DNA of 64,000 nt, from IMG/VR virus record IMGVR_UViG_3300014720_000021, positions 29,377 through 93,376 of that record; one strand, given 5' to 3'. Position numbers and translations under genes: made by a program. The notes beneath the pieces were generated by a model. That model searched no databases, was not told the origin of the DNA, and saw only the letters and a list, made by a program, of their open reading frames with translations. Origin of the DNA: a virus. Below, piece by piece: positions 1-64,000 of this stretch (positions within the stretch are counted from its first letter, which is position 1; each line of letters opens with the position of its first letter).

Positions 1-153
1 TTTACGTAATTTGGTTTCTATTTCATTTTCAGTTTCATCATCTAAATTATACCACCAATCATCAAAACCATTTAATGTGCAAAGGTAGTCAATAATTTCA
101 GCTACAGACTTAAAAACCTCTCTATTAATTGTTTTTATTTTTTTCGGTTGCAT
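1..153 (-). CDS. Hypothetical protein, partial (C-terminus beyond window)
   Basis: The reading frame starts at an ATG at 153 and stays open to the left edge, so only the first 51 residues are visible. The start overlaps the TGA of the upstream gene (ATGA-type junction), which implies translational coupling at the end of a small-gene operon. The visible part is acidic near the edge (DDETENE) and contains a WW pair. I do not recognise the family. Confidence 0.6.
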   Translation of the reverse strand, partial: MQPKKIKTINREVFKSVAEIIDYLCTLNGFDDWWYNLDDETENEIETKLRK

Positions 154-368
154 CAAAGTTCTTTTTTGTACTTCTTAATAACGTCTAACCAAATCTCAGT
201 AATTGTAATCTGGTCTTCGACTGGCATTATTTGATTAAATTCCAAGCCATTTTGAGTCATTCTATTATAGACCTCATTCTGAACATCAGTTTTATGTCTC
301 CAAAATTCAATATCATTTAATGTTAAACCATACTTCTTAGTTAAACTTCCCATCATTTCTTCTTCCAT
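153..368 (-). CDS. Hypothetical 71-aa protein
   Basis: Small soluble protein with an acidic N-terminus (MEEEMM) and a lysine-rich C-terminus. It has no recognised domain. It is the penultimate visible gene of the leftmost minus-strand small-gene cluster and overlaps the next start by a few bases. About 80 bases of unassigned AT-rich sequence (369-451) separate it from the gene upstream. Confidence 0.6.
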   Translation of the reverse strand: MEEEMMGSLTKKYGLTLNDIEFWRHKTDVQNEVYNRMTQNGLEFNQIMPVEDQITITEIWLDVIKKYKKEL

Positions 369-451
369 AATATATATAATCTAAAATCGATTTGTTGGTT
401 CCTAATATAATATGTGGCGCATAGGTTGGGTACCATTTTTCTTTACATTTT

Positions 452-655
452 TTACCTATCACGTTTTTTTCCACCATATTTTTCAATATTTTTTAAAACT
501 TCTTTTTTCTTTTCCAGTTTTTCTTGAGGTGTTAAATGTCTGGGACCCAATTCTTCATATAAAATACCAGTATCTGGGTCATAGTATATGAAGGTTCTTA
601 TTGTTTGTTTTGGGAATTCAGGAATCAATCCAATTTTCAATAAATCACTCATCAT
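452..655 (-). CDS. Hypothetical 67-aa protein
   Basis: Small protein with a highly charged, lysine-rich C-terminal third (likely helix, EKLEKKKEVLKNIEKYG). Two consecutive ATGs (655 and 652) are possible starts; both overlap the end of the upstream zinc-finger-like gene, which suggests coupled translation. No function can be assigned. Confidence 0.6.
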   Translation of the reverse strand: MMSDLLKIGLIPEFPKQTIRTFIYYDPDTGILYEELGPRHLTPQEKLEKKKEVLKNIEKYGGKKRDR

Positions 656-950
656 TATCTAAGTTAATTGTATTCAAAACTTCTTTAATGCGTTTTAAAT
701 CTTTAAAGTTATTTTTTAATCTATTATTTTCCTTAATGAGATTTAGATGTGATTCATTTAGCGCATTAATTGCACATGTTAAGCATTGTCTGGCATACTT
801 ATCACCAAGAAATTCTTTATCGCAATTAGCGCATGTTGTTAAATACATACCTGGTGCATAACCCAGTATTGGATAATTTAAACCTTTTATATGCTGAACC
901 TCAATTGATTTATCTACAGGGATTCCGTTATAGTTAAATTCGTCACTCAT
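645..950 (-). CDS. Small zinc-finger-like protein
   Basis: 101 residues. The centre holds two CxxC pairs in the order TTCANC...ARQCLTC, with GDK between them. This arrangement is a recurrent treble-clef or zinc-ribbon pattern in small phage proteins. The C-terminal third is a predicted charged helix. Zinc binding is inferred from the cysteine spacing only; a nucleic-acid or protein partner is unknown. It overlaps its neighbours on both sides in the same operon. Confidence 0.65.
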   Translation of the reverse strand: MSDEFNYNGIPVDKSIEVQHIKGLNYPILGYAPGMYLTTCANCDKEFLGDKYARQCLTCAINALNESHLNLIKENNRLKNNFKDLKRIKEVLNTINLDNDE

Positions 951-1402
951 TTTAATTCTTTTAAATCTAAATTACTTAAATACGAAAACTCATTAATTTT
1001 AAATCGTTCGATTCTATTAGGTGATGATGACAAGTATTTCACCACAACCTCATCTCTGTCAATATCTTCAACCCGAACCTCAACAGGTACCAAAGAACCC
1101 AAATCCATTTTAACGGTCTTACCTATTAATGCATGTTTTTCACTCTCTTTTTTAATAATATTATTCCATTCATCATTAAGAACCACTTCCATTCGTTCAT
1201 CGTTAAAGTTTGTGAATGCAACTGCTAATGCTGAACCCATATCAAACTCAGTTTCTGAAAAGGTGAATAAAAGTTCGCCAGTATCGTCATAAACATTAAC
1301 ATAATCGATACTGTTCAGATATTCAATATAAAGATAGTTTTCTTCTCTTGAGCCGTAAGGTCCTTCAGATAGATATTTTATTTTTCTATATGTTCTACTC
1401 AT
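947..1402 (-). CDS. Hypothetical 151-aa protein
   Basis: Soluble mixed alpha/beta protein, unrecognised. It overlaps the upstream gene by one base and the downstream start by four bases, so it is part of the tightly packed operon transcribed from the promoter at 2118-2148. The repeated V/E-rich strands in the C-terminal half suggest a small beta-barrel, but this is only an impression from the pattern. Confidence 0.6.
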   Translation of the reverse strand: MSRTYRKIKYLSEGPYGSREENYLYIEYLNSIDYVNVYDDTGELLFTFSETEFDMGSALAVAFTNFNDERMEVVLNDEWNNIIKKESEKHALIGKTVKMDLGSLVPVEVRVEDIDRDEVVVKYLSSSPNRIERFKINEFSYLSNLDLKELK

Positions 1403-1587
1403 TATTTTTTAAATAAAAGTTTAAATGGATTACCGAAATGGCTTTCAAAGAATGACATTTTCAATGCCTGTTTGAATTCCTTACGTTTATTTTTAGGAAC
1501 CATTTTGATACATTGCTTATGTGTATATCCTTCGTTTCGCCATTTGCTATACATTTTCTTATGTCTATCAGCACGAGTTAATCCCAT
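1402..1587 (-). CDS. Hypothetical basic 61-aa protein
   Basis: Very lysine- and arginine-rich small protein with a phenylalanine-rich end (FFESHFGNPFKLLFKK). The basic character suggests nucleic-acid or membrane association, which is not demonstrated. It shares its stop/start junction with the downstream gene. Confidence 0.55.
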   Translation of the reverse strand: MGLTRADRHKKMYSKWRNEGYTHKQCIKMVPKNKRKEFKQALKMSFFESHFGNPFKLLFKK

Positions 1588-1605
1588 TACTTCACAATTT
1601 TACCT

Positions 1606-1839
1606 TCACATTAAATCATCGTTATGTATTAAATCAACATTAGGTTTATTTTTGTCAAACCAATCTGAACAACCAATACAAATATACTCAGGTTTGGTGT
1701 TCCATAACCTACTTCTTTTACTTGGTTTAATCATATGACAATTATGTGTCTTATTATTTTTTTTTGCATATCCGATGAATCTATCGTTATTTTCGCTATG
1801 ATTAGCCCATGGACATTCTTTACACATTTCTCTGTTCAT
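1606..1839 (-). CDS. Small cysteine-motif protein (CKECPW)
   Basis: The N-terminus has MCKECPW, followed by an NCHM motif and a CIGC pair: six potential metal ligands in about 77 residues. Short CxxCPW...HxCHM proteins recur in phage genomes, but I know of no assigned function. I chose the ATG at 1839; an in-frame ATG at 1848 is also possible and would deepen the overlap with the tiny membrane gene upstream. Confidence 0.6.
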   Translation of the reverse strand: MNREMCKECPWANHSENNDRFIGYAKKNNKTHNCHMIKPSKRSRLWNTKPEYICIGCSDWFDKNKPNVDLIHNDDLM

Positions 1840-1945
1840 CTTTATCATTACCGATTATATGTTCCGCTATTCCATGTGAGAATATTGCTATGACAAAAAT
1901 AATCACAGCAATTGTACCAGCACCTATTAATATATTAATCATCAT
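1820..1945 (-). CDS. Tiny single-pass membrane protein (41 aa)
   Basis: Open frame of 41 residues beginning with two ATGs, with a strongly hydrophobic segment at about residues 3-23 (ILIGAGTIAVIIFVIAIF) followed by a charged tail (NDKDEQRNV). It overlaps the genes on both sides, as is typical for this operon. A phage-encoded membrane peptide is plausible; no role can be assigned. Confidence 0.5.
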   Translation of the reverse strand: MMINILIGAGTIAVIIFVIAIFSHGIAEHIIGNDKDEQRNV

Positions 1946-2090
1946 TAATATTATTCTTTAGGCGATTTTCAATGAATTTACGATACTCATCAATGGTTAG
2001 ATATTGTTCATCACCATTATCAGCGCACAGAATTACCCCGATAATTTTTCCAGAATTATCTGTGATATTTTTTTTGACAGTATATCCCAT
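1935..2090 (-). CDS. Hypothetical 51-aa protein, first gene of operon
   Basis: First open frame downstream of the host-type promoter at 2118-2148, with an ATG at 2090. The product is a small soluble protein with a central hydrophobic strand (GKIIGVILC) and a helix (TIDEYRKFIENRL). It overlaps the membrane-peptide gene downstream by 11 bases. Support is the promoter position, the full-length open frame and the overlap pattern. Confidence 0.5.
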   Translation of the reverse strand: MGYTVKKNITDNSGKIIGVILCADNGDEQYLTIDEYRKFIENRLKNNINDD

Positions 2091-2117
2091 AACCGAATAT
2101 TAATTTAGTTTATGGTA

Positions 2118-2148
2118 CAAATATACTGATAATAAAATAAAAAAACAA
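2118..2148 (-). promoter_or_regulatory. Host-type promoter (TTG-N20-TATATTTG)
   Basis: On the minus strand, TTG is followed after exactly 20 bases by TATATTTG, matching the Bacteroidetes housekeeping -33/-7 consensus. It lies 28 bases upstream of the first ATG of the small-gene operon running from 2090 to the left edge. Confidence 0.65.
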
Positions 2149-2153
2149 AGATT

Positions 2154-4637
2154 TTAAAGAAATTTTCTTAATTTAAGACGGATTCGATTTTTTGATTCAA
2201 ATAATTTATAGTTTGTGAAATATGTTGGTATATCAGCAATTTTAATGAATCCTTCGTATTCTTTATTTCGCTTTTTATCGTACATGGATACATAAACACT
2301 ACCATCCATCTTGAATCTTTGTCGGTCAAAAATAATTTCAACCAAATCATTTTCAATCTTTGTTGCCATTTCTGGTTGTTTAAGACCCTTCAATGTGTTG
2401 CGCAATGACATTATTATTTCTTCCTTGCTCTGTTTGTTGGTATCGTCTTCATTATAATCCATCTCATCATCCTCAATCAAATCATCAGCTTGGTCTTTAA
2501 TGAAATTAACTATACTTTGGTTATCTGGTGCCATATCATTGTCATCAACCATTTCCCATATTTCATCTGAGTACTTTGGTACGTCATCATATATCTCCAA
2601 GAAGTCTTCTAAGACATAATCTAAATCGGTCGTGAAATCACCATCTTCGTCTGCACTGAATATACTAGCACCACCATTGATTATAAATGCGTTAACATTC
2701 ATTGATATATCTAAAGTGTCTCTACGATAGTTTGCATACTCAAGTGTAATTCTATTATTTACCTTATTACATATCTCACCCCACTTTTCATTTTTAGCTT
2801 CATAGCTGGCCTCGTTCATTTCCTCACTGATATGATTTAAAATGTCATCTTTAAGGCCCTTAGCTTCAAATGCTTCATCGAGTGCTTTCACTTCGGGTTT
2901 TATACCATAACTCTCAATTGTTTCCCTGAATTCTGAGTCACCCAAAGCGCTTTCCAAATAATTTTCATAGTCCTCTTCTAATCTATCTGAATCACCATCA
3001 TAAATATCATAATAATAGTCATCCCATCTTGAATCATTGAAACGCATTAGGAAATTTGATGTTTCATCACTAATAGCTGATTTTGGAACATCGTTAATAT
3101 TAATCATATCACCAGTAAAATCAATATCAATATCTTCTGGTACCAATTGATTTAATCTATCAATTGCTTCTGAATTATTATCCGAAGCTGACATGATTAA
3201 TTTATTTATTTCTTTTTGTTCTTCAGTAAAAACGTTATGAACACCATAACGTTCCAAAAACTCAACTTTATCAACCCCATTTTCAACTAAAAACCCTTTA
3301 AGTAGTCCCTTATCCATTCTTTGAACGTATTGACTTATCTCACCATCATCCAAAGTCGATAATTCGGTATAGCTTAACTTGAACCTACGTCTACCCCAAT
3401 TACTGGTTGCATCCATAAACTGTTTATATTTATCCATAATGGATTTTTTATAAACTTCCATTAATTCATCGTTATTTTGAATCATTTCAAACTCTCGTTC
3501 CGTTAATGATTTACCGTTTTCTAATTTAAGGCGTATTACACGTCTAAGTTGTTTATCGTTCAATAAATCTGTTTGATTTGCACCGCGACCAATAAAATAG
3601 CCAGCTTCAATCAAACTTTCTTTAACTGAATCACTTAATGATTCAACTTGGGAGTTTGAAATTGTGTGATTATTAGCAACATAATCACGTATAAAATCTT
3701 CTGGTGTTACGTTTGATTCATTGACGACCAAATCTCTGGTCATGTCCTCAATATACCGTTGAAGGTTATCATTATTATATTGGCGTTTTAATAGGCTGGC
3801 ATAATTACGCTCTTCATTTGTTATTTCCCTATATGGGAAATATTTTTCTTTACCCTTAAGGTTTGGAATGGCTTCTTCAACGTTAGACCATTGCATTGCC
3901 AGTTGTGGTCCACCATGACGTTCACCACTATTACTTCTGTCAGCAATTGCATACCCTCTGGAACCATAATTCATTATAACCAACTTATGTTCGTCACCTT
4001 CAACGTTTTTTTGTAATACATGGTATGGTGTTGCACCATAGTTCAAACGATATGTATTATAATAATTCAATTCTGGTTTACCGATACACCAAGATTCACC
4101 AGAACCATATTTAACACATTTTGCTTTTGTTTTTGAATCTAATATCAGAATATCATCATCTTCATATACGATATCTGCTTCATCAGGTTCATATATACCA
4201 GCTTTTGTGGATATAGTTCCAGATTCCAACCATTTTTTATTATTTACCAAATCGACCAAACCACTCTCAATCTTTTTCATTGAGAACCGTTTAGCGTTAT
4301 CACCCAAATTTCTAACATTAGCAATATAAGCATCCAAATAACGTTTGGCATTCTGCCTATTTTCGGCAAAGGCTTTGGTTTTAATCATTTTATCTAAGGT
4401 ACCTTCATACCATTTCTTGAATACACTATCCAACTGCTCCTTACTTTTTAGTTGTTGGATATTACCAAAATAGTCTCTAAATAATCCAGCAATGGCCAAT
4501 TTATTTAACGTGTCCTCACTTTTATCACCAATTCTGTTAGTTGTGGCATCAATTACTTGCCTACCATATAATTTGTCCTCTTCCAATGGCAACATCTTGC
4601 CGTCCAGATTTTCAAAAATATTACTTAATTTTAACAT
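2154..4637 (-). CDS. Large acidic protein with W-C-I module
   Basis: 827 residues. After a helical N-terminal region (about 1-150) comes a segment with AKCVKYGSGESWCIG (W183, C184). It resembles the W-C-T module found in the proteins at 8885-10321 and 26363-29239. The rest is highly charged, with long Asp/Glu-rich stretches around residues 500-760 and a basic C-terminus (NRIRLKLRKFL). It starts with a short leader ending FEN and has no signal peptide. It is probably cotranscribed with the gene at 4649-5221 (11-base gap). Function is unknown. It could be a virion-associated or injected protein, as its neighbour is under a late-type promoter, but that is inference. Confidence 0.6.
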   Translation of the reverse strand: MLKLSNIFENLDGKMLPLEEDKLYGRQVIDATTNRIGDKSEDTLNKLAIAGLFRDYFGNIQQLKSKEQLDSVFKKWYEGTLDKMIKTKAFAENRQNAKRYLDAYIANVRNLGDNAKRFSMKKIESGLVDLVNNKKWLESGTISTKAGIYEPDEADIVYEDDDILILDSKTKAKCVKYGSGESWCIGKPELNYYNTYRLNYGATPYHVLQKNVEGDEHKLVIMNYGSRGYAIADRSNSGERHGGPQLAMQWSNVEEAIPNLKGKEKYFPYREITNEERNYASLLKRQYNNDNLQRYIEDMTRDLVVNESNVTPEDFIRDYVANNHTISNSQVESLSDSVKESLIEAGYFIGRGANQTDLLNDKQLRRVIRLKLENGKSLTEREFEMIQNNDELMEVYKKSIMDKYKQFMDATSNWGRRRFKLSYTELSTLDDGEISQYVQRMDKGLLKGFLVENGVDKVEFLERYGVHNVFTEEQKEINKLIMSASDNNSEAIDRLNQLVPEDIDIDFTGDMININDVPKSAISDETSNFLMRFNDSRWDDYYYDIYDGDSDRLEEDYENYLESALGDSEFRETIESYGIKPEVKALDEAFEAKGLKDDILNHISEEMNEASYEAKNEKWGEICNKVNNRITLEYANYRRDTLDISMNVNAFIINGGASIFSADEDGDFTTDLDYVLEDFLEIYDDVPKYSDEIWEMVDDNDMAPDNQSIVNFIKDQADDLIEDDEMDYNEDDTNKQSKEEIIMSLRNTLKGLKQPEMATKIENDLVEIIFDRQRFKMDGSVYVSMYDKKRNKEYEGFIKIADIPTYFTNYKLFESKNRIRLKLRKFL

Positions 4638-4648
4638 AATGAATTATA

Positions 4649-5221
4649 TTATTTAAATAAACCATACGGTATGACCGTTGGTCTAACTTTACTATCTGAT
4701 TTAATTTCTTCACCACCACTTCTTTGTCTTGATTTCCATTCTTTAAGGAATTCGATTAAACTAACAAGTAAATCCTTATCAACTTTACCATCAACTCGAT
4801 TACCTTTATCGGCAAAGACCCAGTTCATTGCATTCTCAACATTTTTAATCCTATCACCATAATTCAAACTGTCAACTTCATTGTTCAAATTTAAAACCAA
4901 GCTATCATCAATTAGTTTTAAAGCATTATCAAAATCAACATTACTTAAGTCTTTAATCGGTCTATCCAAACGCAAATGTTTTCTTAAAAAACGTATACCG
5001 TCATTGGTTATATCACCGAATTCGTGTTGTGATGCCACTTTAGGCGTTGGCTCCTTTTCCTTACCACTTTTTTCGGCACCAAAAGACGGTGATGACATAA
5101 GTGAACCCAACATGGCACCACCAATCATACCCTTCTTCAAAGCTGAACCGAAATCCTCATCAATAATTTCACCTTCGGTTATTAACTTATTCCTTAGTTT
5201 GTATTTTATAGATTCACTCAT
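4649..5221 (-). CDS. Hypothetical 190-aa protein, late operon leader
   Basis: I place the start at the ATG at 5221, downstream of a late-type promoter motif. The longer upstream frame would run through the divergent gene and promoter. The N-terminus (KLRNKLITE) carries a possible prohead-protease site (L-x-x-E / ITE), followed by a small-residue-rich segment GMIGGAMLGSLMSSPSFGA that looks like a membrane or peptide-like stretch. The remaining 120 residues are soluble and helical. Family not recognised. Confidence 0.55.
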   Translation of the reverse strand: MSESIKYKLRNKLITEGEIIDEDFGSALKKGMIGGAMLGSLMSSPSFGAEKSGKEKEPTPKVASQHEFGDITNDGIRFLRKHLRLDRPIKDLSNVDFDNALKLIDDSLVLNLNNEVDSLNYGDRIKNVENAMNWVFADKGNRVDGKVDKDLLVSLIEFLKEWKSRQRSGGEEIKSDSKVRPTVIPYGLFK

Positions 5222-5236
5222 TAAATAGTCATTTAT

Positions 5237-5245
5237 AATAAATAT
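5237..5245 (-). promoter_or_regulatory. Late-type promoter motif (ATATTTATT)
   Basis: ATATTTATT on the minus strand, 15 bases before the ATG at 5221. It is divergent from the plus-strand copy at 5286, so this 90-base gap appears to fire in both directions. Confidence 0.5.
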
Positions 5246-5285
5246 GCCCTCATAATAACTAATGTTGATTAACTGTAATTTAAAC

Positions 5286-5294
5286 ATATTTATA
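5286..5294 (+). promoter_or_regulatory. Late-type promoter motif (ATATTTATA)
   Basis: ATATTTATA preceded by C, 18 bases before the ATG at 5313. The sequence matches the motif found before the terminase, protease and scaffold genes. Confidence 0.5.
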
Positions 5295-5312
5295 GTTAAA
5301 TAAATTGAAGTA

Positions 5313-6356
5313 ATGATACGAAAATTATTAAAAGAAAATTTAACACGGAAATTATATGAAAACACTTTGAGCGAAAACGTTGAAACTTCGGCAAGGGGTT
5401 TGGTTAATATTTTCGAGACGTTTAATAAACTATCTGGAAATCTAAAAGAGGATATTGAATATATAACAAATTTTAACCAACTGCTTAAAGAGGATAGTGA
5501 GTTTGACCCCTTTTCACATTTACAACAAACTGGTAAGATAAATACCGAAGAAGATTGTGTGTTAACAATATCTGAACCCAATTCAAAATTAGGGCAAATA
5601 AATGCGCCATCACTGTCATTACCAGCTGGTTACACATGCCCATTTGCTGATATATGTAAAAGTTTTGCACATCCAACTGGTGGTAAATTCAAATCGAATC
5701 AAAAATCAATTAAGGATGTTGGAGATATCAGATGTTATGCTGCCAGTGCTGAAATGACCTATCCAAATGTAAGAAACCTCAGATGGCGAAACTTTGACCT
5801 TATAAAAGACACTTATAAATCAAACGGGGTTAATGGTATAACAAATCTTTTATTGAAATCAATAAACCATTATGAAACCAAAAAGGGTAAAATAACTGTA
5901 TTTCGAATTCACGATTCGGGTGATTTCTTTGAACAATATTATCTGGATGCTTGGATTGAGACTGCAAAGCAACGACCCGATATTCTTTTCTATGCTTATA
6001 CAAAGTCATTACCGTTTTGGAAAGAGAGGAAATCTGAAATACCTAAAAATCTTAGGTTAATAGCCTCAGAGGGTGGTAAAGCTGATGAGTTAATTGATAA
6101 GGAAGGTTTCAGAAAAGCTGTTATAGTTAAAGATACTGGTGAAGCTATACGAAAAAAGCTTAATGTTGATGTAAATGATTTCTTGGCCGCATTCGGAGAT
6201 AAAGATTTCGCATTATTATTACATGGTGTACAATCAAAAGAAAGTGGAGCAACATCACACGCTAAACAAAATAGTAAAATAATAAAAGACGCAGCAAAAT
6301 CAATGAGAGTCAATCCAAATGAAATTGTACGACTTTTGAAGTTATATACTAACTAA
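5313..6356 (+). CDS. GP88-family phage protein
   Basis: 347 residues. The core has SLPAGYTCPFADICKSFA, then DIRCYAASAE, then a conserved arginine/asparagine region (NVRNLRWRNFDLI) and FRIHDSGDFF, and later FYAYTKSLPFW. This order of a cysteine pair, an RCYA cysteine and an HDSGDF motif is what I recognise from the phage GP88-type family. The biochemical role of that family is not established to my knowledge; the cysteines suggest metal or cluster binding. The N-terminal 30 residues (IRKLLKENLTRKLYEN) resemble the [L/I]xE leader peptides seen on other proteins here. Confidence 0.65.
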   Translation: MIRKLLKENLTRKLYENTLSENVETSARGLVNIFETFNKLSGNLKEDIEYITNFNQLLKEDSEFDPFSHLQQTGKINTEEDCVLTISEPNSKLGQINAPSLSLPAGYTCPFADICKSFAHPTGGKFKSNQKSIKDVGDIRCYAASAEMTYPNVRNLRWRNFDLIKDTYKSNGVNGITNLLLKSINHYETKKGKITVFRIHDSGDFFEQYYLDAWIETAKQRPDILFYAYTKSLPFWKERKSEIPKNLRLIASEGGKADELIDKEGFRKAVIVKDTGEAIRKKLNVDVNDFLAAFGDKDFALLLHGVQSKESGATSHAKQNSKIIKDAAKSMRVNPNEIVRLLKLYTN

Positions 6357-6357
6357 A

Positions 6358-6942
6358 ATGTCAAATATTCGAATAAAGCTTAGAGAGCAATTAATCAATG
6401 AACAGGTCAAACAGCTTTTCAAGGAAGCAAACGATGACCTAACACAATGTGATTGTTGCAAATATTTCGATATGGACATGGAAAGGTTTGGTGGTTTTGA
6501 GCATCCGATTTACTATGCTCTTAACAAATCCGAAATCCATGAACTTAAACTAATATCACCAGAAAATTATCTTAAGACGGTTGCGGATAACTTTAAAATG
6601 CACTACCATGAAATGTTTAATTATATAAACCAAGAATTGGTGGATAAATACGCCAATGACATGAAGAAAGGTGATAAATTCCCATTACCTTACTACACGG
6701 TGAATAATAGGCAACAAGAAGGTAGACATAGAGCGTTAGCACTCAAAAAATTAGGTTGTGAATATATGCCAGTTGTTACTGTTACAGAACTAACAGATAA
6801 AGAAAAAGAAAATTTCGCAAACAAATATAAAGATATGTCGACAAATGAACTTAACCAAGCGTTTGTGGATTTAGGTTATAAGGGGGTGTCTGGACTCGAT
6901 ATAAGAGAACTTAAAAACTACGTTCGATACAAAGAATTTTAA
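6358..6942 (+). CDS. ParB/sulfiredoxin-fold-like protein
   Basis: 194 residues, starting one base after the preceding stop. The region around residues 95-140 reads VDKYANDMKKGDKFPLPYY, then QEGRHRALALKKLG and MPVV. This is the typical ParB N-terminal-like pattern of a preference strand, a (E/D)GRHR-A catalytic or CTP-type motif, and a P-V strand. The N-terminus has a CDCC cluster and a LINE/LFKE leader. It could be a nuclease or ATP/CTP-handling ParB-like domain of the type common in phages and plasmids. The partition role of true ParB is not implied, because no centromere-like repeats or ParA are visible. Confidence 0.6.
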   Translation: MSNIRIKLREQLINEQVKQLFKEANDDLTQCDCCKYFDMDMERFGGFEHPIYYALNKSEIHELKLISPENYLKTVADNFKMHYHEMFNYINQELVDKYANDMKKGDKFPLPYYTVNNRQQEGRHRALALKKLGCEYMPVVTVTELTDKEKENFANKYKDMSTNELNQAFVDLGYKGVSGLDIRELKNYVRYKEF

Positions 6943-6953
6943 TTAGTGAATAT

Positions 6954-6962
6954 ATATTTATT
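6954..6962 (+). promoter_or_regulatory. Late-type promoter motif (ATATTTATT)
   Basis: ATATTTATT inside TATATATTTATTAAA, 14 bases before the ATG at 6977 in an otherwise AT-only gap. Confidence 0.45.
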
Positions 6963-6976
6963 AAAAAACAAAGATA

Positions 6977-7198
6977 ATGAAAAGAGTTAAACTGACAGAA
7001 TCTCAGCTTGAGATGTTAAAATCAATCGATGGTAATGACGCTAAGCGTTTGGCTGATAAGATAAATGATGCTATTATTAGTATTGATGAGTCTATGAGCT
7101 ATAAGGATTTTGCTAATGCTGTTGCCATTGTATTGAAAGGACAATACGGTAAGCATAATTTTGAGGGGTTTTTAGCTCAACTTCAATCTAAGCTTTGA
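6977..7198 (+). CDS. Small protein with KLTESQL leader
   Basis: 73 residues beginning MKRVKLTESQLEML, close to the MKRKLIITEGQM start of the protein at 7778. The remainder is a compact helical domain ending in an F-x-x-L-Q-S-K-L helix. It has its own late-type promoter. The leader with an ITE/LTE site recalls T4 capsid-targeting peptides cleaved by gp21, so it may be packaged in the head. That is inference. Confidence 0.55.
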   Translation: MKRVKLTESQLEMLKSIDGNDAKRLADKINDAIISIDESMSYKDFANAVAIVLKGQYGKHNFEGFLAQLQSKL

Positions 7199-7413
7199 TT
7201 AATCATATCTTTATCAATGCCTAAAATTCTGGACATTTGTTCAGTGATTTCTGATTTAATTAAAAATTTATTTTCTTTGGTGAGTTGTTGTGGTGATAAG
7301 TTATCCATCAAGATTGTTTTTGAAAAGCGTTTACCCTCTCTCAATTTCATTCTTTTTATCGAATAGGTTTCTCTGTAATATTGCCTAATTATGTCAACTA
7401 AGTTATCGTCCAT
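7183..7413 (-). CDS. Hypothetical protein, convergent
   Basis: 76 residues from the ATG at 7413 (MDDNLVDIIRQYY); an ATG at 7449, back-to-back with the divergent start at 7450, is an alternative. It is basic in the middle (RMKLREGKRFSK) and helical. Its end overlaps the convergent plus gene by 16 bases. I see no recognisable domain. Confidence 0.45.
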   Translation of the reverse strand: MDDNLVDIIRQYYRETYSIKRMKLREGKRFSKTILMDNLSPQQLTKENKFLIKSEITEQMSRILGIDKDMINQSLD

Positions 7414-7414
7414 A

Positions 7415-7445
7415 TTGTTAAATATCTGAATTATTGATATATTTG
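7415..7445 (+). promoter_or_regulatory. Host-type promoter; start codon 5 bases after -7 box
   Basis: TTG, 20 bases, TATATTTG. Only TCAT separates the -7 element from the ATG at 7450, so the transcript would be leaderless or nearly so. The same spacing and sequence recur at 8850-8880. Confidence 0.65.
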
Positions 7446-7449
7446 TCAT

Positions 7450-7776
7450 ATGGATAATGTGATTGATTCCCATATTACAATTGTATTACTTGAACTATTG
7501 GTTCATTATTATGATAGTTATGGCAAAAAGGTTGGTAGTTTTGATAGTTATTGTGGTTATATTACAAATTATTTAAATGGTAATGTTAGCACTTTACCAA
7601 ATGTACAAAGACATACTTTTGACTATTTGGTTGGTCAAGTTGAGCGGCAATATGGTTTACCAACTGATATCGCTATTGAATTGGTTATTGATTTGTTTAT
7701 CAATTGTTATTGGAAAAATATTTATTCTTATCAACATGAGATGAATCGGTTTTTGTATAATTCAGATATTTACTGA
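7450..7776 (+). CDS. Hypothetical 108-aa protein
   Basis: Aromatic-rich soluble protein (many Tyr and Phe), predicted mainly helical, unrecognised. It is the first gene after the host-type promoter and is followed after one base by the next ATG, so it probably leads the 7450-8446 operon. Because the promoter abuts the ATG, translation probably begins on a leaderless mRNA. Confidence 0.6.
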   Translation: MDNVIDSHITIVLLELLVHYYDSYGKKVGSFDSYCGYITNYLNGNVSTLPNVQRHTFDYLVGQVERQYGLPTDIAIELVIDLFINCYWKNIYSYQHEMNRFLYNSDIY

Positions 7777-7777
7777 T

Positions 7778-8122
7778 ATGAAGAGAAAATTAATAATAAC
7801 AGAGGGTCAAATGCGGTCATTGGTAAAACATTTGAACGAATCGGATGTTTATACTGAAACCGTTAAACGAATCGTTGATGACCTTAATCTGAATTATGAG
7901 CCAGCTGTTGTTACAGAAAGACGTGGTGGTGAATATCATGAATTACCAGCATTTAAGATAAAAGCTGATAATACCTTAACTAATGGTGAATATCTTTTAC
8001 ATTATTTGAAAAGAAAGCATGAGGGTGTTGGTAAGAAATTTTTAGCTCAATTGATTAGGGATTGGGTTGATGGTAAGATTGAAAACTATCGTTTATCTAG
8101 TAATGTTGGTATGCGAGAGTAG
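7778..8122 (+). CDS. Hypothetical protein with KLIITE leader
   Basis: 114 residues. The N-terminus, KRKLIITEGQMRSLVKHLNE, is the clearest example in this window of a short leader with [L/I]-x-E sites, comparable to the T4 capsid-targeting peptide plus gp21 cleavage site. The rest is soluble, with a mixed-strand middle and a basic C-terminal helix. No catalytic motif is seen. It lies in an operon with the genes at 7450 and 8132. Confidence 0.55.
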   Translation: MKRKLIITEGQMRSLVKHLNESDVYTETVKRIVDDLNLNYEPAVVTERRGGEYHELPAFKIKADNTLTNGEYLLHYLKRKHEGVGKKFLAQLIRDWVDGKIENYRLSSNVGMRE

Positions 8123-8131
8123 ATAAATGCT

Positions 8132-8446
8132 ATGAAGGCGAAGATACGGGAGATATTGAAGGATACGTATGGTGATTTTTCTACTGTACTGGAAGTTCAA
8201 TATGAGAACGTAATGTTACAAAAATTATCTAGTAAGAATAGGAACCGAGTAAGGGAGTGGTTAACTTACAATCAAGTAATTTTGGAATTACGTGATAATT
8301 TAAAAAATTCGTTAAAAACCAAAGAATTACAGTATCGGTTAACGGATGGTGAAAACCCAAATATTGCTTGTTTGGACGTTATGGGAGAATTAAAAAATGA
8401 ATCACCAGAATTAACTAGATTATACGAAAAAATTATGAATTTTTAG
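8132..8446 (+). CDS. TDGENPN-motif protein, tandem copy 1
   Basis: 104 residues. Contains YRLTDGENPN about two thirds along, preceded by a helical region, and shares this motif and overall layout with the next gene (8511-8843, YRITDGENPN). Residues outside the motif have diverged strongly, so the duplication is old. Function unknown; the conserved D-G-E-N-P-N loop would be the place to look for ligand binding. Confidence 0.6.
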   Translation: MKAKIREILKDTYGDFSTVLEVQYENVMLQKLSSKNRNRVREWLTYNQVILELRDNLKNSLKTKELQYRLTDGENPNIACLDVMGELKNESPELTRLYEKIMNF

Positions 8447-8468
8447 TGTCGTTACGTGTTGTATTTTG

Positions 8469-8477
8469 ATATTTATA
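8469..8477 (+). promoter_or_regulatory. Late-type promoter motif (ATATTTATA)
   Basis: GATATTTATAAT, 33 bases before the ATG at 8511. It gives the second TDGENPN copy its own late-type start while the first copy sits in a host-type operon. Confidence 0.45.
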
Positions 8478-8510
8478 ATCAAATAACAATGTTAGAAAAC
8501 ACCATTAAAA

Positions 8511-8843
8511 ATGAGCATAAAAGACTTCATAACTGGTAATGGTTTCTCAAGTAAGAATCGGTTAGATTCTGATTATAAAAACTTTATTTTGAATACCATA
8601 AATAATTGTGATGATACCCATGTTGAACGCTGGGAAATCTATAATGATATCGTTGACGAACTTGTAAAATTAGGTTACAATTCAGAGTTTGAGGAGATAA
8701 AATATCGAATAACGGATGGTGAAAACCCGAATGAGATTTTTCTGAATATTTTCGCTCGTATTGAATTAAGCCCAATTTTGATATTTTACTCTAAGCAATT
8801 GGAAGATTATCTTGAAACTGATAAGTATTCAAAATTTTTCTAA
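8511..8843 (+). CDS. TDGENPN-motif protein, tandem copy 2
   Basis: 110 residues. Parallel to the upstream gene: helical N-terminal half, then YRITDGENPN and a final helix. The two copies sit under different promoter classes (host-type for 8132, late-type for this one), which suggests that they act at different times. Not recognised as a named family. Confidence 0.6.
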   Translation: MSIKDFITGNGFSSKNRLDSDYKNFILNTINNCDDTHVERWEIYNDIVDELVKLGYNSEFEEIKYRITDGENPNEIFLNIFARIELSPILIFYSKQLEDYLETDKYSKFF

Positions 8844-8849
8844 CTTCAC

Positions 8850-8880
8850 TTGTCGTTAAGTTTGTAATTTAATATATTTG
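8850..8880 (+). promoter_or_regulatory. Host-type promoter; start codon 5 bases after -7 box
   Basis: TTG-N20-TATATTTG, then CCAT, then the ATG at 8885. This is the second instance of a predicted leaderless transcript, with TATATTTG(T/C)CATATGG shared almost exactly with 7438-7453. Confidence 0.65.
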
Positions 8881-8884
8881 CCAT

Positions 8885-10321
8885 ATGGCTAAAAAAACAT
8901 ATGATATAACTAAGCGTCTTAAATATTTGGCTGAAAAGTTCGATATTTTTGACCAAGAGGTTGAGTATGATGACGAGTTGATATTATTTGCTGAAGATGG
9001 TTATGAATATACCAGCGATATTAAAGACCCATTGACTGAAACTGTAATAGCCGTATATTCTGATAAAGAAATCAAGGACGGTCGGTTTAAACGAAAGATA
9101 TCAATATCCTTGTTTGTTTTCAGTAGTATGATTTCTGCTGACCCAACAGAAAACAAGATTTTTCTTCAGTGGATGTTAACCGTATACTATAATCTAATTA
9201 AATCTGATGATATTGAGGGTGCTATAAGATTTGCTTGTGAGGATTTACCAAAAGCAAAGGAGTATTTAGAGTTATTTGAGGCTAATAAGAGAAAATCTAA
9301 GTTCAAACAATTCTGTGAGAACAATTATAATTTAAAGAATATTTCTGATTATTCAGATATTAATTCATATAGTTCATTATCGTTATTATTTGATGCTGTT
9401 GACCCATTCATAGATAAGGATGTTTCTGGTATGAAATCCATGATAATGAGATTTGTAAACATTAATGAAGCTGAATTAGTGTTCAAAAATAGAAATTATA
9501 TTGTGTATGTTCCAAAAACCAGAAATGCTTCAGTAATCTTTGAGCGTTTTACTTCATGGTGTACTTCTGTTGCTGGTAATGGTATGTTCACGTCATATAC
9601 GAATAAATTAAGACCTAACGGTGATAAGTCAAAGCTATATGTCATAATTCCAGACGAATTCTTAAAGGGTAATTCTAATGAAATCTTTCAAATACACTTT
9701 GAAAGTGGTCAATTCATGAATAAAGGTAACAGTACTGTCTCTGGTATGGGTGTTCTGGCTAGTGATAAAGAATTATATGGTTTCTTTGAAAATGAACTAA
9801 TTTCAATATTGGAAATGGTACCAAATTTAACCACGACAAATACCTATTTTAAATGGGTTAGCCGTTTCAATATGGGTTATTTCTTATTAAGATTAATCAA
9901 TTCTGATATAATTTCATTACGTTTAGTTGATAAAAATCTAACAAAGGTCACATCAGAAATAAATAAGTTTAGAGATTTGAAACATATGGCATTGGTTAAC
10001 TGTAACATCAACTCATTTGAAACAAACATATCCAATCTCAAAAATTTGGAAATAATCAGTTTAAATGAAAATCCGATAACTAAACTACCTGAAGGTTTAG
10101 AGAATCTCAAAAAATTAAGATTATTATGTTTAAATAAAACAAAAATTGTTACAATACCTGAAGAAATAAAATATTTGGATACGTCTTATGGTGGTTCACT
10201 ATCATTTGTGTCAATAGATGATAATCAGGAATTATATAAGCAGTTATCTTATTATTTACCTAACAGCAAAATAATTATAAATAAACAAACAATTAAGCTT
10301 GAAAAAATTCAAATTAGTTAA
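8885..10321 (+). CDS. W-C-T module protein with leucine-rich repeats
   Basis: 478 residues. A central module has VPKTRNAS, then SWCTS (W225, C226), then MFTSY and FQIHFESGQFM. It matches the module in the 958-aa protein at 26363-29239. About four leucine-rich repeats follow at roughly 350-440 (L..L..L.L..N.I..LPEGL..L..L), with consensus asparagines and LP. LRRs usually mediate protein binding. The combination suggests that the module is targeted to a partner by the repeats. The gene stands directly behind a host-type promoter, consistent with expression by unmodified host polymerase early in infection. The target and activity are unknown. Confidence 0.7.
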   Translation: MAKKTYDITKRLKYLAEKFDIFDQEVEYDDELILFAEDGYEYTSDIKDPLTETVIAVYSDKEIKDGRFKRKISISLFVFSSMISADPTENKIFLQWMLTVYYNLIKSDDIEGAIRFACEDLPKAKEYLELFEANKRKSKFKQFCENNYNLKNISDYSDINSYSSLSLLFDAVDPFIDKDVSGMKSMIMRFVNINEAELVFKNRNYIVYVPKTRNASVIFERFTSWCTSVAGNGMFTSYTNKLRPNGDKSKLYVIIPDEFLKGNSNEIFQIHFESGQFMNKGNSTVSGMGVLASDKELYGFFENELISILEMVPNLTTTNTYFKWVSRFNMGYFLLRLINSDIISLRLVDKNLTKVTSEINKFRDLKHMALVNCNINSFETNISNLKNLEIISLNENPITKLPEGLENLKKLRLLCLNKTKIVTIPEEIKYLDTSYGGSLSFVSIDDNQELYKQLSYYLPNSKIIINKQTIKLEKIQIS

Positions 10322-10451
10322 TAATAGTGGAGAGGTCGTTAATGTTGTTAACGCCTATGATTATGAAGACGCCATTGAATATTTTGCGAAGGTCAAAGAC
10401 CTTAATATAATATATTTACTAAAAATTTTCAAGGTTATTGAAAATAAATAA
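10299..10451 (+). CDS. Small protein with TTG start
   Basis: Open frame of 50 residues overlapping the end of the LRR gene by 23 bases. The start I propose is TTG at 10299, giving MKKFKLVNNSGEVVNVVNAY and ending in a hydrophobic helix (IIYLLKIFKVI). The alternating-strand N-terminus followed by DYEDAIEYFAKVK looks like a genuine small phage protein and not chance. No in-frame ATG is available near the beginning. Function unknown. Confidence 0.45.
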   Translation: MKKFKLVNNSGEVVNVVNAYDYEDAIEYFAKVKDLNIIYLLKIFKVIENK

Positions 10452-10470
10452 GACTTTTATATTTTTTAGC

Positions 10471-10479
10471 ATATTTATT
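10471..10479 (+). promoter_or_regulatory. Late-type promoter motif (ATATTTATT)
   Basis: GCATATTTATTATTGAAG, 38 bases before the ATG at 10518. Together with the terminator at 10719-10746 it brackets a single small gene. Confidence 0.55.
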
Positions 10480-10517
10480 ATTGAAGAATAATATCTTAAG
10501 CTTAAAAAATATTAAAA

Positions 10518-10697
10518 ATGCCAAAAGTAGTAAGAATCTCAGAAGAAAAATTGGTTGATATGATTGACAAAATCGTAGCCGAAGAAGTTGAAAACAGAAA
10601 AGTTGAATGGCTTAATGAGCAGAAAAAGGCCAACAATAGCTTAGTTGAAAACAGGTTGGCTAAGTTAGAGGCTAAAATCAACAAACTTTCTAAATAA
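10518..10697 (+). CDS. Small charged helical protein, monocistronic late gene
   Basis: 59 residues, highly charged and predicted entirely helical with heptad-like spacing in the second half (LVENRLAKLEAKINKLSK), so a short coiled coil is likely. The N-terminus is KVVRISEEKLVDMI. The gene has a private late-type promoter and a strong terminator, which suggests that it is made in quantity on its own transcript, as expected for a minor virion or internal head protein. That role is inference. Confidence 0.6.
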   Translation: MPKVVRISEEKLVDMIDKIVAEEVENRKVEWLNEQKKANNSLVENRLAKLEAKINKLSK

Positions 10698-10718
10698 GTT
10701 TAACAAATTATAAGAATT

Positions 10719-10746
10719 AAAGCTGAAGCAAACGCTTCGGCTTTTT
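10719..10746 (+). terminator. Rho-independent terminator
   Basis: AAGCTGAAGC, loop AAAC, GCTTCGGCTT (one T-G wobble), followed by a T run. It ends the monocistronic gene at 10518-10697. Confidence 0.75.
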
Positions 10747-10788
10747 CTGTTTGTTTACATTTTTAGTTTTAAATTTAGATTGATTCTA

Positions 10789-11481
10789 ATGGAAGATGTT
10801 AGAAAATATCTAAATAGGTCATCTAAGCCTTTAACTTCAAGTGTAATTAAAGATGATTTTATTGTTGCCAGTGAAAAGGCTTTTGATTGTATTTTTAATG
10901 GCACTTCAGAATTTTATCCATGGGAATTACCAGATGATGAGTTATTAAAGGATTTTTCTTTAGGTGTTATTGTTGGTGGTTCTGGAACAGGTAAATCCAC
11001 ATTGCTTAAATCGTTTGGGGATGAAGAAGTGCCCATATGGGGTGCCGATAAATCGGTGGTATCACACTTTAACTCCCCAGATGAAGCAATAAATAAATTA
11101 ATGGCCGTTGGTTTAAATACAATACCTAATTGGTATAAGCCATATCATGTTTTATCTAATGGTGAAAAATTCAGAGCTGACTTGGCGAGAAAGGTAAAGA
11201 ATAATGCTGTAATCGATGAATTTACCAGTGTTGTCGATAGAAATGTAGCAAAAGCTGCTAGTGTTGCTCTATCTAGATATGTGAGGAAGAACGATATCAA
11301 AAATGTTGTAGTTTCAACATGTCACCACGACATTGTTGATTGGTTAGAGCCTGATTGGGTGATTAACACAGATAGTGGTCATTTATATGACGGTTTTTTT
11401 TTATCCGACCAGAAATCAATCTCGAAATATATCGTGCAGACCATAGTGCGTGGGGAATGTTTAAAGACCATCACTATCTAA
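10789..11481 (+). CDS. ABC-type ATPase half of an ABC-GNAT protein
   Basis: About 230 residues from the ATG at 10789. It has Walker A GGSGTGKST near residue 65, an ABC-signature-like LSNGEKFR, and Walker B with catalytic glutamate in NAVIDEFTS, followed by a switch histidine region (STCHHD). There is no transmembrane domain, so this is not a transporter. ABC ATPases fused to an acetyltransferase domain are known (COG2401). Here the frame leaves the expected path at a run of nine T (11394-11402): reading on in the -1 frame gives IRPEINLEIYRADHSAWG and runs straight into the GNAT gene. The last 28 residues of this frame are therefore probably not conserved. Confidence 0.75.
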   Translation: MEDVRKYLNRSSKPLTSSVIKDDFIVASEKAFDCIFNGTSEFYPWELPDDELLKDFSLGVIVGGSGTGKSTLLKSFGDEEVPIWGADKSVVSHFNSPDEAINKLMAVGLNTIPNWYKPYHVLSNGEKFRADLARKVKNNAVIDEFTSVVDRNVAKAASVALSRYVRKNDIKNVVVSTCHHDIVDWLEPDWVINTDSGHLYDGFFLSDQKSISKYIVQTIVRGECLKTITI

Positions 11482-11873
11482 GTGGTGAGTTATCAAAAGC
11501 TTCTAGATGTTATATTGGGTTATTTGGTGGTGAAATTGTTGCATTTGGTGCCACAATAACAATGCCTAATGGTAATTTAAAAAATGCTTGGAGGGAGCAT
11601 CGAACAGTAATATTACCTGACTATCAGGGGTTTGGATTAGGTACTCGATTTTCAGATGCCATTGCTCAAATACATATAGACCTAGGACATAGATTCTTTT
11701 CAAGAACTGCCCATCCACGTTTTGGTTGGTATAGGGAACATTCGCCTTTATGGAAAGCTACATCAAAAAATAAGAAGCTTCGTACAGATATAAAACATGA
11801 TAATATCTTTAACAACCATTATGCTGATAATAAGCGAGTTTGTTTCAGCCATGAGTACGTAGGTGAACAATAA
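11457..11873 (+). CDS. GNAT acetyltransferase half of an ABC-GNAT protein
   Basis: 138 residues from the first ATG, but the frame is open upstream to the T9 run at 11394. The GNAT core is visible: a central strand (CYIGLFGGEIVAFGA), then VILPDYQGFGLGTRF, which is the acetyl-CoA-binding Q/RxxGxG/A loop, and a following helix. Relative to known ABC-acetyltransferase fusions this is the C-terminal domain. Either a programmed -1 slip produces the fusion, the pair works as two chains, or one T was lost from the sequence. Confidence 0.7.
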   Translation: MFKDHHYLSGELSKASRCYIGLFGGEIVAFGATITMPNGNLKNAWREHRTVILPDYQGFGLGTRFSDAIAQIHIDLGHRFFSRTAHPRFGWYREHSPLWKATSKNKKLRTDIKHDNIFNNHYADNKRVCFSHEYVGEQ

Positions 11874-11874
11874 T

Positions 11875-11905
11875 TTGGTAGTTTAGGAGTTTTTAACTAT
11901 ATTTG
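11875..11905 (+). promoter_or_regulatory. Host-type promoter
   Basis: TTG-N20-TATATTTG starting immediately after the GNAT stop codon, 27 bases before the transglycosylase ATG at 11932. Confidence 0.65.
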
Positions 11906-11931
11906 CTATCTAAACTTTAAATTAACTAATT

Positions 11932-12678
11932 ATGGATAAGAAAACAATATTGGGATTTGGTATTTTAACATTTGTGGTATTCGTATTATTTTATCAAAAC
12001 ATTCGGTTATCTAATAAGTTAACGTCATTAGAAAGTAAGTTTTCGGAATATTGGTCACCTAATAATGATGACCTAATAATGTTACCAGATAGTTTTGACT
12101 ATGTTTTTGATAGATTTGAAATCTACAACCCTGAAATTGATACTGAAACGGTTGTTTTGTTTTTAAATTCAATTGACCATTTTAATTTAAGAGACGAGTT
12201 GGTTTTTAATTTGTTGGTTGGTCAAATTATGTTGGAAAGTCAAGCTAAGCAGTATTATACTACTGGTCATAGTAAGCATGGCGAAATAATAAGGGGCACT
12301 TCTGGTGAAGTTGGTATTGCCCAGATAATGCCAACAACCGCTTTGCATTATTTAGAGAAGGTTGTGAAGGGTAACGAACTTTATGACTTAGGTGTTAGTG
12401 ATTATTCGTTTGTTTTTAATGATAAGCTATCAAAACAAAAAAAATATGACAAAATGGTTGTTTGGTTATCAAATATAAATAATAACCTAGCCCTTTGGGG
12501 TTTCATTATGCATGACAATTTAAAACAGAATGATGTATTAGAGGGTTTTGTTGCCTATAACGCTGGTATTGGGGGTTTAAAGCGCTTTTTAAGTAGTTTT
12601 AAACACGCAAGTAAGCATAAGTATATTAAGTCAATAAAAGACACTTTAAACTATGCTTCTGGCGTCTTAGAGGTTTAA
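11932..12678 (+). CDS. Membrane-anchored lytic transglycosylase (SLT-like)
   Basis: 248 residues. An N-terminal hydrophobic segment (about 6-23, ILGFGILTFVVFVLFYQ) is an uncleaved signal anchor. The catalytic domain follows: IMLESQA with the expected catalytic glutamate, then GEVGIAQIMPTTA (the G-x-x-Q-x-M-P motif) and FVAYNAGIGG (the YNAG motif). These are hallmarks of Slt-type peptidoglycan transglycosylases, which cleave the glycan strand to 1,6-anhydromuramic ends. The anchor suggests that it acts from the inner membrane on the periplasmic wall, in lysis or in superinfection or entry remodelling. The host-type promoter argues for expression earlier than typical late lysis genes. Confidence 0.8.
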   Translation: MDKKTILGFGILTFVVFVLFYQNIRLSNKLTSLESKFSEYWSPNNDDLIMLPDSFDYVFDRFEIYNPEIDTETVVLFLNSIDHFNLRDELVFNLLVGQIMLESQAKQYYTTGHSKHGEIIRGTSGEVGIAQIMPTTALHYLEKVVKGNELYDLGVSDYSFVFNDKLSKQKKYDKMVVWLSNINNNLALWGFIMHDNLKQNDVLEGFVAYNAGIGGLKRFLSSFKHASKHKYIKSIKDTLNYASGVLEV

Positions 12679-12682
12679 TCTC

Positions 12683-13237
12683 TTATCTAAAAAAAGTATA
12701 TTCAGTATCACTGATTCGTTGAGCACCAGCTTTTTCCCAAAAATATTTGTTGGATGGTTTAACGGTCAGTGATATTTTTTGTACGTTTGGGAATTTTTTA
12801 TACAGAAGTCTAAGTGCGTAATTTATTACCATTTGAGGGTCTTCATCTTCTGACACTTTAAATTCGATTAGTTTTAACTCATTATCTGATGGTTTATTGG
12901 TAATATTACCAACTTCAACACCACCGATACCCCTACCACCCTTAGTTATGAAATAGATACTACTTTCTGGGGTTTCATCCATAGTTTTTAAAACAACCTT
13001 ACTCTCATTAATTTCCGACTTCTCAGATTTTGTTTCTTTTTTCGGAATTACAATCGAGTCATAATCCTCCATATCGAGTATTGAACCTTTTGTACTTAGT
13101 TTTATCAATCTTTCAGTAACGTCATGAAGGTCCATATCAGTCTCAGCGTCTTCTCTAGCATACTCTAATAACCTAATTAATAGTGGTACGTTTAACTTTA
13201 CAATATCTTGTGGGTTTTCTGTAGTATCTTTTTTCAT
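12683..13237 (-). CDS. GNAT-like protein with helical N-terminal domain
   Basis: 184 residues. The N-terminal 50 residues (LNVPLLIRLLEYAREDAETD) form a conserved-looking helical segment that I associate with other large phages. A charged linker follows, then a region with strand, glycine loop and a final FWEKAGAQ...YTFF, typical of a degenerate GNAT C-terminus (the substrate-side beta strands). The usual Q/RxxGxG/A acetyl-CoA loop is not obvious, so catalysis is uncertain. It sits downstream of clpC-like but has its own late-type motif and is separated from clpC by a terminator. Confidence 0.5.
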   Translation of the reverse strand: MKKDTTENPQDIVKLNVPLLIRLLEYAREDAETDMDLHDVTERLIKLSTKGSILDMEDYDSIVIPKKETKSEKSEINESKVVLKTMDETPESSIYFITKGGRGIGGVEVGNITNKPSDNELKLIEFKVSEDEDPQMVINYALRLLYKKFPNVQKISLTVKPSNKYFWEKAGAQRISDTEYTFFR

Positions 13238-13252
13238 CTTACGTTTCTTTAT

Positions 13253-13261
13253 TATAAATAT
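13253..13261 (-). promoter_or_regulatory. Late-type promoter motif (ATATTTATA)
   Basis: On the minus strand, 15 bases before the ATG at 13237 and directly after the terminator of the unfoldase gene, so the two minus-strand genes are separate units. Confidence 0.55.
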
Positions 13262-13289
13262 AAAAAAAGGCTGGAAATTTCCAGCCTTT
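13262..13289 (-). terminator. Rho-independent terminator after clpC-like gene
   Basis: Perfect 24-base palindrome AAAGGCTGGAAATTTCCAGCCTTT, followed on the minus strand by a T run, 24 bases past the stop of the ClpC-like gene. Confidence 0.8.
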
Positions 13290-13312
13290 GGTTTTAAATA
13301 TTGTTTGTGGCA

Positions 13313-15766
13313 TTATTTAACGAAGACTTTGTTGGTCTTTTTATCGTATGATATTTTAACTATTGAACCTTCTTTAATATTACCCATTAAAATTTCATCA
13401 GCGATAAGATTACCAATATGTACTTGTATTGCTCGATTTAAAGGTCTGGCACCATAAGCTTCATCATAACCTTCTTTAACTAAGAAATCAATAGCTGCAC
13501 TATCCAAAGTTATTTCATATCCTAAATCTGTTAGATTCTTTTTTAATTTTTCAATTTCAATACCGATTATTTTTTTGATGTCGTCAACCTTTAATGAGTT
13601 AAAAATTATGGTATCATCAATACGGTTTAGAAATTCAGGTGAAAATTTCTTTTTTAATGCTTTTTGTATGATATTTCTATCACGTTGTTCTTTACCAACA
13701 ATGGTTGCATCAGTTTTAAAGCCAACACCAGTACCTAATGTCGACAGTTCTTTAACACCGACATTTGATGTTAAAATGATTAAACAATTTTTGAAATCAA
13801 CTTTGCGACCTAAACCATCAGTAAGTTGACCTTCATCCAATAGTTGAAGTAGTAGATTGAAAACATCCGTGTGGGCTTTTTCAATTTCATCGAATAATAT
13901 AACACTATACGGTCTACGCCTAACTTTTTCAGTTAATTGACCACCTTGTTCATATCCAACATACCCTGGAGGTGCGCCCACCATTCTAGACACCGTATGT
14001 TTTTCCATATATTCTGACATATCCAACCTTATTAAAGAATCTTGGTCACCGAATAATTGTTCAGCAATTTTTTTAGCTAATTCTGTTTTACCTACACCTG
14101 AGGGTCCTAAGCATATAAAATTTCCTATCGGCTTACGTTTATCCTTTAAACCTAAACGATTCCTTTTAATCGCCTGTGTTATTTTATCAATAGCGTCATC
14201 TTGACCGATAATTGATTCTTTTAAGACCGAAGCCATATTTGCCAATCGCTTATTTTCCTGACCTGATATTTTATTAAGTGGTATTCCAGTCATTGTTGAA
14301 ATTATTTCACAAATATTTTCAACATCAACTGTTGTTCGTTTTTTATCCAATTGTTGTTCCCACTTTAATTTTTCAGATTCAAGTTTATTACTAAGTTTGT
14401 TTTCCTTATCTCTAAGTTCAGCAGCTTCTTCATATTTTTGTCTACTTACAACCAATAATTTTTGTTCAGCAAGTTTTTTCTTCTCTAATTCAAGTTTTTT
14501 AATTGAAGCAGGTTTTTCCTGTGATACATTTGTTGCGGCACCAGCTTCATCCAAAATATCAATTGCTTTATCAGGCATTGACCTATCAGTAATATATCTA
14601 TCGGACAATTTAACACATTCTTCGATGGCTTCGTCTGTGTAGGTTACTTTATGGTGATTCTCATATTTTTCTTTAAGGTTTTTTAGTATGGTTATTGTTT
14701 CGTCAACTGTTGGTTCGTTAATCAGTACCTGTTGGAATCTTCTCGTAAGTGCGCCATCCTTTTCAATGTGTTCGCGATATTCGTCAAGTGTTGTTGCACC
14801 AATAACTTGTAGTTCACCATTTGCCAATGCTGGTTTAAATATATTGGCGGCATCCAATGACCCACTAGCATTACCAGCACCGACCATTGTATGTATTTCA
14901 TCCATGAATAATATTATTTCTGGATTATTTTTCAATTCGTCTATTAAAGCTTTTAACCTTTCCTCAAACTGACCTCTGTATTTGGTTCCAGCAACCATTG
15001 ACGCCATGTTTAATGAATAAATTTTCTTATCAGATAATATTCTAGGAGCGTCACCATCGACAATCATTTTAGCGATTCCTTCAACCACACTAGTCTTACC
15101 AACACCAGGGTCTCCAATCAAAATCGGATTGTTCTTTTTTCTCCTAGATAAGATTTGTGATACTCTTTTAATCTCATTATCTCGACCAATTACTGGGTCA
15201 ATTTCATCATTCTCAGCAGCAAGTGATACATTTCGACAGAAATTATTAATTACTGGTGTTGCATTTCTAGCAACTCGTTTTGGTTTTTTAGATTTATTAT
15301 TATCTTCCATTGGTGTTTCATCAAAGCTTTCGGTACTCATTAGTGTATCTTTAAAGGTTTCATATGTTATTTTAAATTTATTCAATACTTTAGTTATTTT
15401 AAAGTCTTTAAAACTAAGTATTGATAGGAGTAAATGTGCTGTATCAACTTCAAAATCACCAACCAATTCAACTTCATCATCAACGTGGTCAAATACGGTT
15501 TTAACTTCTTTGTTGAATGGTATCTTATCTGGTGTTTTAACTTTGGGTGTTAGGTTATTATTATGAACAATTTCATATACTGTATCATATAACGAATTAA
15601 TATTAATACCCATAGATGATATAATATTCATGGCCCTATTTTCATTATCCATTATAGTGCTTAACAATATATGCTCTAAAGTTAAATGACTACCATTGGT
15701 GTTTACCACATCACTCAAAGCCTCTCGCATTATTTTTCTAACACTAGGTTTTACATTTTTACCCAT
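13313..15766 (-). CDS. clpC-like: ClpC/ClpA-type AAA+ unfoldase
   Basis: 817 residues, full length for ClpC. A Clp-N-like repeat domain (about 5-145) precedes two AAA+ modules: Walker A at 218-225 (GDPGVGKT) and at 554-561 (GPSGVGKT), with Walker B ILFMDEIH and ILFDEIEK and sensor or arginine-finger sequences (FLNRID). A short coiled-coil M-type region lies between them, ClpC-like and not the long ClpB arm. The second module keeps V-G-F at 681-683, the position of the loop that docks ClpA/ClpC on ClpP. It therefore could feed substrates to host ClpP instead of acting as a ClpB disaggregase. No clpP or adaptor gene is visible here. It has its own host-type promoter and terminator. Confidence 0.85.
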
Positions 15767-15790
15767 ATCTTATTCTTTTTTCAGTTATCG

Positions 15791-15820
15791 CAAATATACA
15801 AATTAAATCTTCAAAAGCAA
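15791..15820 (-). promoter_or_regulatory. Host-type promoter for clpC-like gene
   Basis: Minus-strand TTG-N19-TATATTTG, 24 bases before the ATG at 15766. Its -33 element is three bases from the -33 element of the divergent plus-strand promoter at 15824-15854. Confidence 0.6.
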
Positions 15821-15823
15821 TGT

Positions 15824-15854
15824 TTGACAATTTAAAAAAGATAACGTATATTTG
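15824..15854 (+). promoter_or_regulatory. Host-type promoter for nucleotide-gene operon
   Basis: TTGACA, then TATATTTG after 20 bases from TTG, 18 bases before the ATG at 15873. It is the best match in the window (also matches -35 TTGACA) and drives the overlapping genes 15873-18797. Confidence 0.7.
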
Positions 15855-15872
15855 TAAAAACTAAAAAAAACT

Positions 15873-16094
15873 ATGGAATATATAGCTACAGGTAAACTAC
15901 AGGTATATCTTAACGGTACTTGCGGAGGTACTGGTTGTGACAGTTGTGATTGTGAAATGATACTATATAATGAGGCTAAGCTTTACGTGTCTGGTAATAG
16001 TTATGTTATCGTTACAATTTCTGACTGTGACAATACGGAAACGATTATAGAATCAATTAAATTAGATAAAGTTAAAAAAATAAAAATCAAATGA
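15873..16094 (+). CDS. Small cysteine-rich protein
   Basis: 73 residues with a dense cluster GTCGGTGCDSCDCEM (five cysteines in about 13 residues) near position 15-30 and another cysteine in SDCDN, then a basic tail. It is likely a metal-binding or disulfide-stabilised beta domain. First gene of the operon from the promoter at 15824; overlaps the KTSC gene by four bases. Confidence 0.55.
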   Translation: MEYIATGKLQVYLNGTCGGTGCDSCDCEMILYNEAKLYVSGNSYVIVTISDCDNTETIIESIKLDKVKKIKIK

Positions 16095-16525
16095 TACTAC
16101 ACAAAAAACAAACCGAAAACGGTGTTAAAGCACTCTATAAATCAAGTAATATCTTGGCATCAACTTATAACGATAAGACTAAGGAGTTGGAGGTAATATT
16201 TAAAAGAGGTTCTAGATACCTATATGAAAATGTAAGTTCAACCGACTACACAAGATTTGAATTGGCTGACAGTCAAGGTAAAGTTCTTAACTCACATATT
16301 AAGGCATATTCATTTAAGAAGTTGGATGATGTTGACCCAAAGGACATTGAGGAATCAATATTAAAATATCAATCTGCCGAGGTAAATAGACTTTATGCCG
16401 ATGGATTATCGGATATTTTAACGTTAATCGAGAACGCACCTAATGAATATGATAACAAAATTTTTAATAATATAATAAGTAAATGTCAAAAACTGATTGA
16501 AACTATTGAAACCTATGAAAAATAA
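16091..16525 (+). CDS. KTSC-domain protein
   Basis: 144 residues. Residues about 12-70 follow the KTSC pattern: SSNILASTYNDKTKELEVIF, then GSRYLYENVSSTDY and ADSQGKVLNSHIK. The lysine-threonine-serine-cysteine-type domain is a small conserved fold common in phages, sometimes fused to nucleases or lysyl-tRNA synthetase; its activity is unclear. The C-terminal half is helical and specific to this protein. Confidence 0.6.
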   Translation: MILHKKQTENGVKALYKSSNILASTYNDKTKELEVIFKRGSRYLYENVSSTDYTRFELADSQGKVLNSHIKAYSFKKLDDVDPKDIEESILKYQSAEVNRLYADGLSDILTLIENAPNEYDNKIFNNIISKCQKLIETIETYEK

Positions 16526-16610
16526 AAGCAAACAAGAAGTCACTGAATTGGTGCTGTTCATCGTATCAGCAACCGCTATCACATTGTTCATGTTAATCGG
16601 TATGTTATGA
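16515..16610 (+). CDS. Tiny membrane peptide (31 aa)
   Basis: ATG at 16515, overlapping the KTSC gene end by 11 bases. Basic N-terminus (KNKSKQE) and one hydrophobic helix (LVLFIVSATAITLFMLIGML). It ends with ATGA overlap to the next tiny gene. It is similar in layout, though not identical, to that neighbour, so the two may be a duplicated pair of membrane peptides. Confidence 0.5.
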   Translation: MKNKSKQEVTELVLFIVSATAITLFMLIGML

Positions 16611-16711
16611 TTAATCGCAAAAAACAAAATAGAAATGAGACCATTGAATGGATTCTTTGGGTATTTTCAGTCGCAACAATAATGTCACTTATGTTATTGA
16701 ATTTCATATAA
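16607..16711 (+). CDS. Tiny membrane peptide (34 aa)
   Basis: ATG at 16607 overlaps the previous stop by four bases, and its TAA shares a base with the ATG of the thymidylate synthase gene. Basic head (NRKKQNRNE) and one transmembrane helix (WILWVFSVATIMSLMLLNFI). Both junctions are translational-coupling type, which supports the gene and fixes the synthase start at 16711. Confidence 0.5.
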   Translation: MINRKKQNRNETIEWILWVFSVATIMSLMLLNFI

Positions 16712-17541
16712 TGATTAAAGCTGACGACTATTATATAAAGAATCTTAAAAAGATACTATCAGAAGGGTCTTGGGATGAAAGTCCAAGACCTAAATATCCA
16801 GATGGAACGCCAGCACATTCTAAATTCATAACTGGTGTTTATGAAGAGTACGATTTATCAAAAAATGAATTCCCTATCCCAACTTTAAGGAATACCGCAA
16901 TTAAGACTGGTATTAAGGAGATTTTATGGATATATCAGAAACAAACATCATCATTGGATGTTGCTAAGGAAATGGGTATTAATTGGTGGAATGAATGGAA
17001 TATTGGTAATAATACAATAGGTCAGCGATATGGTGCCACGGTATCAAAATATAAGCTAATCGATGACTTATTAACTGGTTTAATAAAAAATCCATTTTCT
17101 AGAAGACATATAATAAACTTGTATCAATACTCAGATTTATCTGAAACAGATGGTTTATACCCATGTGCGTATGAAGTAATGTTTTCAGTTAGAAAAGGTC
17201 AAGACGGTTTAATTCTGGATATGACACTGATACAACGTAGTAATGATTATATAATGGCTGGGTATATCAATAAAATTCAATATACCGCACTACAAATGAT
17301 GATTGCTGGACACTGTGGTTATGAGGTTGGTGTTTTTAGGCATCTGGTTCAGAACTTACATATCTATGACCGACATTTTGATGCGGTTGACGAATTATTG
17401 AATAAAGAACCGTTAGATTTACAACCTAAACTAACATTAGAAGCTAAAAAAGGTTTTTATGATTATTCAATAAATGATTTTATTATTACAGGTATTGAGG
17501 GAATTGAAAAACTAAGTGGTAAATTAGAAATTGCAATATGA
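16711..17541 (+). CDS. thyA: Thymidylate synthase-like enzyme
   Basis: 276 residues from the ATG at 16711, coupled to the upstream peptide gene (an in-frame TTG/ATG further upstream would overlap it). ThyA landmarks: the phosphate-binding RRH in FSRRHIINLY; the active-site cysteine in LYPCAYEV; QRSNDYIMAGYINK, where the asparagine aligns with the residue that selects dUMP; and NLHIYDRH. The usual Pro-Cys-His is Pro-Cys-Ala here, an unusual change next to the nucleophile. It would methylate (or possibly hydroxymethylate) dUMP using methylene-tetrahydrofolate, regenerated by the DHFR encoded 1 kb downstream in the same operon. Confidence 0.8.
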   Translation: MIKADDYYIKNLKKILSEGSWDESPRPKYPDGTPAHSKFITGVYEEYDLSKNEFPIPTLRNTAIKTGIKEILWIYQKQTSSLDVAKEMGINWWNEWNIGNNTIGQRYGATVSKYKLIDDLLTGLIKNPFSRRHIINLYQYSDLSETDGLYPCAYEVMFSVRKGQDGLILDMTLIQRSNDYIMAGYINKIQYTALQMMIAGHCGYEVGVFRHLVQNLHIYDRHFDAVDELLNKEPLDLQPKLTLEAKKGFYDYSINDFIITGIEGIEKLSGKLEIAI

Positions 17542-17792
17542 TTAAATTAACAACTGATAGTAAAGTTGAATATCCAACAACGTACAATGTGTTATGGGAA
17601 AACGGAAAACATTTAGGTTACTTTAGGTTAGATGTCGATGGTTACTATTATTTTGAGGAACTACCTAATGGTGGTTATTGGTCAGCACATTCGTTAAGAC
17701 ATATTGCCGATAAATTGGACGAAATTAACAAACCATATGATGATGAAGTAAATCAATATTTCGATAATTTAAAGAAAAATGGAGAAGATTGA
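17538..17792 (+). CDS. Hypothetical 84-aa protein
   Basis: Four-base overlap with the synthase stop. Aromatic-rich beta-type protein (GYFRLDVDGYYYFEEL, GGYWSAHSL) with a helical end; unrecognised. Its position inside the nucleotide operon does not by itself imply a metabolic role, because several neighbours are unrelated small genes. Confidence 0.55.
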   Translation: MIKLTTDSKVEYPTTYNVLWENGKHLGYFRLDVDGYYYFEELPNGGYWSAHSLRHIADKLDEINKPYDDEVNQYFDNLKKNGED

Positions 17793-17898
17793 TTTAGACG
17801 TTGATAACCGAATGTTACGAATCGGTTTTGGAAAGCATAATGGAAATTGGTTCTTTAGGGTTGATTTGTGGTTTGTTGGTTATAGATTTAAACCATGA
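17779..17898 (+). CDS. Tiny protein, GKHNGNWFFR motif
   Basis: 39 residues from an ATG overlapping the previous gene by 14 bases, ending in an ATGA junction with the next gene. Reads as three beta strands (RIGFGKHNGNWFFRVDLWFV). Very short beta proteins of this kind recur in phages, which with the tidy overlaps supports it as real. Confidence 0.5.
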   Translation: MEKIDLDVDNRMLRIGFGKHNGNWFFRVDLWFVGYRFKP

Positions 17899-18083
17899 AC
17901 ACACTACAGATAATTGATGAACATATAATCATTAGGGAAACTGTTGGTTATGATTTTTTAAAGGATATTTCTGTTGAAGATTTGCCCACAGTTATTGAGT
18001 TTCTTCGAGTTGTCGATAATTATAATAGAATGACAAAAAAACTAAAAGAAATAGAATGTTCAAATCCTTCTCAGAAATCCTAA
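17895..18083 (+). CDS. Hypothetical 62-aa protein
   Basis: Starts by ATGA overlap and runs 28 bases into the next gene. Acidic, helical, no motif recognised. Included because it forms an unbroken chain of overlaps between the flanking genes. Confidence 0.5.
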   Translation: MNTLQIIDEHIIIRETVGYDFLKDISVEDLPTVIEFLRVVDNYNRMTKKLKEIECSNPSQKS

Positions 18084-18436
18084 AACAATTTACGACAGGC
18101 CAAAGAGTCTTTGTGTTAGTGCTACTATTAATGTTTTCGTCTGGTAGTTACATTATAACGAATTACCTTAAGACTGATGATTGCAGACCTTTAATCGAAG
18201 AAAATTTAAAGTTACAAAGTGACTTTATTAAAATTTCAGAACTTATTCGTGAACGTGAAATGAGCAAACACGTTAGTGAGGCACATATGGAATCAGGTGA
18301 TGCGTTAATGTCAACAACCAGTTACGATACGATATATGTTGTTCGAGATGAGCCATCATCTGATGATGTTGTATTGGAAGAAATATTAGATATAGCAACG
18401 CAACATTGTGACGATGAAAGCAATATTAGCAATTAA
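18056..18436 (+). CDS. Single-pass membrane protein with coiled-coil
   Basis: 126 residues: a short basic cytoplasmic head, one transmembrane helix (about 18-38, FVLVLLLMFSSGSYIITNYL), then a charged helical region and an acidic tail with two cysteines. This topology resembles an inner-membrane spanin or an anchored accessory protein. I would not name it a spanin, because no matching outer-membrane lipoprotein is encoded nearby. Confidence 0.5.
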   Translation: MFKSFSEILKQFTTGQRVFVLVLLLMFSSGSYIITNYLKTDDCRPLIEENLKLQSDFIKISELIREREMSKHVSEAHMESGDALMSTTSYDTIYVVRDEPSSDDVVLEEILDIATQHCDDESNISN

Positions 18437-18797
18437 TAATCAAAATTACATTGGTTTAAATGGTGAACTACCATGGAAGTCATCAAGAGACCTTAAGCAT
18501 TTTAAGGAAATGACCAATGGTTGTAAGCTTTTGGTTGGTTATAATACAGCACTTAAGCTACCTAAACTATCTAATCGTGAACTTATTGTCGACCCAAGAA
18601 ATGAATTGTACCCAGTAACTGATGATATGTGGTGCATCGGTGGTAAAAAAACATACGAAAAATACGCACATTTAATTAAAGAGTTACATATATCACATAT
18701 TAACGATGATACAATTGGTGACGTTAAAGCGCCAGACCTATGGTCAATGATGAAAGCACCATCTAAGGTCCACCATTATTATTTTGATGTGGATTAA
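18414..18797 (+). CDS. folA: Dihydrofolate reductase (short form)
   Basis: 127 residues from the ATG at 18414, overlapping the membrane-protein gene by 23 bases. The DHFR N-terminal half is clear: MKAILAINNQNYIGLNGELPW (substrate loop), SRDLKHFKEMT, LLVGYNTA (cofactor-site TxxR/GR region reduced) and CIGGKKTYE, the conserved Gly-Gly NADPH-binding motif. At 127 residues it lacks part of the usual C-terminal strands (typical DHFR about 160). It would regenerate tetrahydrofolate for the thymidylate synthase in the same operon. Confidence 0.75.
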   Translation: MKAILAINNQNYIGLNGELPWKSSRDLKHFKEMTNGCKLLVGYNTALKLPKLSNRELIVDPRNELYPVTDDMWCIGGKKTYEKYAHLIKELHISHINDDTIGDVKAPDLWSMMKAPSKVHHYYFDVD

Positions 18798-18856
18798 TCT
18801 TGTGAAAAAAATTAATCAGACATAACTAATAACTATTCACTTTAATATGTTATTTG

Positions 18857-18865
18857 ATATTTATT
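18857..18865 (+). promoter_or_regulatory. Late-type promoter motif (ATATTTATT)
   Basis: GATATTTATTATTGAT, 17 bases before the ATG at 18883, in the 85-base gap after the DHFR gene. Confidence 0.45.
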
Positions 18866-18882
18866 ATTGATAAAAAATATAT

Positions 18883-19275
18883 ATGTTTATACCTAATCAC
18901 TTGCATGTCCTAATAAAAGGACATTTTTTAAATCCTCCTACTGAGGTTGAAATATTGAATCAATGGTTCATTGATTTGGTTAATAAGGTAAGAATGAAAG
19001 TTGTTGCTGGACCAACCAGTGTATACGTTAATGAGGAAGGTAATGAAGGGTTGACTGGTACGGTAACTCTAGCTACTAGTCATGCGAGTATTCATATTTG
19101 GGATTCGATATCACCAGCAATGTTTCAATTTGATTTATATTCATGTTCGCATTTTGATGTTGATGAAGTTTTAAACCATTTAGACGTATTTCAATTAACA
19201 GATGTCGAGTGGGTTTTAATTGACCGAAATGAAAAGCTTTTAGTCGTTGATAAGAATGTTAGACGATACATCTAA
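18883..19275 (+). CDS. speD-like: S-adenosylmethionine decarboxylase-like protein
   Basis: 130 residues, the size of a bacterial SpeD proenzyme. The landmark is ATSHASIHIW, aligned to the usual ESHxSIHTWPE, followed by FQFDLYSCSHFD, which corresponds to the conserved cysteine strand (DVFTCG). The serine that becomes pyruvoyl is present, but the glutamate before it is threonine, so self-cleavage and activity need testing. Active SpeD makes decarboxylated AdoMet for spermidine synthesis; polyamines neutralise packaged DNA. Relatives are known in some phages. Confidence 0.6.
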   Translation: MFIPNHLHVLIKGHFLNPPTEVEILNQWFIDLVNKVRMKVVAGPTSVYVNEEGNEGLTGTVTLATSHASIHIWDSISPAMFQFDLYSCSHFDVDEVLNHLDVFQLTDVEWVLIDRNEKLLVVDKNVRRYI

Positions 19276-19573
19276 TCGATTTCATATTGTTTCATGGTTA
19301 TTAAAAGACATGTTTTGGTGTCTAAAGTTCAGTACTATGGCTATCGTCATGATAGTTCCGACAATTTTGATTAGTATATATGTTTTAATTAAACATAAAG
19401 CTGAAAGATTAGAAAACGCCATATTAACATCATGGATATCTATGAATATATTTTGGATGTTGCATGAACTAATTGGTACATCTTTTATTTTGGTCTATCC
19501 ACCAATGATTATTGGAGTATTACTGATTATTTTTTTGATGTGGAGGAATTTTCGTCTTTATTTGCATATTTGA
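19256..19573 (+). CDS. Multi-pass membrane protein
   Basis: Start taken at the ATG at 19256, within the end of the SpeD-like gene; an upstream TTG is less likely. Three hydrophobic segments (about 24-45, 57-75 and 80-97) with short loops. Its end overlaps the convergent minus-strand operon by 47 bases. No family recognised; holin-like size and topology are possible but unsupported. Confidence 0.5.
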   Translation: MLDDTSNRFHIVSWLLKDMFWCLKFSTMAIVMIVPTILISIYVLIKHKAERLENAILTSWISMNIFWMLHELIGTSFILVYPPMIIGVLLIIFLMWRNFRLYLHI

Positions 19574-20096
19574 CGCCCATTATTGTACCAACAATTGAAA
19601 AGGCATTTGTTAATAGGATTCCTAATAGATTTGACCATGTTGAACCTATTATTTGTGTTTCTCGATTTATTACAATTGCGAATATATAAAGTAATGTTGT
19701 TACTATACCAATACCGATAATTACAAATAACGCACCATTTACGATGTTATTAATCATTTCATATTGGTTTTTCTTCTGTAAGATATCCAAATCGTCCTCA
19801 ACCGCTTTTTTAGCCTTATGAACATCATCCAAGGATTCTAACAATTCTTTATTAATTCGTTCTATTTCGTCTTTGGCATTCTGTAGTTCTTTATTCTGTT
19901 CTTGAACCTTTTTGGTTATTTCAAGTCTTTTTTTACGAGTTTCGGTATCTTTTGTTTTACAATCATTAAGATAACTTTCAAACTCTGAATCACCATCAGT
20001 ATCGATAATTTTCAATATATTACCTTCAAGGGTAATGTTATGAGTTTTATAGATATCTAAAAGAACAATCTTAGTATCTTCACTTAATTTGACCAT
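19527..20096 (-). CDS. Coiled-coil membrane protein in two-component operon
   Basis: 189 residues. A long charged coiled coil (about 50-115, with KVQEQNKELQNAKDEIERIN-type heptads) is followed by two transmembrane segments (about 118-140, FVIIGIGIVTTLLYIFAIVI; and 150-172) and a short charged tail. It starts at the base where the response-regulator gene stops (TAATG), so the two are translationally coupled. It is the natural candidate for the output or an accessory sensor of the adjacent kinase-regulator pair, since the regulator has no effector domain. No named family recognised. Confidence 0.65.
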   Translation of the reverse strand: MVKLSEDTKIVLLDIYKTHNITLEGNILKIIDTDGDSEFESYLNDCKTKDTETRKKRLEITKKVQEQNKELQNAKDEIERINKELLESLDDVHKAKKAVEDDLDILQKKNQYEMINNIVNGALFVIIGIGIVTTLLYIFAIVINRETQIIGSTWSNLLGILLTNAFSIVGTIMGVKYANKDENSSTSKK

Positions 20097-20527
20097 TATT
20101 TATAAACTTTAAATTGTAGTGTTCTGTTCTTATACCCCGCAAAATCTTTTCTAAATTCCTCCAATCTTGGCTCAATCTCATCAGATTTTATAATCCAGAA
20201 TTGGGCACCAGCCTTTAATGCTTTTGCTTGTTCCTCAGCTTCATCAGATGAAGAAATTATGCCACACACTACTTCATCACCATATTCGAAATTTAATTTA
20301 CGTATTAACTCTATACCATCAAAAGCTGAACCTATGATATTTAAATCAACAAAAATACATTCAGGTTTTGGTATTTCTTTATTGAACCATTTCTTAAACA
20401 ATTCTTCAGCATCTTCAGAGCTTGACAGTGTTGTTAAATTTAATGTTATATCTAACAAACTACAAGCGTCTTCAAATACTAAATGAAATAAATTTTCATC
20501 ATCAACTAACAATATCGATTCTATCAT
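20096..20527 (-). CDS. Single-domain response regulator (REC)
   Basis: 143 residues, REC domain only. The acidic pair is D9-D10 (LLVDDE), the phosphoacceptor is D61 in IFVDLN, the switch serines are in GIISSSDE (about 92-94), and the conserved lysine is K114 in WIIKSDE. All core residues for phosphotransfer are present. There is no DNA-binding or enzymatic output domain, as in CheY/Spo0F-type regulators, so output must be by protein contact. The ATG overlaps the kinase stop by four bases. Confidence 0.85.
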   Translation of the reverse strand: MIESILLVDDENLFHLVFEDACSLLDITLNLTTLSSSEDAEELFKKWFNKEIPKPECIFVDLNIIGSAFDGIELIRKLNFEYGDEVVCGIISSSDEAEEQAKALKAGAQFWIIKSDEIEPRLEEFRKDFAGYKNRTLQFKVYK

Positions 20528-21756
20528 ATTTTTATTTTTATTTTTGAACCACCGTTTTCACTTAAACCACATTCAATATCAAAACTATGTTCTTTTATTA
20601 TAGCTATACAGATATTAAGCCCTAAACCTGTACCTTTTTCTTTATTATTGTTATTTCTAATATATGGTTTAGAATATTCTTCAAATTGTTCCTGTGTCAT
20701 ACCCCTACCATTATCTTCAATAACAATTGTCCTATCATTTTCTTTATAAATACGAACAATTTTGGACTTACTATCATTATATTTCAAACCATTTCTAATT
20801 AGATTGTCAATTGCAGTACATATTAAAGCTTCGTTAGCATTTATAACCCCTAACTCACTAATATCAACTTGACTTGCATAGGCTGTACTTTTTAAATAAG
20901 TCTTTAACACTTCGTCTAATACTATCGGTTTTTTTTCTAGAATGGCATCTTTTTTAACTAAGTTCGTGAACTCTTTAACACCAGCATAAACTTTTTGTGC
21001 ATGTGATAAACCTTCTTCTAATAATTTAAGGGGCGCCTCAATTTTAAGTTCTTTGATTTTATCATCCGTTAATCTTCTTTTTAATGAATTAAGACCTCTA
21101 GGAATGTATGTATTTATACCTGAATGCATATCATGTCTTAATATTTTAGCGGCATGCTCTAAATAAGAATTATTTTTCTCAATTTCTTGTTGTTGTTTGA
21201 TTAACTCAGTTATATCATGTCTAACTGAGATATAACCAGTTAACTTACCATTTTGGTCAAACTCAGCTTTAATCCATGAATCAACAATATATTCATTACC
21301 GTTTTTACCCTTATTTATCACAACTTCATTCCATATTGATTTGTACTTAACGGTGGCAATATACATTTGTGTCCAGAATTCTTTTGTTTGTTTACCAGAA
21401 TTTAATACTGAATGGTCTTTACCTAATAACTCGTGGGCTTTATAACCAGAAACTTCACAAAATTTATCATTAACATAGATTATTTTACCTTTATTATCAG
21501 CTTTTGATATCAATGCAGAATCATTTAATAACGCTTCTGTCGATTTTCGGTTAGCTTTACCCTCTTTGATTATGTCGATTAATTCTTTTGTTATTATGAA
21601 GAAAGGTAATATAAAGAATATTAAACTTAAATATTCATACCACTCAATCATCTTAGTATGTTCCATGTAATCAAATAAAACAACCGTTTTGACTATTAAA
21701 AAACATAACATAATCAAGGTCGCTATAATACCACTTATTAAAATCTTTAATTTCAT
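20524..21756 (-). CDS. Membrane PAS sensor histidine kinase
   Basis: 410 residues. Two transmembrane helices near the N-terminus (about 8-28 and 42-60) with a very short external loop; a PAS domain (about 75-188; FCEVSGYKAHELLGKDH, and a PAC-like GYISVRHDITE); a dimerisation helix with the phosphoacceptor candidate H208 in ILRHDMHSG; and a HATPase_c domain with N-box (IDNLIRNGLKYN), G1 DNGRGM (348-353) and G2 GTGLGL (375-380). All catalytic boxes look intact. With almost no external domain, the signal is likely cytoplasmic or membrane-borne through PAS. It is followed immediately by its cognate regulator. Confidence 0.85.
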   Translation of the reverse strand: MKLKILISGIIATLIMLCFLIVKTVVLFDYMEHTKMIEWYEYLSLIFFILPFFIITKELIDIIKEGKANRKSTEALLNDSALISKADNKGKIIYVNDKFCEVSGYKAHELLGKDHSVLNSGKQTKEFWTQMYIATVKYKSIWNEVVINKGKNGNEYIVDSWIKAEFDQNGKLTGYISVRHDITELIKQQQEIEKNNSYLEHAAKILRHDMHSGINTYIPRGLNSLKRRLTDDKIKELKIEAPLKLLEEGLSHAQKVYAGVKEFTNLVKKDAILEKKPIVLDEVLKTYLKSTAYASQVDISELGVINANEALICTAIDNLIRNGLKYNDSKSKIVRIYKENDRTIVIEDNGRGMTQEQFEEYSKPYIRNNNNKEKGTGLGLNICIAIIKEHSFDIECGLSENGGSKIKIKI

Positions 21757-21821
21757 AATATTTAAATATCTAGATTATACTCTTAAATCCCTTATTTATT
21801 ACTTTTTTATCTTTTTAAATC

Positions 21822-21830
21822 TATTTATTA
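21822..21830 (+). promoter_or_regulatory. Late-type promoter motif (TATTTATTA)
   Basis: CTATTTATTAAATGATAAAAG, 21 bases before the ATG at 21852. The leader from 21833 onward is nearly identical to that of the paralogue at 23128. Confidence 0.5.
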
Positions 21831-21851
21831 AATGATAAAAGAATTATAATT

Positions 21852-22292
21852 ATGTCAAGTTTCGATGGTTACTTTCCAATTATACACACAGCAAGTGGTG
21901 CAACACCAGAATGTTATATATATCTTAAAGTATATGGTGGTACTGGTGGTGGTTCGGCAATAATAAATAATTTACCAATTAATATCGGTGCTGGTAGCAC
22001 AATAGACATTACTGTTAAATCAATTACTGGTGTAACTGGTAATGTATATCTTTTAGGTATGAAAAAGAACGTACTTGAAGGTAGTAATACGTTGGGTGGT
22101 TATGGTGACCAAATACCAAACCCAATTACTGGGAAATATGTAGTTACCCCTTGTCGAACAATAGTATTTAATGGTGATTTGATTGTAACTGGTACTTTAG
22201 AAATAAAACCTAATAGTACCCTCATTATAAATGGTTCATTGACCGATAATGGAACAGTTATAAATAACGGAACAATAATAATAAACCCATAA
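21852..22292 (+). CDS. Virion-type protein, paralogue A, beta-helix C-terminus
   Basis: 146 residues. The first 85 residues (SSFDGYFPIIHTASG..., YLKVYGGTGGG, VYLLGMKKNVL) are closely related to the whole of the protein at 23128-23388. The additional C-terminal 60 residues form short repeated strands with Asn/Gly turns (TLIINGSLTDNGTVINNGTI), typical of a beta-helix or fibre tip. Rich in Gly, Thr and Ser, low charge, late-type promoter: probably an exposed virion protein such as decoration or fibre. That assignment is inference. Confidence 0.6.
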   Translation: MSSFDGYFPIIHTASGATPECYIYLKVYGGTGGGSAIINNLPINIGAGSTIDITVKSITGVTGNVYLLGMKKNVLEGSNTLGGYGDQIPNPITGKYVVTPCRTIVFNGDLIVTGTLEIKPNSTLIINGSLTDNGTVINNGTIIINP

Positions 22293-22301
22293 AAAGAAAA
22301 A

Positions 22302-22931
22302 ATGAGCGGAATATATCAAAAACAAGTAAATTCAGGGACAGTAGCTTCGCCAAGTGCTGGTAGAACATTAATTTCAGTAAATGACTCAGGAGAATTATTC
22401 ACCAAAGATAGTAGTGGTAATGTGTCGATAACTCAACCTAAATTCGTAACAGTAGAAACAGCACATTCAGTTGATATAGAGTCATTACTTGCAGCAATAA
22501 GCGCTGACCCATTCGATGTTGAGCTTTGGAAAGCATCATTTTCTGTTAGCTTCTATGACGGTACAGTATTGAGTGGTATTTATGAGACCGTTGGTGATTT
22601 TTCAACTGAAGTATCATATAGTGGTATTATTGGGCTATCACCAAGTGATGATGAAACCTATAAAGAGTTATTAATAACATCAGCACTTTTTAAACCAACT
22701 GGTGGTGAGCAACTTGGTGGTATTCAAATGTCACATAATATTAAAATAGGTGGATTTCAAAATATCGAGATTACATATAGATATGAAGAGAATCCAGATG
22801 CTACTGGGTCTGATGGTAAATATCTTCATAGTTTTAAAATAATAATAGAAACAAATACTATACTTGGATATGTAGAAATATATGCTGATGATACTGAGTC
22901 TCATCAGTTTATATTTGATGGTATTAGTTAA
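22302..22931 (+). CDS. Putative virion structural protein
   Basis: 209 residues, beta-rich, Ser/Gly/Thr-rich and acidic, starting with an N-terminal segment (SGTVASPSAGRTLISVNDSG) of the kind seen at the attachment end of tail fibre or decoration proteins. It is cotranscribed with the paralogue at 21852 (nine-base gap). No enzymatic motif is seen. Confidence 0.55.
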   Translation: MSGIYQKQVNSGTVASPSAGRTLISVNDSGELFTKDSSGNVSITQPKFVTVETAHSVDIESLLAAISADPFDVELWKASFSVSFYDGTVLSGIYETVGDFSTEVSYSGIIGLSPSDDETYKELLITSALFKPTGGEQLGGIQMSHNIKIGGFQNIEITYRYEENPDATGSDGKYLHSFKIIIETNTILGYVEIYADDTESHQFIFDGIS

Positions 22932-22953
22932 CCGATTTAAAAATTTGAATAAA

Positions 22954-23067
22954 ATGATAGAAAAGATAAAAGAAGCCGCAAAGAAAGTGAATGAGGCAAA
23001 ACGAAAATCTGTAAAAGAGAATATTCCAATGTCAGAAGCATTGAAGCAAGTATTTAATACCAATTAA
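22954..23067 (+). CDS. Short amphipathic helical peptide (37 aa)
   Basis: ATG at 22954, 22 bases after the preceding stop. Entirely helical and basic (IEKIKEAAKKVNEAKRKS) with a final SEALKQVFN helix. I chose this ATG over a longer upstream start that lies inside the previous gene and would add a chance hydrophobic stretch. Moderate support from position and composition only. Confidence 0.4.
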   Translation: MIEKIKEAAKKVNEAKRKSVKENIPMSEALKQVFNTN

Positions 23068-23097
23068 CTTATTCTTTGTTTTTTTAATGTCTGATTC

Positions 23098-23106
23098 ATA
23101 TTTATA
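23098..23106 (+). promoter_or_regulatory. Late-type promoter motif (ATATTTATA)
   Basis: TCATATTTATATATGATAAAAG, 21 bases before the ATG at 23128; promoter and leader match those of 21852. Confidence 0.55.
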
Positions 23107-23127
23107 TATGATAAAAGAATTATAATT

Positions 23128-23388
23128 ATGTCAAGTTTCCACGGTTATTTCCCAATAATGCACCCAGCAAGTGGGTCCACACTAAGCGCATTTACTTATT
23201 TACAAGTATATGGTGGTACTAGTGGTGGTACAGCAACCTTAAATGGTACACCAGTTAATATAGCAGCTGGAAGTACTATTGATTTGGTGGTTAAAACCAT
23301 AAGTGGTATCAGTGGTGATATCTATCTATTAGGTATGCGAAAGAACGTATTGGTGGGTAGTGGAGTATTAGGCGGATATGGCGGATAA
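23128..23388 (+). CDS. Virion-type protein, paralogue B
   Basis: 86 residues, matching the N-terminal domain of the 21852 protein along its whole length (SSFHGYFPIMHPASG, YLQVYGGTSGG, IYLLGMRKNVL, LGGYGG). It lacks the beta-helix extension. Duplication of promoter, leader and coding region together indicates a recent segmental copy followed by divergence or loss of the tail. Likely a virion surface protein, by composition and late-type promoter. Confidence 0.6.
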   Translation: MSSFHGYFPIMHPASGSTLSAFTYLQVYGGTSGGTATLNGTPVNIAAGSTIDLVVKTISGISGDIYLLGMRKNVLVGSGVLGGYGG

Positions 23389-23419
23389 AATAATTAAACG
23401 AAAAAAATAAATTAATTAA

Positions 23420-24244
23420 ATGAAAAATAATAGCATTAACCCAACAACCCTTAAAGGTAAAGAAAAGACTCAAAGAATGCTTGAACTTATGGGTCAAACT
23501 ATGATAAAAGAAAATGTTGACCGTTCAGTTATTGAACTAACTAAAAGGGGTCCAGATGGTAAAATCTATGGTATTATCAGAGAAAATCATGAGTATTACA
23601 TTAAGATTGCCGAAGGTACTGAAAATCTAACAAAGGATAGTTTCAAGTATATTGGTGGTCTTAAAAATAAAAAAGATTTTGCTTACCCATCATATGCGAA
23701 AGCTATTAAACATTTGAACTATAAATTCAAGTCCCTTGATGAATCTTTGGGTGTTAAATCAAATATAAATGTATTTGAAAATGATAATTTGGTAACCGAA
23801 CACCATCCTTATAAAGCTGACCAAAAATTGTCAGCAACAAAGGGTATGGGTGATGGTCAAGAATATATTGTTGATAAAAAAGGTGCTGAACTTTCATTTA
23901 AAAATAAAGAAGGTAAAGCTGAAGACGGTTTCGGTGATAATGTAGCTGAAAAGGATGTGATGGATGAATTTGAAGGGGTTACACTATCTGAAAACGAATC
24001 TAAGATTGACGAAATGATTACTGGTAAAATAAATCGAAGAGTAACTATATCAGAAGATGACGTTAGAGTTTCAAAACCATTAAGTATTCTTAGGGGTATT
24101 GACGTAATCGATGAGGCTATTTCTAAAGCTACTGGTGAGAAGAAGCTTGAAGAAATGGCTATAGCAACGGAACTTCTTAAAAAATTCTCTAAAGATGAAG
24201 TGATTTCAATCTTAGAAAATGTAACTGGAAAAAAAAAAGTCTAA
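23420..24244 (+). CDS. Virion-associated protein, may frameshift into next gene
   Basis: 274 residues. A conserved-looking centre (IYGIIRENHEYYIKIAEG, YIGGLKNKKDFAYPSYAKAI) is followed by a charged region and a C-terminal helix-rich part. The frame ends GKKKV-stop just after a run of ten A (24229-24238). In the -1 frame the same run continues KKKSLNETKADG directly into the start of the 24265 gene without a stop. The two may thus be one 750-residue protein made by slippage, or an operon pair with separate start. Function not known; it lies in the late virion region. Confidence 0.6.
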   Translation: MKNNSINPTTLKGKEKTQRMLELMGQTMIKENVDRSVIELTKRGPDGKIYGIIRENHEYYIKIAEGTENLTKDSFKYIGGLKNKKDFAYPSYAKAIKHLNYKFKSLDESLGVKSNINVFENDNLVTEHHPYKADQKLSATKGMGDGQEYIVDKKGAELSFKNKEGKAEDGFGDNVAEKDVMDEFEGVTLSENESKIDEMITGKINRRVTISEDDVRVSKPLSILRGIDVIDEAISKATGEKKLEEMAIATELLKKFSKDEVISILENVTGKKKV

Positions 24245-24264
24245 ACGAAACTAAAGCTGACGGA

Positions 24265-25629
24265 ATGTCAACTGGACTGTTCTCAGAAGAAGAGGATGGT
24301 TATACTTTAGAAGAAACAAAATACACACTTAAAGTTGATGCTCCAGCATCAGAACCCGTATCCGAACCAGATGAATCTGATTCGGATTTTGGTTTTGGCG
24401 GTGATTCTGAAGGCGAGTCATTTGGTGATGAGAAAGAACCAACAAACGACAAACCATTCGATGACGAACCTTTTGACGCTGGTGTTGAGGCTGACGAAGA
24501 TGAAGACCCAAAAAAATTCATTCAGCAGTTGGCTGGAAAGATTGGTCAATCACTTAGAGATTATGAGAAAGGGTTAACTGAACCAGATTTTGAATTGGAA
24601 AAGTTTGTAATAAACTCAGTAATTTCTGCAACCAACACATCTGAAATGGATAAGGAAGACCAAGAAGATATTATTAAGAAAGTTGAGACCAGTGGTAATG
24701 ATTTTGATTCAAAATCAAATGATGATGATATGACTGACGATTCAGAAGATACTGAAGAGGTTGATGTTGAGGTTAAAGATAAAGAATCTTTGGATGAGGT
24801 TTCTTTGGGTGATGACATTGAAGAGACATTTAAAGAATGGTCAAAACCAATGACATTAAAAGAGTCTGTAATCGTTTCTGACGGCCTTAAATATCATTTG
24901 GATAATAAGATACCATTGGGTGAATCTATGTTCAGATATGGCTCTGAAAAATACGTATATCTACTAAAAGAGGTTAAATCATTATATGATAATGGTTTAA
25001 TAACTCTTAATGAGAATGATGAGTTTATTGTTAATAGTGCAATGCCAAAAGTTGCAATGGTGAATGGGGAAGAAATTTTATTGAATACAATATACGAAGA
25101 GGTTATTGATGAATCTGATTTTATCAATGAATTAGATGATGTTGTTGCTAACTTACCTAGTTTCACACAATTAGCTGCGTTAGGTGCCCCAATGTTAGCT
25201 TTAATCATTAGAGATATTCTGAAAGGTGAAAAAAAAGCCGCAAAAGAAAAATTAGAAAAAGGTTTAGATAAAGAAAACAATGATACTGTGGTTGAATCGA
25301 TGTTAAATGATTTAACAACATTATTAACAGAAGCTGAGTATAAAGGTAAAAAGGTTGAGTTGAATAAACCAAAAAGGGGTGGTTCAAAGAAATTCTATGT
25401 ATATGTTAGAGACCCAAAATCTGGTAATATAAGAAAAGTTTCTTTTGGTGCTAAATCTGGTGGTGGTAACTTAGCTGTTAAATTAAAAGACCCAAAAGCT
25501 AGAAAAGCCTTTTCTGACAGACATAATTGTCCAGAAAAAACAGATAAGACGACCGCTGGTTATTGGTCATGTGCTTTACCAAGATATGCTAAAAGTCTTG
25601 GCTTAAGTGGTGGTGGTCGTTATTGGTAA
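24265..25629 (+). CDS. Acidic virion-region protein with C-terminal Cys motif
   Basis: 454 residues. N-terminal 190 residues are extremely acidic and low complexity; the middle is helical (SLYDNGLITLNENDEF); the C-terminus has KFYVYVRDPKSGN, VSFGAKSGG and a cysteine motif FSDRHNC...KTTAGYWSC, ending with RYAKSLGL. I recognise the RHNC-(x)n-YWSC tail from many large tailed phages, where it ends otherwise different proteins. The acidic N-terminal half resembles scaffold or internal head proteins. The start ATG at 24265 may not be the only entry, because the upstream gene can reach this frame by a -1 shift. Confidence 0.6.
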   Translation: MSTGLFSEEEDGYTLEETKYTLKVDAPASEPVSEPDESDSDFGFGGDSEGESFGDEKEPTNDKPFDDEPFDAGVEADEDEDPKKFIQQLAGKIGQSLRDYEKGLTEPDFELEKFVINSVISATNTSEMDKEDQEDIIKKVETSGNDFDSKSNDDDMTDDSEDTEEVDVEVKDKESLDEVSLGDDIEETFKEWSKPMTLKESVIVSDGLKYHLDNKIPLGESMFRYGSEKYVYLLKEVKSLYDNGLITLNENDEFIVNSAMPKVAMVNGEEILLNTIYEEVIDESDFINELDDVVANLPSFTQLAALGAPMLALIIRDILKGEKKAAKEKLEKGLDKENNDTVVESMLNDLTTLLTEAEYKGKKVELNKPKRGGSKKFYVYVRDPKSGNIRKVSFGAKSGGGNLAVKLKDPKARKAFSDRHNCPEKTDKTTAGYWSCALPRYAKSLGLSGGGRYW

Positions 25630-25645
25630 TTGAAAAAGAAATAAA

Positions 25646-26092
25646 ATGAGTAGAGTTAGTAAAAAGAAATTATATTTAATTGAACGTGCAAACAAGAGGG
25701 TTTTGGGTGAACCAGAAATGGAATGTCCAAAAGCTACTCAAGATTTAGAATTAAACACTGAAAATAGGGATAAGTCAATTAAAGCTGAACATATAAAATA
25801 TGGTCCAATGAATTTGTCTGATGATAAGTATTGGGAGGATTTGGCTAAACATTGGAAAACTACTGTTGATGTGGCAAAAAAATCTAAATGTGGTAATTGT
25901 GTGGCCTTTGATATTTCACCAAGAATGGATGAATGTATGCCTGGTCCTGTTTCGGATGAGGATGGTCGTTTGGGTTATTGCTGGATGCACCATTTCAAAT
26001 GTCATTCAGCTCGAACGTGTAGGACATGGGCTGCTGGTGGACCAATAAAGGAAGATAAAATATCATATGAGTGGCAAGAAAAAAATAAATAA
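25646..26092 (+). CDS. Cysteine/histidine-cluster protein
   Basis: 148 residues with KCGNCVAFD, then DECMPG, LGYCWMHHFKCHSARTCRTW. Eight or more Cys/His ligands are packed into about 60 residues, a strong metal-binding pattern seen repeatedly in large phage genomes next to head genes. The N-terminal third is basic. Metal identity and role are unknown. It lies in the same plus-strand run as the other Cys-motif genes. Confidence 0.6.
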   Translation: MSRVSKKKLYLIERANKRVLGEPEMECPKATQDLELNTENRDKSIKAEHIKYGPMNLSDDKYWEDLAKHWKTTVDVAKKSKCGNCVAFDISPRMDECMPGPVSDEDGRLGYCWMHHFKCHSARTCRTWAAGGPIKEDKISYEWQEKNK

Positions 26093-26094
26093 CT

Positions 26095-26373
26095 ATGAAT
26101 CTATTATTTTTAAACCAAAAGACGAATAAACAAAAGATTACTGAATCTTTAAAGAATTTAGACGAAAGTCGAGAACAACAAAACTATATGTTTTTTCAAA
26201 ACGTTAAAACCATTTGTGATGCCGCAAAAGCTATTATGGATATGGATAAAGCTATGGTGGATAACATATTATCAAATGGTCACGATTGGGCATCAGACCA
26301 TATTGCAACGTCAAAAGACGATATGGAAGAAGTTTATAATTTTTTAAAAAACAAAATGTCAAATGAACAGTGA
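26095..26373 (+). CDS. Hypothetical 92-aa helical protein
   Basis: Starts two bases after the previous stop and overlaps the next gene by 11. Helical and acidic, with an N-terminal KQKITESLKNLDES segment containing an ITE site. A C-terminal WASDHIATSKDD helix follows. No domain recognised. Confidence 0.55.
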   Translation: MNLLFLNQKTNKQKITESLKNLDESREQQNYMFFQNVKTICDAAKAIMDMDKAMVDNILSNGHDWASDHIATSKDDMEEVYNFLKNKMSNEQ

Positions 26374-29239
26374 AAATCCATATAATGAGGAAAAGGATGA
26401 GTTTGGTGTGATAAAAAGAACCTTTTATGAGACAACAGATTCAGATGAATTTGTTTGGCATAGGGATAAAAAAGACCGTTTGGTCACACCAGTTACTGAA
26501 ACCGATTGGATGATTCAATTTGATAATGAATTACCAAGAAAAATGGTTATTGGTGAAGCGATTGAGATACCAAAAGAATCATATCATAGGGTTATAAAAG
26601 GTTCTGGTGATTTAATTGTTGAAATCGAAGAGTTTGATTCAATAGATGAAGCTAAAAAGAAGAAAAGTTCTGGAAAAAAAGACGCATGTTATTACAAAGT
26701 TAAAAGTAGGTACTCGGTCTGGCCATCAGCCTACGGGTCAGGTGCCCTTGTTCAATGTAGAAAAGTTGGTGCGAAAAATTGGGGTAATAAAACTAAAGAG
26801 GGTGTTGACGAAAATAAAACTGAGTTTCAAAATAAAGCTTTAGATAACATAAATAAATTGGGTGGTTTTGATAATTTACCTGATATTGATAAATTAGCTT
26901 TATTGGGTGGTACAAACGATAATCGATTAAAGGATTTGAATTTGATTAAAATCTTTAAAGAGAATGGTGGTACTTTTGGTAAATTCGAGATAAAAGTTAA
27001 GGTTAAAGATGAAAATCAACAACCAATTAACCATAAATTCAGTAAAGAATTTGCTGGTAAAGAAGGTTATCTATATCCGTACATAAATTATACAGAAAAT
27101 AATCAACCGTATGTTACAGTTAGGTTTGATGAATTTATTTCAAATCCAGATTATAAAGGTGGTGGCTCTTACGAAGAAAGACCAATTTTCTTAGCAAATA
27201 TATACCCGATTGATTATGATGAAATCAAAAGTGATTTTGTGAAATATCAAAATAAAGTTGACCAAGACAGAAAAGATTTTTTAAACCAATTTGGTTTGGA
27301 TGACATCTATGAAAGTGAATTAGAAGTTTATGAAGCTAAAAAAGAACTTTTTAAAGAAAATATTAAATCTAAATTAATTCTGTTGAACGAGATAAGCTCT
27401 AATGATGCTTATACTAGATTTTATCGCAGTACTTTTGATGCTGAAAACCCTGATAGGGATAGAGCCATTTATACTAAAGTAATTCAATTAGACCCAACAT
27501 TTAACGCCCAAAATGATAAATTAGGTATGTATACCAAATGGTTGTTTAGGAAAGATAATGTTGAGCAACTTAAAAAGACCAAAGACGAAGATTTATATAA
27601 AATAAAGGGTGACTTGGAGTTTTTCCATAAAGCAAAGACAAAAAATATACTACCACCTGAAAGTAAGGATATTAATAAGTTTAATATTAAAACGCTTTTG
27701 GATTTGGTATTCGATATGGAGAAAAGTGGTGAAGACTTAATGTCAAAAACTGAGAAGGAAAAAGAAATAAAGGGTGAAGCTGATAAATATGAAACCGTTA
27801 ATTGGATTATTATTGTACCAAAAACCGAAGAAGCCTCTTGTTTTTATGGTAAAGGTACTAGGTGGTGTACCGCAGCTGATAATAACAATATGTTCAATAG
27901 CTATAGTTATGACGGACCGTTGTACATATTAATAAATAAACATGATAAATCTGATAAGTATCAGTTTCATTTCGAAAGTTCTCAGTTTATGGATACTAAA
28001 GATTCACCAATCAGTCTTTCAGAATTTATGTATGAGAATTCAGACGTATATGAGTTCTTTCAGTCTCGTGTTGGTGTTGATTTAGACTTTGAAATAGCCA
28101 AGTCATCTCTGGAAAACTATGATGAAGCTGGGTTTCAAGATTTTTATTCTGATGAATTTACCGATGAACAAAAAAGAGAATTGGTGAAACTAGCATTTGA
28201 TAAAGATGAGTATTCAGACTCTTTCTATAATGTAAGTAATGTACTTAATTATGTGGATTATCCGAGTTTGAAGTCAGATTTCAGGAATTCGTTTATTTGG
28301 GGTTTAGAAGTATCACTTGGTAATCGTTATGACGAGGAAAATTATGATGCTAGAATGTTCATTGATTATCTTGGTGGATTTAATGATGAAAATATTTCTG
28401 TAATTGTAAATGCCGCTGACCTAAAAGACCCTGACCAAATTAATAAACTATTTGACATAGCCTCGGAATATGATGCTGAAAAATTATTAGCTGATTATTT
28501 AGAGGGCGAAGCTGTTGATATCAATTTTGATATGATTGACACACTAAATAATATTAAACAAAAATTTAATTATAGTGATTGGGAAAAAACTGTAGAGTCT
28601 AAGTTGGTTAAAATTCGTATTAATTCAAGTGATTTGGAAAATGGTACCATTAACGTTACCATAACACCAAAAGATGAAAAAGGTAACGCAATTACCGACA
28701 AGAGTGAACGTGGTAATATAAATTATAAAAATTTAATTAAATATCTGACGATACCACAATTATTTAATGAAGCTAAAAAAACTGATTTTTCAAAAGAAAA
28801 GTCAAAGGGTCTTCATGGTTGGTTTGAAAGACAGGGTGGTAAAGGTAAATCCAAAGGTTGGGTTGATTGTAACACTTGTAGAAAGGATAAAAAGACTGGT
28901 AGAAAAAAGTGTAAACCTTGTGGTCGAAAAGAAGGTGAAAAAAGGTCTAAATATCCAGCATGTAGACCAACGCCTTCAGCCTGTGGAACCAGAGGTAAGG
29001 GTAAAAAGTGGGGTAAAAAGAGTGGTAAACAAAATGAAAATAGAGTACATTTGATAAAGAATATGTTAAACGAAAATTCAGAAATGTTAGATGTAGTAGA
29101 AGTTTTCTCTATTTATAATAAAGATAATAATCATACTGTTGAACCTGATGTTAAACCAGTTGAAAAACCAGTTGAAAGACCAGATTCACCGTATGCACCA
29201 AAACAAAGACCTAAAACTAAACCAAAGGCTGAAAAATGA
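26363..29239 (+). CDS. Multidomain protein with W-C-T module and Cys motifs
   Basis: 958 residues. In order: an N-terminal region with KDACYYKVKSRYSVWPSAYG and QCRKVGAKNWG (about 105-145), a motif I associate with virion-region proteins of large phages; a long helical and charged middle; the W-C-T module at about 480-570 (VPKTEEASCFYG, TRWCTA with W501-C502, MFNSYSYDGPLYIL, YQFHFESSQFMD); acidic repeats; and a C-terminal Cys-rich basic segment (GLHGWFERQGGKGK, DCNTCRKDKKTG, KCKPCGRKEG, ACRPTPSAC). The last part resembles a DUF5872-like tail also found in other large viruses. The tail ends in Pro/Lys repeats (EKPVERPD). It probably acts in or on the virion; its activity is unknown. Confidence 0.65.
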   Translation: MNSENPYNEEKDEFGVIKRTFYETTDSDEFVWHRDKKDRLVTPVTETDWMIQFDNELPRKMVIGEAIEIPKESYHRVIKGSGDLIVEIEEFDSIDEAKKKKSSGKKDACYYKVKSRYSVWPSAYGSGALVQCRKVGAKNWGNKTKEGVDENKTEFQNKALDNINKLGGFDNLPDIDKLALLGGTNDNRLKDLNLIKIFKENGGTFGKFEIKVKVKDENQQPINHKFSKEFAGKEGYLYPYINYTENNQPYVTVRFDEFISNPDYKGGGSYEERPIFLANIYPIDYDEIKSDFVKYQNKVDQDRKDFLNQFGLDDIYESELEVYEAKKELFKENIKSKLILLNEISSNDAYTRFYRSTFDAENPDRDRAIYTKVIQLDPTFNAQNDKLGMYTKWLFRKDNVEQLKKTKDEDLYKIKGDLEFFHKAKTKNILPPESKDINKFNIKTLLDLVFDMEKSGEDLMSKTEKEKEIKGEADKYETVNWIIIVPKTEEASCFYGKGTRWCTAADNNNMFNSYSYDGPLYILINKHDKSDKYQFHFESSQFMDTKDSPISLSEFMYENSDVYEFFQSRVGVDLDFEIAKSSLENYDEAGFQDFYSDEFTDEQKRELVKLAFDKDEYSDSFYNVSNVLNYVDYPSLKSDFRNSFIWGLEVSLGNRYDEENYDARMFIDYLGGFNDENISVIVNAADLKDPDQINKLFDIASEYDAEKLLADYLEGEAVDINFDMIDTLNNIKQKFNYSDWEKTVESKLVKIRINSSDLENGTINVTITPKDEKGNAITDKSERGNINYKNLIKYLTIPQLFNEAKKTDFSKEKSKGLHGWFERQGGKGKSKGWVDCNTCRKDKKTGRKKCKPCGRKEGEKRSKYPACRPTPSACGTRGKGKKWGKKSGKQNENRVHLIKNMLNENSEMLDVVEVFSIYNKDNNHTVEPDVKPVEKPVERPDSPYAPKQRPKTKPKAEK

Positions 29240-29640
29240 AACTGATATTTGTAAATAAAATAGGGTTGGATTGGAATGGTAAATTAATTTGTGAATTTAT
29301 CTTTTCCGAAGCCGATGAGGTTGATGGTGAGGGTTGGGATGTTTATCCAGCTAAGAATCAAGCTGAACCACCTGAAAAGGAATATATCGATATGGTTGGT
29401 AGGGTTGAAACTGATGAGATATCATTAATGTGCATACAAGAGAGTGATACCTTTGCTGTGTGGGATGCTATTGATGGTGTTGTGGCGATGGCATGGGAAG
29501 ATATAACAGAATATGATGAATATCCAGATGATAGGTTAAGTTTTTTCTTTGGTGACTCTATTGAAGATGTTAAAGATAAACTTTATGCTAGAGATATAAT
29601 AATTGAATGGAAATATAAAAAAGATGACGTATCAGAATAA
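29236..29640 (+). CDS. Hypothetical acidic 134-aa protein
   Basis: ATGA overlap with the preceding stop. Mixed alpha/beta, rich in Asp/Glu and Trp (GEGWDVYPAK, AWEDITEYDEYPDDRLSFFFG). Unrecognised family; compact soluble protein cotranscribed with the Cys-motif genes around it. Confidence 0.55.
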   Translation: MKLIFVNKIGLDWNGKLICEFIFSEADEVDGEGWDVYPAKNQAEPPEKEYIDMVGRVETDEISLMCIQESDTFAVWDAIDGVVAMAWEDITEYDEYPDDRLSFFFGDSIEDVKDKLYARDIIIEWKYKKDDVSE

Positions 29641-30343
29641 AATATTATCGGTATTGAAGGAGGCTCAAGGTGAGTCATTAACAAATAAAATACAACAAAG
29701 TAGTGATGCTATTAAAAGTGCTTATCAAACAACGGTTCAGAGTATGAAAAACTTAACAGGTGTCGGTGATGATGAAGCTGAGGATTTGGCAACCGCTGCA
29801 ATATCAAGTGCTGTGAAAACTGAAGGTGTATCGAATTCTAGTCATGTTGTTCAATATGACAGTGAACGAAGTGGTGAGGAACCTTTTATGATGAACGGTG
29901 TTAAGTGGCAGTTTGTTAACGTAATCAATAATGATGGTAAAAAAGATATCGGTGTATATAGATTTGACCATGATTTGGCTTATGATTATCAGTGGTTTAT
30001 GGATGAGGTTGTACCAAAACCAAAAAACGATGAAATGGTTACAGAAGTTGGTGACGAAAAAGTACATACGGCTAAGTTTGATAGATGTGTCGCTGATGTT
30101 GAAAAACAGGGTGATGTGGACAACCCATATGCCGTTTGTCAAGCATCTTTAGGTTCGGGCGCAATTAAAAAATCACATAGAGATAAACCTGAAGATGAAT
30201 ATGTCAGAACACAACGTGAACAAAAAGAACCACAAACACCAGAAGATGTTGTCGGTAAGGTTAAAAAGGAAGAACTGGAACGTATTATGGAATCAATGAA
30301 ACCGAAGAAAAAGATAATAAAAGTAAAAGAATTAAAAAAGTAA
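29624..30343 (+). CDS. Virion-region protein with RCVADV...AVCQASLG motif
   Basis: 239 residues from the ATG at 29624 (MTYQNKILSVLKEAQGE, a leader with an L-K-E site similar to T4 capsid-targeting peptides). The second half holds AKFDRCVADVEKQGDVDNPY followed by AVCQASLG, one of the recurrent cysteine-pair motifs of large phages. The C-terminus is lysine-rich. The combination of a leader and a Cys motif fits an internal or capsid-associated protein, which is inference. Confidence 0.55.
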   Translation: MTYQNKILSVLKEAQGESLTNKIQQSSDAIKSAYQTTVQSMKNLTGVGDDEAEDLATAAISSAVKTEGVSNSSHVVQYDSERSGEEPFMMNGVKWQFVNVINNDGKKDIGVYRFDHDLAYDYQWFMDEVVPKPKNDEMVTEVGDEKVHTAKFDRCVADVEKQGDVDNPYAVCQASLGSGAIKKSHRDKPEDEYVRTQREQKEPQTPEDVVGKVKKEELERIMESMKPKKKIIKVKELKK

Positions 30344-30346
30344 GTA

Positions 30347-31585
30347 ATGTCTAAATCATACGATAAATTAATTAAAAAAGCTTTAAATGAATCAAAAGCG
30401 CACGGTATCATTACTGAAGGTTTTGGTTATCCAAAAACAATGAATGAGCGAATGCACCCTGAAATTGAAGAAGCTATTAAAGAACGAAAAACGTCAATTG
30501 GTAACCACCCAGCGTTACCATCTGGTGGTGTTAGACCATATGACCAAAAATTACTTTTGGGTCGTTTTAACGAGGTGGTAAATACCTGTAAAGAAGCTTT
30601 CGATATGAATGAAATAACTGAGGGTGATTTACCAAAATTAATGGAAAGTGCCCAACAATTACTTTTAGGTTGTATGGAAAGTGAAAAGGAGCATAGAGAC
30701 GTTTTAGAATCTTTGGCTGAAAGGTTGGTTAGGGAAGATTATGACGTATCCGAAGATTTGGTCGAGTTCAATTGTAAGTTGGTTGATAACTTAACAATGG
30801 AGCGTCAACTAACTAGGGAATTTGAAAATGAGGATTTCAATCTGGATTTTGAACGTGCTGATGACATTCAAAATGCTGAGGGTGAAGTTATGAAAAGACG
30901 AATGGTTAATTCTATGATTCAAGGTGGTGCAAATAAGTGTAACCATATGTACCATATGGGTAGAAAAGACCTAATGGATATTGACCCAACGTTACTTAAT
31001 AAGTATAAGAAAATGATGGCGTTCAATGATTATATGTACTTTATGACACCTAAACCAAATACAGCAAAAGCTGCTGGTGTGGTTAATGTTGATTTCAACG
31101 AACAAGGTAAACCCGTCATTAATGCTGAAGCTTTAACCTTCCCAGTTTTAATTCATGAAATGGTAAAGGGTGTATTGGAATTAATTTCAATGAATGGTTT
31201 TACCGAAGATGAACAATTGAATGAATATGTTATAAACCATGCAGATTTCTTGGCCGCAGAACCATGGGATTTAAGAATTGGTCCAGCCATTTGGGATAAA
31301 GTAATGGACTGCATACCACCAAAAGACCATGATATGAAACACCACGTATTTCATAAATTGGTTAAATTACCAGTGAATGAATTTAATTCATGTATGAAAG
31401 AAATTATTGCTGAAACCAAAGAGGGTAAACGTTTAGTTAGTGAAATGTTAAACGAAGTTAAGTTTAAACAATTTGAAGCTGCTTTGGATGAGGAAATTGC
31501 AATAAAAAAAGAAGAGGCCAAACAACGTTCCATTAGTGAGTTGGATGACATCATGAACGAACTATATGACGGTCTTGGTGACTGA
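30347..31585 (+). CDS. Conserved virion-region protein with LIHEM motif
   Basis: 412 residues, last gene before the terminase. An N-terminal DKLIKKALNES leader is followed by a helical region and a central segment NAEALTFPVLIHEMVKGVLE and ADFLAAEPWDLRIGPAIWDK. The H-E-x-x-K sequence recalls zinc peptidase helices (HExxH) but lacks the second histidine, so catalysis is unsupported. A long acidic coiled-coil-like end closes the protein. I would list it as a structural or morphogenesis protein of unknown role. Confidence 0.55.
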   Translation: MSKSYDKLIKKALNESKAHGIITEGFGYPKTMNERMHPEIEEAIKERKTSIGNHPALPSGGVRPYDQKLLLGRFNEVVNTCKEAFDMNEITEGDLPKLMESAQQLLLGCMESEKEHRDVLESLAERLVREDYDVSEDLVEFNCKLVDNLTMERQLTREFENEDFNLDFERADDIQNAEGEVMKRRMVNSMIQGGANKCNHMYHMGRKDLMDIDPTLLNKYKKMMAFNDYMYFMTPKPNTAKAAGVVNVDFNEQGKPVINAEALTFPVLIHEMVKGVLELISMNGFTEDEQLNEYVINHADFLAAEPWDLRIGPAIWDKVMDCIPPKDHDMKHHVFHKLVKLPVNEFNSCMKEIIAETKEGKRLVSEMLNEVKFKQFEAALDEEIAIKKEEAKQRSISELDDIMNELYDGLGD

Positions 31586-31622
31586 TTAATAACCTAAATT
31601 ATAACATATTAAGCCTTTTGGC

Positions 31623-31631
31623 ATATTTATA
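31623..31631 (+). promoter_or_regulatory. Late-type promoter for terminase (ATATTTATA)
   Basis: GGCATATTTATATGTAAAGG, 14 bases before the ATG at 31646. Confidence 0.6.
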
Positions 31632-31645
31632 TGTAAAGGCTTTGT

Positions 31646-33451
31646 ATGTTAACAGCATCTGAAATATTAAAAGAGTATACAAATTGTGTATTAGACCCTA
31701 TATACACGATTGAAACTTATTTTAAAACTTTTGATAAGACCAATAATGGTTTCGTACCTTTTTATCTTTTTGAAAAACAAAAAGAGATTGTTGAATCTTA
31801 CGAAAAATATCGTTTTAACCTTGTAGCTAAACCAAGACAAGCTGGTGTATCAACAACAACTGCCGCATATTTGGCGGTTAAAGTTGCGTTTGCTGATAAA
31901 GATAACCCAGAAGCGATACTTATTGTCGCAAACAAACAAGACATGGCGTTTGAGTTCTTATCAAAGATAAAGGACTTCTTAAATCAAATACCAAGATGGG
32001 CATGGGGTAGCGATTATTATGGTACACCAGAAAAAGAAAGAAAATCAATTTTTATTGCCGACTCCAAGAAAGAAATTAAACTACCGAATGGTTGTAGAGT
32101 AAAAGCTGTTGCAACATCTAAAGATGCTTTACGTGGTTATACGCCAACATATCTTATTATGGATGAAGCAGCGTTCATTGAGGATGGTAAAGAATTATTC
32201 GGTGCAGCTCTGACCGCTTTGGGAACTGGAGGTCATGCAACACTTATATCAACACCAAATGGACAAGACCCGTTATATTATGAAACCTATGATATGGCGA
32301 TAAAGAAAAAGAATAATTTCAATATAATTGAAATGCGTTGGTATCAAGATAATCGATATAATAAAGACCTTAAATGGTATAAATATAAAGATAAAGAAAA
32401 GACACAAAAAGAGGAAATAAAAGAGGTTGAATTTACCTTTGAATCATATGAGCGTTTTATAAAAGACGGTTATAAACCGACATCCTCTTGGTATGAGGAG
32501 ATGTGTAGGGGCATGAACAATGACGCTAGAATGATTGCACAGGAATTGGATGTGTCGTTCTTAGGTTCTGGTGGTAACGTTGTTGCTGATGAGTATATAC
32601 AACACCATAAATTAAATAATGTACAACAACCAAAATACGTTAGTGGTGAAGATAATGAATTATGGATATGGGAAGACCCAATTGATGGTCATGAGTATAT
32701 ATTAGCTTCTGATGTTTCTCGTGGTGATGGTGAAGACTCATCAACGTTTGTTATTGTTGATTTTACAACAATGACGCAAGTTGTTGAGTTTCAAGGTAAA
32801 GTACCGCCAGACAAATTAGCCGATATCTTATATGAATATGGTATGTTATATGATGCGTTATTGGTTGTTGATATAACTGGTGGTATGGGTGTTGCAACAG
32901 TATTAAAATTACAAGAAATGAAATACCCAAACCTTTATTATGACGATAAAGGTAAAGCATTGAAACAAAGAAAGGATGTGGGTAAATACGATACTAAAAA
33001 AGAAACTGCTGGATTTCAAGTTGGTAGTGATAGGACTCGTTTAGTTGCTCATTTTGAAAAAATGGTTAGAATCAATAGGGATGAGGGGTTAGACCATGGA
33101 ATCAAAATACGTTCTGAACGGTTAATATCCGAATTAAATACGTTTGTATATATTAATGGTAGAGCTGACCATTCTAAAGGTAAACATGACGATATTATTA
33201 TGGCAATGGCGATGGCTTTATTTGTTTTAGAATACTCATTCAAACAACTAAAACAATTGAAAAGTAAGGCAAAAAGTATGCTAGCCAGTTGGGTGGTTAA
33301 TTCTGGAAATAAAGCTGTTAATGTTCAACGTGAACTTACAGTACCAAGTGGTAAACCAGCACCGAAAAAACCTAACTTCAACCCAAACGTATCTAAAAAC
33401 ATGCAAGACCCACAAGGTCAATATATGTGGCTTTTCTCTGGTTATCGATAA
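31646..33451 (+). CDS. terL: Terminase large subunit (gp17-like)
   Basis: 601 residues, close to T4 gp17 (610). The ATPase domain has AKPRQAGVSTT (Walker A-type motor loop, about 61-71) and LIMDEAAF (Walker B with catalytic glutamate, about 169-176); the coupling motif is ISTPNG. The nuclease domain shows ILASDVSRGDGEDSST (first catalytic Asp), VVDITGGMG, and HDDIIMAMAMA (last Asp pair). It pumps DNA into proheads through the portal encoded just downstream and cuts concatemers. A small-subunit terminase was not recognised in the window. Confidence 0.92.
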   Translation: MLTASEILKEYTNCVLDPIYTIETYFKTFDKTNNGFVPFYLFEKQKEIVESYEKYRFNLVAKPRQAGVSTTTAAYLAVKVAFADKDNPEAILIVANKQDMAFEFLSKIKDFLNQIPRWAWGSDYYGTPEKERKSIFIADSKKEIKLPNGCRVKAVATSKDALRGYTPTYLIMDEAAFIEDGKELFGAALTALGTGGHATLISTPNGQDPLYYETYDMAIKKKNNFNIIEMRWYQDNRYNKDLKWYKYKDKEKTQKEEIKEVEFTFESYERFIKDGYKPTSSWYEEMCRGMNNDARMIAQELDVSFLGSGGNVVADEYIQHHKLNNVQQPKYVSGEDNELWIWEDPIDGHEYILASDVSRGDGEDSSTFVIVDFTTMTQVVEFQGKVPPDKLADILYEYGMLYDALLVVDITGGMGVATVLKLQEMKYPNLYYDDKGKALKQRKDVGKYDTKKETAGFQVGSDRTRLVAHFEKMVRINRDEGLDHGIKIRSERLISELNTFVYINGRADHSKGKHDDIIMAMAMALFVLEYSFKQLKQLKSKAKSMLASWVVNSGNKAVNVQRELTVPSGKPAPKKPNFNPNVSKNMQDPQGQYMWLFSGYR

Positions 33452-33482
33452 TTATATAATATAATGAATTAAAAAAAATAAA

Positions 33483-33716
33483 ATGGCAACGCAACGAACT
33501 TTTACCAGAAAAAATTACGGAACACTTTATAAATGGAAAACAACCACTGGACCACAAGATAAAGCTAATGTTCGTGGTGGTGGCAAACCTACTGGCTGTG
33601 ATGCTACCGCTGGTAGCCAAGGTCAAGATAATAATGTTGGTTATGTTGTTGATGTTCAGAATATAAATGGTCAATTGACTCGCTTTGCGTATGTGGAATG
33701 TGACTACGTTAAATAA
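33483..33716 (+). CDS. Hypothetical 77-aa protein between terminase and portal
   Basis: Small Gly/Thr/Asn-rich protein with a basic N-terminus and a single pair of cysteines (TGCDA, VECDY). Beta-type composition suggests a minor virion protein. In T4 the tail sheath and tube genes lie between terminase and portal; this gene is far too short for either. It and the portal gene share a similar leader, TATAATGAATTAAAAAAA. Confidence 0.6.
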   Translation: MATQRTFTRKNYGTLYKWKTTTGPQDKANVRGGGKPTGCDATAGSQGQDNNVGYVVDVQNINGQLTRFAYVECDYVK

Positions 33717-33760
33717 CATTCACTTTAAAGTGGTTTCAACTATAATGAATTAAAAAAAAA

Positions 33761-36700
33761 ATGGCAAATAATAAAACAATATTTCAAACGCTTACCAATA
33801 TGTTCGGACCTTATGGTGTCGAACCAGAAAGGGTCAGTAAAAAATATTCATTAGGTAATTCTGAATTATTAAGGACTACCTCAAAAGAAGAGTATGAAAC
33901 TCAGAAATTACAAGCAAGACAAAATAAGTATTTAAGTAATCAATGGGTTAAGGTTGAAAACGAGATATTTCAAAAATCAATTCAATATGAGATAACTAGA
34001 ATAGGTGCATACTCCGATTTTGAAAATATGGAGTTTTACCCTGAAATTGCAGCAACTTTAGATATTCTTATGGAGGAATCCACAACGGTTAACGATATTG
34101 GTAGGGTTTTAAATATATATTCTGAAAGTCCTAGAGTTAAGGGTATTTTGGAAGACCTTTTCTTCAATCGATTGGATGTTCATGTTTCTTTACCTATGTG
34201 GATAAGAAACATGTGTAAATATGGTGATAATTTCTTATATCTCAATACTGATGATAAGAGAGGTGTAACTGGTGTTAAACAATTACCTAATTTTGAAATT
34301 GAGCGTAGAGAAGGTGGTATTTATGATGTTGTTAGTGCAAACTTAAATGGTGTTGAAAGGGGTAGTAATAAAGATGATAAAGTAAAGTTTTTCTGGAGGG
34401 GTCGAGATTTAGAGTTTATGAATTGGCAAGTTGCACATTTTAGACTATTAGGTGATGACAGAAGATTACCATATGGCACGTGTTTAAAAGGTGATACTAG
34501 AATTAATACCGAATTCGGTGTCGAGGAAATTAAGGACATTAAGGTCGGAACCAAAGTTTGGTCATTTAACACTAAAACGCAAGAAAAAGAGTTGTCACCA
34601 ATTTTAGATAAAATAATGTCTGGTACTAAAGAAGTATTTAAAATTTCAACAAGACATAATTTTATTGATGCTAGTAAAGAGCATAAAATTTTAGTTGCTA
34701 CTGAATTTGGTGAATTTATCTATAAAAATGTTTGTGATTTAAAAATTGGGGATTTACTGGTATTAAATAAAAATGAGCATACCAACAAAACGATATTAAT
34801 TGATAAAAGTAACCCACTTGAAAATAAAAATGGGTGGTTTAATAACATTAATCACATACCAGATATTGTTACTGAAGAATTTGCACAATTATTTGGTTTT
34901 TTAATTGGTGACGGTTGGTTAACGTCAAATAATTCTTGTGTTGAATTTGCTTTAGGTACTGACTCGGAAACCAATAATTTTTATATTTCATTGTTAGAAA
35001 AGTTTTCTGGACATAAAGTTGTGGTGGGGGATAAACAAGTGACATTACGTTCTAAATTATTAAAAACTATTTTAGAAAGAATGGGGTTTTTTGGTAAATC
35101 CCATGAAAAAAGAATACCTAGTTGGGTGTTTGAAATGGGGGTTGATTTACAAAAAGCGTTTGTCGCTGGATTAATGGACGCTGATGGTTGGGCAACTAAA
35201 GACCAATGGGTTATTGGGTTACATATTGAATTAAATAATAAACCATTAATTGAAGATTTAAAAATATTATTACAAAGAATTGGTTACAAATCAGGCTCGA
35301 TTAGAAGTCGAGTTAGGAAAGAGCCGATTATTGAGGGTAGGCAGATAAAAAATGTTAAAGAAAGCCACATAATCACATTTTTTGATTCATATTTAACACA
35401 AATGAAAAAATATGAATTTAAAAATAGAAAAACTGATAATTTTATTTTAGAACCAATACAGAGTATTGAATCAATCGGTAATCATAATACATATGATATA
35501 TATGTTGAGAACAGTAACCATAATTTTTATGCAAATAATGTTGTTGTACATAACTCAATCTTGGAAAAGGCTAGGCGTATCTGGAAACAACTTCTTCTTT
35601 CAGAAGATGCGATGTTAGTGTATCGTGTTACTAGAGCACCAGAGAGACGTGTTTTTAAAGTTTATGTAGGTAACATTGACGATGAAGATGTTCAACCATA
35701 CGTTAATGAAATTGCTAATAGATTTAAACGTGCCAGTATAATTGACCCAAAAACAGGACAAATTGATTTGCGTTATAACCAATTGGCAAATGACCAAGAT
35801 TATTTTATTCCTGTTAGAGAAGAGGGTGCGGCAACACCTATTGATACTTTACCAGGCGCGTCAAATTTGTCAGATATCGCAGATATTGAGTACCTCCAGC
35901 GCAAATTATTTACGGCATTACGTGTACCAAAAGCCTTTTTGGGTTTTGACGAACCAAAAGGCGAGGGTAAGAATCTAGCGTTGTTAGATATTCGTTTTGC
36001 AAGAACAATAAATAGAATTCAACAAGCAGTTTTACAAGAACTTAATAAAATAGCTATTATACATTTAGTTTTATCTGGTTTAGAAGACGAAATAGATAAT
36101 TTCACAATTACTATGAATAATCCGTCAACACAATCAGAGATGTTACGGATTCAAAATCTTCAAACAAAGGTTACTTTGGTTAAGGACGCTACTTCGGATA
36201 TTGGTAATGGTTTCAGTGTAATGTCATTAACTAAAGCTAGAAGAAGTATTCTTGGTTGGAGTGATGAGGAATCTAAACAGGATTTCCTTGAACAGCGTAT
36301 GGAAAAAGCTGCTTCAGCTGAATTGGAAAACACGGCTAACGTAATTAAACACACTGGTATTTTTGATAAAGTTGATAAACTTTATGGTGATATTGAAGTT
36401 GCAAAACAAGGTGGTGCAGCACCTGAAGGTGGCGATGAAGCTGGTGGTCCATCAGGTGGTGGTGGCGGTGGCTTCGGTGGTGGCGGCCTAGGTGGTGGTG
36501 ACATCGACTTTGGTGCTGGTGATTTGGGCGAATTCGGTGAAGCTGAAGGTGAAACTCCTGAAGCTGGTGGTGAAACTCCTGAAGCTGGTGGTGAAATCCC
36601 TGAAGCTGGTGGTGAAACTCCTGAAGCTGGTGGTGAAACCCCTGAAGCTGGTGGTGGTGAAATTGCTGAAAACTTGGATAAGATAAGTAATTTATTGACT

Positions 36701-36919
36701 GAGAGGGCTGAATTGTTGACCAATGACCTTAGAGCTAAGACTAAAAAATATCAAACAAATTATTATAATAGGTTGGTTGAATCTTTGGATACCAATAGTC
36801 TTGAACAAAAAATATTAAATAACAAGGTTAAGGTTTTTGATAAAGGTTTAAAACTAAATGAGGAAATTGATTCAGTTTTAAGGGAAATTGATAAACTTTC
36901 AACTGACAAAGGTGAATAA
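33761..36919 (+). CDS. gp20-like: Portal protein (gp20-like) interrupted by an intein
   Basis: 1052 residues, of which 241-598 are an intein, leaving a 694-residue portal. Extein parts resemble T4 gp20: GDNFLYLNTDDKRGV, MNWQVAHFRLLGDDRRLPYG before the intein and SILEKARRIWKQLLL after it, then RVTRAPERRVFKVYVGN and PGASNLSDIADIEYLQRKLF. Portal is the dodecameric DNA channel at the head vertex and the docking site of TerL. Relative to T4 gp20 (524 aa) there is a C-terminal extension: a glycine-rich stretch, five GETPEAG repeats (about 930-964) and a terminal coiled coil. Splicing is needed for a functional portal. Confidence 0.9.
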   Translation: MANNKTIFQTLTNMFGPYGVEPERVSKKYSLGNSELLRTTSKEEYETQKLQARQNKYLSNQWVKVENEIFQKSIQYEITRIGAYSDFENMEFYPEIAATLDILMEESTTVNDIGRVLNIYSESPRVKGILEDLFFNRLDVHVSLPMWIRNMCKYGDNFLYLNTDDKRGVTGVKQLPNFEIERREGGIYDVVSANLNGVERGSNKDDKVKFFWRGRDLEFMNWQVAHFRLLGDDRRLPYGTCLKGDTRINTEFGVEEIKDIKVGTKVWSFNTKTQEKELSPILDKIMSGTKEVFKISTRHNFIDASKEHKILVATEFGEFIYKNVCDLKIGDLLVLNKNEHTNKTILIDKSNPLENKNGWFNNINHIPDIVTEEFAQLFGFLIGDGWLTSNNSCVEFALGTDSETNNFYISLLEKFSGHKVVVGDKQVTLRSKLLKTILERMGFFGKSHEKRIPSWVFEMGVDLQKAFVAGLMDADGWATKDQWVIGLHIELNNKPLIEDLKILLQRIGYKSGSIRSRVRKEPIIEGRQIKNVKESHIITFFDSYLTQMKKYEFKNRKTDNFILEPIQSIESIGNHNTYDIYVENSNHNFYANNVVVHNSILEKARRIWKQLLLSEDAMLVYRVTRAPERRVFKVYVGNIDDEDVQPYVNEIANRFKRASIIDPKTGQIDLRYNQLANDQDYFIPVREEGAATPIDTLPGASNLSDIADIEYLQRKLFTALRVPKAFLGFDEPKGEGKNLALLDIRFARTINRIQQAVLQELNKIAIIHLVLSGLEDEIDNFTITMNNPSTQSEMLRIQNLQTKVTLVKDATSDIGNGFSVMSLTKARRSILGWSDEESKQDFLEQRMEKAASAELENTANVIKHTGIFDKVDKLYGDIEVAKQGGAAPEGGDEAGGPSGGGGGGFGGGGLGGGDIDFGAGDLGEFGEAEGETPEAGGETPEAGGEIPEAGGETPEAGGETPEAGGGEIAENLDKISNLLTERAELLTNDLRAKTKKYQTNYYNRLVESLDTNSLEQKILNNKVKVFDKGLKLNEEIDSVLREIDKLSTDKGE
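34481..35554 (+). mobile_element. Intein with LAGLIDADG endonuclease in portal gene
   Basis: 358 residues. Cys1 at C241 begins the splicing block A (CLKGDTRINTEFGVEEIKDI); block B is around NFIDASKEHKILV (T-x-x-H-like DASKEH). Two LAGLIDADG-type motifs sit in the middle (LFGFLIGDGWL and FVAGLMDADGW). The C-terminal splice block reads YDIYVENSNHNFYANNVVVHN, ending His-Asn (N598) with Ser599 as the +1 nucleophile. All catalytic residues for protein splicing appear present. The insertion lies exactly between PYG-T and SILEKARR, a highly conserved portal site. Confidence 0.92.
36548..36652 (+). repeat. Five 21-bp in-frame repeats (GETPEAG)
   Basis: Five tandem copies of a 21-base unit encoding GETPEAG (third copy has Ile for Thr), near-identical at the DNA level, in the portal C-terminal extension. 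Expected to vary in copy number by slippage. Confidence 0.9.
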
Positions 36920-36937
36920 CTTTTACGTATTATGTTG

Positions 36938-36946
36938 ATATTTAAT
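36938..36946 (+). promoter_or_regulatory. Variant late-type promoter motif (ATATTTAAT)
   Basis: GATATTTAATTAAAAAGAG, 15 bases before the ATG at 36962. It departs from the consensus at one position (TTTAAT for TTTAT). Confidence 0.35.
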
Positions 36947-36961
36947 TAAAAAGAGTTAATT

Positions 36962-37735
36962 ATGCAAAATTTCGGAATAACTAAAAATCTTTTCAAAGAA
37001 TTCTTAGTTGAAAAGCTATCAACAAAGAAACCATACGATAAGTCTAAATTCAAAGCGGTTATTAAAACCTTAAAAGAAAACAAGATACTTAAAACACAAT
37101 TCAATGTTTATTCAAACATTGAAAACTTATATGAATCAAATGATGTTAACATATATGAATATATAAATGATAACATCTCACTTTTCAATGACTTTACTGA
37201 AAAGGATATTAAAGAAGCTAATAAGACGTTCAATAAGTTAGTTACTGAGTTTGTTGGTGATTTTAAAGTTGATTCCGATAAATCTGATTTATATGAATCA
37301 ATTGATTATCTTATAACCAATAAACCGTCAAATAGTTCAATAAATAAAAGAACAGCTAAAAAACTTTATATAAAGGAATATGTAAAGGCCAATAAAGTTA
37401 TTGAGCGGTCAGACAAGGAACCAGTACCTTTGGGTATGTTATCAAAAGTGATGGTTGATAAGTTCAATAGAAAATATGAGTCTTTAGACGAGAATGAGAA
37501 ATTAATGATTAAATCATTAATGGTCAATGACCCATATGCTAAACTCAAAATATTTCAAACAACAAAAAACGAATGTGTTGACCTTGTTGATTCACTTATG
37601 GAAAATGCCGATGATGACCTTAAAGGTAAACTATCATTAACAAAAACCAAATTAACTGAAATGCAATTTGATGGTGATGACTTCACTAATTTAATAACCA
37701 AACTGGTTTCATTAAAGAATAAATTAATGTCTTAA
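36962..37735 (+). CDS. Helical protein between portal and protease genes
   Basis: 257 residues, almost entirely helical and charged, with leader NLFKEFLVEKLS (an L-V-E site) and no catalytic motif. In T4 the prohead-core genes 67 and 68 lie between portal and protease; position, helical nature and leader make a core or internal head protein the best guess. Sequence similarity to gp67/68 was not seen. Confidence 0.55.
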   Translation: MQNFGITKNLFKEFLVEKLSTKKPYDKSKFKAVIKTLKENKILKTQFNVYSNIENLYESNDVNIYEYINDNISLFNDFTEKDIKEANKTFNKLVTEFVGDFKVDSDKSDLYESIDYLITNKPSNSSINKRTAKKLYIKEYVKANKVIERSDKEPVPLGMLSKVMVDKFNRKYESLDENEKLMIKSLMVNDPYAKLKIFQTTKNECVDLVDSLMENADDDLKGKLSLTKTKLTEMQFDGDDFTNLITKLVSLKNKLMS

Positions 37736-37737
37736 AT

Positions 37738-38139
37738 ATGAATTACGTTATTGACCAAAAGACTGTATCTGATATTGACGTAAAAGTAATTAATAGTTTT
37801 GATTTGGAGTCTCAAACAAACTATAATTCATGGTCAATTATTTTTGATTGTGATAATATTTCTTGCAAACAAATCAGAACACCAATGGAATATAACGGTT
37901 TTTTAATGAGATATTCATCTAACAGTGAAACAGGTGTACACTATAACGATTCTGAGTATGAAATACTTAATGTTAAGGACGGTGAAATTATGAACCTTGA
38001 AACTGGTGAAACATACAGGAAGGGTGATATTTTAGTTATTGATAAAAATGAAAAACACAATATAAAAGCTATATCTGAAGCATATGTTTTTTGTGTTATG
38101 ACGAAGTATCAATCAGTTGTTGATAAATTGGTCAAATGA
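37738..38139 (+). CDS. Cupin-like small protein
   Basis: 133 residues. The second half has the cupin layout: GVHYNDSEYEILNVKDGEIM (strand, conserved Glu), TGETYRKGDILVIDKNEKHN (G-D-x-x-x-I/P...H). It has histidines in both half-motifs (VHYN and KHNI), so metal binding is possible. Its location in the head module is unusual for an enzyme; it may be a structural use of the fold. Confidence 0.55.
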   Translation: MNYVIDQKTVSDIDVKVINSFDLESQTNYNSWSIIFDCDNISCKQIRTPMEYNGFLMRYSSNSETGVHYNDSEYEILNVKDGEIMNLETGETYRKGDILVIDKNEKHNIKAISEAYVFCVMTKYQSVVDKLVK

Positions 38140-38186
38140 TTTGACAATACCAGGTATTTTTCTTATTATTAACGTAAAATTTAATA

Positions 38187-38609
38187 ATGGAAAAAATCGG
38201 TAAAAAATTCAGTCTTAAAGATTTCAAAAACTATAAAGTATCATATGGTACTGTTGATAGCACCGCAAACCAATCAATATATATGAATATATCAACTTGG
38301 GTTGAACCAATGATTATTGATATTGACGCTAAGAAAACAATTTCAAATCTAAATAAAACAATTAAACGGTCAGTATATAATAGTATTGATAAATCAACTT
38401 TTGATGGTAGTTATATCATAGATGTTGATATACGTGAGTCTGGATTCAGATACGGTAAACGTAGTTTTATGTCTTCGAATATAACATTGTATACTAACAC
38501 AACAGTTACCGATATTAAAGATTCAATAATCTCATTATCAAATTGTATTATAAACGATTTAAATAAAGAATTTAATAATACACTTTCTTTCAAAAAAACC
38601 AAAAACTAA
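38187..38609 (+). CDS. Hypothetical 140-aa protein in head module
   Basis: Basic, mixed alpha/beta, with a distinct centre DIDAKKTISNLNKTIKRSV and DVDIRESGFRYGKRSFMSSN. I have an impression of similar proteins in other large phages but no function. It sits in the same orientation and late context as the head genes. Confidence 0.5.
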   Translation: MEKIGKKFSLKDFKNYKVSYGTVDSTANQSIYMNISTWVEPMIIDIDAKKTISNLNKTIKRSVYNSIDKSTFDGSYIIDVDIRESGFRYGKRSFMSSNITLYTNTTVTDIKDSIISLSNCIINDLNKEFNNTLSFKKTKN

Positions 38610-38629
38610 ACTCTTTATACTTATTTGAC

Positions 38630-38638
38630 ATATTTATC
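38630..38638 (+). promoter_or_regulatory. Late-type promoter for prohead protease (ATATTTATC)
   Basis: GACATATTTATCAATAAATG, five bases before the first ATG (38644) and 14 bases before the second (38653). Confidence 0.5.
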
Positions 38639-38643
38639 AATAA

Positions 38644-39369
38644 ATGATAGGTATGTCAAATAAATATAATATTATCCAACCTAATGTCTTAAGAGCCAAT
38701 GAAACTGGATTTGGTTATCTGATTGAGCATGACGCTGGTTATATCTCACCAGAAGACAAAAGAAATTTACCATTCATCAATGAGATGAAAAAACTTGAGT
38801 CTGGTGACCGAGTTATAACTGAACCATATTATGTCTATGCCGTGTTACAAAAATATGGTGTGAAGAATCGTAATGGTCGTGTCTATCCTGAAGACATTTT
38901 AAAAAAACAAGTCACAGTATATCAAAAATTAGTTGATGAGCGAAGAGCCATAGGTGAATTGGACCATCCAGATTCCACTGTAATTGCTGGTGATAGAGTA
39001 TCACACAATATTGTTGAAATGTGGTGGGAAGGTAATGTGTTGATGGGTAAATTGGAAATTCTAATGACACCAGGTTTTATTAACCTAGGAATTGCTTCAA
39101 CTCTTGGTGACCATGTTGGTAATCTATTAAGACATAAAATTAAAATCGGTGTCTCATCAAGAGGTGTTGGTTCCGTTGAAGATGTGCATGGTGTACAATT
39201 GGTACAAAACGATTTTGAATTGGTATGTTGGGATGTTGTTACAAACCCTAGCACCCCTGGTTCATGGATTTTTCAAGACATGAATAAGTCAAATGAATTC
39301 AAATCAGAAAAGATTAATGAGAATAAAAATAAAATAATTAAAGGTCTTGATGATTTCCTTTTGGGATAA
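38644..39369 (+). CDS. gp21-like: Prohead core protease (gp21-like)
   Basis: 241 residues (T4 gp21 is 212). The serine protease landmarks of this family are present: GELDHP with catalytic His108, and IGVSSRGVGS with the nucleophilic serine (171 or 172), preceded by EMWWEGNVLMGKLEIL. The second ATG (38653) gives better spacing from the promoter. The enzyme matures the prohead by cutting scaffold and capsid subunits after [I/L]-x-E; candidate sites lie in the neighbours (LTE60 of the capsid protein). Confidence 0.88.
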   Translation: MIGMSNKYNIIQPNVLRANETGFGYLIEHDAGYISPEDKRNLPFINEMKKLESGDRVITEPYYVYAVLQKYGVKNRNGRVYPEDILKKQVTVYQKLVDERRAIGELDHPDSTVIAGDRVSHNIVEMWWEGNVLMGKLEILMTPGFINLGIASTLGDHVGNLLRHKIKIGVSSRGVGSVEDVHGVQLVQNDFELVCWDVVTNPSTPGSWIFQDMNKSNEFKSEKINENKNKIIKGLDDFLLG

Positions 39370-39414
39370 TTATCAGATATTTTAATACAAAATTAAACTT
39401 TGTTAAATTATAAC

Positions 39415-39423
39415 ATATTTATA
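39415..39423 (+). promoter_or_regulatory. Late-type promoter before non-coding region
   Basis: ACATATTTATAAAC with no coding gene for the next 320 bases; it would transcribe the hairpin-rich region 39430-39701. Confidence 0.5.
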
Positions 39424-39429
39424 AACAAC

Positions 39430-39701
39430 AGCGTTCTTTGTTAAATTAATAATAAACATAATCAGAGCCTACCTTAACTGGATGTGCCAACCTGATTATT
39501 ATAACAATATCGTTCGGAACAAACGATTACAGACGTGGAGCAAAAATAAGTCCATTATAATTATAATGGCATAAGCAATGAAACGTTTAAAATTCTTAAT
39601 TAGATATATTTAATTAAGAAGCCCATATACAATAAAATGTATATAGGTAGTTCACAAACAAGTGAATGTTGCACATTTTTTGACTTTTCATAAAAGTGTG
39701 C
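39430..39701 (+). ncRNA. Candidate structured non-coding RNA
   Basis: No plausible coding frame in about 270 bases between protease and scaffold genes, and a late-type promoter at each end. Seven consecutive hairpins can be drawn: 39458-65/39492-99 (8 bp), 39509-14/39522-27 (6 bp), 39552-60/39561-69 (palindrome), 39593-602/39611-20 (10 bp perfect), 39622-31/39638-47 (9 of 10 bp), 39651-55/39662-66 (5 bp) and 39671-80/39692-701 (10 bp, one G-U). The stretch 39461-39590 is also noticeably less AT-rich than other gaps. No match to a known ribozyme, riboswitch or tRNA core was recognised. Confidence 0.45.
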
Positions 39702-39710
39702 ATATTTATT
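39702..39710 (+). promoter_or_regulatory. Late-type promoter for scaffold gene (ATATTTATT)
   Basis: GCATATTTATTTATAGG, 40 bases before the ATG at 39751 and touching the 3' arm of the last hairpin of the candidate RNA. Confidence 0.55.
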
Positions 39711-39750
39711 TATAGGTAAAAATAAAATTTTATATCCAACTATTAAAAAA

Positions 39751-41007
39751 ATGGAAAAAAACAAAAAAACAATTGCAGATGAAGCGCTAATGGACATTGA
39801 AGTCATTAAAGCAGCTTTAACAGAAAACGCAAAAGAAATACTTCGTTCTGTGACCAGAGAAGAAATTGATGATGTTATTAAGGAATCTTTAAATGAAGAA
39901 GATTTCGAAGAAGAAGAGGTAGACGCTGAAATGTCTGATGAAATGCCTGACGATGAGGAAGGTGCTGAAGACATGGAGGATATCGATGCTGACTCTGAAG
40001 GTGAAGAAGATGAAGACGACATGGAAATCACTGACGTTGAAATCGAAGATGAGCCTGAGAGTGAAGAAGACTCAGAAGATATGGGCGATATTGAAATGGA
40101 TATCGATGATGTTGAAATGGGTGATGATAGCGAAGAAATCGATTTAACAGATGCTTCTGACGATATGGTAATTTCTGTTTACAAGGAATTATCAGGTGAG
40201 GATGAAATTGAAGTTGTTGGTGATGAGATTCACTTAAACGTTTCTGAACCAGGTGAGTATATCCTAAAACCAAAATCCGCTGGCATCGATATGGATGCTG
40301 ATGTTGAAATGGATACCATAGCTATGGAAGAAGAGGAGATGGAAGAAGGGATGTACAACGAAGGTGAAGAAATGGATGAAGTTGTTTACGAAGTTTACAT
40401 GGATGAAGAAGAAACTATGGAAGAATCTTACGAAATGGATGAAGAAGAAACAATGGAAGAAGGTGAAGAAGTTATGGAAGAAGAAGAAATGATTGATGAA
40501 AAAATCAGAGTAAACCATGTACAAGGTAAACAAGCTGGTAATGAACATCAACCAAAAGTTCTTGGAGCTAAAAACCTTAAAGAATCAAAGACTTCAGAAT
40601 ATGAAAAATTGTTGGCTGAAGCAAACAAACTTAAGAAAGAAAATGAATTGTTCAAGCAGAACCTTTCAACTTTCAGAAAGATGTTGGCTGAAACAGCAGT
40701 TTACAATTCAAACCTCACAAACGTAACAAGAATTTTCTTGGAGCATGCAACAACAAAATCTGAAAAGCAAGCAATTATCAAGAGATTCGATGATGAAGTT
40801 AAGACAGTAAAAGAATCAAAAGCTCTTTATAAAAAGATTGTTGGTGAACTTGGTTCAAAACCATCTTTGACCGAGAGTGTAAGTAATGTTGATAAAAACA
40901 TGACTTCAGGTTCTTCAAATCTTAATTCTCAAACTGCTTACGTAGATAATGAAACTTCTCGAATCAAAGAATTGATGGAGAGAGTTGAAGGTAGAAAGTT
41001 ACTATAA
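39751..41007 (+). CDS. gp22-like: Prohead core scaffold protein (gp22-like)
   Basis: 418 residues. Position between protease and capsid genes is that of T4 gene 22. Residues about 48-255 are very acidic and Met-rich (E/D repeats such as MEEEEMEEG), then a lysine-containing coiled coil (about 285-345, EYEKLLAEANKLKKENELFK) and a final helix ERVEGRKLL. Scaffolds of this type fill the prohead and are degraded by the gp21 protease before DNA packaging. Longer than T4 gp22 (269), mainly because of the acidic segment. Confidence 0.75.
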   Translation: MEKNKKTIADEALMDIEVIKAALTENAKEILRSVTREEIDDVIKESLNEEDFEEEEVDAEMSDEMPDDEEGAEDMEDIDADSEGEEDEDDMEITDVEIEDEPESEEDSEDMGDIEMDIDDVEMGDDSEEIDLTDASDDMVISVYKELSGEDEIEVVGDEIHLNVSEPGEYILKPKSAGIDMDADVEMDTIAMEEEEMEEGMYNEGEEMDEVVYEVYMDEEETMEESYEMDEEETMEEGEEVMEEEEMIDEKIRVNHVQGKQAGNEHQPKVLGAKNLKESKTSEYEKLLAEANKLKKENELFKQNLSTFRKMLAETAVYNSNLTNVTRIFLEHATTKSEKQAIIKRFDDEVKTVKESKALYKKIVGELGSKPSLTESVSNVDKNMTSGSSNLNSQTAYVDNETSRIKELMERVEGRKLL

Positions 41008-41055
41008 AAAATAATAAATAAAAAAATAACAACGACAATTAAAAATTAAAAAATT

Positions 41056-42858
41056 ATGTCACACTTATTAAACTCTGGTTCAGTTGGAAATATCGGACTT
41101 AACCACATGAAAGAAGTAAGGAAAAAAGTACAAGAAAAGTGGGATTCTACAGGCTTCCTTACTGGTCTTCAAGGACACATTAAAGAAAACGTTGCTCAGT
41201 TATTCGAAAACCAAGCTGGTAGCTTGTTGACCGAAAACACTGATGCTACTTCTTCAGGTTCTTTTGAAACAGTAGTATTCCCAATCGTAAGAAGAGTATT
41301 CTCTAAACTTCTTGCAAATGATATCGTATCAGTACAAGCAATGAACTTGCCAATCGGTAAATTGTTCTTCTTTGTACCTGTTACATCTTCTAGAGTAGAC
41401 GCATCTGGTGCTGCTGGTGACCCTTATGGTTCTGTACCATATAACGGTTCTTACTCAGCACATACTGGAATGAATCAACTACCTGATTGTGTGGTGAATG
41501 GTGCTTCTTGCCCATCTACTAGCTTTTTAGCTAAAAACCTTTATGATTTATTCTACAACGATGGTTTGTTTGATAACTCAAAGGGTACCTTAACTATTAA
41601 GTCATTTACTGGTGCTACTCAAGTTACTAAAGTCGCTTTGGGCGCTAACGGTGAGTTTAGTGTAATCGCTCCAGCGGCTACTTTAGCAACAGCAACTGAT
41701 GGTTCTGTACGTGAAGTTATTTTACGTGTATCAGGATTTAGCTCAACAAATAAAGGTCGTTTAACTGGTCCAGATGGTAATACTATGGATACTGAGTCTT
41801 TCTTGGCCTCATTAATGGTATTTAACGCTGGTTCAGCAATACTTGACGCTAATGGTGATGAAATTATCCCGAATTTGGGTAAAGTACCATTTAGGGTTGT
41901 AACTCAAAAATACGGAAAGGGTATTGTTGAATATGATGACATCTGTGACAGTGCTGGTCACATCTATTTAGGTGCTGACCTTACTCATCCAGTTGATATC
42001 AATGCTGCTACGACAACTTTCGATGGTTACATCGGTATGTCAGCCACAACTGCTAGTGCAACAACATTTGCTGTAGCATGGGCTGAGTACGCAAGCCTTG
42101 AGTTCGAAACTGAAATGGGTGAAGTTTCTTTCAGACTTGACGATGTTGTTGTGTCTGTAGAAGAAAGAAAATTGAGAGCTACTTGGTCTCCAGAATTGGC
42201 ACAAGATGTTAGTGCATTCCACAACATCGATGCTGAAGCTGAATTGACAGCGTTGCTTTCTGAGCAAATTGCATCTGAAATTGACCGTGAAATCCTTAGA
42301 GATTTGAGAAGTCTTGGTGCATGGCAAATGAGATGGGACTATTACGGATGGAGAAAAGCGTCTAGCGCATCTAACGCTTACACCCAGAAGGATTGGAACC
42401 AAACTTTGATTACCAAAGTTAACCAAATCTCAGCTCAAATCCATAAGTCAACACTTAGAGGTGGTGCTAACTTCATCGTAGTATCTTCAGAGATTTCTGC
42501 AATCTTCGATGACCTTGAGTACTTCCACGTAAGTGATGCTTCTCCAGAGCAAGACCAATACAACATGGGTATTGAAAGAATCGGTTCATTGGGAGGACGT
42601 TATCAAGTATACCGTGACCCATATGCACCAGCATACTCAATGATTATCGGTCACAAAGGAAAGTCATTGTTGGATACAGGTTACATCTACGCACCATACG
42701 TGCCAATGCAACTTACCCCAACTATGTACAATCCATTCAACTTCGCTCCAGTGAAGGGAATTATGACACGGTATGCGAAGAAAAGCGTGAATAACCGCTT
42801 CTACGGACATGTTCGTGTAGATGGTGTTCCAACATTCAACGTAGCTGAATTGAGATAA
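41056..42858 (+). CDS. gp23-like: Major capsid protein (gp23-like)
   Basis: 600 residues (T4 gp23 is 521). Family landmarks: an N-terminal propeptide with SLLTE (58-60 LTE), a fitting gp21 cleavage site; then FPIVRRVFSKLLANDIVSVQ and AMNLPIGKLFFF; WSPELAQDVSAFHNIDAEAE; and PYVPMQLTPTMYNP...RYAKKSVNNRFYG at the end. The HK97-type shell protein forms the head lattice. Codon use is visibly less A/T-biased than neighbours (many -C codons), as expected for the most highly translated gene. It is followed by a strong terminator. Confidence 0.93.
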   Translation: MSHLLNSGSVGNIGLNHMKEVRKKVQEKWDSTGFLTGLQGHIKENVAQLFENQAGSLLTENTDATSSGSFETVVFPIVRRVFSKLLANDIVSVQAMNLPIGKLFFFVPVTSSRVDASGAAGDPYGSVPYNGSYSAHTGMNQLPDCVVNGASCPSTSFLAKNLYDLFYNDGLFDNSKGTLTIKSFTGATQVTKVALGANGEFSVIAPAATLATATDGSVREVILRVSGFSSTNKGRLTGPDGNTMDTESFLASLMVFNAGSAILDANGDEIIPNLGKVPFRVVTQKYGKGIVEYDDICDSAGHIYLGADLTHPVDINAATTTFDGYIGMSATTASATTFAVAWAEYASLEFETEMGEVSFRLDDVVVSVEERKLRATWSPELAQDVSAFHNIDAEAELTALLSEQIASEIDREILRDLRSLGAWQMRWDYYGWRKASSASNAYTQKDWNQTLITKVNQISAQIHKSTLRGGANFIVVSSEISAIFDDLEYFHVSDASPEQDQYNMGIERIGSLGGRYQVYRDPYAPAYSMIIGHKGKSLLDTGYIYAPYVPMQLTPTMYNPFNFAPVKGIMTRYAKKSVNNRFYGHVRVDGVPTFNVAELR

Positions 42859-42880
42859 TAAAACTCAAAATAATCAATGA

Positions 42881-42910
42881 AAAGAGGGTCAAAATTGACC
42901 CTCTTTTTTT
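42881..42910 (+). terminator. Rho-independent terminator after capsid gene
   Basis: AAAGAGGGTCAAAATTGACCCTCTTT palindrome followed by a T run, 23 bases past the capsid stop. It ends the head operon. Confidence 0.85.
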
Positions 42911-42952
42911 TATATGTACAGTAATTTGGTTTAAAAATAAATGGGTTAAAAC

Positions 42953-42983
42953 TTGATTCACCTGATATTTATGTATATATTTG
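42953..42983 (+). promoter_or_regulatory. Host-type promoter for homing-endonuclease gene
   Basis: TTG-N20-TATATTTG, 17 bases before the ATG at 43001. The gene carries its own host-readable promoter immediately after the capsid terminator, typical of an independent mobile gene. A late-like GATATTTATG lies within the spacer. Confidence 0.65.
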
Positions 42984-43000
42984 CATAAATAAATTAAAAG

Positions 43001-44722
43001 ATGGGTAAGAAAGTCATACTAAGCGATAAAGATATATCTGATATTATCAGACTATATAAAGATGATACAATTGGTGTTGAATCGTTGGCTAAGAAGTTTA
43101 ATGTTGGTAAATTAAAGATAAAGTCAGTTTTAACGGAAAATAATATACCAATTAAAAAACGTGGCGCTCAAACAACCGTTGGTAACAGTTCAGAAATTGA
43201 AAAATCACATGTTATTATGTATGAAACAAATAATGTTGATAAAAAATTAGTTGCTATATGTAAAATAACTGATACAGTTTTTGAAGATGTGAATAATCGT
43301 TCAGGGGCATTAACCAATCATATTTTATCAACATATGGTGATGTTCCAATACCAACAAATACATATCAACGAAAAAAATATGAAAGAGAGTATGGTAAAA
43401 AATGGTTTGAAGAGTATTTTGATATTAAAGAAATAGATAAACCTAAAACGAGAAAATGTAAGTTATGTGATTGGGAAACCGTAGATATTGATAATAATTC
43501 TGGTAGTTTTGAACAGCATTTGGTCAATAATCATAATATTACATTATTAGAATATCTGGAGGGTTTTCCTGAAGACATTAAATACCATTCAAAATATGAT
43601 AAACTAAAACACAGATTAAACCCCAATAATCATATTATATGTAAGGTATGTGGTAAAAAAATGGGTTATTTAACAGCGACACACTTATCTACACACAACT
43701 TGACTTTAACTGACTACAAGTTAAAATATCCTAAAAGTGACGTATTATCTAACGAATATAGGGATAATTTAAAAGAGCGTTATGATGAACATTTAAAACA
43801 TTACGAACCAACTTACTCAACTAAGCCACAGGAGGAAATTTATGAATATATTAAAAGTTTAGGTTTTAAAGTTAAAAAGAATGATAAAACACTATTAAAC
43901 GGTACCGAAATAGATATTTTAATGAAGGATAAGCTCATTGGTATCGAATACAATGGTTTATATTATCATAGAGAAGGTATGGGTAAAGATAGAAACTATC
44001 ATTTAACTAAAACTAAATTAATGGAAAGTTGTGGTTATAGTTTGATACATATATTTGAAGATGAATGGTTAAATAACAAAGATTTAATTCTTAACAAGAT
44101 TTCACACTTACTGAATGTTAATAATATGAAGTCAATAGGTGCCAGAAAATGTAATATAAAACAAATAGACGCATATATTAAATCAGATTTTTTAAATACC
44201 AATCATATTCAAGGTAATGATAACTCAAACATTTATTATGGTGCATATTATGACAATATATTAGTTGCTATTATGTCTTTTACAAATAAAAGGAGTATGA
44301 ATGGTAAATCTGATAGTTATGGTGAATATGAATTATCTAGATTTGCAACGAATATTAACTATAGGGTCGTTGGTGTCGCTGGTAAGTTATTAAAACGATT
44401 TATCAAAGATTATCAACCCAATAATATAATAAGTTTTGGTGATAGGCGATGGGTGCTTAACGGTGAAGAAAATATGTATACTAAATTAGGTTTTAAATTG
44501 ACCAAGACTTATTCACCAGATTACAAATATTATAATCCTAAAATAGCCAAAAATAAACGTTTTCATAAATTTGGTTTTGGTAAATCGTCTTTAAGAAAGA
44601 AATATCCAGAGTTGGATTTCACAAAGACTGAGAAAGAGTTGATGACTGAATTGGGTTATGATAGAATTTGGGATTGTGGTTTATTCAAATATGAACTCAT
44701 ATTAAATGGTAACCAACAATAA
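43001..44722 (+). CDS. Free-standing homing-endonuclease-like protein
   Basis: 573 residues. N-terminal helix-turn-helix (about 6-50, SLAKKFNVGKLKIKSVL); two C2H2-like modules (about 147-175, CKLCDWE...HLVNNH; about 212-232, CKVCGKK...HLSTH); a Vsr/EDxHD-type nuclease region (about 272-370) with TEIDI, LIGIEYNGLYYH, Y-H-x-x-K-T and SLIHIFEDEW; then a GNAT-like C-terminal region with YELSRFATN and SFGDRRW. This matches large phage homing endonucleases related to very-short-patch-repair nucleases. Such genes spread by cutting alleles that lack them; location beside the capsid gene is typical. Confidence 0.75.
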   Translation: MGKKVILSDKDISDIIRLYKDDTIGVESLAKKFNVGKLKIKSVLTENNIPIKKRGAQTTVGNSSEIEKSHVIMYETNNVDKKLVAICKITDTVFEDVNNRSGALTNHILSTYGDVPIPTNTYQRKKYEREYGKKWFEEYFDIKEIDKPKTRKCKLCDWETVDIDNNSGSFEQHLVNNHNITLLEYLEGFPEDIKYHSKYDKLKHRLNPNNHIICKVCGKKMGYLTATHLSTHNLTLTDYKLKYPKSDVLSNEYRDNLKERYDEHLKHYEPTYSTKPQEEIYEYIKSLGFKVKKNDKTLLNGTEIDILMKDKLIGIEYNGLYYHREGMGKDRNYHLTKTKLMESCGYSLIHIFEDEWLNNKDLILNKISHLLNVNNMKSIGARKCNIKQIDAYIKSDFLNTNHIQGNDNSNIYYGAYYDNILVAIMSFTNKRSMNGKSDSYGEYELSRFATNINYRVVGVAGKLLKRFIKDYQPNNIISFGDRRWVLNGEENMYTKLGFKLTKTYSPDYKYYNPKIAKNKRFHKFGFGKSSLRKKYPELDFTKTEKELMTELGYDRIWDCGLFKYELILNGNQQ

Positions 44723-45137
44723 CGCCAATATTTAACAGAACACCTAATACAAATTGTATTGTTCTTGATATTGGTGTCATGAATTTGGTTGTTTTGGCAA
44801 CGCTTGAGGTGCTTTGGTCCCAAAATCGTTTATGATATATTGTTGGGTCAAGGTTATTTCGTGTCATGTACATAAAACCATTGTGTATGAATGAGAAAGT
44901 TAGCGCACAACCAATTACACTTATAAGTGTTAGCCACCAACTCATACCAGTGAAAAATAGTAATAAACCACCCATTAGTAGGACAATAGCTCTTTGTATT
45001 GCGAATATTATATGTTCTTCAACGTCTGGAAACCAATCATAGAATCTGGAACCGATTTTAACATGCCAATATATTGCTTCTCTCCAACCTTCAAAAGCTG
45101 AATAAGCGATAAAGAATGTTAATAGTATTAAATTCAT
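44697..45137 (-). CDS. Multi-pass membrane protein
   Basis: 146 residues with three to four hydrophobic helices (about 1-14, 45-62, 65-85, 122-142). Contains a YWHVKIGSRFYDWFPDVEEH loop. It overlaps the convergent nuclease gene by 26 bases and is one base from the next membrane gene upstream. No family recognised; possibly a holin or envelope modifier, unsupported. Confidence 0.6.
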   Translation of the reverse strand: MNLILLTFFIAYSAFEGWREAIYWHVKIGSRFYDWFPDVEEHIIFAIQRAIVLLMGGLLLFFTGMSWWLTLISVIGCALTFSFIHNGFMYMTRNNLDPTIYHKRFWDQSTSSVAKTTKFMTPISRTIQFVLGVLLNIGVIVGYHLI

Positions 45138-45473
45138 TTAATGAATTTTTAATTGCCATTTTCTGATGAATTTGACAATTTTATTAAGTGTTGTGTTCTT
45201 CGGGTCTTCACCAACAATCATTATAAATGGGTTAAGTATTAAACCATTTGCGATATACCATAAACCAGCGATGATTGGGTAAGCTGCAATTGCGATACTT
45301 AACCAATATAAGACCTCATTAGCTGTGTAGCTAATTGACGGTAATTGTGATGTCATGAATAACGAACCAGCAATAACTGAAAGAGTCATTATTCTACCAA
45401 CTCTGGTAAACATCCATTTAATTGGTCTTGGTGTTTTATCAAAAAACGCTTTTATTTTATCCCAATTTTTCAT
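45138..45473 (-). CDS. Membrane protein
   Basis: 111 residues with two clear helices (about 29-45 and 58-85) and basic ends. First gene after the late-type promoter at 45487; directly abuts the next membrane gene, so the two may form a complex. Confidence 0.6.
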   Translation of the reverse strand: MKNWDKIKAFFDKTPRPIKWMFTRVGRIMTLSVIAGSLFMTSQLPSISYTANEVLYWLSIAIAAYPIIAGLWYIANGLILNPFIMIVGEDPKNTTLNKIVKFIRKWQLKIH

Positions 45474-45486
45474 AATTATGTTTTAT

Positions 45487-45495
45487 TATAAATAT
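45487..45495 (-). promoter_or_regulatory. Late-type promoter motif (ATATTTATA)
   Basis: Minus-strand GATATTTATAATAAAAC, 13 bases before the ATG at 45473. Confidence 0.55.
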
Positions 45496-45513
45496 CAGGT
45501 AAAAGGTTTAAAA

Positions 45514-45921
45514 TTAGATTATATAATATATCTGTTTACCATTTGAATGCTCATAATAGATTTCATTACCATTAATATCGTATTTATGTTTAGCCCAATA
45601 TCCATTTGAATGCTCAAAATAGATTAAGTTACCATTAGTATCATAATCACGTTTATCCCAATATCCTTTTGAATCCTCATAATAGATTACATTACTATCG
45701 GAATCATAATCACGTTTTTCCCAAAATCCATTTGAATACTCACAATAGATTCTGTTACCATTAATATCGTATTCACGTTTTTCCCAATATCCATCTGAAG
45801 TCTCAAAATAGATTTCATTACCATTGGTATCATATTCACGTTTATACCAAAATCCAGTTGAAGTCTCACAATAGATTTCATTACCATTGGTATCAAATTC
45901 TTGTTTTATAATTTCACTCAT
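45514..45921 (-). CDS. YD-repeat-like protein of six 20-residue repeats
   Basis: 135 residues built almost wholly from about six copies of a 20-residue unit, YDxNGNxIYxExSxGxWxKRx. This is reminiscent of RHS/YD repeats, which form beta strands wrapping in a sheet or cage. There is no signal peptide and no toxin domain. Overlaps the next gene upstream by four bases. The repeat purity suggests recent expansion; proteins of this kind are also seen as free-standing binding proteins, so the partner is unknown. Confidence 0.65.
   Translation of the reverse strand: MSEIIKQEFDTNGNEIYCETSTGFWYKREYDTNGNEIYFETSDGYWEKREYDINGNRIYCEYSNGFWEKRDYDSDSNVIYYEDSKGYWDKRDYDTNGNLIYFEHSNGYWAKHKYDINGNEIYYEHSNGKQIYYII
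45537..45905 (-). repeat. Six imperfect 60-bp tandem repeats in coding sequence
   Basis: The 60-base unit (20 codons) can be followed on the + strand by the phrase ATAGATT(T/A)... recurring every 60 bases (cartooned by TAGATT at about 45558, 45618, 45678, 45738, 45798, 45858). Copies differ at many third positions, so selection has kept the protein repeat. Confidence 0.8.
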
Positions 45922-46433
45922 AGTATTACATAAAGTTCTTTGTTAAATAATAAATCATTAACATAAAAAGGTTCAGTCAAGTCATATTCAATGTATTTTG
46001 AGTGTTTAAATCTATGTGCAATTAAATTAGCTTTACGAGTAACCTCCAATTTATCCTCTTTGTATTCGTTAGATATTACGATGATTTCGTTATTATCATC
46101 AACATATTCAAACGTTATGGTTTTTCTACAGAACGTGGTAGTTATATCACATTCAATTGGTAACCCACGACTATCATATATTATAGTTATTGATATGTCA
46201 GACAATATAATATTAATAATATTATCTGAATATCTAATGTTAATCCAACCATTATCTACTGAAATGACTCTATTTTCATCATCGGTTATAACCTTATGAG
46301 AAAGGCTTATTTGTAATTTAATGCTTGATAACGAAAATAAATTAATATTTTTGGCTATTAGGTATAGTGAATTTGGTATCAAATTACCACATATATTCGT
46401 GGTATACATCGAAGTCAATGTATCATTAATCAT
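45918..46433 (-). CDS. Hypothetical 171-aa beta-rich protein
   Basis: Almost all beta by pattern, Ile/Asn/Thr-rich with few charges (DNIINIILSDISITIIYDSRG). Overlaps the repeat protein by four bases and the gene upstream by one, so cotranscribed. Not recognised. Confidence 0.5.
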   Translation of the reverse strand: MINDTLTSMYTTNICGNLIPNSLYLIAKNINLFSLSSIKLQISLSHKVITDDENRVISVDNGWINIRYSDNIINIILSDISITIIYDSRGLPIECDITTTFCRKTITFEYVDDNNEIIVISNEYKEDKLEVTRKANLIAHRFKHSKYIEYDLTEPFYVNDLLFNKELYVIL

Positions 46434-46621
46434 TAATCGGTAGTGATTTTAGTTAATTTAACCTTCAATAGCTCTCTAGCTTCTGTTCTCGTTTTACCCA
46501 AAGCAAAGTCACCTTTATCTGAATCATTATTAAAATAGTGCCCAACAGATTCTACAGTCATAGCACACCAAAGTTTTGAGTATGTGTTGTAGTGGTATAG
46601 AAAATTGTAATCTTCTTTCAT
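46433..46621 (-). CDS. Hypothetical 62-aa protein
   Basis: First gene of the 46621-45514 operon, behind the host-type promoter at 46653-46682. Mixed composition (YNFLYHYNTYSKLWCAMTVE), no domain recognised. Confidence 0.5.
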   Translation of the reverse strand: MKEDYNFLYHYNTYSKLWCAMTVESVGHYFNNDSDKGDFALGKTRTEARELLKVKLTKITTD

Positions 46622-46652
46622 AATATGAATTTTAGTTAATAATTGTGAACCA

Positions 46653-46682
46653 CAAATATATAAAAAAATGGTGAGATTACAA
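46653..46682 (-). promoter_or_regulatory. Host-type promoter overlapping a terminator
   Basis: Minus-strand TTG-N19-TATATTTG; the TTG is the loop region of the terminator hairpin of the upstream gene, so termination and re-initiation share the same bases. Confidence 0.55.
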
Positions 46683-46692
46683 ATCTCACCAT
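46662..46692 (-). terminator. Rho-independent terminator after zinc-ribbon gene
   Basis: Perfect 11-bp stem ATGGTGAGATT / AATCTCACCAT with a three-base loop, followed on the minus strand by a T run; eight bases past the stop of the gene at 46700. Confidence 0.8.
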
Positions 46693-46699
46693 CGATTAA

Positions 46700-47479
46700 T
46701 CACATTTTGGTTCCACAACTTGGGCAGAATTTAAAGTTTGGTTTAACTTTTTTCCCACATTCGTGGCAATAAGTCCTAGTTTTTAATTCAAAAACTGTTG
46801 TTGGTTTCGTTGATTCTGGCATGACTTTGAATTCAATATTCAAGAATGGGTAGGTATTGAATTCTTTATCAACAGTTTCAAATTGTTGTTCAGAGGTTGA
46901 ACCCATCTCAACTCTACCAGTTTCCATCGATTTTGATGCCTTAACTGGTTCAGGATTTATCGCTGCGGAATAAAATATTGTTTCTGATTGTGAATTATAG
47001 ATTGTGTAATCAGTATTTGGTGTGCCATATATTGGTTGATTCCATTCATTATATATTCGATATGTGGATATTGGTTTTACCCAAGTTATGTTAATTGGTA
47101 TAAATTCATGATAGAATGATACTTTAATATTACCATTATTAGCAATAGCTTTCTTAACCTCTTCAGTGTTATTAACATCATAGGTTTCAAATTTAAACTT
47201 TTTTGCTATATCAATATATCTATCAAGAAAGACTCTTTGACCTGGATTTAATATCAAACCACTTTGACTTATCAACTTACCGTTAATTTCAATTTTAGCC
47301 AATATAGGTTCTGTTTTTGGATTAAACAATTCAATTTGAAACTCAGTACCGTCTTTAAGGTAATAAGTTGGTTGTTTTGAGTTTTGATTATAGACTTTAA
47401 GTCTGTTTTTGTTGATGGCCAGATTAGCCGTTGGTTCTGGGAATGGAGAATTCCCATTAGTGAAAATAGATTGTTTCAT
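46700..47479 (-). CDS. Zinc-ribbon protein
   Basis: 259 residues. The C-terminus is a zinc ribbon of the bacterial zinc-ribbon domain kind (YCHECGKKVKPNFKFCPSCG). The preceding 230 residues are beta-rich with an N-terminal IFTNGNSPFPEP leader and repeated strand-turn units (WVKPISTYRIYNEWNQPIYG). Such ribbons attach to many proteins as docking or stabilising elements. No DNA-binding or enzyme motif seen. Own terminator; upstream 140-base gap (47480-47621) has no clear promoter, only an ATTACCTTTAAGGTAAT inverted repeat at about 47533-47549. Confidence 0.6.
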   Translation of the reverse strand: MKQSIFTNGNSPFPEPTANLAINKNRLKVYNQNSKQPTYYLKDGTEFQIELFNPKTEPILAKIEINGKLISQSGLILNPGQRVFLDRYIDIAKKFKFETYDVNNTEEVKKAIANNGNIKVSFYHEFIPINITWVKPISTYRIYNEWNQPIYGTPNTDYTIYNSQSETIFYSAAINPEPVKASKSMETGRVEMGSTSEQQFETVDKEFNTYPFLNIEFKVMPESTKPTTVFELKTRTYCHECGKKVKPNFKFCPSCGTKM

Positions 47480-47621
47480 ACTAATTAAATTTATAATAAT
47501 TATTATTTTTCATTACTATTCCAACTTAATCATTACCTTTAAGGTAATTCAAACGCCCACAACTGACGCAAAGCTGAAATAACTTTAACTATTATTAAAT
47601 ATAATCAATTACGTTTTTTTG

Positions 47622-47912
47622 TCAAGAGAAATCTAAATTACCATTACAAATTGTAACGGTTGAACAACGATATTCGTTATCTATTCCGCTTAAATAATAT
47701 ATATCGCCACTGTAACATTCATTATTATAATGGTATGGTTTGAAACCTGTGAATTTGGTATCAAAATCAATATATTTGCCCAATAATTGACTAAGTGTAT
47801 CAGTAGCGTCTGAACAATTTTCGAATAATAAATTATCCAAATTATTATTTATTAGTTTTTCAATTTCCCTTCCTCTTTCAGTTGTAATCATGTCATAACG
47901 TTTTAATTTCAT
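47622..47912 (-). CDS. Hypothetical 96-aa protein
   Basis: Mixed alpha/beta, with three cysteines (FENCSDATD, NECYSG, STVTICNG). Overlaps the GNAT-like gene upstream by 20 bases. Not recognised. Confidence 0.5.
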   Translation of the reverse strand: MKLKRYDMITTERGREIEKLINNNLDNLLFENCSDATDTLSQLLGKYIDFDTKFTGFKPYHYNNECYSGDIYYLSGIDNEYRCSTVTICNGNLDFS

Positions 47913-48576
47913 CTAGCAATTCAAAAACCCATTCTGGTGGTTCTTCATTTGGATTATTTTTATTCATTGGAGAATCTTTGACCCACTCAGCCACATCACC
48001 AAGAATATTAAAGTCATACTTATCATAGTAACCATTATTTGTTATTATGTCAAGCCATTTATTCCAAGTTGGTTTATAACCCATATTGACCAAATCAATA
48101 ATAAACCCTTTAATAATTGGGTCATTAATATTTTCCAGTTCCGATTTGTCAATGTGTTTTGATTGTGATTTTTTATAATCTGAATAATTAAAATTGAATA
48201 GTTTATCCAATTCTTGTCTCATTTTTGCGCCTGATTGTGTTAAAGATGTTCGTTCAAGATTTTCATAACCGTATTTCTTTGCCAAATAAATCATTAATAT
48301 TTTCCCATAACCTTTACCACCTTCAAGTGCTTCAATCAGTGATATTGTAATTTCGTCATTATAGTCAACATAATCAACCTTAGCCAATGGTTTATTGGTT
48401 TCTTTATCATACATTATTGCCGTATAATTATCTTGGCCATCGATATGTCCAGTATGTTCATCAGTGAATTTATAGTCATTTAGTATTGCAAAAGGTTTAC
48501 CTTTCTTAACTTTTGACCAATCCTCTTGATATAGTTTATGGAGTTCTTCGTTTAATATTTTTCTTACTCTACTCAT
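47893..48576 (-). CDS. GNAT-like acetyltransferase-type protein
   Basis: 227 residues. Residues about 70-130 have the GNAT core: strand TNKPLAKVDYVDYNDEITI, then EALEGGKGYGKILMIYLAKK, where GGKGYGK is the acetyl-CoA-binding loop, and LTQSGAKM after it. The N-terminal leader (RVRKILNEELHKLYQED) resembles the packaged-protein leaders elsewhere in the window. The C-terminal 90 residues are unrelated. Substrate unknown. It directly follows a virion gene (one-base overlap), so it may be made late. Confidence 0.5.
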   Translation of the reverse strand: MSRVRKILNEELHKLYQEDWSKVKKGKPFAILNDYKFTDEHTGHIDGQDNYTAIMYDKETNKPLAKVDYVDYNDEITISLIEALEGGKGYGKILMIYLAKKYGYENLERTSLTQSGAKMRQELDKLFNFNYSDYKKSQSKHIDKSELENINDPIIKGFIIDLVNMGYKPTWNKWLDIITNNGYYDKYDFNILGDVAEWVKDSPMNKNNPNEEPPEWVFELLDEIKTL

Positions 48577-49994
48577 TACTGACCATATCTTAATTCTGAT
48601 TGACTTACAATGTCAAAAAATAACACCTCATTTAAAGTAGTAACCTCTAAATTACTTGTTACCTTTATATCGACATAGTATGTATTAGGTATCATACTGG
48701 CAGTATCTAATAAAAAGTAATTATGGTTATTAGCCAATTCAATTGGTTGATAGTCAATTATTGTCAGGTCATTTCTACCTTCTTTAACATATACTCTATA
48801 TTCAGCGCTGTCAATTCTTTGTTCTTGATTAACGGTGTATGGTATTTTAGTTTTAAGTATTACTTTTCTAATATCACCACGTTTGATTCTTTCACCTCTT
48901 TGTATTCCAGATGCCACGACACCTACTTTCTTTGGTAATGAATCGTTATCACCAATGTTGTACCAACCCATTGAGTCTTTCAATGCAAAATCTAATGTGA
49001 CGTTAGGTCTATTGATACCATTTATTGTTATACCAGACCATACATCGGTAAACATGAAATCTTCAGTATAATCATTTGTCGTTGGTACGTTTATGTCAAT
49101 TTTATAAACGCCCTTTGTTACATGTGTAACGTCACTTGGTGTATATGCTGAGAATACGTCACCATTATAATCATAAACGGTTACCGCTGGTATTGAATCC
49201 AAGTTTGTTGGCGTACCACCCAAATTAACATATAGATATAACTCATTGTCTTTATCTAGATAGAAATCGTGTCTATCATCATTTATATGGTCAGCATACG
49301 TTGTTTCAACAAATGGTTCATAAATACTTTGTGTGTGTCTGGTAAAGAAACCGACATATTGATATTCAACAGTACGTAAATTTTCATACTCTTGTTGATA
49401 CGCTAATACTAGACCATTATTTGTATTACCAGTTAATAGACCATTAACATAATCGGTAATATCCATTTCAAGGTTTTCATTACCTAATTCAAAATGTTGT
49501 GAAGCTATTGTGATGCCACTGGTAGCTCCAGTTACAACACCTGATTCTGTCCACGCTGATAGTGTTGTTGCTTGAAACCAGTTGGATGGGCTTGCAGCCA
49601 ATGCTGATTGACCCAATACGTAAGTACAATTAGCATAATCATAGCCAACACCTTCATCCCAATATTGGTTTATTGGAAATAATATTAAATCAAATGAAGA
49701 TGAACGCTTTTTACCATCACACGTATCCTTGCCCAATAATTCTTTATCTAATGACCCAGTATTGGTCATTTTAAGCGTATGTGTCATCTTAGTTATATCT
49801 GGATAGGTTCCACCAGTATAAAACGATTTAAGGCGCTCTACGTCAAAATAAAACAGGTATCTGCTATATGTTTGCGTCAATGTACTACCAGTTCCACCAC
49901 CATAATATAATTCGGTTACTGGGTTTCTGGATGTATTGGTGTATTCATCCAGTATTATTGTATTGTCTTTGTCAAAGAAAGTTCTAATTACCAT
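48576..49994 (-). CDS. Virion structural protein (tail/fibre-type)
   Basis: 472 residues. Beta-rich, Thr/Asn/Tyr-rich and low in Lys, with repeated immunoglobulin-like strand patterns (VTHVTKGVYKIDINVPTTND; YRVYVKEGRND; NTYYVDIKV) and a first third like an adhesin or carbohydrate-binding sandwich (SRYLFYFDVERLKSFY). It is under a late-type promoter, beside likely baseplate genes. A peripheral tail or baseplate protein is the likeliest identity. Confidence 0.6.
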   Translation of the reverse strand: MVIRTFFDKDNTIILDEYTNTSRNPVTELYYGGGTGSTLTQTYSRYLFYFDVERLKSFYTGGTYPDITKMTHTLKMTNTGSLDKELLGKDTCDGKKRSSSFDLILFPINQYWDEGVGYDYANCTYVLGQSALAASPSNWFQATTLSAWTESGVVTGATSGITIASQHFELGNENLEMDITDYVNGLLTGNTNNGLVLAYQQEYENLRTVEYQYVGFFTRHTQSIYEPFVETTYADHINDDRHDFYLDKDNELYLYVNLGGTPTNLDSIPAVTVYDYNGDVFSAYTPSDVTHVTKGVYKIDINVPTTNDYTEDFMFTDVWSGITINGINRPNVTLDFALKDSMGWYNIGDNDSLPKKVGVVASGIQRGERIKRGDIRKVILKTKIPYTVNQEQRIDSAEYRVYVKEGRNDLTIIDYQPIELANNHNYFLLDTASMIPNTYYVDIKVTSNLEVTTLNEVLFFDIVSQSELRYGQ

Positions 49995-50009
49995 TTTTTT
50001 ATCTTTACA

Positions 50010-50018
50010 TATAAATAT
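50010..50018 (-). promoter_or_regulatory. Late-type promoter motif (ATATTTATA)
   Basis: Minus-strand TTATATTTATATGTAAAG, 15 bases before the ATG at 49994; spacing typical of this motif. Confidence 0.6.
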
Positions 50019-50031
50019 AAAACAAACGTAA

Positions 50032-51117
50032 TTAGTTCACCTTTATATTCTTTGATAGCATAGTTTCTACAGGGTATTCCAAATATTCTTTAAGATAATT
50101 TTCACCATCAACAGCTGATGGCTTAAGACCTGGGAATCGATGAACGTGATTCATAAACGCCAACTCCAATTTTTTAAGATAATCCAATAACGTATCACCA
50201 AAAACAACTGGATGAGCATTTTCGATTATATTCAATAATTCTTCATCTGAAATATAGTTTTCGTTATTACCTAATATATAATCTCTATCAGTATCTGAAT
50301 GACCTAAGATATTGATTTTATCAGAAACAATATTAATGACGCTACCATTTTTAGTATTATTACCTCCACTACCATCGGTTGCTGTTGGTTTTGTTGGTGA
50401 AAACTCTTGTCCTGATAAATTAAAGTTATAACCACCTTGACTGAACCCGTTTGAGCCACCTGTTTGGTTAGAGTTTTGTTTTTTAGCTATTGGGGCATCG
50501 AATCTGATTTGAATATATGATGGGTTTTTTGAATTGAAAACGAGATTGTTATTTAATTCATGTTGTCCAGCACGTATGAGTGTTTCATTCACCTTTAAAA
50601 TTATATCAGCATTGTCTCTACCTTGTAGTGCTATATCCTCTCTTTTTGGAAATACACCAATGGCTGATTTAAGTGTATCGATATCTAAATTTGGACTTAC
50701 TGGTGATATTGCTAAACTGGCTAAAGCTGTTTTATCGACAGTATCTTTGAATAAATTTGCTGGGCTTGAGATTATTGGTCCAAAATATAATCTATCTGAG
50801 TATCTATTTGCTGGGTCTAATAAAATGATAAAGACCATTTCACCAACTTTTGGTACTATATTAACATGTTTTGGTAATAATGGGTAACAATTGGGTAATT
50901 GTGAATTAGCTAGGTCTTTATCAAAGACGTTTGAGTCAATCCGACATCTTATTAGGTTTGGGTCAGCATTGAATTGTTCATCTGATTTTTTTTGAGCTTC
51001 GTTGGTGGTATCAATAGCAACTTTACCAACAATAGTTACAACACCGATTTGTATTGTTGCACTTTGCAGGTTATAGTTGAAAGCATTACCTATTCCAGTT
51101 GAAAACTTAGTGCTCAT
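50032..51117 (-). CDS. Candidate baseplate hub/spike protein with OB-fold-like domain
   Basis: 361 residues. An N-terminal half with CRIDSNVFDKDL, NCYPLLPKHVNIVPKVGEMV and RLYFGPIIS has the strand order and the position of a small beta-barrel (OB fold) as in T4 gp5/VgrG-type hub proteins. The middle is Asn/Gly-rich, and the C-terminus (HVHRFPGLKPS) resembles a histidine-containing spike tip segment. No lysozyme domain is present. The assignment is by pattern and location, not by recognised homology. Confidence 0.45.
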   Translation of the reverse strand: MSTKFSTGIGNAFNYNLQSATIQIGVVTIVGKVAIDTTNEAQKKSDEQFNADPNLIRCRIDSNVFDKDLANSQLPNCYPLLPKHVNIVPKVGEMVFIILLDPANRYSDRLYFGPIISSPANLFKDTVDKTALASLAISPVSPNLDIDTLKSAIGVFPKREDIALQGRDNADIILKVNETLIRAGQHELNNNLVFNSKNPSYIQIRFDAPIAKKQNSNQTGGSNGFSQGGYNFNLSGQEFSPTKPTATDGSGGNNTKNGSVINIVSDKINILGHSDTDRDYILGNNENYISDEELLNIIENAHPVVFGDTLLDYLKKLELAFMNHVHRFPGLKPSAVDGENYLKEYLEYPVETMLSKNIKVN

Positions 51118-51283
51118 TATTACGTTCTTTTAATATTCTATTGATTTTAGCAAATTCTTTTTCTAAGTCAATTAGTTTGTCATAATCTTTTAATATTTTA
51201 CTTTTCAACGACTCATGTTCATTGTAAAGTTCTTTTGCTTTAACAACTAAATCATTATTTGATTTGAATTCCAATTTTTCCAT
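51107..51283 (-). CDS. Short coiled-coil protein (58 aa)
   Basis: ATG at 51283, overlapping the hub-like gene by 11 bases. Continuous charged helix with heptad leucine/isoleucine spacing (KAKELYNEHESLKSKILK, LIDLEKEFAKINRILK). Likely an assembly or chaperone-type small protein of the tail operon; inference only. Confidence 0.5.
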   Translation of the reverse strand: MEKLEFKSNNDLVVKAKELYNEHESLKSKILKDYDKLIDLEKEFAKINRILKERNNEH

Positions 51284-51295
51284 AACTCAGTTAAT

Positions 51296-51742
51296 TTATT
51301 GTGCCACACCATTACTTTCTGTAATATTGATATTTGTACCAACAACGGTTACAGGTCCACCACCATTTGCACCACTTGCATTTATAATCATAGCACCAGG
51401 GTCAATTACGCTACTTATTTTCATTTCAGTTTGTATGGCATTGACTATTTCTTCCATTCTTATAAGTTCTAATGCTGTCATAACATTATTACCTTCTTGA
51501 AATATTTCACCGTTAACAGCGTCTGATTCTGAAAATCTGGAAATAACTCTTGCAGCAATATCACGAGCGCTAAGACCTGGTCTTAGTTTAGCACCGATAA
51601 AAATTAACGGTGGTGGTAATGTATCTGCTGGTTGTTTCATTAATGAGAAAGCTGATAGCAATATTTTTAAGATATTACTCATAGAACTGAAACTACCGTT
51701 AGATGTCGTTGATTTCTGTGGACTTCTATTACATTCAGCCAT
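51296..51742 (-). CDS. Putative structural protein, 148 aa
   Basis: Small beta/alpha protein with KLRPGLSARDIAARVISRFS in the middle and a Gly/Asn-rich C-terminus (NASGANGGGPVTVVGTNINI). Low charge. Twelve-base gap to the coiled-coil gene. Its company suggests tail or baseplate; the family is unrecognised. Confidence 0.5.
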   Translation of the reverse strand: MAECNRSPQKSTTSNGSFSSMSNILKILLSAFSLMKQPADTLPPPLIFIGAKLRPGLSARDIAARVISRFSESDAVNGEIFQEGNNVMTALELIRMEEIVNAIQTEMKISSVIDPGAMIINASGANGGGPVTVVGTNINITESNGVAQ

Positions 51743-51744
51743 GA

Positions 51745-53178
51745 TTAAAAAGTTATTGGACTATTTTCGCGAATCATTCTTATCACGTCCTGTGGTACAC
51801 CGACAAGACTTAATAAGATGGCTAATTGAGCGTTTGCCTTTTCTTTCAACGCCTCAACTTGATTTGCGGCAATTAATTTTGTTATATATTTAAGTACTAA
51901 TTGTAATAATATTGTTATTATTTTATCTCTAATAACATTAATTATTCTTTGTATAAGTACTTTATTCTGTTTAAGTAAATCTATAGGATTTGTAAATTCC
52001 GCACCAAATCCATGAACAATCTTATAGTTCAATAAGAATATTGAAATAACCTTTGGTCCTAATATAGCATTAACATAGGCTTTAATTAATGATTTGAACA
52101 TAAGCCCCATAAAATCCAATTGAACAGCATATTCATCAACAGGGTCACCAGCAAAACTGGATACGTGGTTGGCCATATCATTAAGATTGGTTCTAATAAC
52201 TTCATGTTGTTCAAATCTTGTACCAGCTGACACAGAAGTAAATTGTTCTTTTAGTGCTGTTAAGAATTCGATTGGCATATTTACATCAACATCACCACAG
52301 GTTTTAATTTGTCTAATACCGTTACGTCTATTTGTTGCAGCTTCTTTTATATCCTGTAATTGTTCATTTGTGAACTCAAAATAAGTGTCATCGATAACAT
52401 AATCGTCATCAGCATTGGTAATACATTCAATGACAGCATTAATTTTTTCTTCCATTTCCAATTGTGATTCACTCTTATTCACTGATAGATTAAAAGAAAC
52501 ACTACCGAATAAACCATCAATTAATTTGGTTATAAGTTGTGTTGATGGAAACATTGTTAGACTGTCAATAAAGTCATTATTTAGGTCAGTCAATGTACGG
52601 GTATCGTATGCTGGGTCAGCTTTAATTGTTAACGTATTATATGGCACGTTTGAACCTTGGTTGAATTCAAAGGTTAAAATTCCTTGCCATGAATATTGTG
52701 TACCTTCGTCTTGAATAACGTAATATAAGAAAGTATTAAAATCAGTTGAGCCAGTTTGTGCTGCGATATCTTCATAAATAAGATTACCAGCTTGTGTTGT
52801 TGGGTCGGTTTTTAATATTTCAAAGAAATCGATTTTCTTTACTTGTATCTGTATACCAGAGCCAGTACTTTGTAACCATGATGGTAATGATGGGTCAACA
52901 CCACAGGATGTGAGGCTTTTTAATTGGACCTTTAAAACGTCTTTAACAACGTCTTCCATTGTTTCTGACGCATATGATAGTATATCAACTAAAGTGTCCC
53001 TAAGTTCTTCAAAACCAGTTAATGATAATATAAGGTCTATTAAGAATTGTTGTGGGTCAGCTGAATTGTTGATTGATGGGAATGAGTTATTTATCTTTAG
53101 CTGAGGAAAATCATCAGTTAAAGTACGTAACGCTGAAATGTTACCAAATACCTTTTCTTTGTCCTTTAATATTGGCAT
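51745..53178 (-). CDS. Putative tail/baseplate protein, 477 aa
   Basis: Large soluble protein with an early coiled-coil-like region (FEELRDTLVDILSYASETME), a beta middle (GSNVPYNTLTIKADPAYDTR), and a C-terminal half with several hydrophobic helices (about 350-380 and 405-450; KIITILLQLVLKYITKLIAA) that could cross or insert into a membrane. It is separated by two bases from the gene downstream. I cannot link it to a named T4 gene. Confidence 0.5.
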   Translation of the reverse strand: MPILKDKEKVFGNISALRTLTDDFPQLKINNSFPSINNSADPQQFLIDLILSLTGFEELRDTLVDILSYASETMEDVVKDVLKVQLKSLTSCGVDPSLPSWLQSTGSGIQIQVKKIDFFEILKTDPTTQAGNLIYEDIAAQTGSTDFNTFLYYVIQDEGTQYSWQGILTFEFNQGSNVPYNTLTIKADPAYDTRTLTDLNNDFIDSLTMFPSTQLITKLIDGLFGSVSFNLSVNKSESQLEMEEKINAVIECITNADDDYVIDDTYFEFTNEQLQDIKEAATNRRNGIRQIKTCGDVDVNMPIEFLTALKEQFTSVSAGTRFEQHEVIRTNLNDMANHVSSFAGDPVDEYAVQLDFMGLMFKSLIKAYVNAILGPKVISIFLLNYKIVHGFGAEFTNPIDLLKQNKVLIQRIINVIRDKIITILLQLVLKYITKLIAANQVEALKEKANAQLAILLSLVGVPQDVIRMIRENSPITF

Positions 53179-53564
53179 TATTCGTCATCTTGATTTTTTG
53201 TCTTGCTTCGTTCTTCAATCATTTTTCTAACCATGCTGAAATCATCCAATTTTACCTCACCGCCTGAAGCGTTTGCTAACGTTGCGGCAACATCACCAGC
53301 ATGTTTTATTGAGTCATTCTGTAATCTAGCAATTTCCAACTTAACCTTTATATTTGCAGTTTTTTCTTTAATTGCATCAGTTTTGGCCTTTGAAATCTTT
53401 GTATAATCATCAACATCGACAGGTTCTGCTGAAGTTGATAGTTCGGTTATTGTTGATTGTGCGTCTCGTATATTTGCACAGGCTTCATTATAAACCTCCT
53501 GTAATACACCTTCTAAACTGGTTATATTATTTATTTTGACTTGTTGTTTCTTTTTGCGTGGCAT
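53178..53564 (-). CDS. Small coiled-coil protein, 128 aa
   Basis: Basic start (PRKKKQQVK), long helix and coiled coil in the middle (ISKAKTDAIKEKTANIKVKL), acidic C-terminus. Small terminase subunits have this kind of shape, but there is no DNA-binding helix-turn-helix and the location in the tail operon argues against it. First gene of the late operon 53564-50032. Confidence 0.45.
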   Translation of the reverse strand: MPRKKKQQVKINNITSLEGVLQEVYNEACANIRDAQSTITELSTSAEPVDVDDYTKISKAKTDAIKEKTANIKVKLEIARLQNDSIKHAGDVAATLANASGGEVKLDDFSMVRKMIEERSKTKNQDDE

Positions 53565-53582
53565 GATTATTCAATTTATATA

Positions 53583-53591
53583 TATAAATAT
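53583..53591 (-). promoter_or_regulatory. Late-type promoter for tail operon (ATATTTATA)
   Basis: Minus-strand CGATATTTATATATATAAATTG, 18 bases before the ATG at 53564, lying just beyond the stop of the sigma-factor gene. Confidence 0.6.
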
Positions 53592-53609
53592 CGTATAATC
53601 AATAATTTA

Positions 53610-54347
53610 TTAAAGGTCACCATTATCGATACCATCAAATTTTATCAAACCATACATTACTTTATATCTTTTCATTGAGTGTCGTATATCTTTGGTCGAT
53701 AACCCAGAGATGTTTCGCATTATCTCCAATATTGCGATTTTATTGTATTTGTTACCTTCACTTAATGCTTTTAGTATTGTTTCACGTTCTGTCAATATGG
53801 TAATTAAGGTATTACCAACCTTTTCCTCAATATCGGTTAATTTTCTAATATCGCCATTATTTGATGCGATTATTTCTTTTTTTATTCCAGTAATTAAATT
53901 TTCGATAAATTTATCCAGATTAATATCTGTGGATTCCATTTCATATTGATATTCATCAGTTGTTTCTAAATATCCCTTTACGTTATCCCAAGAATCAAAC
54001 TTTTTTAAAGTTTTGTCATCATCGATAAGTCTACCAATCAGATAACGCTTAATAATTGTCCCATAGTAAGAATAAGCTTTTGTATTCTTTGTACCATCAA
54101 ATTTATCCGCTTTCATTATTAAGTTGCTGAGAGCATCAGCATGCAATTCTTCAAATGATATGCCTTCTCTATAGAGCTTGTATCTTTTTATGATGTATTC
54201 CACCATCTTATTCAGAGGCTCCCTTAGGTGTTTGTTATAGATTATGTTACGTTCAGTTTGTGACTCTGAGCTAACATAATCTATAACTGCTTGTTCTTGC
54301 TCTGGGCCGAAATAGTTATTAGATGTTTTTTTTCGTCCCTTTGCCAT
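53610..54347 (-). CDS. gp55-like: Late-transcription sigma factor (gp55-like)
   Basis: 245 residues. An N-terminal half resembles sigma-70 region 2 as reduced in T4 gp55: MVEYIIKRYKLYREGISFEE, then LMKADKFDGTKNTKAYSYYG, corresponding to the F-D-x-x-K-...-A-Y-x segment of gp55, and TIIKRYLIGRL. The C-terminal part is helical and ends acidic, comparable with the clamp-binding tail of gp55, though I did not see that motif clearly. gp55 directs host RNA polymerase to late promoters; the ATATTTAT motif of this window is the natural target. The gene lies upstream of, and outside, the late tail operon. Confidence 0.6.
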   Translation of the reverse strand: MAKGRKKTSNNYFGPEQEQAVIDYVSSESQTERNIIYNKHLREPLNKMVEYIIKRYKLYREGISFEELHADALSNLIMKADKFDGTKNTKAYSYYGTIIKRYLIGRLIDDDKTLKKFDSWDNVKGYLETTDEYQYEMESTDINLDKFIENLITGIKKEIIASNNGDIRKLTDIEEKVGNTLITILTERETILKALSEGNKYNKIAILEIMRNISGLSTKDIRHSMKRYKVMYGLIKFDGIDNGDL

Positions 54348-54356
54348 ATTATTGAT

Positions 54357-55148
54357 TTAAGCTTCGTATTTTATTTTTCTATCTTCTGACCAATAATATT
54401 CTTTTTTAGCTTGGTCAAGCCACCATTTTGACTCAACAGGGTTAAGCTCTGAAGTATATGAATGAAATAATGAACCTTCGCGCATATTGGTGTGCTTATA
54501 ACCGAATTTCGGTATTGTCATTACTTTGGCGTCATTATATGTCATTCTAAGTAGGAATTCATAAATAAATGTCAATTTAATTGACGGTTTGAATCCACCA
54601 AAATTGTCGAATAGTTCTTTTTTGATTACCATACCATCAATATTAAAATTTTGATACGCCAACAAAGCACCATTATCCAACATACCCATTTCATCTGAGA
54701 ATCTATATGCCCATACAGCTTCGTTTGTTGTACCAACAAATTGCCCATTACCATCAACGTCAGCGATTATTGGTAAGAATACATCCACTTCTGGATAAGC
54801 TTCTTTATATTCGACAACATTCTTAAACCAGATTTTAGCATATTCATCATCATATTCCAATATTGAAAGGTAGGTCGTTTCAACTTTGGATACACCAAAA
54901 TTAACTTGACTACAGAAATCTGTTTCACCGTCATTTTCCAACACCTCAAAGATTGTTTTATTTTCACCAAAATCATAGGTTGACATATATTTGAATGCGT
55001 CACCCCCTTTTGGTACAACAATAAGTACCTTATCAGGCATTATTGTTTGTAGATTAATACTTTGAATTGCTATATCAAATAACGGTTTAGTGTTATCATT
55101 CAATTCATGTACGGGTAATATTACCGTTACGTCAGTTTTATTGCTCAT
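54357..55148 (-). CDS. Glycosyltransferase, GT-A type (GT2-like)
   Basis: 263 residues. Starts with TDVTVILPVHELNDNTKPLF and an IQSINLQTIMPDKVLIV strand, the nucleotide-sugar-binding half of GT-A enzymes. The acidic metal motif is in LEYDDEY. The acceptor side has a tryptophan-rich end. Overlaps the next glycosyltransferase by 11 bases. Acts in the cytoplasm on virion protein, DNA or lipid-linked acceptor; the target is not known. Confidence 0.7.
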   Translation of the reverse strand: MSNKTDVTVILPVHELNDNTKPLFDIAIQSINLQTIMPDKVLIVVPKGGDAFKYMSTYDFGENKTIFEVLENDGETDFCSQVNFGVSKVETTYLSILEYDDEYAKIWFKNVVEYKEAYPEVDVFLPIIADVDGNGQFVGTTNEAVWAYRFSDEMGMLDNGALLAYQNFNIDGMVIKKELFDNFGGFKPSIKLTFIYEFLLRMTYNDAKVMTIPKFGYKHTNMREGSLFHSYTSELNPVESKWWLDQAKKEYYWSEDRKIKYEA

Positions 55149-56271
55149 TTGTTTCAGTTTTAGTTTCTTGTAATTGATTTGTTTTTTCCATTAGAGTTTC
55201 AATCTCAGCAATTCTATTAGCTACTAAATTGTTATAAACAACCTCTAATTTATCTTTTTGTGCATCTGGTGTGTAATGACCTCTTGACGTTTCCATACCA
55301 TCTAGGATTTCAGCTGGTTCGCTATCTTCTAAATAAAGTTTAAGATATCTACCTATTAGTTCTGGTATGTTCTGTGTAGTATTCGTCCAAATACCGTTAT
55401 CTTTAACAATTGGGTAACCATCAGCATCTTTAGTTTCCATCCATTCAGGTAGAATGTTTGGCATTTTACCGATTACTGGTGTTCTACACTCCATAGCTTC
55501 GATTGGGAATGTACCAAAACCAGATAAGTCATCAACCCATACCGCTAAGCAAGATTCAGCCAATTCTTGCGCAAATTGTTTTCTTGGTAACCCTCTAAGT
55601 TCTTTGAACGTAATCCATTTATATAACGGGTATTGTAAGTAGAATGACTTGGTTATTTTAATAATGTCACTTTGATTTCTAGCGACTAAAGTAACAATCG
55701 GTTTTTTAGGCTTATCATTGGGTTTAAAGTATTCAGGAATACTAACTGGGATTACATGTGCATTAATGTCTGGAAAGTGGTTTTTAATATGTTCAGCAAC
55801 CCTATTACTGGTTGTAATTACATCATTGAATCCATAGTCAATTGTCCATCTTCTACCGATTGGTAAAACCTCAAACATATATTCTGGACTTTGTGCGAAA
55901 ACAATTTTCTTACAAGCCATATTTTTTACCTGTTCCATTACACTGGCAAAAATCTCAGGAATGAACATAAAGTCACTAGGCTTTACCTGTAGTTCTTGTG
56001 ATTCAATTGAAATGTGGCTTAGTTCGGCATATTCTTCACCTAACCAATCTGCGATACCCATACCCTCATCGTTACCTCTCAAACGGTAATCGTTTCTCTC
56101 GTGTAAAATATGGGCTTTATAACCCATTTCGGTCAATAGTTTTACATGTTCATAGATATTGGCAACACCAGCGGTTGGATTACCCTTCGTATCCAATGTG
56201 AAAAAGTAAAAGTTTGATTCTTTGTTTTTTAGTTCATTAAGAACAGTTTCTAATTTATTAGTACTTTCCAT
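55138..56271 (-). CDS. Glycosyltransferase, GT-B type (GT4-like)
   Basis: 377 residues. N-terminal Rossmann-type half with ANIYEHVKLLTEMGYKAHIL; the C-terminal half has the GT4 pattern IVTLVARNQSD, then AESCLAVWVDDLSGFGTFPI followed by EAMECRTPVIG, the donor-binding E-x(7)-E region. It has a charged C-terminal tail. It is paired with the GT-A gene downstream and a phage GDP-fucose route at 59602-61532, suggesting glycosylation of a phage or host surface structure. Confidence 0.75.
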   Translation of the reverse strand: MESTNKLETVLNELKNKESNFYFFTLDTKGNPTAGVANIYEHVKLLTEMGYKAHILHERNDYRLRGNDEGMGIADWLGEEYAELSHISIESQELQVKPSDFMFIPEIFASVMEQVKNMACKKIVFAQSPEYMFEVLPIGRRWTIDYGFNDVITTSNRVAEHIKNHFPDINAHVIPVSIPEYFKPNDKPKKPIVTLVARNQSDIIKITKSFYLQYPLYKWITFKELRGLPRKQFAQELAESCLAVWVDDLSGFGTFPIEAMECRTPVIGKMPNILPEWMETKDADGYPIVKDNGIWTNTTQNIPELIGRYLKLYLEDSEPAEILDGMETSRGHYTPDAQKDKLEVVYNNLVANRIAEIETLMEKTNQLQETKTETNEQ

Positions 56272-56273
56272 TT

Positions 56274-56603
56274 TTATTCGTAAGTTTTTATTATATTATA
56301 ATTTTCCAATGTATTGAATGCCATAACAAAGTCAAGTGGGGCATCTTTTAGTATTTTTTGTATCCCAAGCCCATTATCACCATCTTCTGGCGCATATCGC
56401 ATAACCGACTCCAATAGTGCTGAAGTTATCTCGTATTTTACTGTATTTATTTCTAACATGGATGGTGTTGATTTAACAGTTTCTTTAACTATTTTGTTAC
56501 CATCTTTATCGGTGGTCGTTTCAACCATTTTTTCTTCGTAGAATTCTTCTTTTTTTTCTGTAACAAAGTCACAAAAAGCGTCAATATCAATGTAATAATC
56601 CAT
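56274..56603 (-). CDS. Hypothetical 109-aa protein
   Basis: Acidic helical protein with N-terminal IDAFCDFVTEKKEEFYEEKM, a mid segment of Thr/Lys strands and a C-terminal helix (LDFVMAFNTLENYNI). Two bases from the glycosyltransferase gene. Not recognised. Confidence 0.5.
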   Translation of the reverse strand: MDYYIDIDAFCDFVTEKKEEFYEEKMVETTTDKDGNKIVKETVKSTPSMLEINTVKYEITSALLESVMRYAPEDGDNGLGIQKILKDAPLDFVMAFNTLENYNIIKTYE

Positions 56604-56617
56604 TAAGTTTTATTTTT

Positions 56618-57211
56618 TTAGTTATTTTCAATAATCGTTTGTCGTAAACCTTCATCACTAATAAAATCCAATAAGGATTCAATTGTAAAATCAGCTTCAT
56701 CTTCAGTATTGTATGAACATTTAACCTTTACAGCTGTTTTACCCTCTGGTTTTGATTCTAAAGCCATTGGATTAGCTGTTATTAGAATATCAGCATGTTC
56801 CCACATTTCTTCATACGATTTGAAAAATTTGATATTAGGGATTTCACATTCAAGTTTTGATAGAAAGAATAATGTGGCTGGAATTGCTCTACCAACCTCT
56901 CTGGACATTATAACAAATTCAACATCTTCCTCTTCGTCAATCATATCCATATATAATGTGTTAAGTTTACCCATTATATTGTCATGTAGTTGGTCTGGAT
57001 GACCGAATATCTCCAAAGAAGCTTCTTTATAGAAAAGATTATACATCTCTTCTTTTGATTCGAATTTATAATGTTTTACCAAATCAAAATCGGTAACATC
57101 ATCTTCAGTAACAACATATTCTTCGTCCTCACGTATTTTAGCCATAACATAACTTAGGTGGCCTAGGAAATCACGTAAAACCTCATCAATAGTAATACCT
57201 ATAACTGTCAT
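56618..57211 (-). CDS. HAD-like protein, possibly inactive
   Basis: 197 residues. N-terminus IGITIDEVLRDFLGHL aligns with motif I of HAD nucleotidases (usually hydrophobic-D-x-D-G/E-V-L), but the nucleophilic aspartate is threonine here, while the second aspartate remains. Later FVIMSREVGRAIPATLFFL corresponds to motif II (hydrophobic-S/T), and ADILITANPMALESKPEGK to motifs III/IV. If it descends from a 5'(3')-deoxyribonucleotidase, it should not form the phospho-enzyme. Degenerate or regulatory use is inferred. Confidence 0.45.
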   Translation of the reverse strand: MTVIGITIDEVLRDFLGHLSYVMAKIREDEEYVVTEDDVTDFDLVKHYKFESKEEMYNLFYKEASLEIFGHPDQLHDNIMGKLNTLYMDMIDEEEDVEFVIMSREVGRAIPATLFFLSKLECEIPNIKFFKSYEEMWEHADILITANPMALESKPEGKTAVKVKCSYNTEDEADFTIESLLDFISDEGLRQTIIENN

Positions 57212-57229
57212 TTTAATAAGTTTAGATTA

Positions 57230-57259
57230 TTAATATATGACAGATAATGGTTAAGTCAA
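57230..57259 (-). promoter_or_regulatory. Possible host-type promoter (TTG-N19-TATATTAA)
   Basis: Minus strand TTGACT, 19 bases from TTG, TATATTAA, 18 bases before the ATG at 57211. The -7 box deviates at its last two positions. It would drive the sigma factor and glycosyltransferase operon 57211-53610. Confidence 0.35.
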
Positions 57260-57260
57260 G

Positions 57261-58163
57261 TTACCATTCGATATTATCAGTTATGAATTTTTTAATACGC
57301 TCAATCAATGTTGGTTTTTTGGGTATTAATTGTTCTAAACTTTTAATTGTCTCAGTTGATGTATTTTCGGTTAGCAATTGTTTTTTGGTTTGTGGTTTTG
57401 GTTTTTCGCCTCTAAGTTCTTTACTTAGTTTTTCGATATCTTCTTTTGGGTAGTTGTCCAATATTTTACCAATCAATGGGTTTCTAACTACATCAGAATT
57501 TTTAAACTCAAAGAAGCCTATTTCTGGTATATTCTGGTGTTTCATTATTATATCAAATAAACCACTGTCTCTCACATTCTTGTATCGGTCTGATTGGTCT
57601 AAGTCACCAGACAATATTAATTTACTATTTGACCCAATTCTGGTTAATATTGCTTTGCATTGGCTTGGTGATAGATTCTGAGCTTCTTCTATAATGATGA
57701 TAGCGTTATCGATACTTTTACCTCTAATGAAACCTAGTGGTTGAATTATTAAACATTCTTTTTCCTCCAATCGCATTCGATTATATTTACCGATTATCTT
57801 ATCAAATATATCCAAAGATGATGCGATATGTGGTTCAAGTTTTTCACGTTCAGTACCTGGAATAAAACCAAGTTTTTCGTCAGCTTCAACCGCAGGTTTT
57901 GATATTATAATTCGTGTGTAATTGTTTGATACATTTTGTAGTAATTCAATTGCTCTTGCTATTGAAACAAACGACTTGCCTGTACCGCTAGGCCCATATG
58001 CTATAGTTATTTCGTGGTCACTTATTATTCGAGCATATTCTTTTTGTGCCTCGTTTTTACATTTAAGTCTATATCTTTCTGGTAGTATTTTATTTACTAT
58101 TGGTCCTAAATTAAAGTCTTCAGTTCTTGGGTTACTTGAAGGTCTTGTGGTTTTTTTTGCCAT
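57261..58163 (-). CDS. phoH-like: PhoH-like ATPase
   Basis: 300 residues from the ATG at 58163 (MAKKTTRPSSNP); a longer frame from a TTG would overlap the upstream gene and adds an unlikely segment. P-loop is TIAYGPSGTGKSFVSIARA (about 74-90), Walker B in AIIIIEEAQNLSPSQCKAIL, with NSKLILSGDLDQSD as the next helicase-like motif. The rest of the PhoH core is present. PhoH proteins are predicted RNA helicase/ATPases and frequent in phages. The C-terminal 90 residues are a charged extension without motif. Confidence 0.85.
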   Translation of the reverse strand: MAKKTTRPSSNPRTEDFNLGPIVNKILPERYRLKCKNEAQKEYARIISDHEITIAYGPSGTGKSFVSIARAIELLQNVSNNYTRIIISKPAVEADEKLGFIPGTEREKLEPHIASSLDIFDKIIGKYNRMRLEEKECLIIQPLGFIRGKSIDNAIIIIEEAQNLSPSQCKAILTRIGSNSKLILSGDLDQSDRYKNVRDSGLFDIIMKHQNIPEIGFFEFKNSDVVRNPLIGKILDNYPKEDIEKLSKELRGEKPKPQTKKQLLTENTSTETIKSLEQLIPKKPTLIERIKKFITDNIEW

Positions 58164-58209
58164 GTATTGTAACTCTTTACTATTAAATATTCTCGACAAC
58201 TTATAAAAG

Positions 58210-59181
58210 TTATAAGTAGTCAATATAATTTACACAATCTGGAGCATTTTCTTTTCGTTCAACCATTTCATATTTTGAATCCAATTCTTTTTCTCTGAAT
58301 TGTTCAATTATGCTTTCAGCCCATACAATTGGTTTTGCAATGAATTTTATAACATAACTACCATCAAATTCTATTATTTTATCGTATGATTCTATCGCAA
58401 ATTCAAAGTATCTATTATCGGAAATTCCAGTATCTTTATACGTCACAAATGATATTGAATCTATATTAATTAGTGTTGATATTCTTGGGTTTTCAATTGT
58501 TTTTTTAACATCTATAATGAACATTTTATGTGTTCTATCATATTCGTCTGGATATTTGTTAACATAGAATTCCAATAATTTTGTTTCACCATTTATGTCT
58601 CTGACATTTAATTTTTTAAGATATCGTTCTAATTTGAATTTTGGTGGGTATGTTCTTTTGATTAGTATTTTACCCTCTTTTTTAACGTATGTAGTATATT
58701 CGCTTAGGTCTATACTACCTAAAGGGTTTGATTCTATTACACCTAAAGAGTGTTTGGTTTCATCAACTTCTTTCAATATATTACCATCCAACATATCGGT
58801 ATAACCCATTGTTTCTGATGACGTATTATCAATTACCAATTCAAGTTCATATGGGTCATTATCATCTATTTTGACCTTTTTAAGTTTTTGTTTATAGACC
58901 TTATCTTTTGCCTCATACTTAACATTACCATCTTTATCGGTTGATATTGTAACGTCTTTACCTTGTAGGTAATCAAGAATCTTAAACATTCGCCATCTAA
59001 GATTTTTAACCTCTTGGGTAACACGACCTTGCATAAGGTCAAGTATAAATTGATTTTGATTAACTTGTTGTTCTTGGCCTATATCATCGGATAATGAACC
59101 GCCACGTTGTTTAAGAGCATTTCTTTCAACGTTTGCCAAGGCCAGCATAAGGGCCAACATTTGACTGTGTAACCATTTCAT
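58210..59181 (-). CDS. Hypothetical 323-aa protein
   Basis: Starts with a helical WLHSQMLALMLALANVERNA segment, then a charged helix, then a beta-rich domain with repeated V-K-K-E-G / T-Y-P-P turns and a final acidic end (ENAPDCVNYIDYL). No catalytic motif recognised. Four-base overlap with the gene upstream. Confidence 0.5.
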   Translation of the reverse strand: MKWLHSQMLALMLALANVERNALKQRGGSLSDDIGQEQQVNQNQFILDLMQGRVTQEVKNLRWRMFKILDYLQGKDVTISTDKDGNVKYEAKDKVYKQKLKKVKIDDNDPYELELVIDNTSSETMGYTDMLDGNILKEVDETKHSLGVIESNPLGSIDLSEYTTYVKKEGKILIKRTYPPKFKLERYLKKLNVRDINGETKLLEFYVNKYPDEYDRTHKMFIIDVKKTIENPRISTLINIDSISFVTYKDTGISDNRYFEFAIESYDKIIEFDGSYVIKFIAKPIVWAESIIEQFREKELDSKYEMVERKENAPDCVNYIDYL

Positions 59182-59441
59182 TTTTCTGCACGTAATTGTT
59201 CACTTTTTCTAACTTTATTCAGTTCAACAAATAACTCATCAATATAATTAAGCATATCATCTTTATCACCGTCAAATTTACGTATAAACCAATCTAAAAA
59301 TGAAAGCGTGACGCCACAATGTTCCGTTACGGTGTTAAAGTATCCTATATCTCTAATATGATGTTGTGCTTGATTACCGATTAACATATCAATAATCGCT
59401 ACTCTGTCTTTAATATCAACTGTTTCTTTATTTTTATGCAT
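59178..59441 (-). CDS. Hypothetical 87-aa protein
   Basis: I use the ATG at 59441 (MHKNKETVDIKDRVAII), which overlaps the end of the 54-residue gene upstream by eight bases; a TTG at 59465 is possible. Helical with a WFIRKFDGDKDDML segment. Not recognised. Confidence 0.5.
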   Translation of the reverse strand: MHKNKETVDIKDRVAIIDMLIGNQAQHHIRDIGYFNTVTEHCGVTLSFLDWFIRKFDGDKDDMLNYIDELFVELNKVRKSEQLRAEK

Positions 59442-59598
59442 TAAGTATATTGTTTTCTTGGTCAATAATAAAGTGTCTAATTGATTGTTTCTTTACAAAT
59501 GATAATGCTTTATCAAAACTATCAAAAGTCTTTACTAATGTGAACGGAACTAACGGTTCCATGTGTCCATATGATACTGAGTCAAATATTCTATACAT
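59434..59598 (-). CDS. Small protein (54 aa)
   Basis: Open frame with ATG at 59598 (MYRIFDSVSYGHMEPLVPF) and a helix (SFDKALSFVKKQS). Fills the gap between two genes and overlaps the next by eight bases, which supports it. Function unknown. Confidence 0.45.
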   Translation of the reverse strand: MYRIFDSVSYGHMEPLVPFTLVKTFDSFDKALSFVKKQSIRHFIIDQENNILNA

Positions 59599-59601
59599 AA
59601 T

Positions 59602-60537
59602 TTATTTCCTTACTTTATCGTAATTATTAACAAACCACTCAATTGTTTCTTTTAAACCATCACGCAATGGTGTAAACTCAAAATCTGGTAAATATTTTTT
59701 TAACTTTGAATTATCTGTAGGTTTTCTATATTGCCCGTCTGGTTTACTATCATCCCAAATAACATCCCCAGTGAAATTCATTAACTCAGTAATTAAATTG
59801 ACGACCTCTTTTATTGAAACTTCTACAGATGGTGATAGTATTATTGGTTCTGGTTCATCGTAATTAGTTAAAACCCATTCGGTTAATTTAGCCACGTCTT
59901 TATTATACATAAACTCCCTTAGTGGTTTACCTGTACCCCAAACGATTAAAGGTTCATTATTAATTTTAGCTAAATAACATTTATGAATTAATGACGGTAT
60001 TACGTGACCATTTTCAATGTTAAAATTATCATTGATTCCATATATATTGGTTGGTATAACACATTTATAATTTAGACCATATTGTTCTCGATATGCTCTT
60101 ATCTGTATATCAGCCATACGTTTAGCATGGGCATAGGCATCATTTGAATTATGTGGTGGGCCTAAGTGTATTTTATCTTCGGTTAAAGGGTATGTAACGT
60201 CATCTGGAAAAATGCATGTTGATAAAAATACAACAAGATTTTTAATATTGTATTTTCTACAGGCTTCTATAACGTTAGTATTCATCATTATATTATCATA
60301 GAAGAATTCACCCTTATATGTCATATTAGCACCGACACCACCAACCTTAGCCGCAGTATGAATAACTCTATCAACAGCATAGTCACCTTGTCTATCCCTA
60401 TCAGTATAGAATTCAAATATATAGTCGGTACTTTTTTGGTTTCGTAAATCACACACTTTTGAATTTAGCGCTATGATATTACCCTCAAATTGTGAACCGA
60501 TTAAACCACTTTGACCTGTAACTAAAAGTCTCCCCAT
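59602..60537 (-). CDS. fcl/wcaG: GDP-L-fucose synthase
   Basis: 311 residues. An SDR-type Rossmann start (LLVTGQSGLIGSQFEG), HTAAKVGGVGANMT, and a YAHAKRM (Y-x-x-x-K) catalytic pair at about 135-140. PTNIYGINDNFNIENGHVIP is characteristic of GDP-fucose synthase. It converts GDP-4-keto-6-deoxymannose, made by the neighbour at 60522, into GDP-L-fucose by epimerisation and NADPH reduction. Overlaps the dehydratase gene by 16 bases. Confidence 0.85.
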   Translation of the reverse strand: MGRLLVTGQSGLIGSQFEGNIIALNSKVCDLRNQKSTDYIFEFYTDRDRQGDYAVDRVIHTAAKVGGVGANMTYKGEFFYDNIMMNTNVIEACRKYNIKNLVVFLSTCIFPDDVTYPLTEDKIHLGPPHNSNDAYAHAKRMADIQIRAYREQYGLNYKCVIPTNIYGINDNFNIENGHVIPSLIHKCYLAKINNEPLIVWGTGKPLREFMYNKDVAKLTEWVLTNYDEPEPIILSPSVEVSIKEVVNLITELMNFTGDVIWDDSKPDGQYRKPTDNSKLKKYLPDFEFTPLRDGLKETIEWFVNNYDKVRK

Positions 60538-61532
60538 ACAATTTCTTTATTTTTACTTAATTTTTCCATCCAATAATCAATCATTTCATCTAACATTGAA
60601 TAGAAATTATATTCTAATGTCCAACCTAATTCAGTTTGTGCTTTTTTTGAATCACCTCTAAGGTAATGTAATTCTTCAGCACGTTCAAATTTTTTATCTG
60701 TTTTTAAATAAGTTTTTTTATCTAATTTTAATTTACCAAATACATAATCAACTAATTCACCAACAGTTCTAGATTCACCAGTAGCTAAAACGTAATCATC
60801 TGGTGTTTCTTGCTGCAACATTAACCACATACCCCTAACATAATCTTTTGCATGACCCCAATCTCTCATAGCATCTAAATTACCTAAAACTAGTTTGTCA
60901 GATAGTCCTAATTTTATTTTAACCGCTTCTAAAACAACTTTATTAGTAACAAAGTTAACCCCCCTCCTAGGACTTTCATGGTTAAATAAAATACCAGAAC
61001 AAATAAACATATTGTATGCATTTCTGTAGTTATTACATAGACTGTGAGCATATATTTTACTACAACCATATGGACTAACAGGAACAAATGGTGTCGTTTC
61101 GCGTTGAAACTTGTCTTTATCAAAAGAGTTACCAAACATTTCAGATGTTGCTGCGTGATAAACTTTTGATTTAGGTGAGAATTTTCTAACGGCCTCTAAT
61201 ACGGCAAGCGTACCTCCAGCGTTAACATCTAAAGTATATTTAGGTAATTCGAAACTAATTTGAACATGGCTTTGTGCTGCCAAATGATAAATCTCGTCTG
61301 GTTTAATGTCATTGATTATTGACTCAACACTAATTGGGTCTGTTAAATCCATATAATGAAGAGTTATAAGGTTTTTTGAGCGTAAATGTTCTATTCTAGT
61401 AGTTTGTGATTCTGGTACTGAATTTCTCCTGATAGTACCATGAACATTATATTTTTTTTCTATTAACAATTCTGCTAAATAAGAAGCATCTTGTCCATTT
61501 GCTCCTATAATTAATGCTATTTTTTTTACCAT
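60522..61532 (-). CDS. gmd: GDP-mannose 4,6-dehydratase
   Basis: 336 residues, typical length. N-terminal LIIGANGQDASYLAELLIEK, then IRRNS, HYMDLTDP; LAAQSHVQISFELP; TSEMFG; YGCSKIYAHSL (Y-x-x-x-K). GILFNHESPRRG is a diagnostic Gmd motif. It converts GDP-mannose to GDP-4-keto-6-deoxymannose. With the synthase downstream it gives a complete two-step GDP-L-fucose route. Confidence 0.9.
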   Translation of the reverse strand: MVKKIALIIGANGQDASYLAELLIEKKYNVHGTIRRNSVPESQTTRIEHLRSKNLITLHYMDLTDPISVESIINDIKPDEIYHLAAQSHVQISFELPKYTLDVNAGGTLAVLEAVRKFSPKSKVYHAATSEMFGNSFDKDKFQRETTPFVPVSPYGCSKIYAHSLCNNYRNAYNMFICSGILFNHESPRRGVNFVTNKVVLEAVKIKLGLSDKLVLGNLDAMRDWGHAKDYVRGMWLMLQQETPDDYVLATGESRTVGELVDYVFGKLKLDKKTYLKTDKKFERAEELHYLRGDSKKAQTELGWTLEYNFYSMLDEMIDYWMEKLSKNKEIVWGDF

Positions 61533-61550
61533 GTTTTTTATTTAAAAGTA

Positions 61551-62015
61551 TTAAATATTTTTTAAACTATCAACGTTATAATTTTTAATTATATCACTAC
61601 AAATACCAATAGCTGAAGAAACATCGTCATTATATAACTCTGGCATGACGGAAATACTATTTTTTATTGGTTGTTTATTTGGAAAAGCCCACATGTAATT
61701 AAGGCTTGTTAATGTTACTGTATCATTTTCATGCCAAAAATAATTAAACGGGAACGTTTCAAAATTATCGTTGAAAAACTCCATTGCTTCTATGTTTTTA
61801 CAGTGAATCCATAATTTTGAAATCCTATCTTCTAGCCATTTTATATTGATACTGTATTGTGGTTTGTCATGACCTAACCATAAAATGTTATCTTTGTACC
61901 AAACATCAACTTCAACATCATAACCTTTAGCTATAGCCAAATCAATGTAAGTAGGTTCATTTTCCCATGATTCCATAGGTCCATTTATGTTTCCTCTATG
62001 TGATATTAACTTCAT
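61551..62015 (-). CDS. GDPD-like phosphodiesterase domain protein, short
   Basis: 154 residues from the ATG at 62015, an ATGA overlap with the SGNH gene upstream. MKLISHRGN with the HRG motif; DVEVDVWYK with the Glu-x-Asp metal site; WLGHD with the general acid histidine. These are the core residues of glycerophosphodiester phosphodiesterases. At 154 residues only the first half of the barrel and a few more strands are present (usual 230-250), so the fold is minimal or incomplete. Its company of sugar genes suggests action on a teichoic- or lipid-type conjugate. Confidence 0.6.
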   Translation of the reverse strand: MKLISHRGNINGPMESWENEPTYIDLAIAKGYDVEVDVWYKDNILWLGHDKPQYSINIKWLEDRISKLWIHCKNIEAMEFFNDNFETFPFNYFWHENDTVTLTSLNYMWAFPNKQPIKNSISVMPELYNDDVSSAIGICSDIIKNYNVDSLKNI

Positions 62016-62656
62016 ATTAAATTTTTTTCTGAAAATGATTCTAAAATAAGTGGCATTGATGTTTGACTCAAATGCATATGAGAACCTTCCCAATTATCCA
62101 AATATTCTGGTTTAGTTATTTTATTTTTATCAATCATTTTATAAAATATGGTAACGAATTTAATACTATTTTGATTGCACAGTTCTTCTAAGTATCTGTT
62201 AAATTCTTCAGTAACTGTATTACGTTCTAAACAAGTACCAAATGAAGGACCGCCAGTATATTGTTTTGACTCATGCCATGACGCAATTGGTCCCCATGCG
62301 ATAACTTTAACTCCAGCCTCTTTATATCTTAACAAAACACTAAAGTATCTTTCAACACATTCTTTAACTATTTCATTAACTGTTTTATTTTGCAACTCCA
62401 TTTGTTTGATTAAATGAACTCTAATGTCAACTTCACCAAAACAAAATAATACATAATCAGTATCTATATTAACATTGAAATTAATAATTTCATCTATTAC
62501 TAGTGTTTTAGTTTCAAGTTGGTAAGCGGTAGCTGGACCGATTCTGTAACTTTTAAAAAATGGTGTTCTATCATCAGACCTTTGTGGCCATATTGGTTGC
62601 ATTTCTTCTTTACCGCTGAAAACAGCAGAGTGGCTATCACCTATACAATGTATCAT
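62012..62656 (-). CDS. SGNH-hydrolase-like protein
   Basis: 214 residues. Block I in IHCIGDSHSAVFSG (G-D-S-H serine), block III-like FCFGEVDIR (GEVD instead of G-x-N-D), IAWGPIAS, and a C-terminal W-E-G-S-H-M-H-L region with the Asp/His site approximated. This suggests an esterase or acyl-ester hydrolase of a surface sugar, or an inactive relative. Overlaps genes on both sides. Confidence 0.6.
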   Translation of the reverse strand: MIHCIGDSHSAVFSGKEEMQPIWPQRSDDRTPFFKSYRIGPATAYQLETKTLVIDEIINFNVNIDTDYVLFCFGEVDIRVHLIKQMELQNKTVNEIVKECVERYFSVLLRYKEAGVKVIAWGPIASWHESKQYTGGPSFGTCLERNTVTEEFNRYLEELCNQNSIKFVTIFYKMIDKNKITKPEYLDNWEGSHMHLSQTSMPLILESFSEKNLI

Positions 62657-63620
62657 ATTTTATAATATTTTTACTTAAGTTGTTATAAAAATAAAATTCA
62701 TCTTGTTCGCCATTTTCACCACCAATAGCCCATGGGTTTTGATTAGCATATACAGTGTTAAACATAGGGTGAATACCGAACCCATTTTTAACAAATAAAA
62801 ACTTTTTATTGTTGTCTCTTTTATATTTATTTAACGCTATTTCATCATATGCGTCTACAGTTGGTTGCGATAAAATCTTAACCCATTCAGATGTTTTTAT
62901 AAAAAACATACTATTAGTGAAATATGGTGAATGGATTTCAAATAGTTCATAGTTGTTATTAGAAGTAAATTTATCAATATTTTTTAGAATATAATTGTTA
63001 ATTTCCATCTGAGCTTCATATGAAATCCTAAGTGGGTGAATACCTTTTGTAATTGTGTTTAATAAATTTAAACCTTGGTAAAACTTATTATAATCCCATT
63101 CAATTGCGTTTATTGTAAACTGATTTAAAGGTGTGTAATCTACACCCCATAAACCATTTGGCATTGGCCTGTTTAAGAAATGTTTATAAACAATATCTCT
63201 AACTGAAAAATCAGCAATAAAATCACTAATAAAAAAATCACACGATGGAATGTTATTAGACATAGTTGGTGATAATGTTAGTATGTCATCATTGTTTAAC
63301 ATATCAACATTTTCAATTAGGTAATCCCAAACATAATTATTAATAAAACAATCTTCATCTAATTTTACTGAATATTCAGTATCGGTTGAGATAGCTATTC
63401 TTATTTTATTTATGTAATTATGGTGTGAATTAATTACATGAATAGTATATTCGATACCTAAACTATCACATTTATTAACCCAATCATTATCATGTGTTGC
63501 TAAAACATTTAATTTTAATTTTAGTTTATTTTCTGGTTTTATTTTAGATAAAAAATAAAACATTAAATTTGAATAATCTAATCTATTGTGTGATAAATAA
63601 TTTATAGTTATTGTTTTCAT
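62637..63620 (-). CDS. Glycosyltransferase-like protein (GT-A type)
   Basis: 327 residues. TITINYLSHNRLDYSNLM at the start, and a DxD-type motif in YSVKLDEDCFINNYVWDYL preceded by a helix and strand typical of GT-A folds. The large C-terminal region is specific. Together with the two transferases at 54357-56271 it gives at least three such enzymes in the window. Confidence 0.6.
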   Translation of the reverse strand: MKTITINYLSHNRLDYSNLMFYFLSKIKPENKLKLKLNVLATHDNDWVNKCDSLGIEYTIHVINSHHNYINKIRIAISTDTEYSVKLDEDCFINNYVWDYLIENVDMLNNDDILTLSPTMSNNIPSCDFFISDFIADFSVRDIVYKHFLNRPMPNGLWGVDYTPLNQFTINAIEWDYNKFYQGLNLLNTITKGIHPLRISYEAQMEINNYILKNIDKFTSNNNYELFEIHSPYFTNSMFFIKTSEWVKILSQPTVDAYDEIALNKYKRDNNKKFLFVKNGFGIHPMFNTVYANQNPWAIGGENGEQDEFYFYNNLSKNIIKYDTLYR

Positions 63621-64000
63621 TTCATATAATTTTGTCTGATGAATTGTTTTAATTCACAATCCTTTTTATAATTAACTCTTTTGATTGAAGAATAACCTTT
63701 ATTTCTTTTTTCGATAATTTGAGGTACTGTGATAACCCAATTATAATTTGGTTTGTTTGATGGGTCATAAGTACCAAAATACGATGGGAATTCCCATGGC
63801 TGCTTACTTAATAATACCATATAAGGTAAAAAAATATTCATCATATCATTATTTGGATAATATTCTAAACATTTATATATATGTTTTTTTGCTAATAACA
63901 TTACTTCTTTTGTAAATGTTAAACACTCCCAATTAGCACTCATTGGTTTTTCTATATCGTATTCTTTATATAAATCTTTAGAGTCCCATCTACCGTAAGG
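63617..64000 (-). CDS. Surface-gene-cluster protein, partial (N-terminus beyond window)
   Basis: The frame is open through the right edge (first visible codons encode PYGRWDSKDLYKEYDI), so the real start lies upstream. 127 residues are visible, with no recognised motif; a PWEFPSYFGTYDPS segment and a basic C-terminus. It overlaps the glycosyltransferase start by four bases and is probably in the same sugar operon. Confidence 0.55.
   Translation of the reverse strand, partial: PYGRWDSKDLYKEYDIEKPMSANWECLTFTKEVMLLAKKHIYKCLEYYPNNDMMNIFLPYMVLLSKQPWEFPSYFGTYDPSNKPNYNWVITVPQIIEKRNKGYSSIKRVNYKKDCELKQFIRQNYMK

Follow-up and report, generated by a model that had tools for sequence, protein, structure and literature searches.

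A gene-free insertion in the head module of a T4-like phage is very probably the omegaRNA of a TnpB element standing without tnpB

The guide RNAs of TnpB are usually regarded as being cut out of the transcript of the tnpB gene that shares their element. ISDra2 inserts 3′ of the T-rich pentamer TTGAT, which is its TAM, without target duplication, and its RNA of about 150 nt is joined to a guide of about 16 nt from the flank (PMC8612924). This omegaRNA (reRNA) is the 3′-terminal RNA of the element and ends in ..GTTCAC before the flank guide (PMC8612924, PMC10097598); in its published structure the GAA in the loop of stem 1 forms a pseudoknot with a 3′ UUC, and besides inner stems there is a stem 4, which UUUA closes (PMC10097598). 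Phage-borne guide RNAs of the TnpB family are also found in TldR systems, where a supply in trans has been suggested for one locus, in which tldR is broken (PMC13418256). The locus described here resembles ISDra2 in its RNA, in the homologous TnpB of its sister loci, and in its insertion 3′ of a T-rich pentamer, which is TTTAT instead of TTGAT. However, it has no tnpB in cis and no LE hairpin, it carries an extra 5′ domain, and it stands behind a phage late promoter. From the TldR systems it differs in having neither a tldR gene nor a defined target.

The window, the whole stretch of 64,000 nt that was analyzed, is part of a 93,376-base IMG/VR virus record and contains a T4-like head module with genes for the portal (PF07230, with an intein), the prohead protease (38644-39369, PF03420), a scaffold-like protein (starting at 39751), and the major capsid protein (PF07068). 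The portal gene (33761-36919; Intein_splicing 6.5e-15, LAGLIDADG_3 6.1e-08) also encodes a GGETPEAGGE-type repeat near the C-terminus, and an ORF on the minus strand at 45514-45921 consists of tandem repeats of the type YDTNGNEIYxExSNGxWxKR. A sequence-only reading had described 39415-39751, between protease and scaffold, as a hairpin-rich candidate RNA lying between two late-type promoters, and had suggested a role in packaging or head assembly, a regulated leader of the scaffold gene, or a riboswitch- or ribozyme-type element. What it said about the DNA itself was largely borne out. The stretch holds no plausible gene, the only ORF touching it being antisense, 143 aa long (39600-40031), and mostly the complement of the scaffold gene. 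The late-promoter motif ATATTTAT is present on the + strand at 39415-39422 and again at 39702-39709, and it can be taken as a genuine signal because the gaps 5′ of the window genes contain 12 sense and 0 antisense copies against 1.5 expected. The fold is far from chance, with a minimum free energy of −60.4 kcal/mol for 39450-39710 compared with −37.9 ± 3.9 kcal/mol in shuffled sequences (z −5.8, 0/200), and a z of −4.6 for the whole of 39415-39751. The perfect stems of 10 bp (39593-39602/39611-39620) and 8 bp (the palindrome CATTATAATTATAATG, which forms the middle hairpin) are also there.

The remark that spare DNA is unusual at this place was right as well. Searching with the protease brought up 39 related viral contigs, in 21 of which the protease-scaffold gap is fully readable, and in all 21 it measures 97-147 nt, whereas it measures 381 nt in the window. 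The nearest relative (L001), whose protease is 92% identical, has a gap of 147 nt, a difference of 234, and its promoter, terminator-like hairpin, and second promoter align with both flanks in the window. The comparison delimits an inserted element of 233 nt without a protein gene (39423-39655, + strand), located directly 3′ of TTTAT (39418-39422, + strand), the last five bases of the upstream ATATTTAT, which are the insertion target and presumably the TAM. This promoter is shared by L001 (as CATATTTAT) and by most relatives. Since AAACAA occurs at either side of the insert, its left edge can be placed only to within 6 nt. In L001, TTTAT is followed by 20 bases of which 18 are identical to the right flank in the window, and a scan for the uninserted junction matched the contig of L001 only. 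Judged from these alignments, the extra DNA between protease and scaffold is a recent insertion, since so close a relative as L001 is without it. The terminator-like hairpin (39671-39701, + strand) and the second promoter (39702-39709), which serves the scaffold gene, are ancestral and lie outside the insert; both are found in L001, and the promoter also in other relatives. The last hairpin of the earlier reading is this ancestral one, and the RNA unit comprises 39433-39655 and not the whole of 39415-39751.

These comparisons also bear on the roles that had been proposed. The position between protease and scaffold and the strong fold would suit a conserved RNA for packaging or head assembly, or else a regulated leader, and a structured RNA within a phage head module recalls the pRNA of phi29. 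However, the RNA is absent from the protease-scaffold position in all 21 complete relatives and was not found in the records of 11 relatives of the window (up to 142 kb), the scaffold gene is still preceded, 3′ of the insert, by a conserved promoter of its own, and the same RNA occurs at unrelated loci. Unlike phi29 pRNA, to which it is not homologous, it is thus no conserved part of the module. A conserved head-module function is refuted, so that any such role could only be a new one in this one phage; taken together, we regard such roles as highly improbable. Both the packaging RNA and the scaffold leader were rejected for want of conservation at the site. As for a riboswitch or ribozyme, comparing the window, the interval, and also the long-form copies described below with Rfam gave nothing meaningful, with no hit at the gathering score and only chance-level hits at E≤10. 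A tRNA or tmRNA was considered and likewise rejected.

The identity of the insert came from its copies elsewhere. An 18-mer of the insert matched five viral contigs at unrelated genomic positions, and its 3′ end (39618-39655, + strand), which consists of GAAGCC, a hairpin, and GGTAGTTCAC, is the right end (RE) of tnpB-bearing IS200/IS605 elements (L060-L066; for example, GAAGCCCAACCATCTTTAGTGGTTGGGTAGTTCAC). The anchor AAGCNAYGAARCGT...GTAGTTCA recovered copies in which an intact tnpB runs with its 3′ end into the RNA core, and a third anchor scan brought the total to 23 contig stretches. Full-length TnpB is encoded next to the RNA in L076 (=L077), L082, L089, L092, L094, and L095, in each of which the omegaRNA core overlaps the tnpB 3′ end, and L083 holds a tnpB fragment only. 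The TnpBs scanned carry OrfB_IS605, Cas12f1-like_TNB, and HTH_OrfB_IS605 domains, and that of L095 aligns over residues 8-403 with the solved ISDra2 TnpB (8bf8, 8ex9, 8h1j; E=1.6e-64). A covariance model of the core (R1) matches the window at 39501-39654 (+ strand) with 111.9 bits (E=1.5e-21), the window being among the 19 training sequences. The model also matches Parabacteroides phage PF672P2, which lies outside the training set, at the 3′ end of its tnpB (55.6 bits, E 8e-11) and, more weakly, other IS605 tnpB loci (L056-L058, L064-L066). The PF672P2 gene (L128, OP172820.1, 1962-3206; WAX17164.1) is annotated as hypothetical and is a TnpB with a 3′ omegaRNA. Conservation ends at GTTCA(C/T) in nearly all copies and is followed by a variable flank, the presumed guide. 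We consider it very likely that the insert is the omegaRNA of an ISDra2-like IS200/IS605 TnpB element, standing without tnpB.

No tnpB is present in cis, either in the insert or in the 93-kb record, where neither TnpB nor TnpA was found, the record being incomplete; nor was an HTH_OrfB match found in the records of the 11 relatives. A location in cis with tnpB is the usual situation but not a property of the RNA, hence we speak of a TnpB-less variant. Searches of named phages and plasmids by BLASTN with the module or the insert gave no match or chance-level pieces, and four matches to a gapped pattern (L050-L053) were rejected by eye as chance hits. In 84,980 bacterial and archaeal genomes, two scans with exact patterns, which only near-exact cores could match, found no copy. 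The distribution suggests that this lineage of omegaRNA may be restricted to phages.

The structure is compatible with that published for ISDra2. In an alignment of 19 copies, 95% of cells are paired in the consensus structure, and 21 of 37 pairs show changes on both sides; the covariation score is 0.52, compared with 0.21 ± 0.014 in shuffled alignments (0/500) and 0.06-0.12 in slid versions. Stem 1 (39509-39527, + strand; both sides change in four of eight pairs) carries a conserved GGAAC loop (39516-39520), which reads GGAAC or GGGAC across copies. The GAA of this loop can pair with the 3′ UUC in all 19 copies (100% of cells compatible), as in the ISDra2 RNA, although this pseudoknot is nearly invariant and thus draws no support from covariation. 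Stem 2 (39531-39536 with 39583-39588, + strand) encloses a variable middle hairpin (39550-39570), and within this covarying feature (39531-39588) 96.5% and 87.7% of cells are paired. The perfect 10-bp stem TTCTTAATTA/TAATTAAGAA (39593-39620, + strand) changes on both sides in all four of its modelled pairs over the 19 copies, and the right-end hairpin has a UUUA loop in many copies. On the other side, 2 of the 37 modelled pairs are broken, which counts against the explanation favored below. Under a stricter score than that of the 19-copy test, the TnpB-less copies alone are still 94% paired, with a covariation score of 0.45 compared with 0.11 in shuffles (0/300), so the pairing is not merely a by-product of coding. 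The proposal of a real structured phage RNA is hence upheld, and compensatory changes do exist, although in copies at other genomic positions and not in the orthologous interval of relatives.

Besides the window, at least 15 further viral contigs contain the omegaRNA without tnpB. Such copies are those of L041 (=L044), L042, L043, L045, L073, L074 (=L075), L078, L081, L086 (=L090), L087 (=L088), L091, and L093. Records G023 and G029 contain five and three hits of the model, respectively, and no HTH_OrfB domain was found in them. The counts are minima, because elements with several copies are expected to break assemblies; contigs L079, L080, L084, L085, L087, and L088 end inside the element. 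A 5.9-kb contig (L132) holds two long-form orphan RNAs (47-70 and 5261-5284), one of them cut by the contig end. The copies in L043, L045, L086, and L093 are compact elements of about 300 nt, without genes, that consist of LE, RNA, and RE and share the LE hairpin, the RE hairpin, and the TTTAT target. In this they are like non-autonomous IS200/IS605 derivatives (MITE/PATE-like), but their interior is a conserved, covarying guide-RNA scaffold and not decayed filler. The contig of L045, besides its orphan omegaRNA, contains at 11041-11914 an IS200-type TnpA (PF01797) along with the beginning of a divergent TnpB (PF12323), which is truncated where the contig ends.

A long form (L073, L074, L078, L125, L129-L133) starts with GTTCTTTGAT behind a promoter-like sequence; most of its copies continue with a variable hairpin, then GCCTACC..GGATGTGCCAA, then the omegaRNA. 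The motif [GC][TC]TCTTTG is present in 11 of 11 long-form TnpB-less copies examined, copies that were anchored on the same motif. A scan with GCCTACC..GGATGTGCCAA returned ten viral stretches, and the omegaRNA adjoins the motif in the four already known and in all six new ones; none of the tnpB-bearing copies fetched contains it. A shorter version of the 5′ domain is retained by L041 and the window; in the window it starts with the boxA-like GTTCTTTG (39433-39440, + strand) and continues with a helix ATAATCAG/CTGATTAT (39458-39499, + strand) around the motif (39467-39490). Copies differ on both sides of the helix that closes it (CAG/CTG, CAT/ATG, CGG/CCG). In Rfam and the literature searched, we found no description of this conserved domain. 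The boxA antitermination element is a binding site of NusB/S10. Its consensus in gamma-proteobacteria is GYTCTTTAANA (PMC5725501), from which GTTCTTTGTTA of the window deviates by two mismatches and GTTCTTTGATA of L131 by one. Compared with boxA leaders, the likeness of GTTCTTTGA at the start of this untranslated RNA is one of a short sequence match only. A boxA function is putative; a guide RNA that is not translated might well profit from antitermination.

The target site can account for the place of the insertion. Among 12 sister elements that share one LE type, 11 have TTTAT exactly 10 nt before the LE hairpin, and this pentamer is also part of the late-promoter motif of the phage group to which the window belongs. 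The copy in L042 follows CGATATTTAT between two genes, right behind a late promoter, and here the window provides the empty site, with the same promoter and without the insert. A usual LE hairpin is present in L042, L043, L045, L086, and L093 but is not recognizable in the window copy, which is therefore probably no longer mobile; recognizable LE is also lost in L041 and L091. The RE hairpin is present in the window copy. The flanks look repeated, with AAACAA at 39423-39428 and 39656-39661 in the window and ATACAAAG on both sides of the L041 copy, which is at odds with a plain IS605 insertion that makes no duplication. Among relatives, TATTTAT(T/A)AnCAAA is a frequent form of the late promoter, and the repeats may reflect this consensus standing on both sides, or recombination between promoters that moved both copies.

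These observations could also be read as those of a domesticated phage RNA, an orphan guide behind late promoters that works in trans with TnpB or a nuclease-dead TnpB-like protein and attacks competitors or regulates genes. The copies of the window and L042 lie directly behind late promoters, in L091 the motif closely precedes the RNA, recognizable LE is gone in three of the copies, and the trans supply suggested for the TldR locus offers a precedent. Moreover, in L041 and L091 the RNA precedes the same tail gene, the proteins being 65% identical, and the two appear to share one position over a long divergence, although they may be two independent insertions. However, as TTTAT belongs to the promoter motif, proximity to promoters can be a by-product of target choice; the guides are merely flanking DNA, a protein partner was not found, and the RE hairpin of L091 is degraded. 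We consider domestication unlikely. Relatives of a REase_MTES_1575 / ROS_MUCR protein encoded beside the capsid gene in the window (43001-44722), possibly a free-standing homing-type nuclease, are also located close to the orphan RNA in L041 and L091 (40-41% identical).

The main rival is an inert relic, in which the same omegaRNA insertion would be a dead passenger, read by no TnpB, whose structure survives through its youth. The missing LE hairpin, the failure to find TnpB or TnpA in the incomplete record, and the recency of the insertion, as indicated by L001, all speak for this. Against it are the pairing and covariation kept across the TnpB-less copies as a group, the dedicated 5′ domain conserved among diverged TnpB-less copies, and the presence of the RNA in front of one tail gene in both L041 and L091, a persistence which, as far as the sequences go, argues against the whole TnpB-less family being dead. 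We regard a relic as less likely than not.

We therefore suggest that the locus is best explained overall as a TnpB-less IS200/IS605-type insertion that makes a guide RNA for TnpB acting in trans (probability of about 0.75). A non-autonomous element containing only an ISDra2-kind omegaRNA and an extra 5′ domain would have inserted between protease and scaffold, on the 3′ side of the TTTAT in the late promoter there. Late transcription from 39415 would pass through the element into the flank, and a TnpB from another element of the same phage, a co-infecting phage, or the host would bind the RNA and trim its 5′ side. The flank from 39656 would then serve as the guide, presumably the 16 nt of AAACAAGTGAATGTTG (39656-39671, + strand), going by the L001 empty site and the flank guide of about 16 nt in ISDra2. 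The ribonucleoprotein would cut the uninserted allele (TTTAT followed by AAACAAGTGAATGTTG...), and inserted genomes would consequently be favored. Two of 20 positions, one of them the TAM-proximal base, differ between this flank and the only known empty allele, that of L001, which speaks against such use. The insertion, its empty site, the homology to the RNA of intact tnpB genes, the RE, the covariation, and the TTTAT target of sister elements are shown by the sequences; transcription, supply of TnpB in trans, guide use, and drive are what we infer here, and we give such a working of the window RNA about an even chance. A wider proposal, that of a phage-specific family of orphan TnpB guide RNAs with a boxA-like leader, 5′ domain, and omegaRNA, expressed partly from late promoters and working in trans with TnpB or TnpB-like proteins, is rather doubtful at present. 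If it is true, these RNAs form a decentralized guide-RNA system that promotes its own spreading and perhaps shuts out relatives when phages infect together.

What appeared to be a mystery RNA of the head module is thus explained by a transposon insertion in a late promoter, with TTTAT as the target site. A TnpB-less family with a covarying scaffold and a conserved 5′ domain suggests guides that act in trans, a step reminiscent of how guide RNA and nuclease are separated in CRISPR-Cas12. This poses a testable question: do phages carry guide-RNA elements whose nuclease comes from something else?
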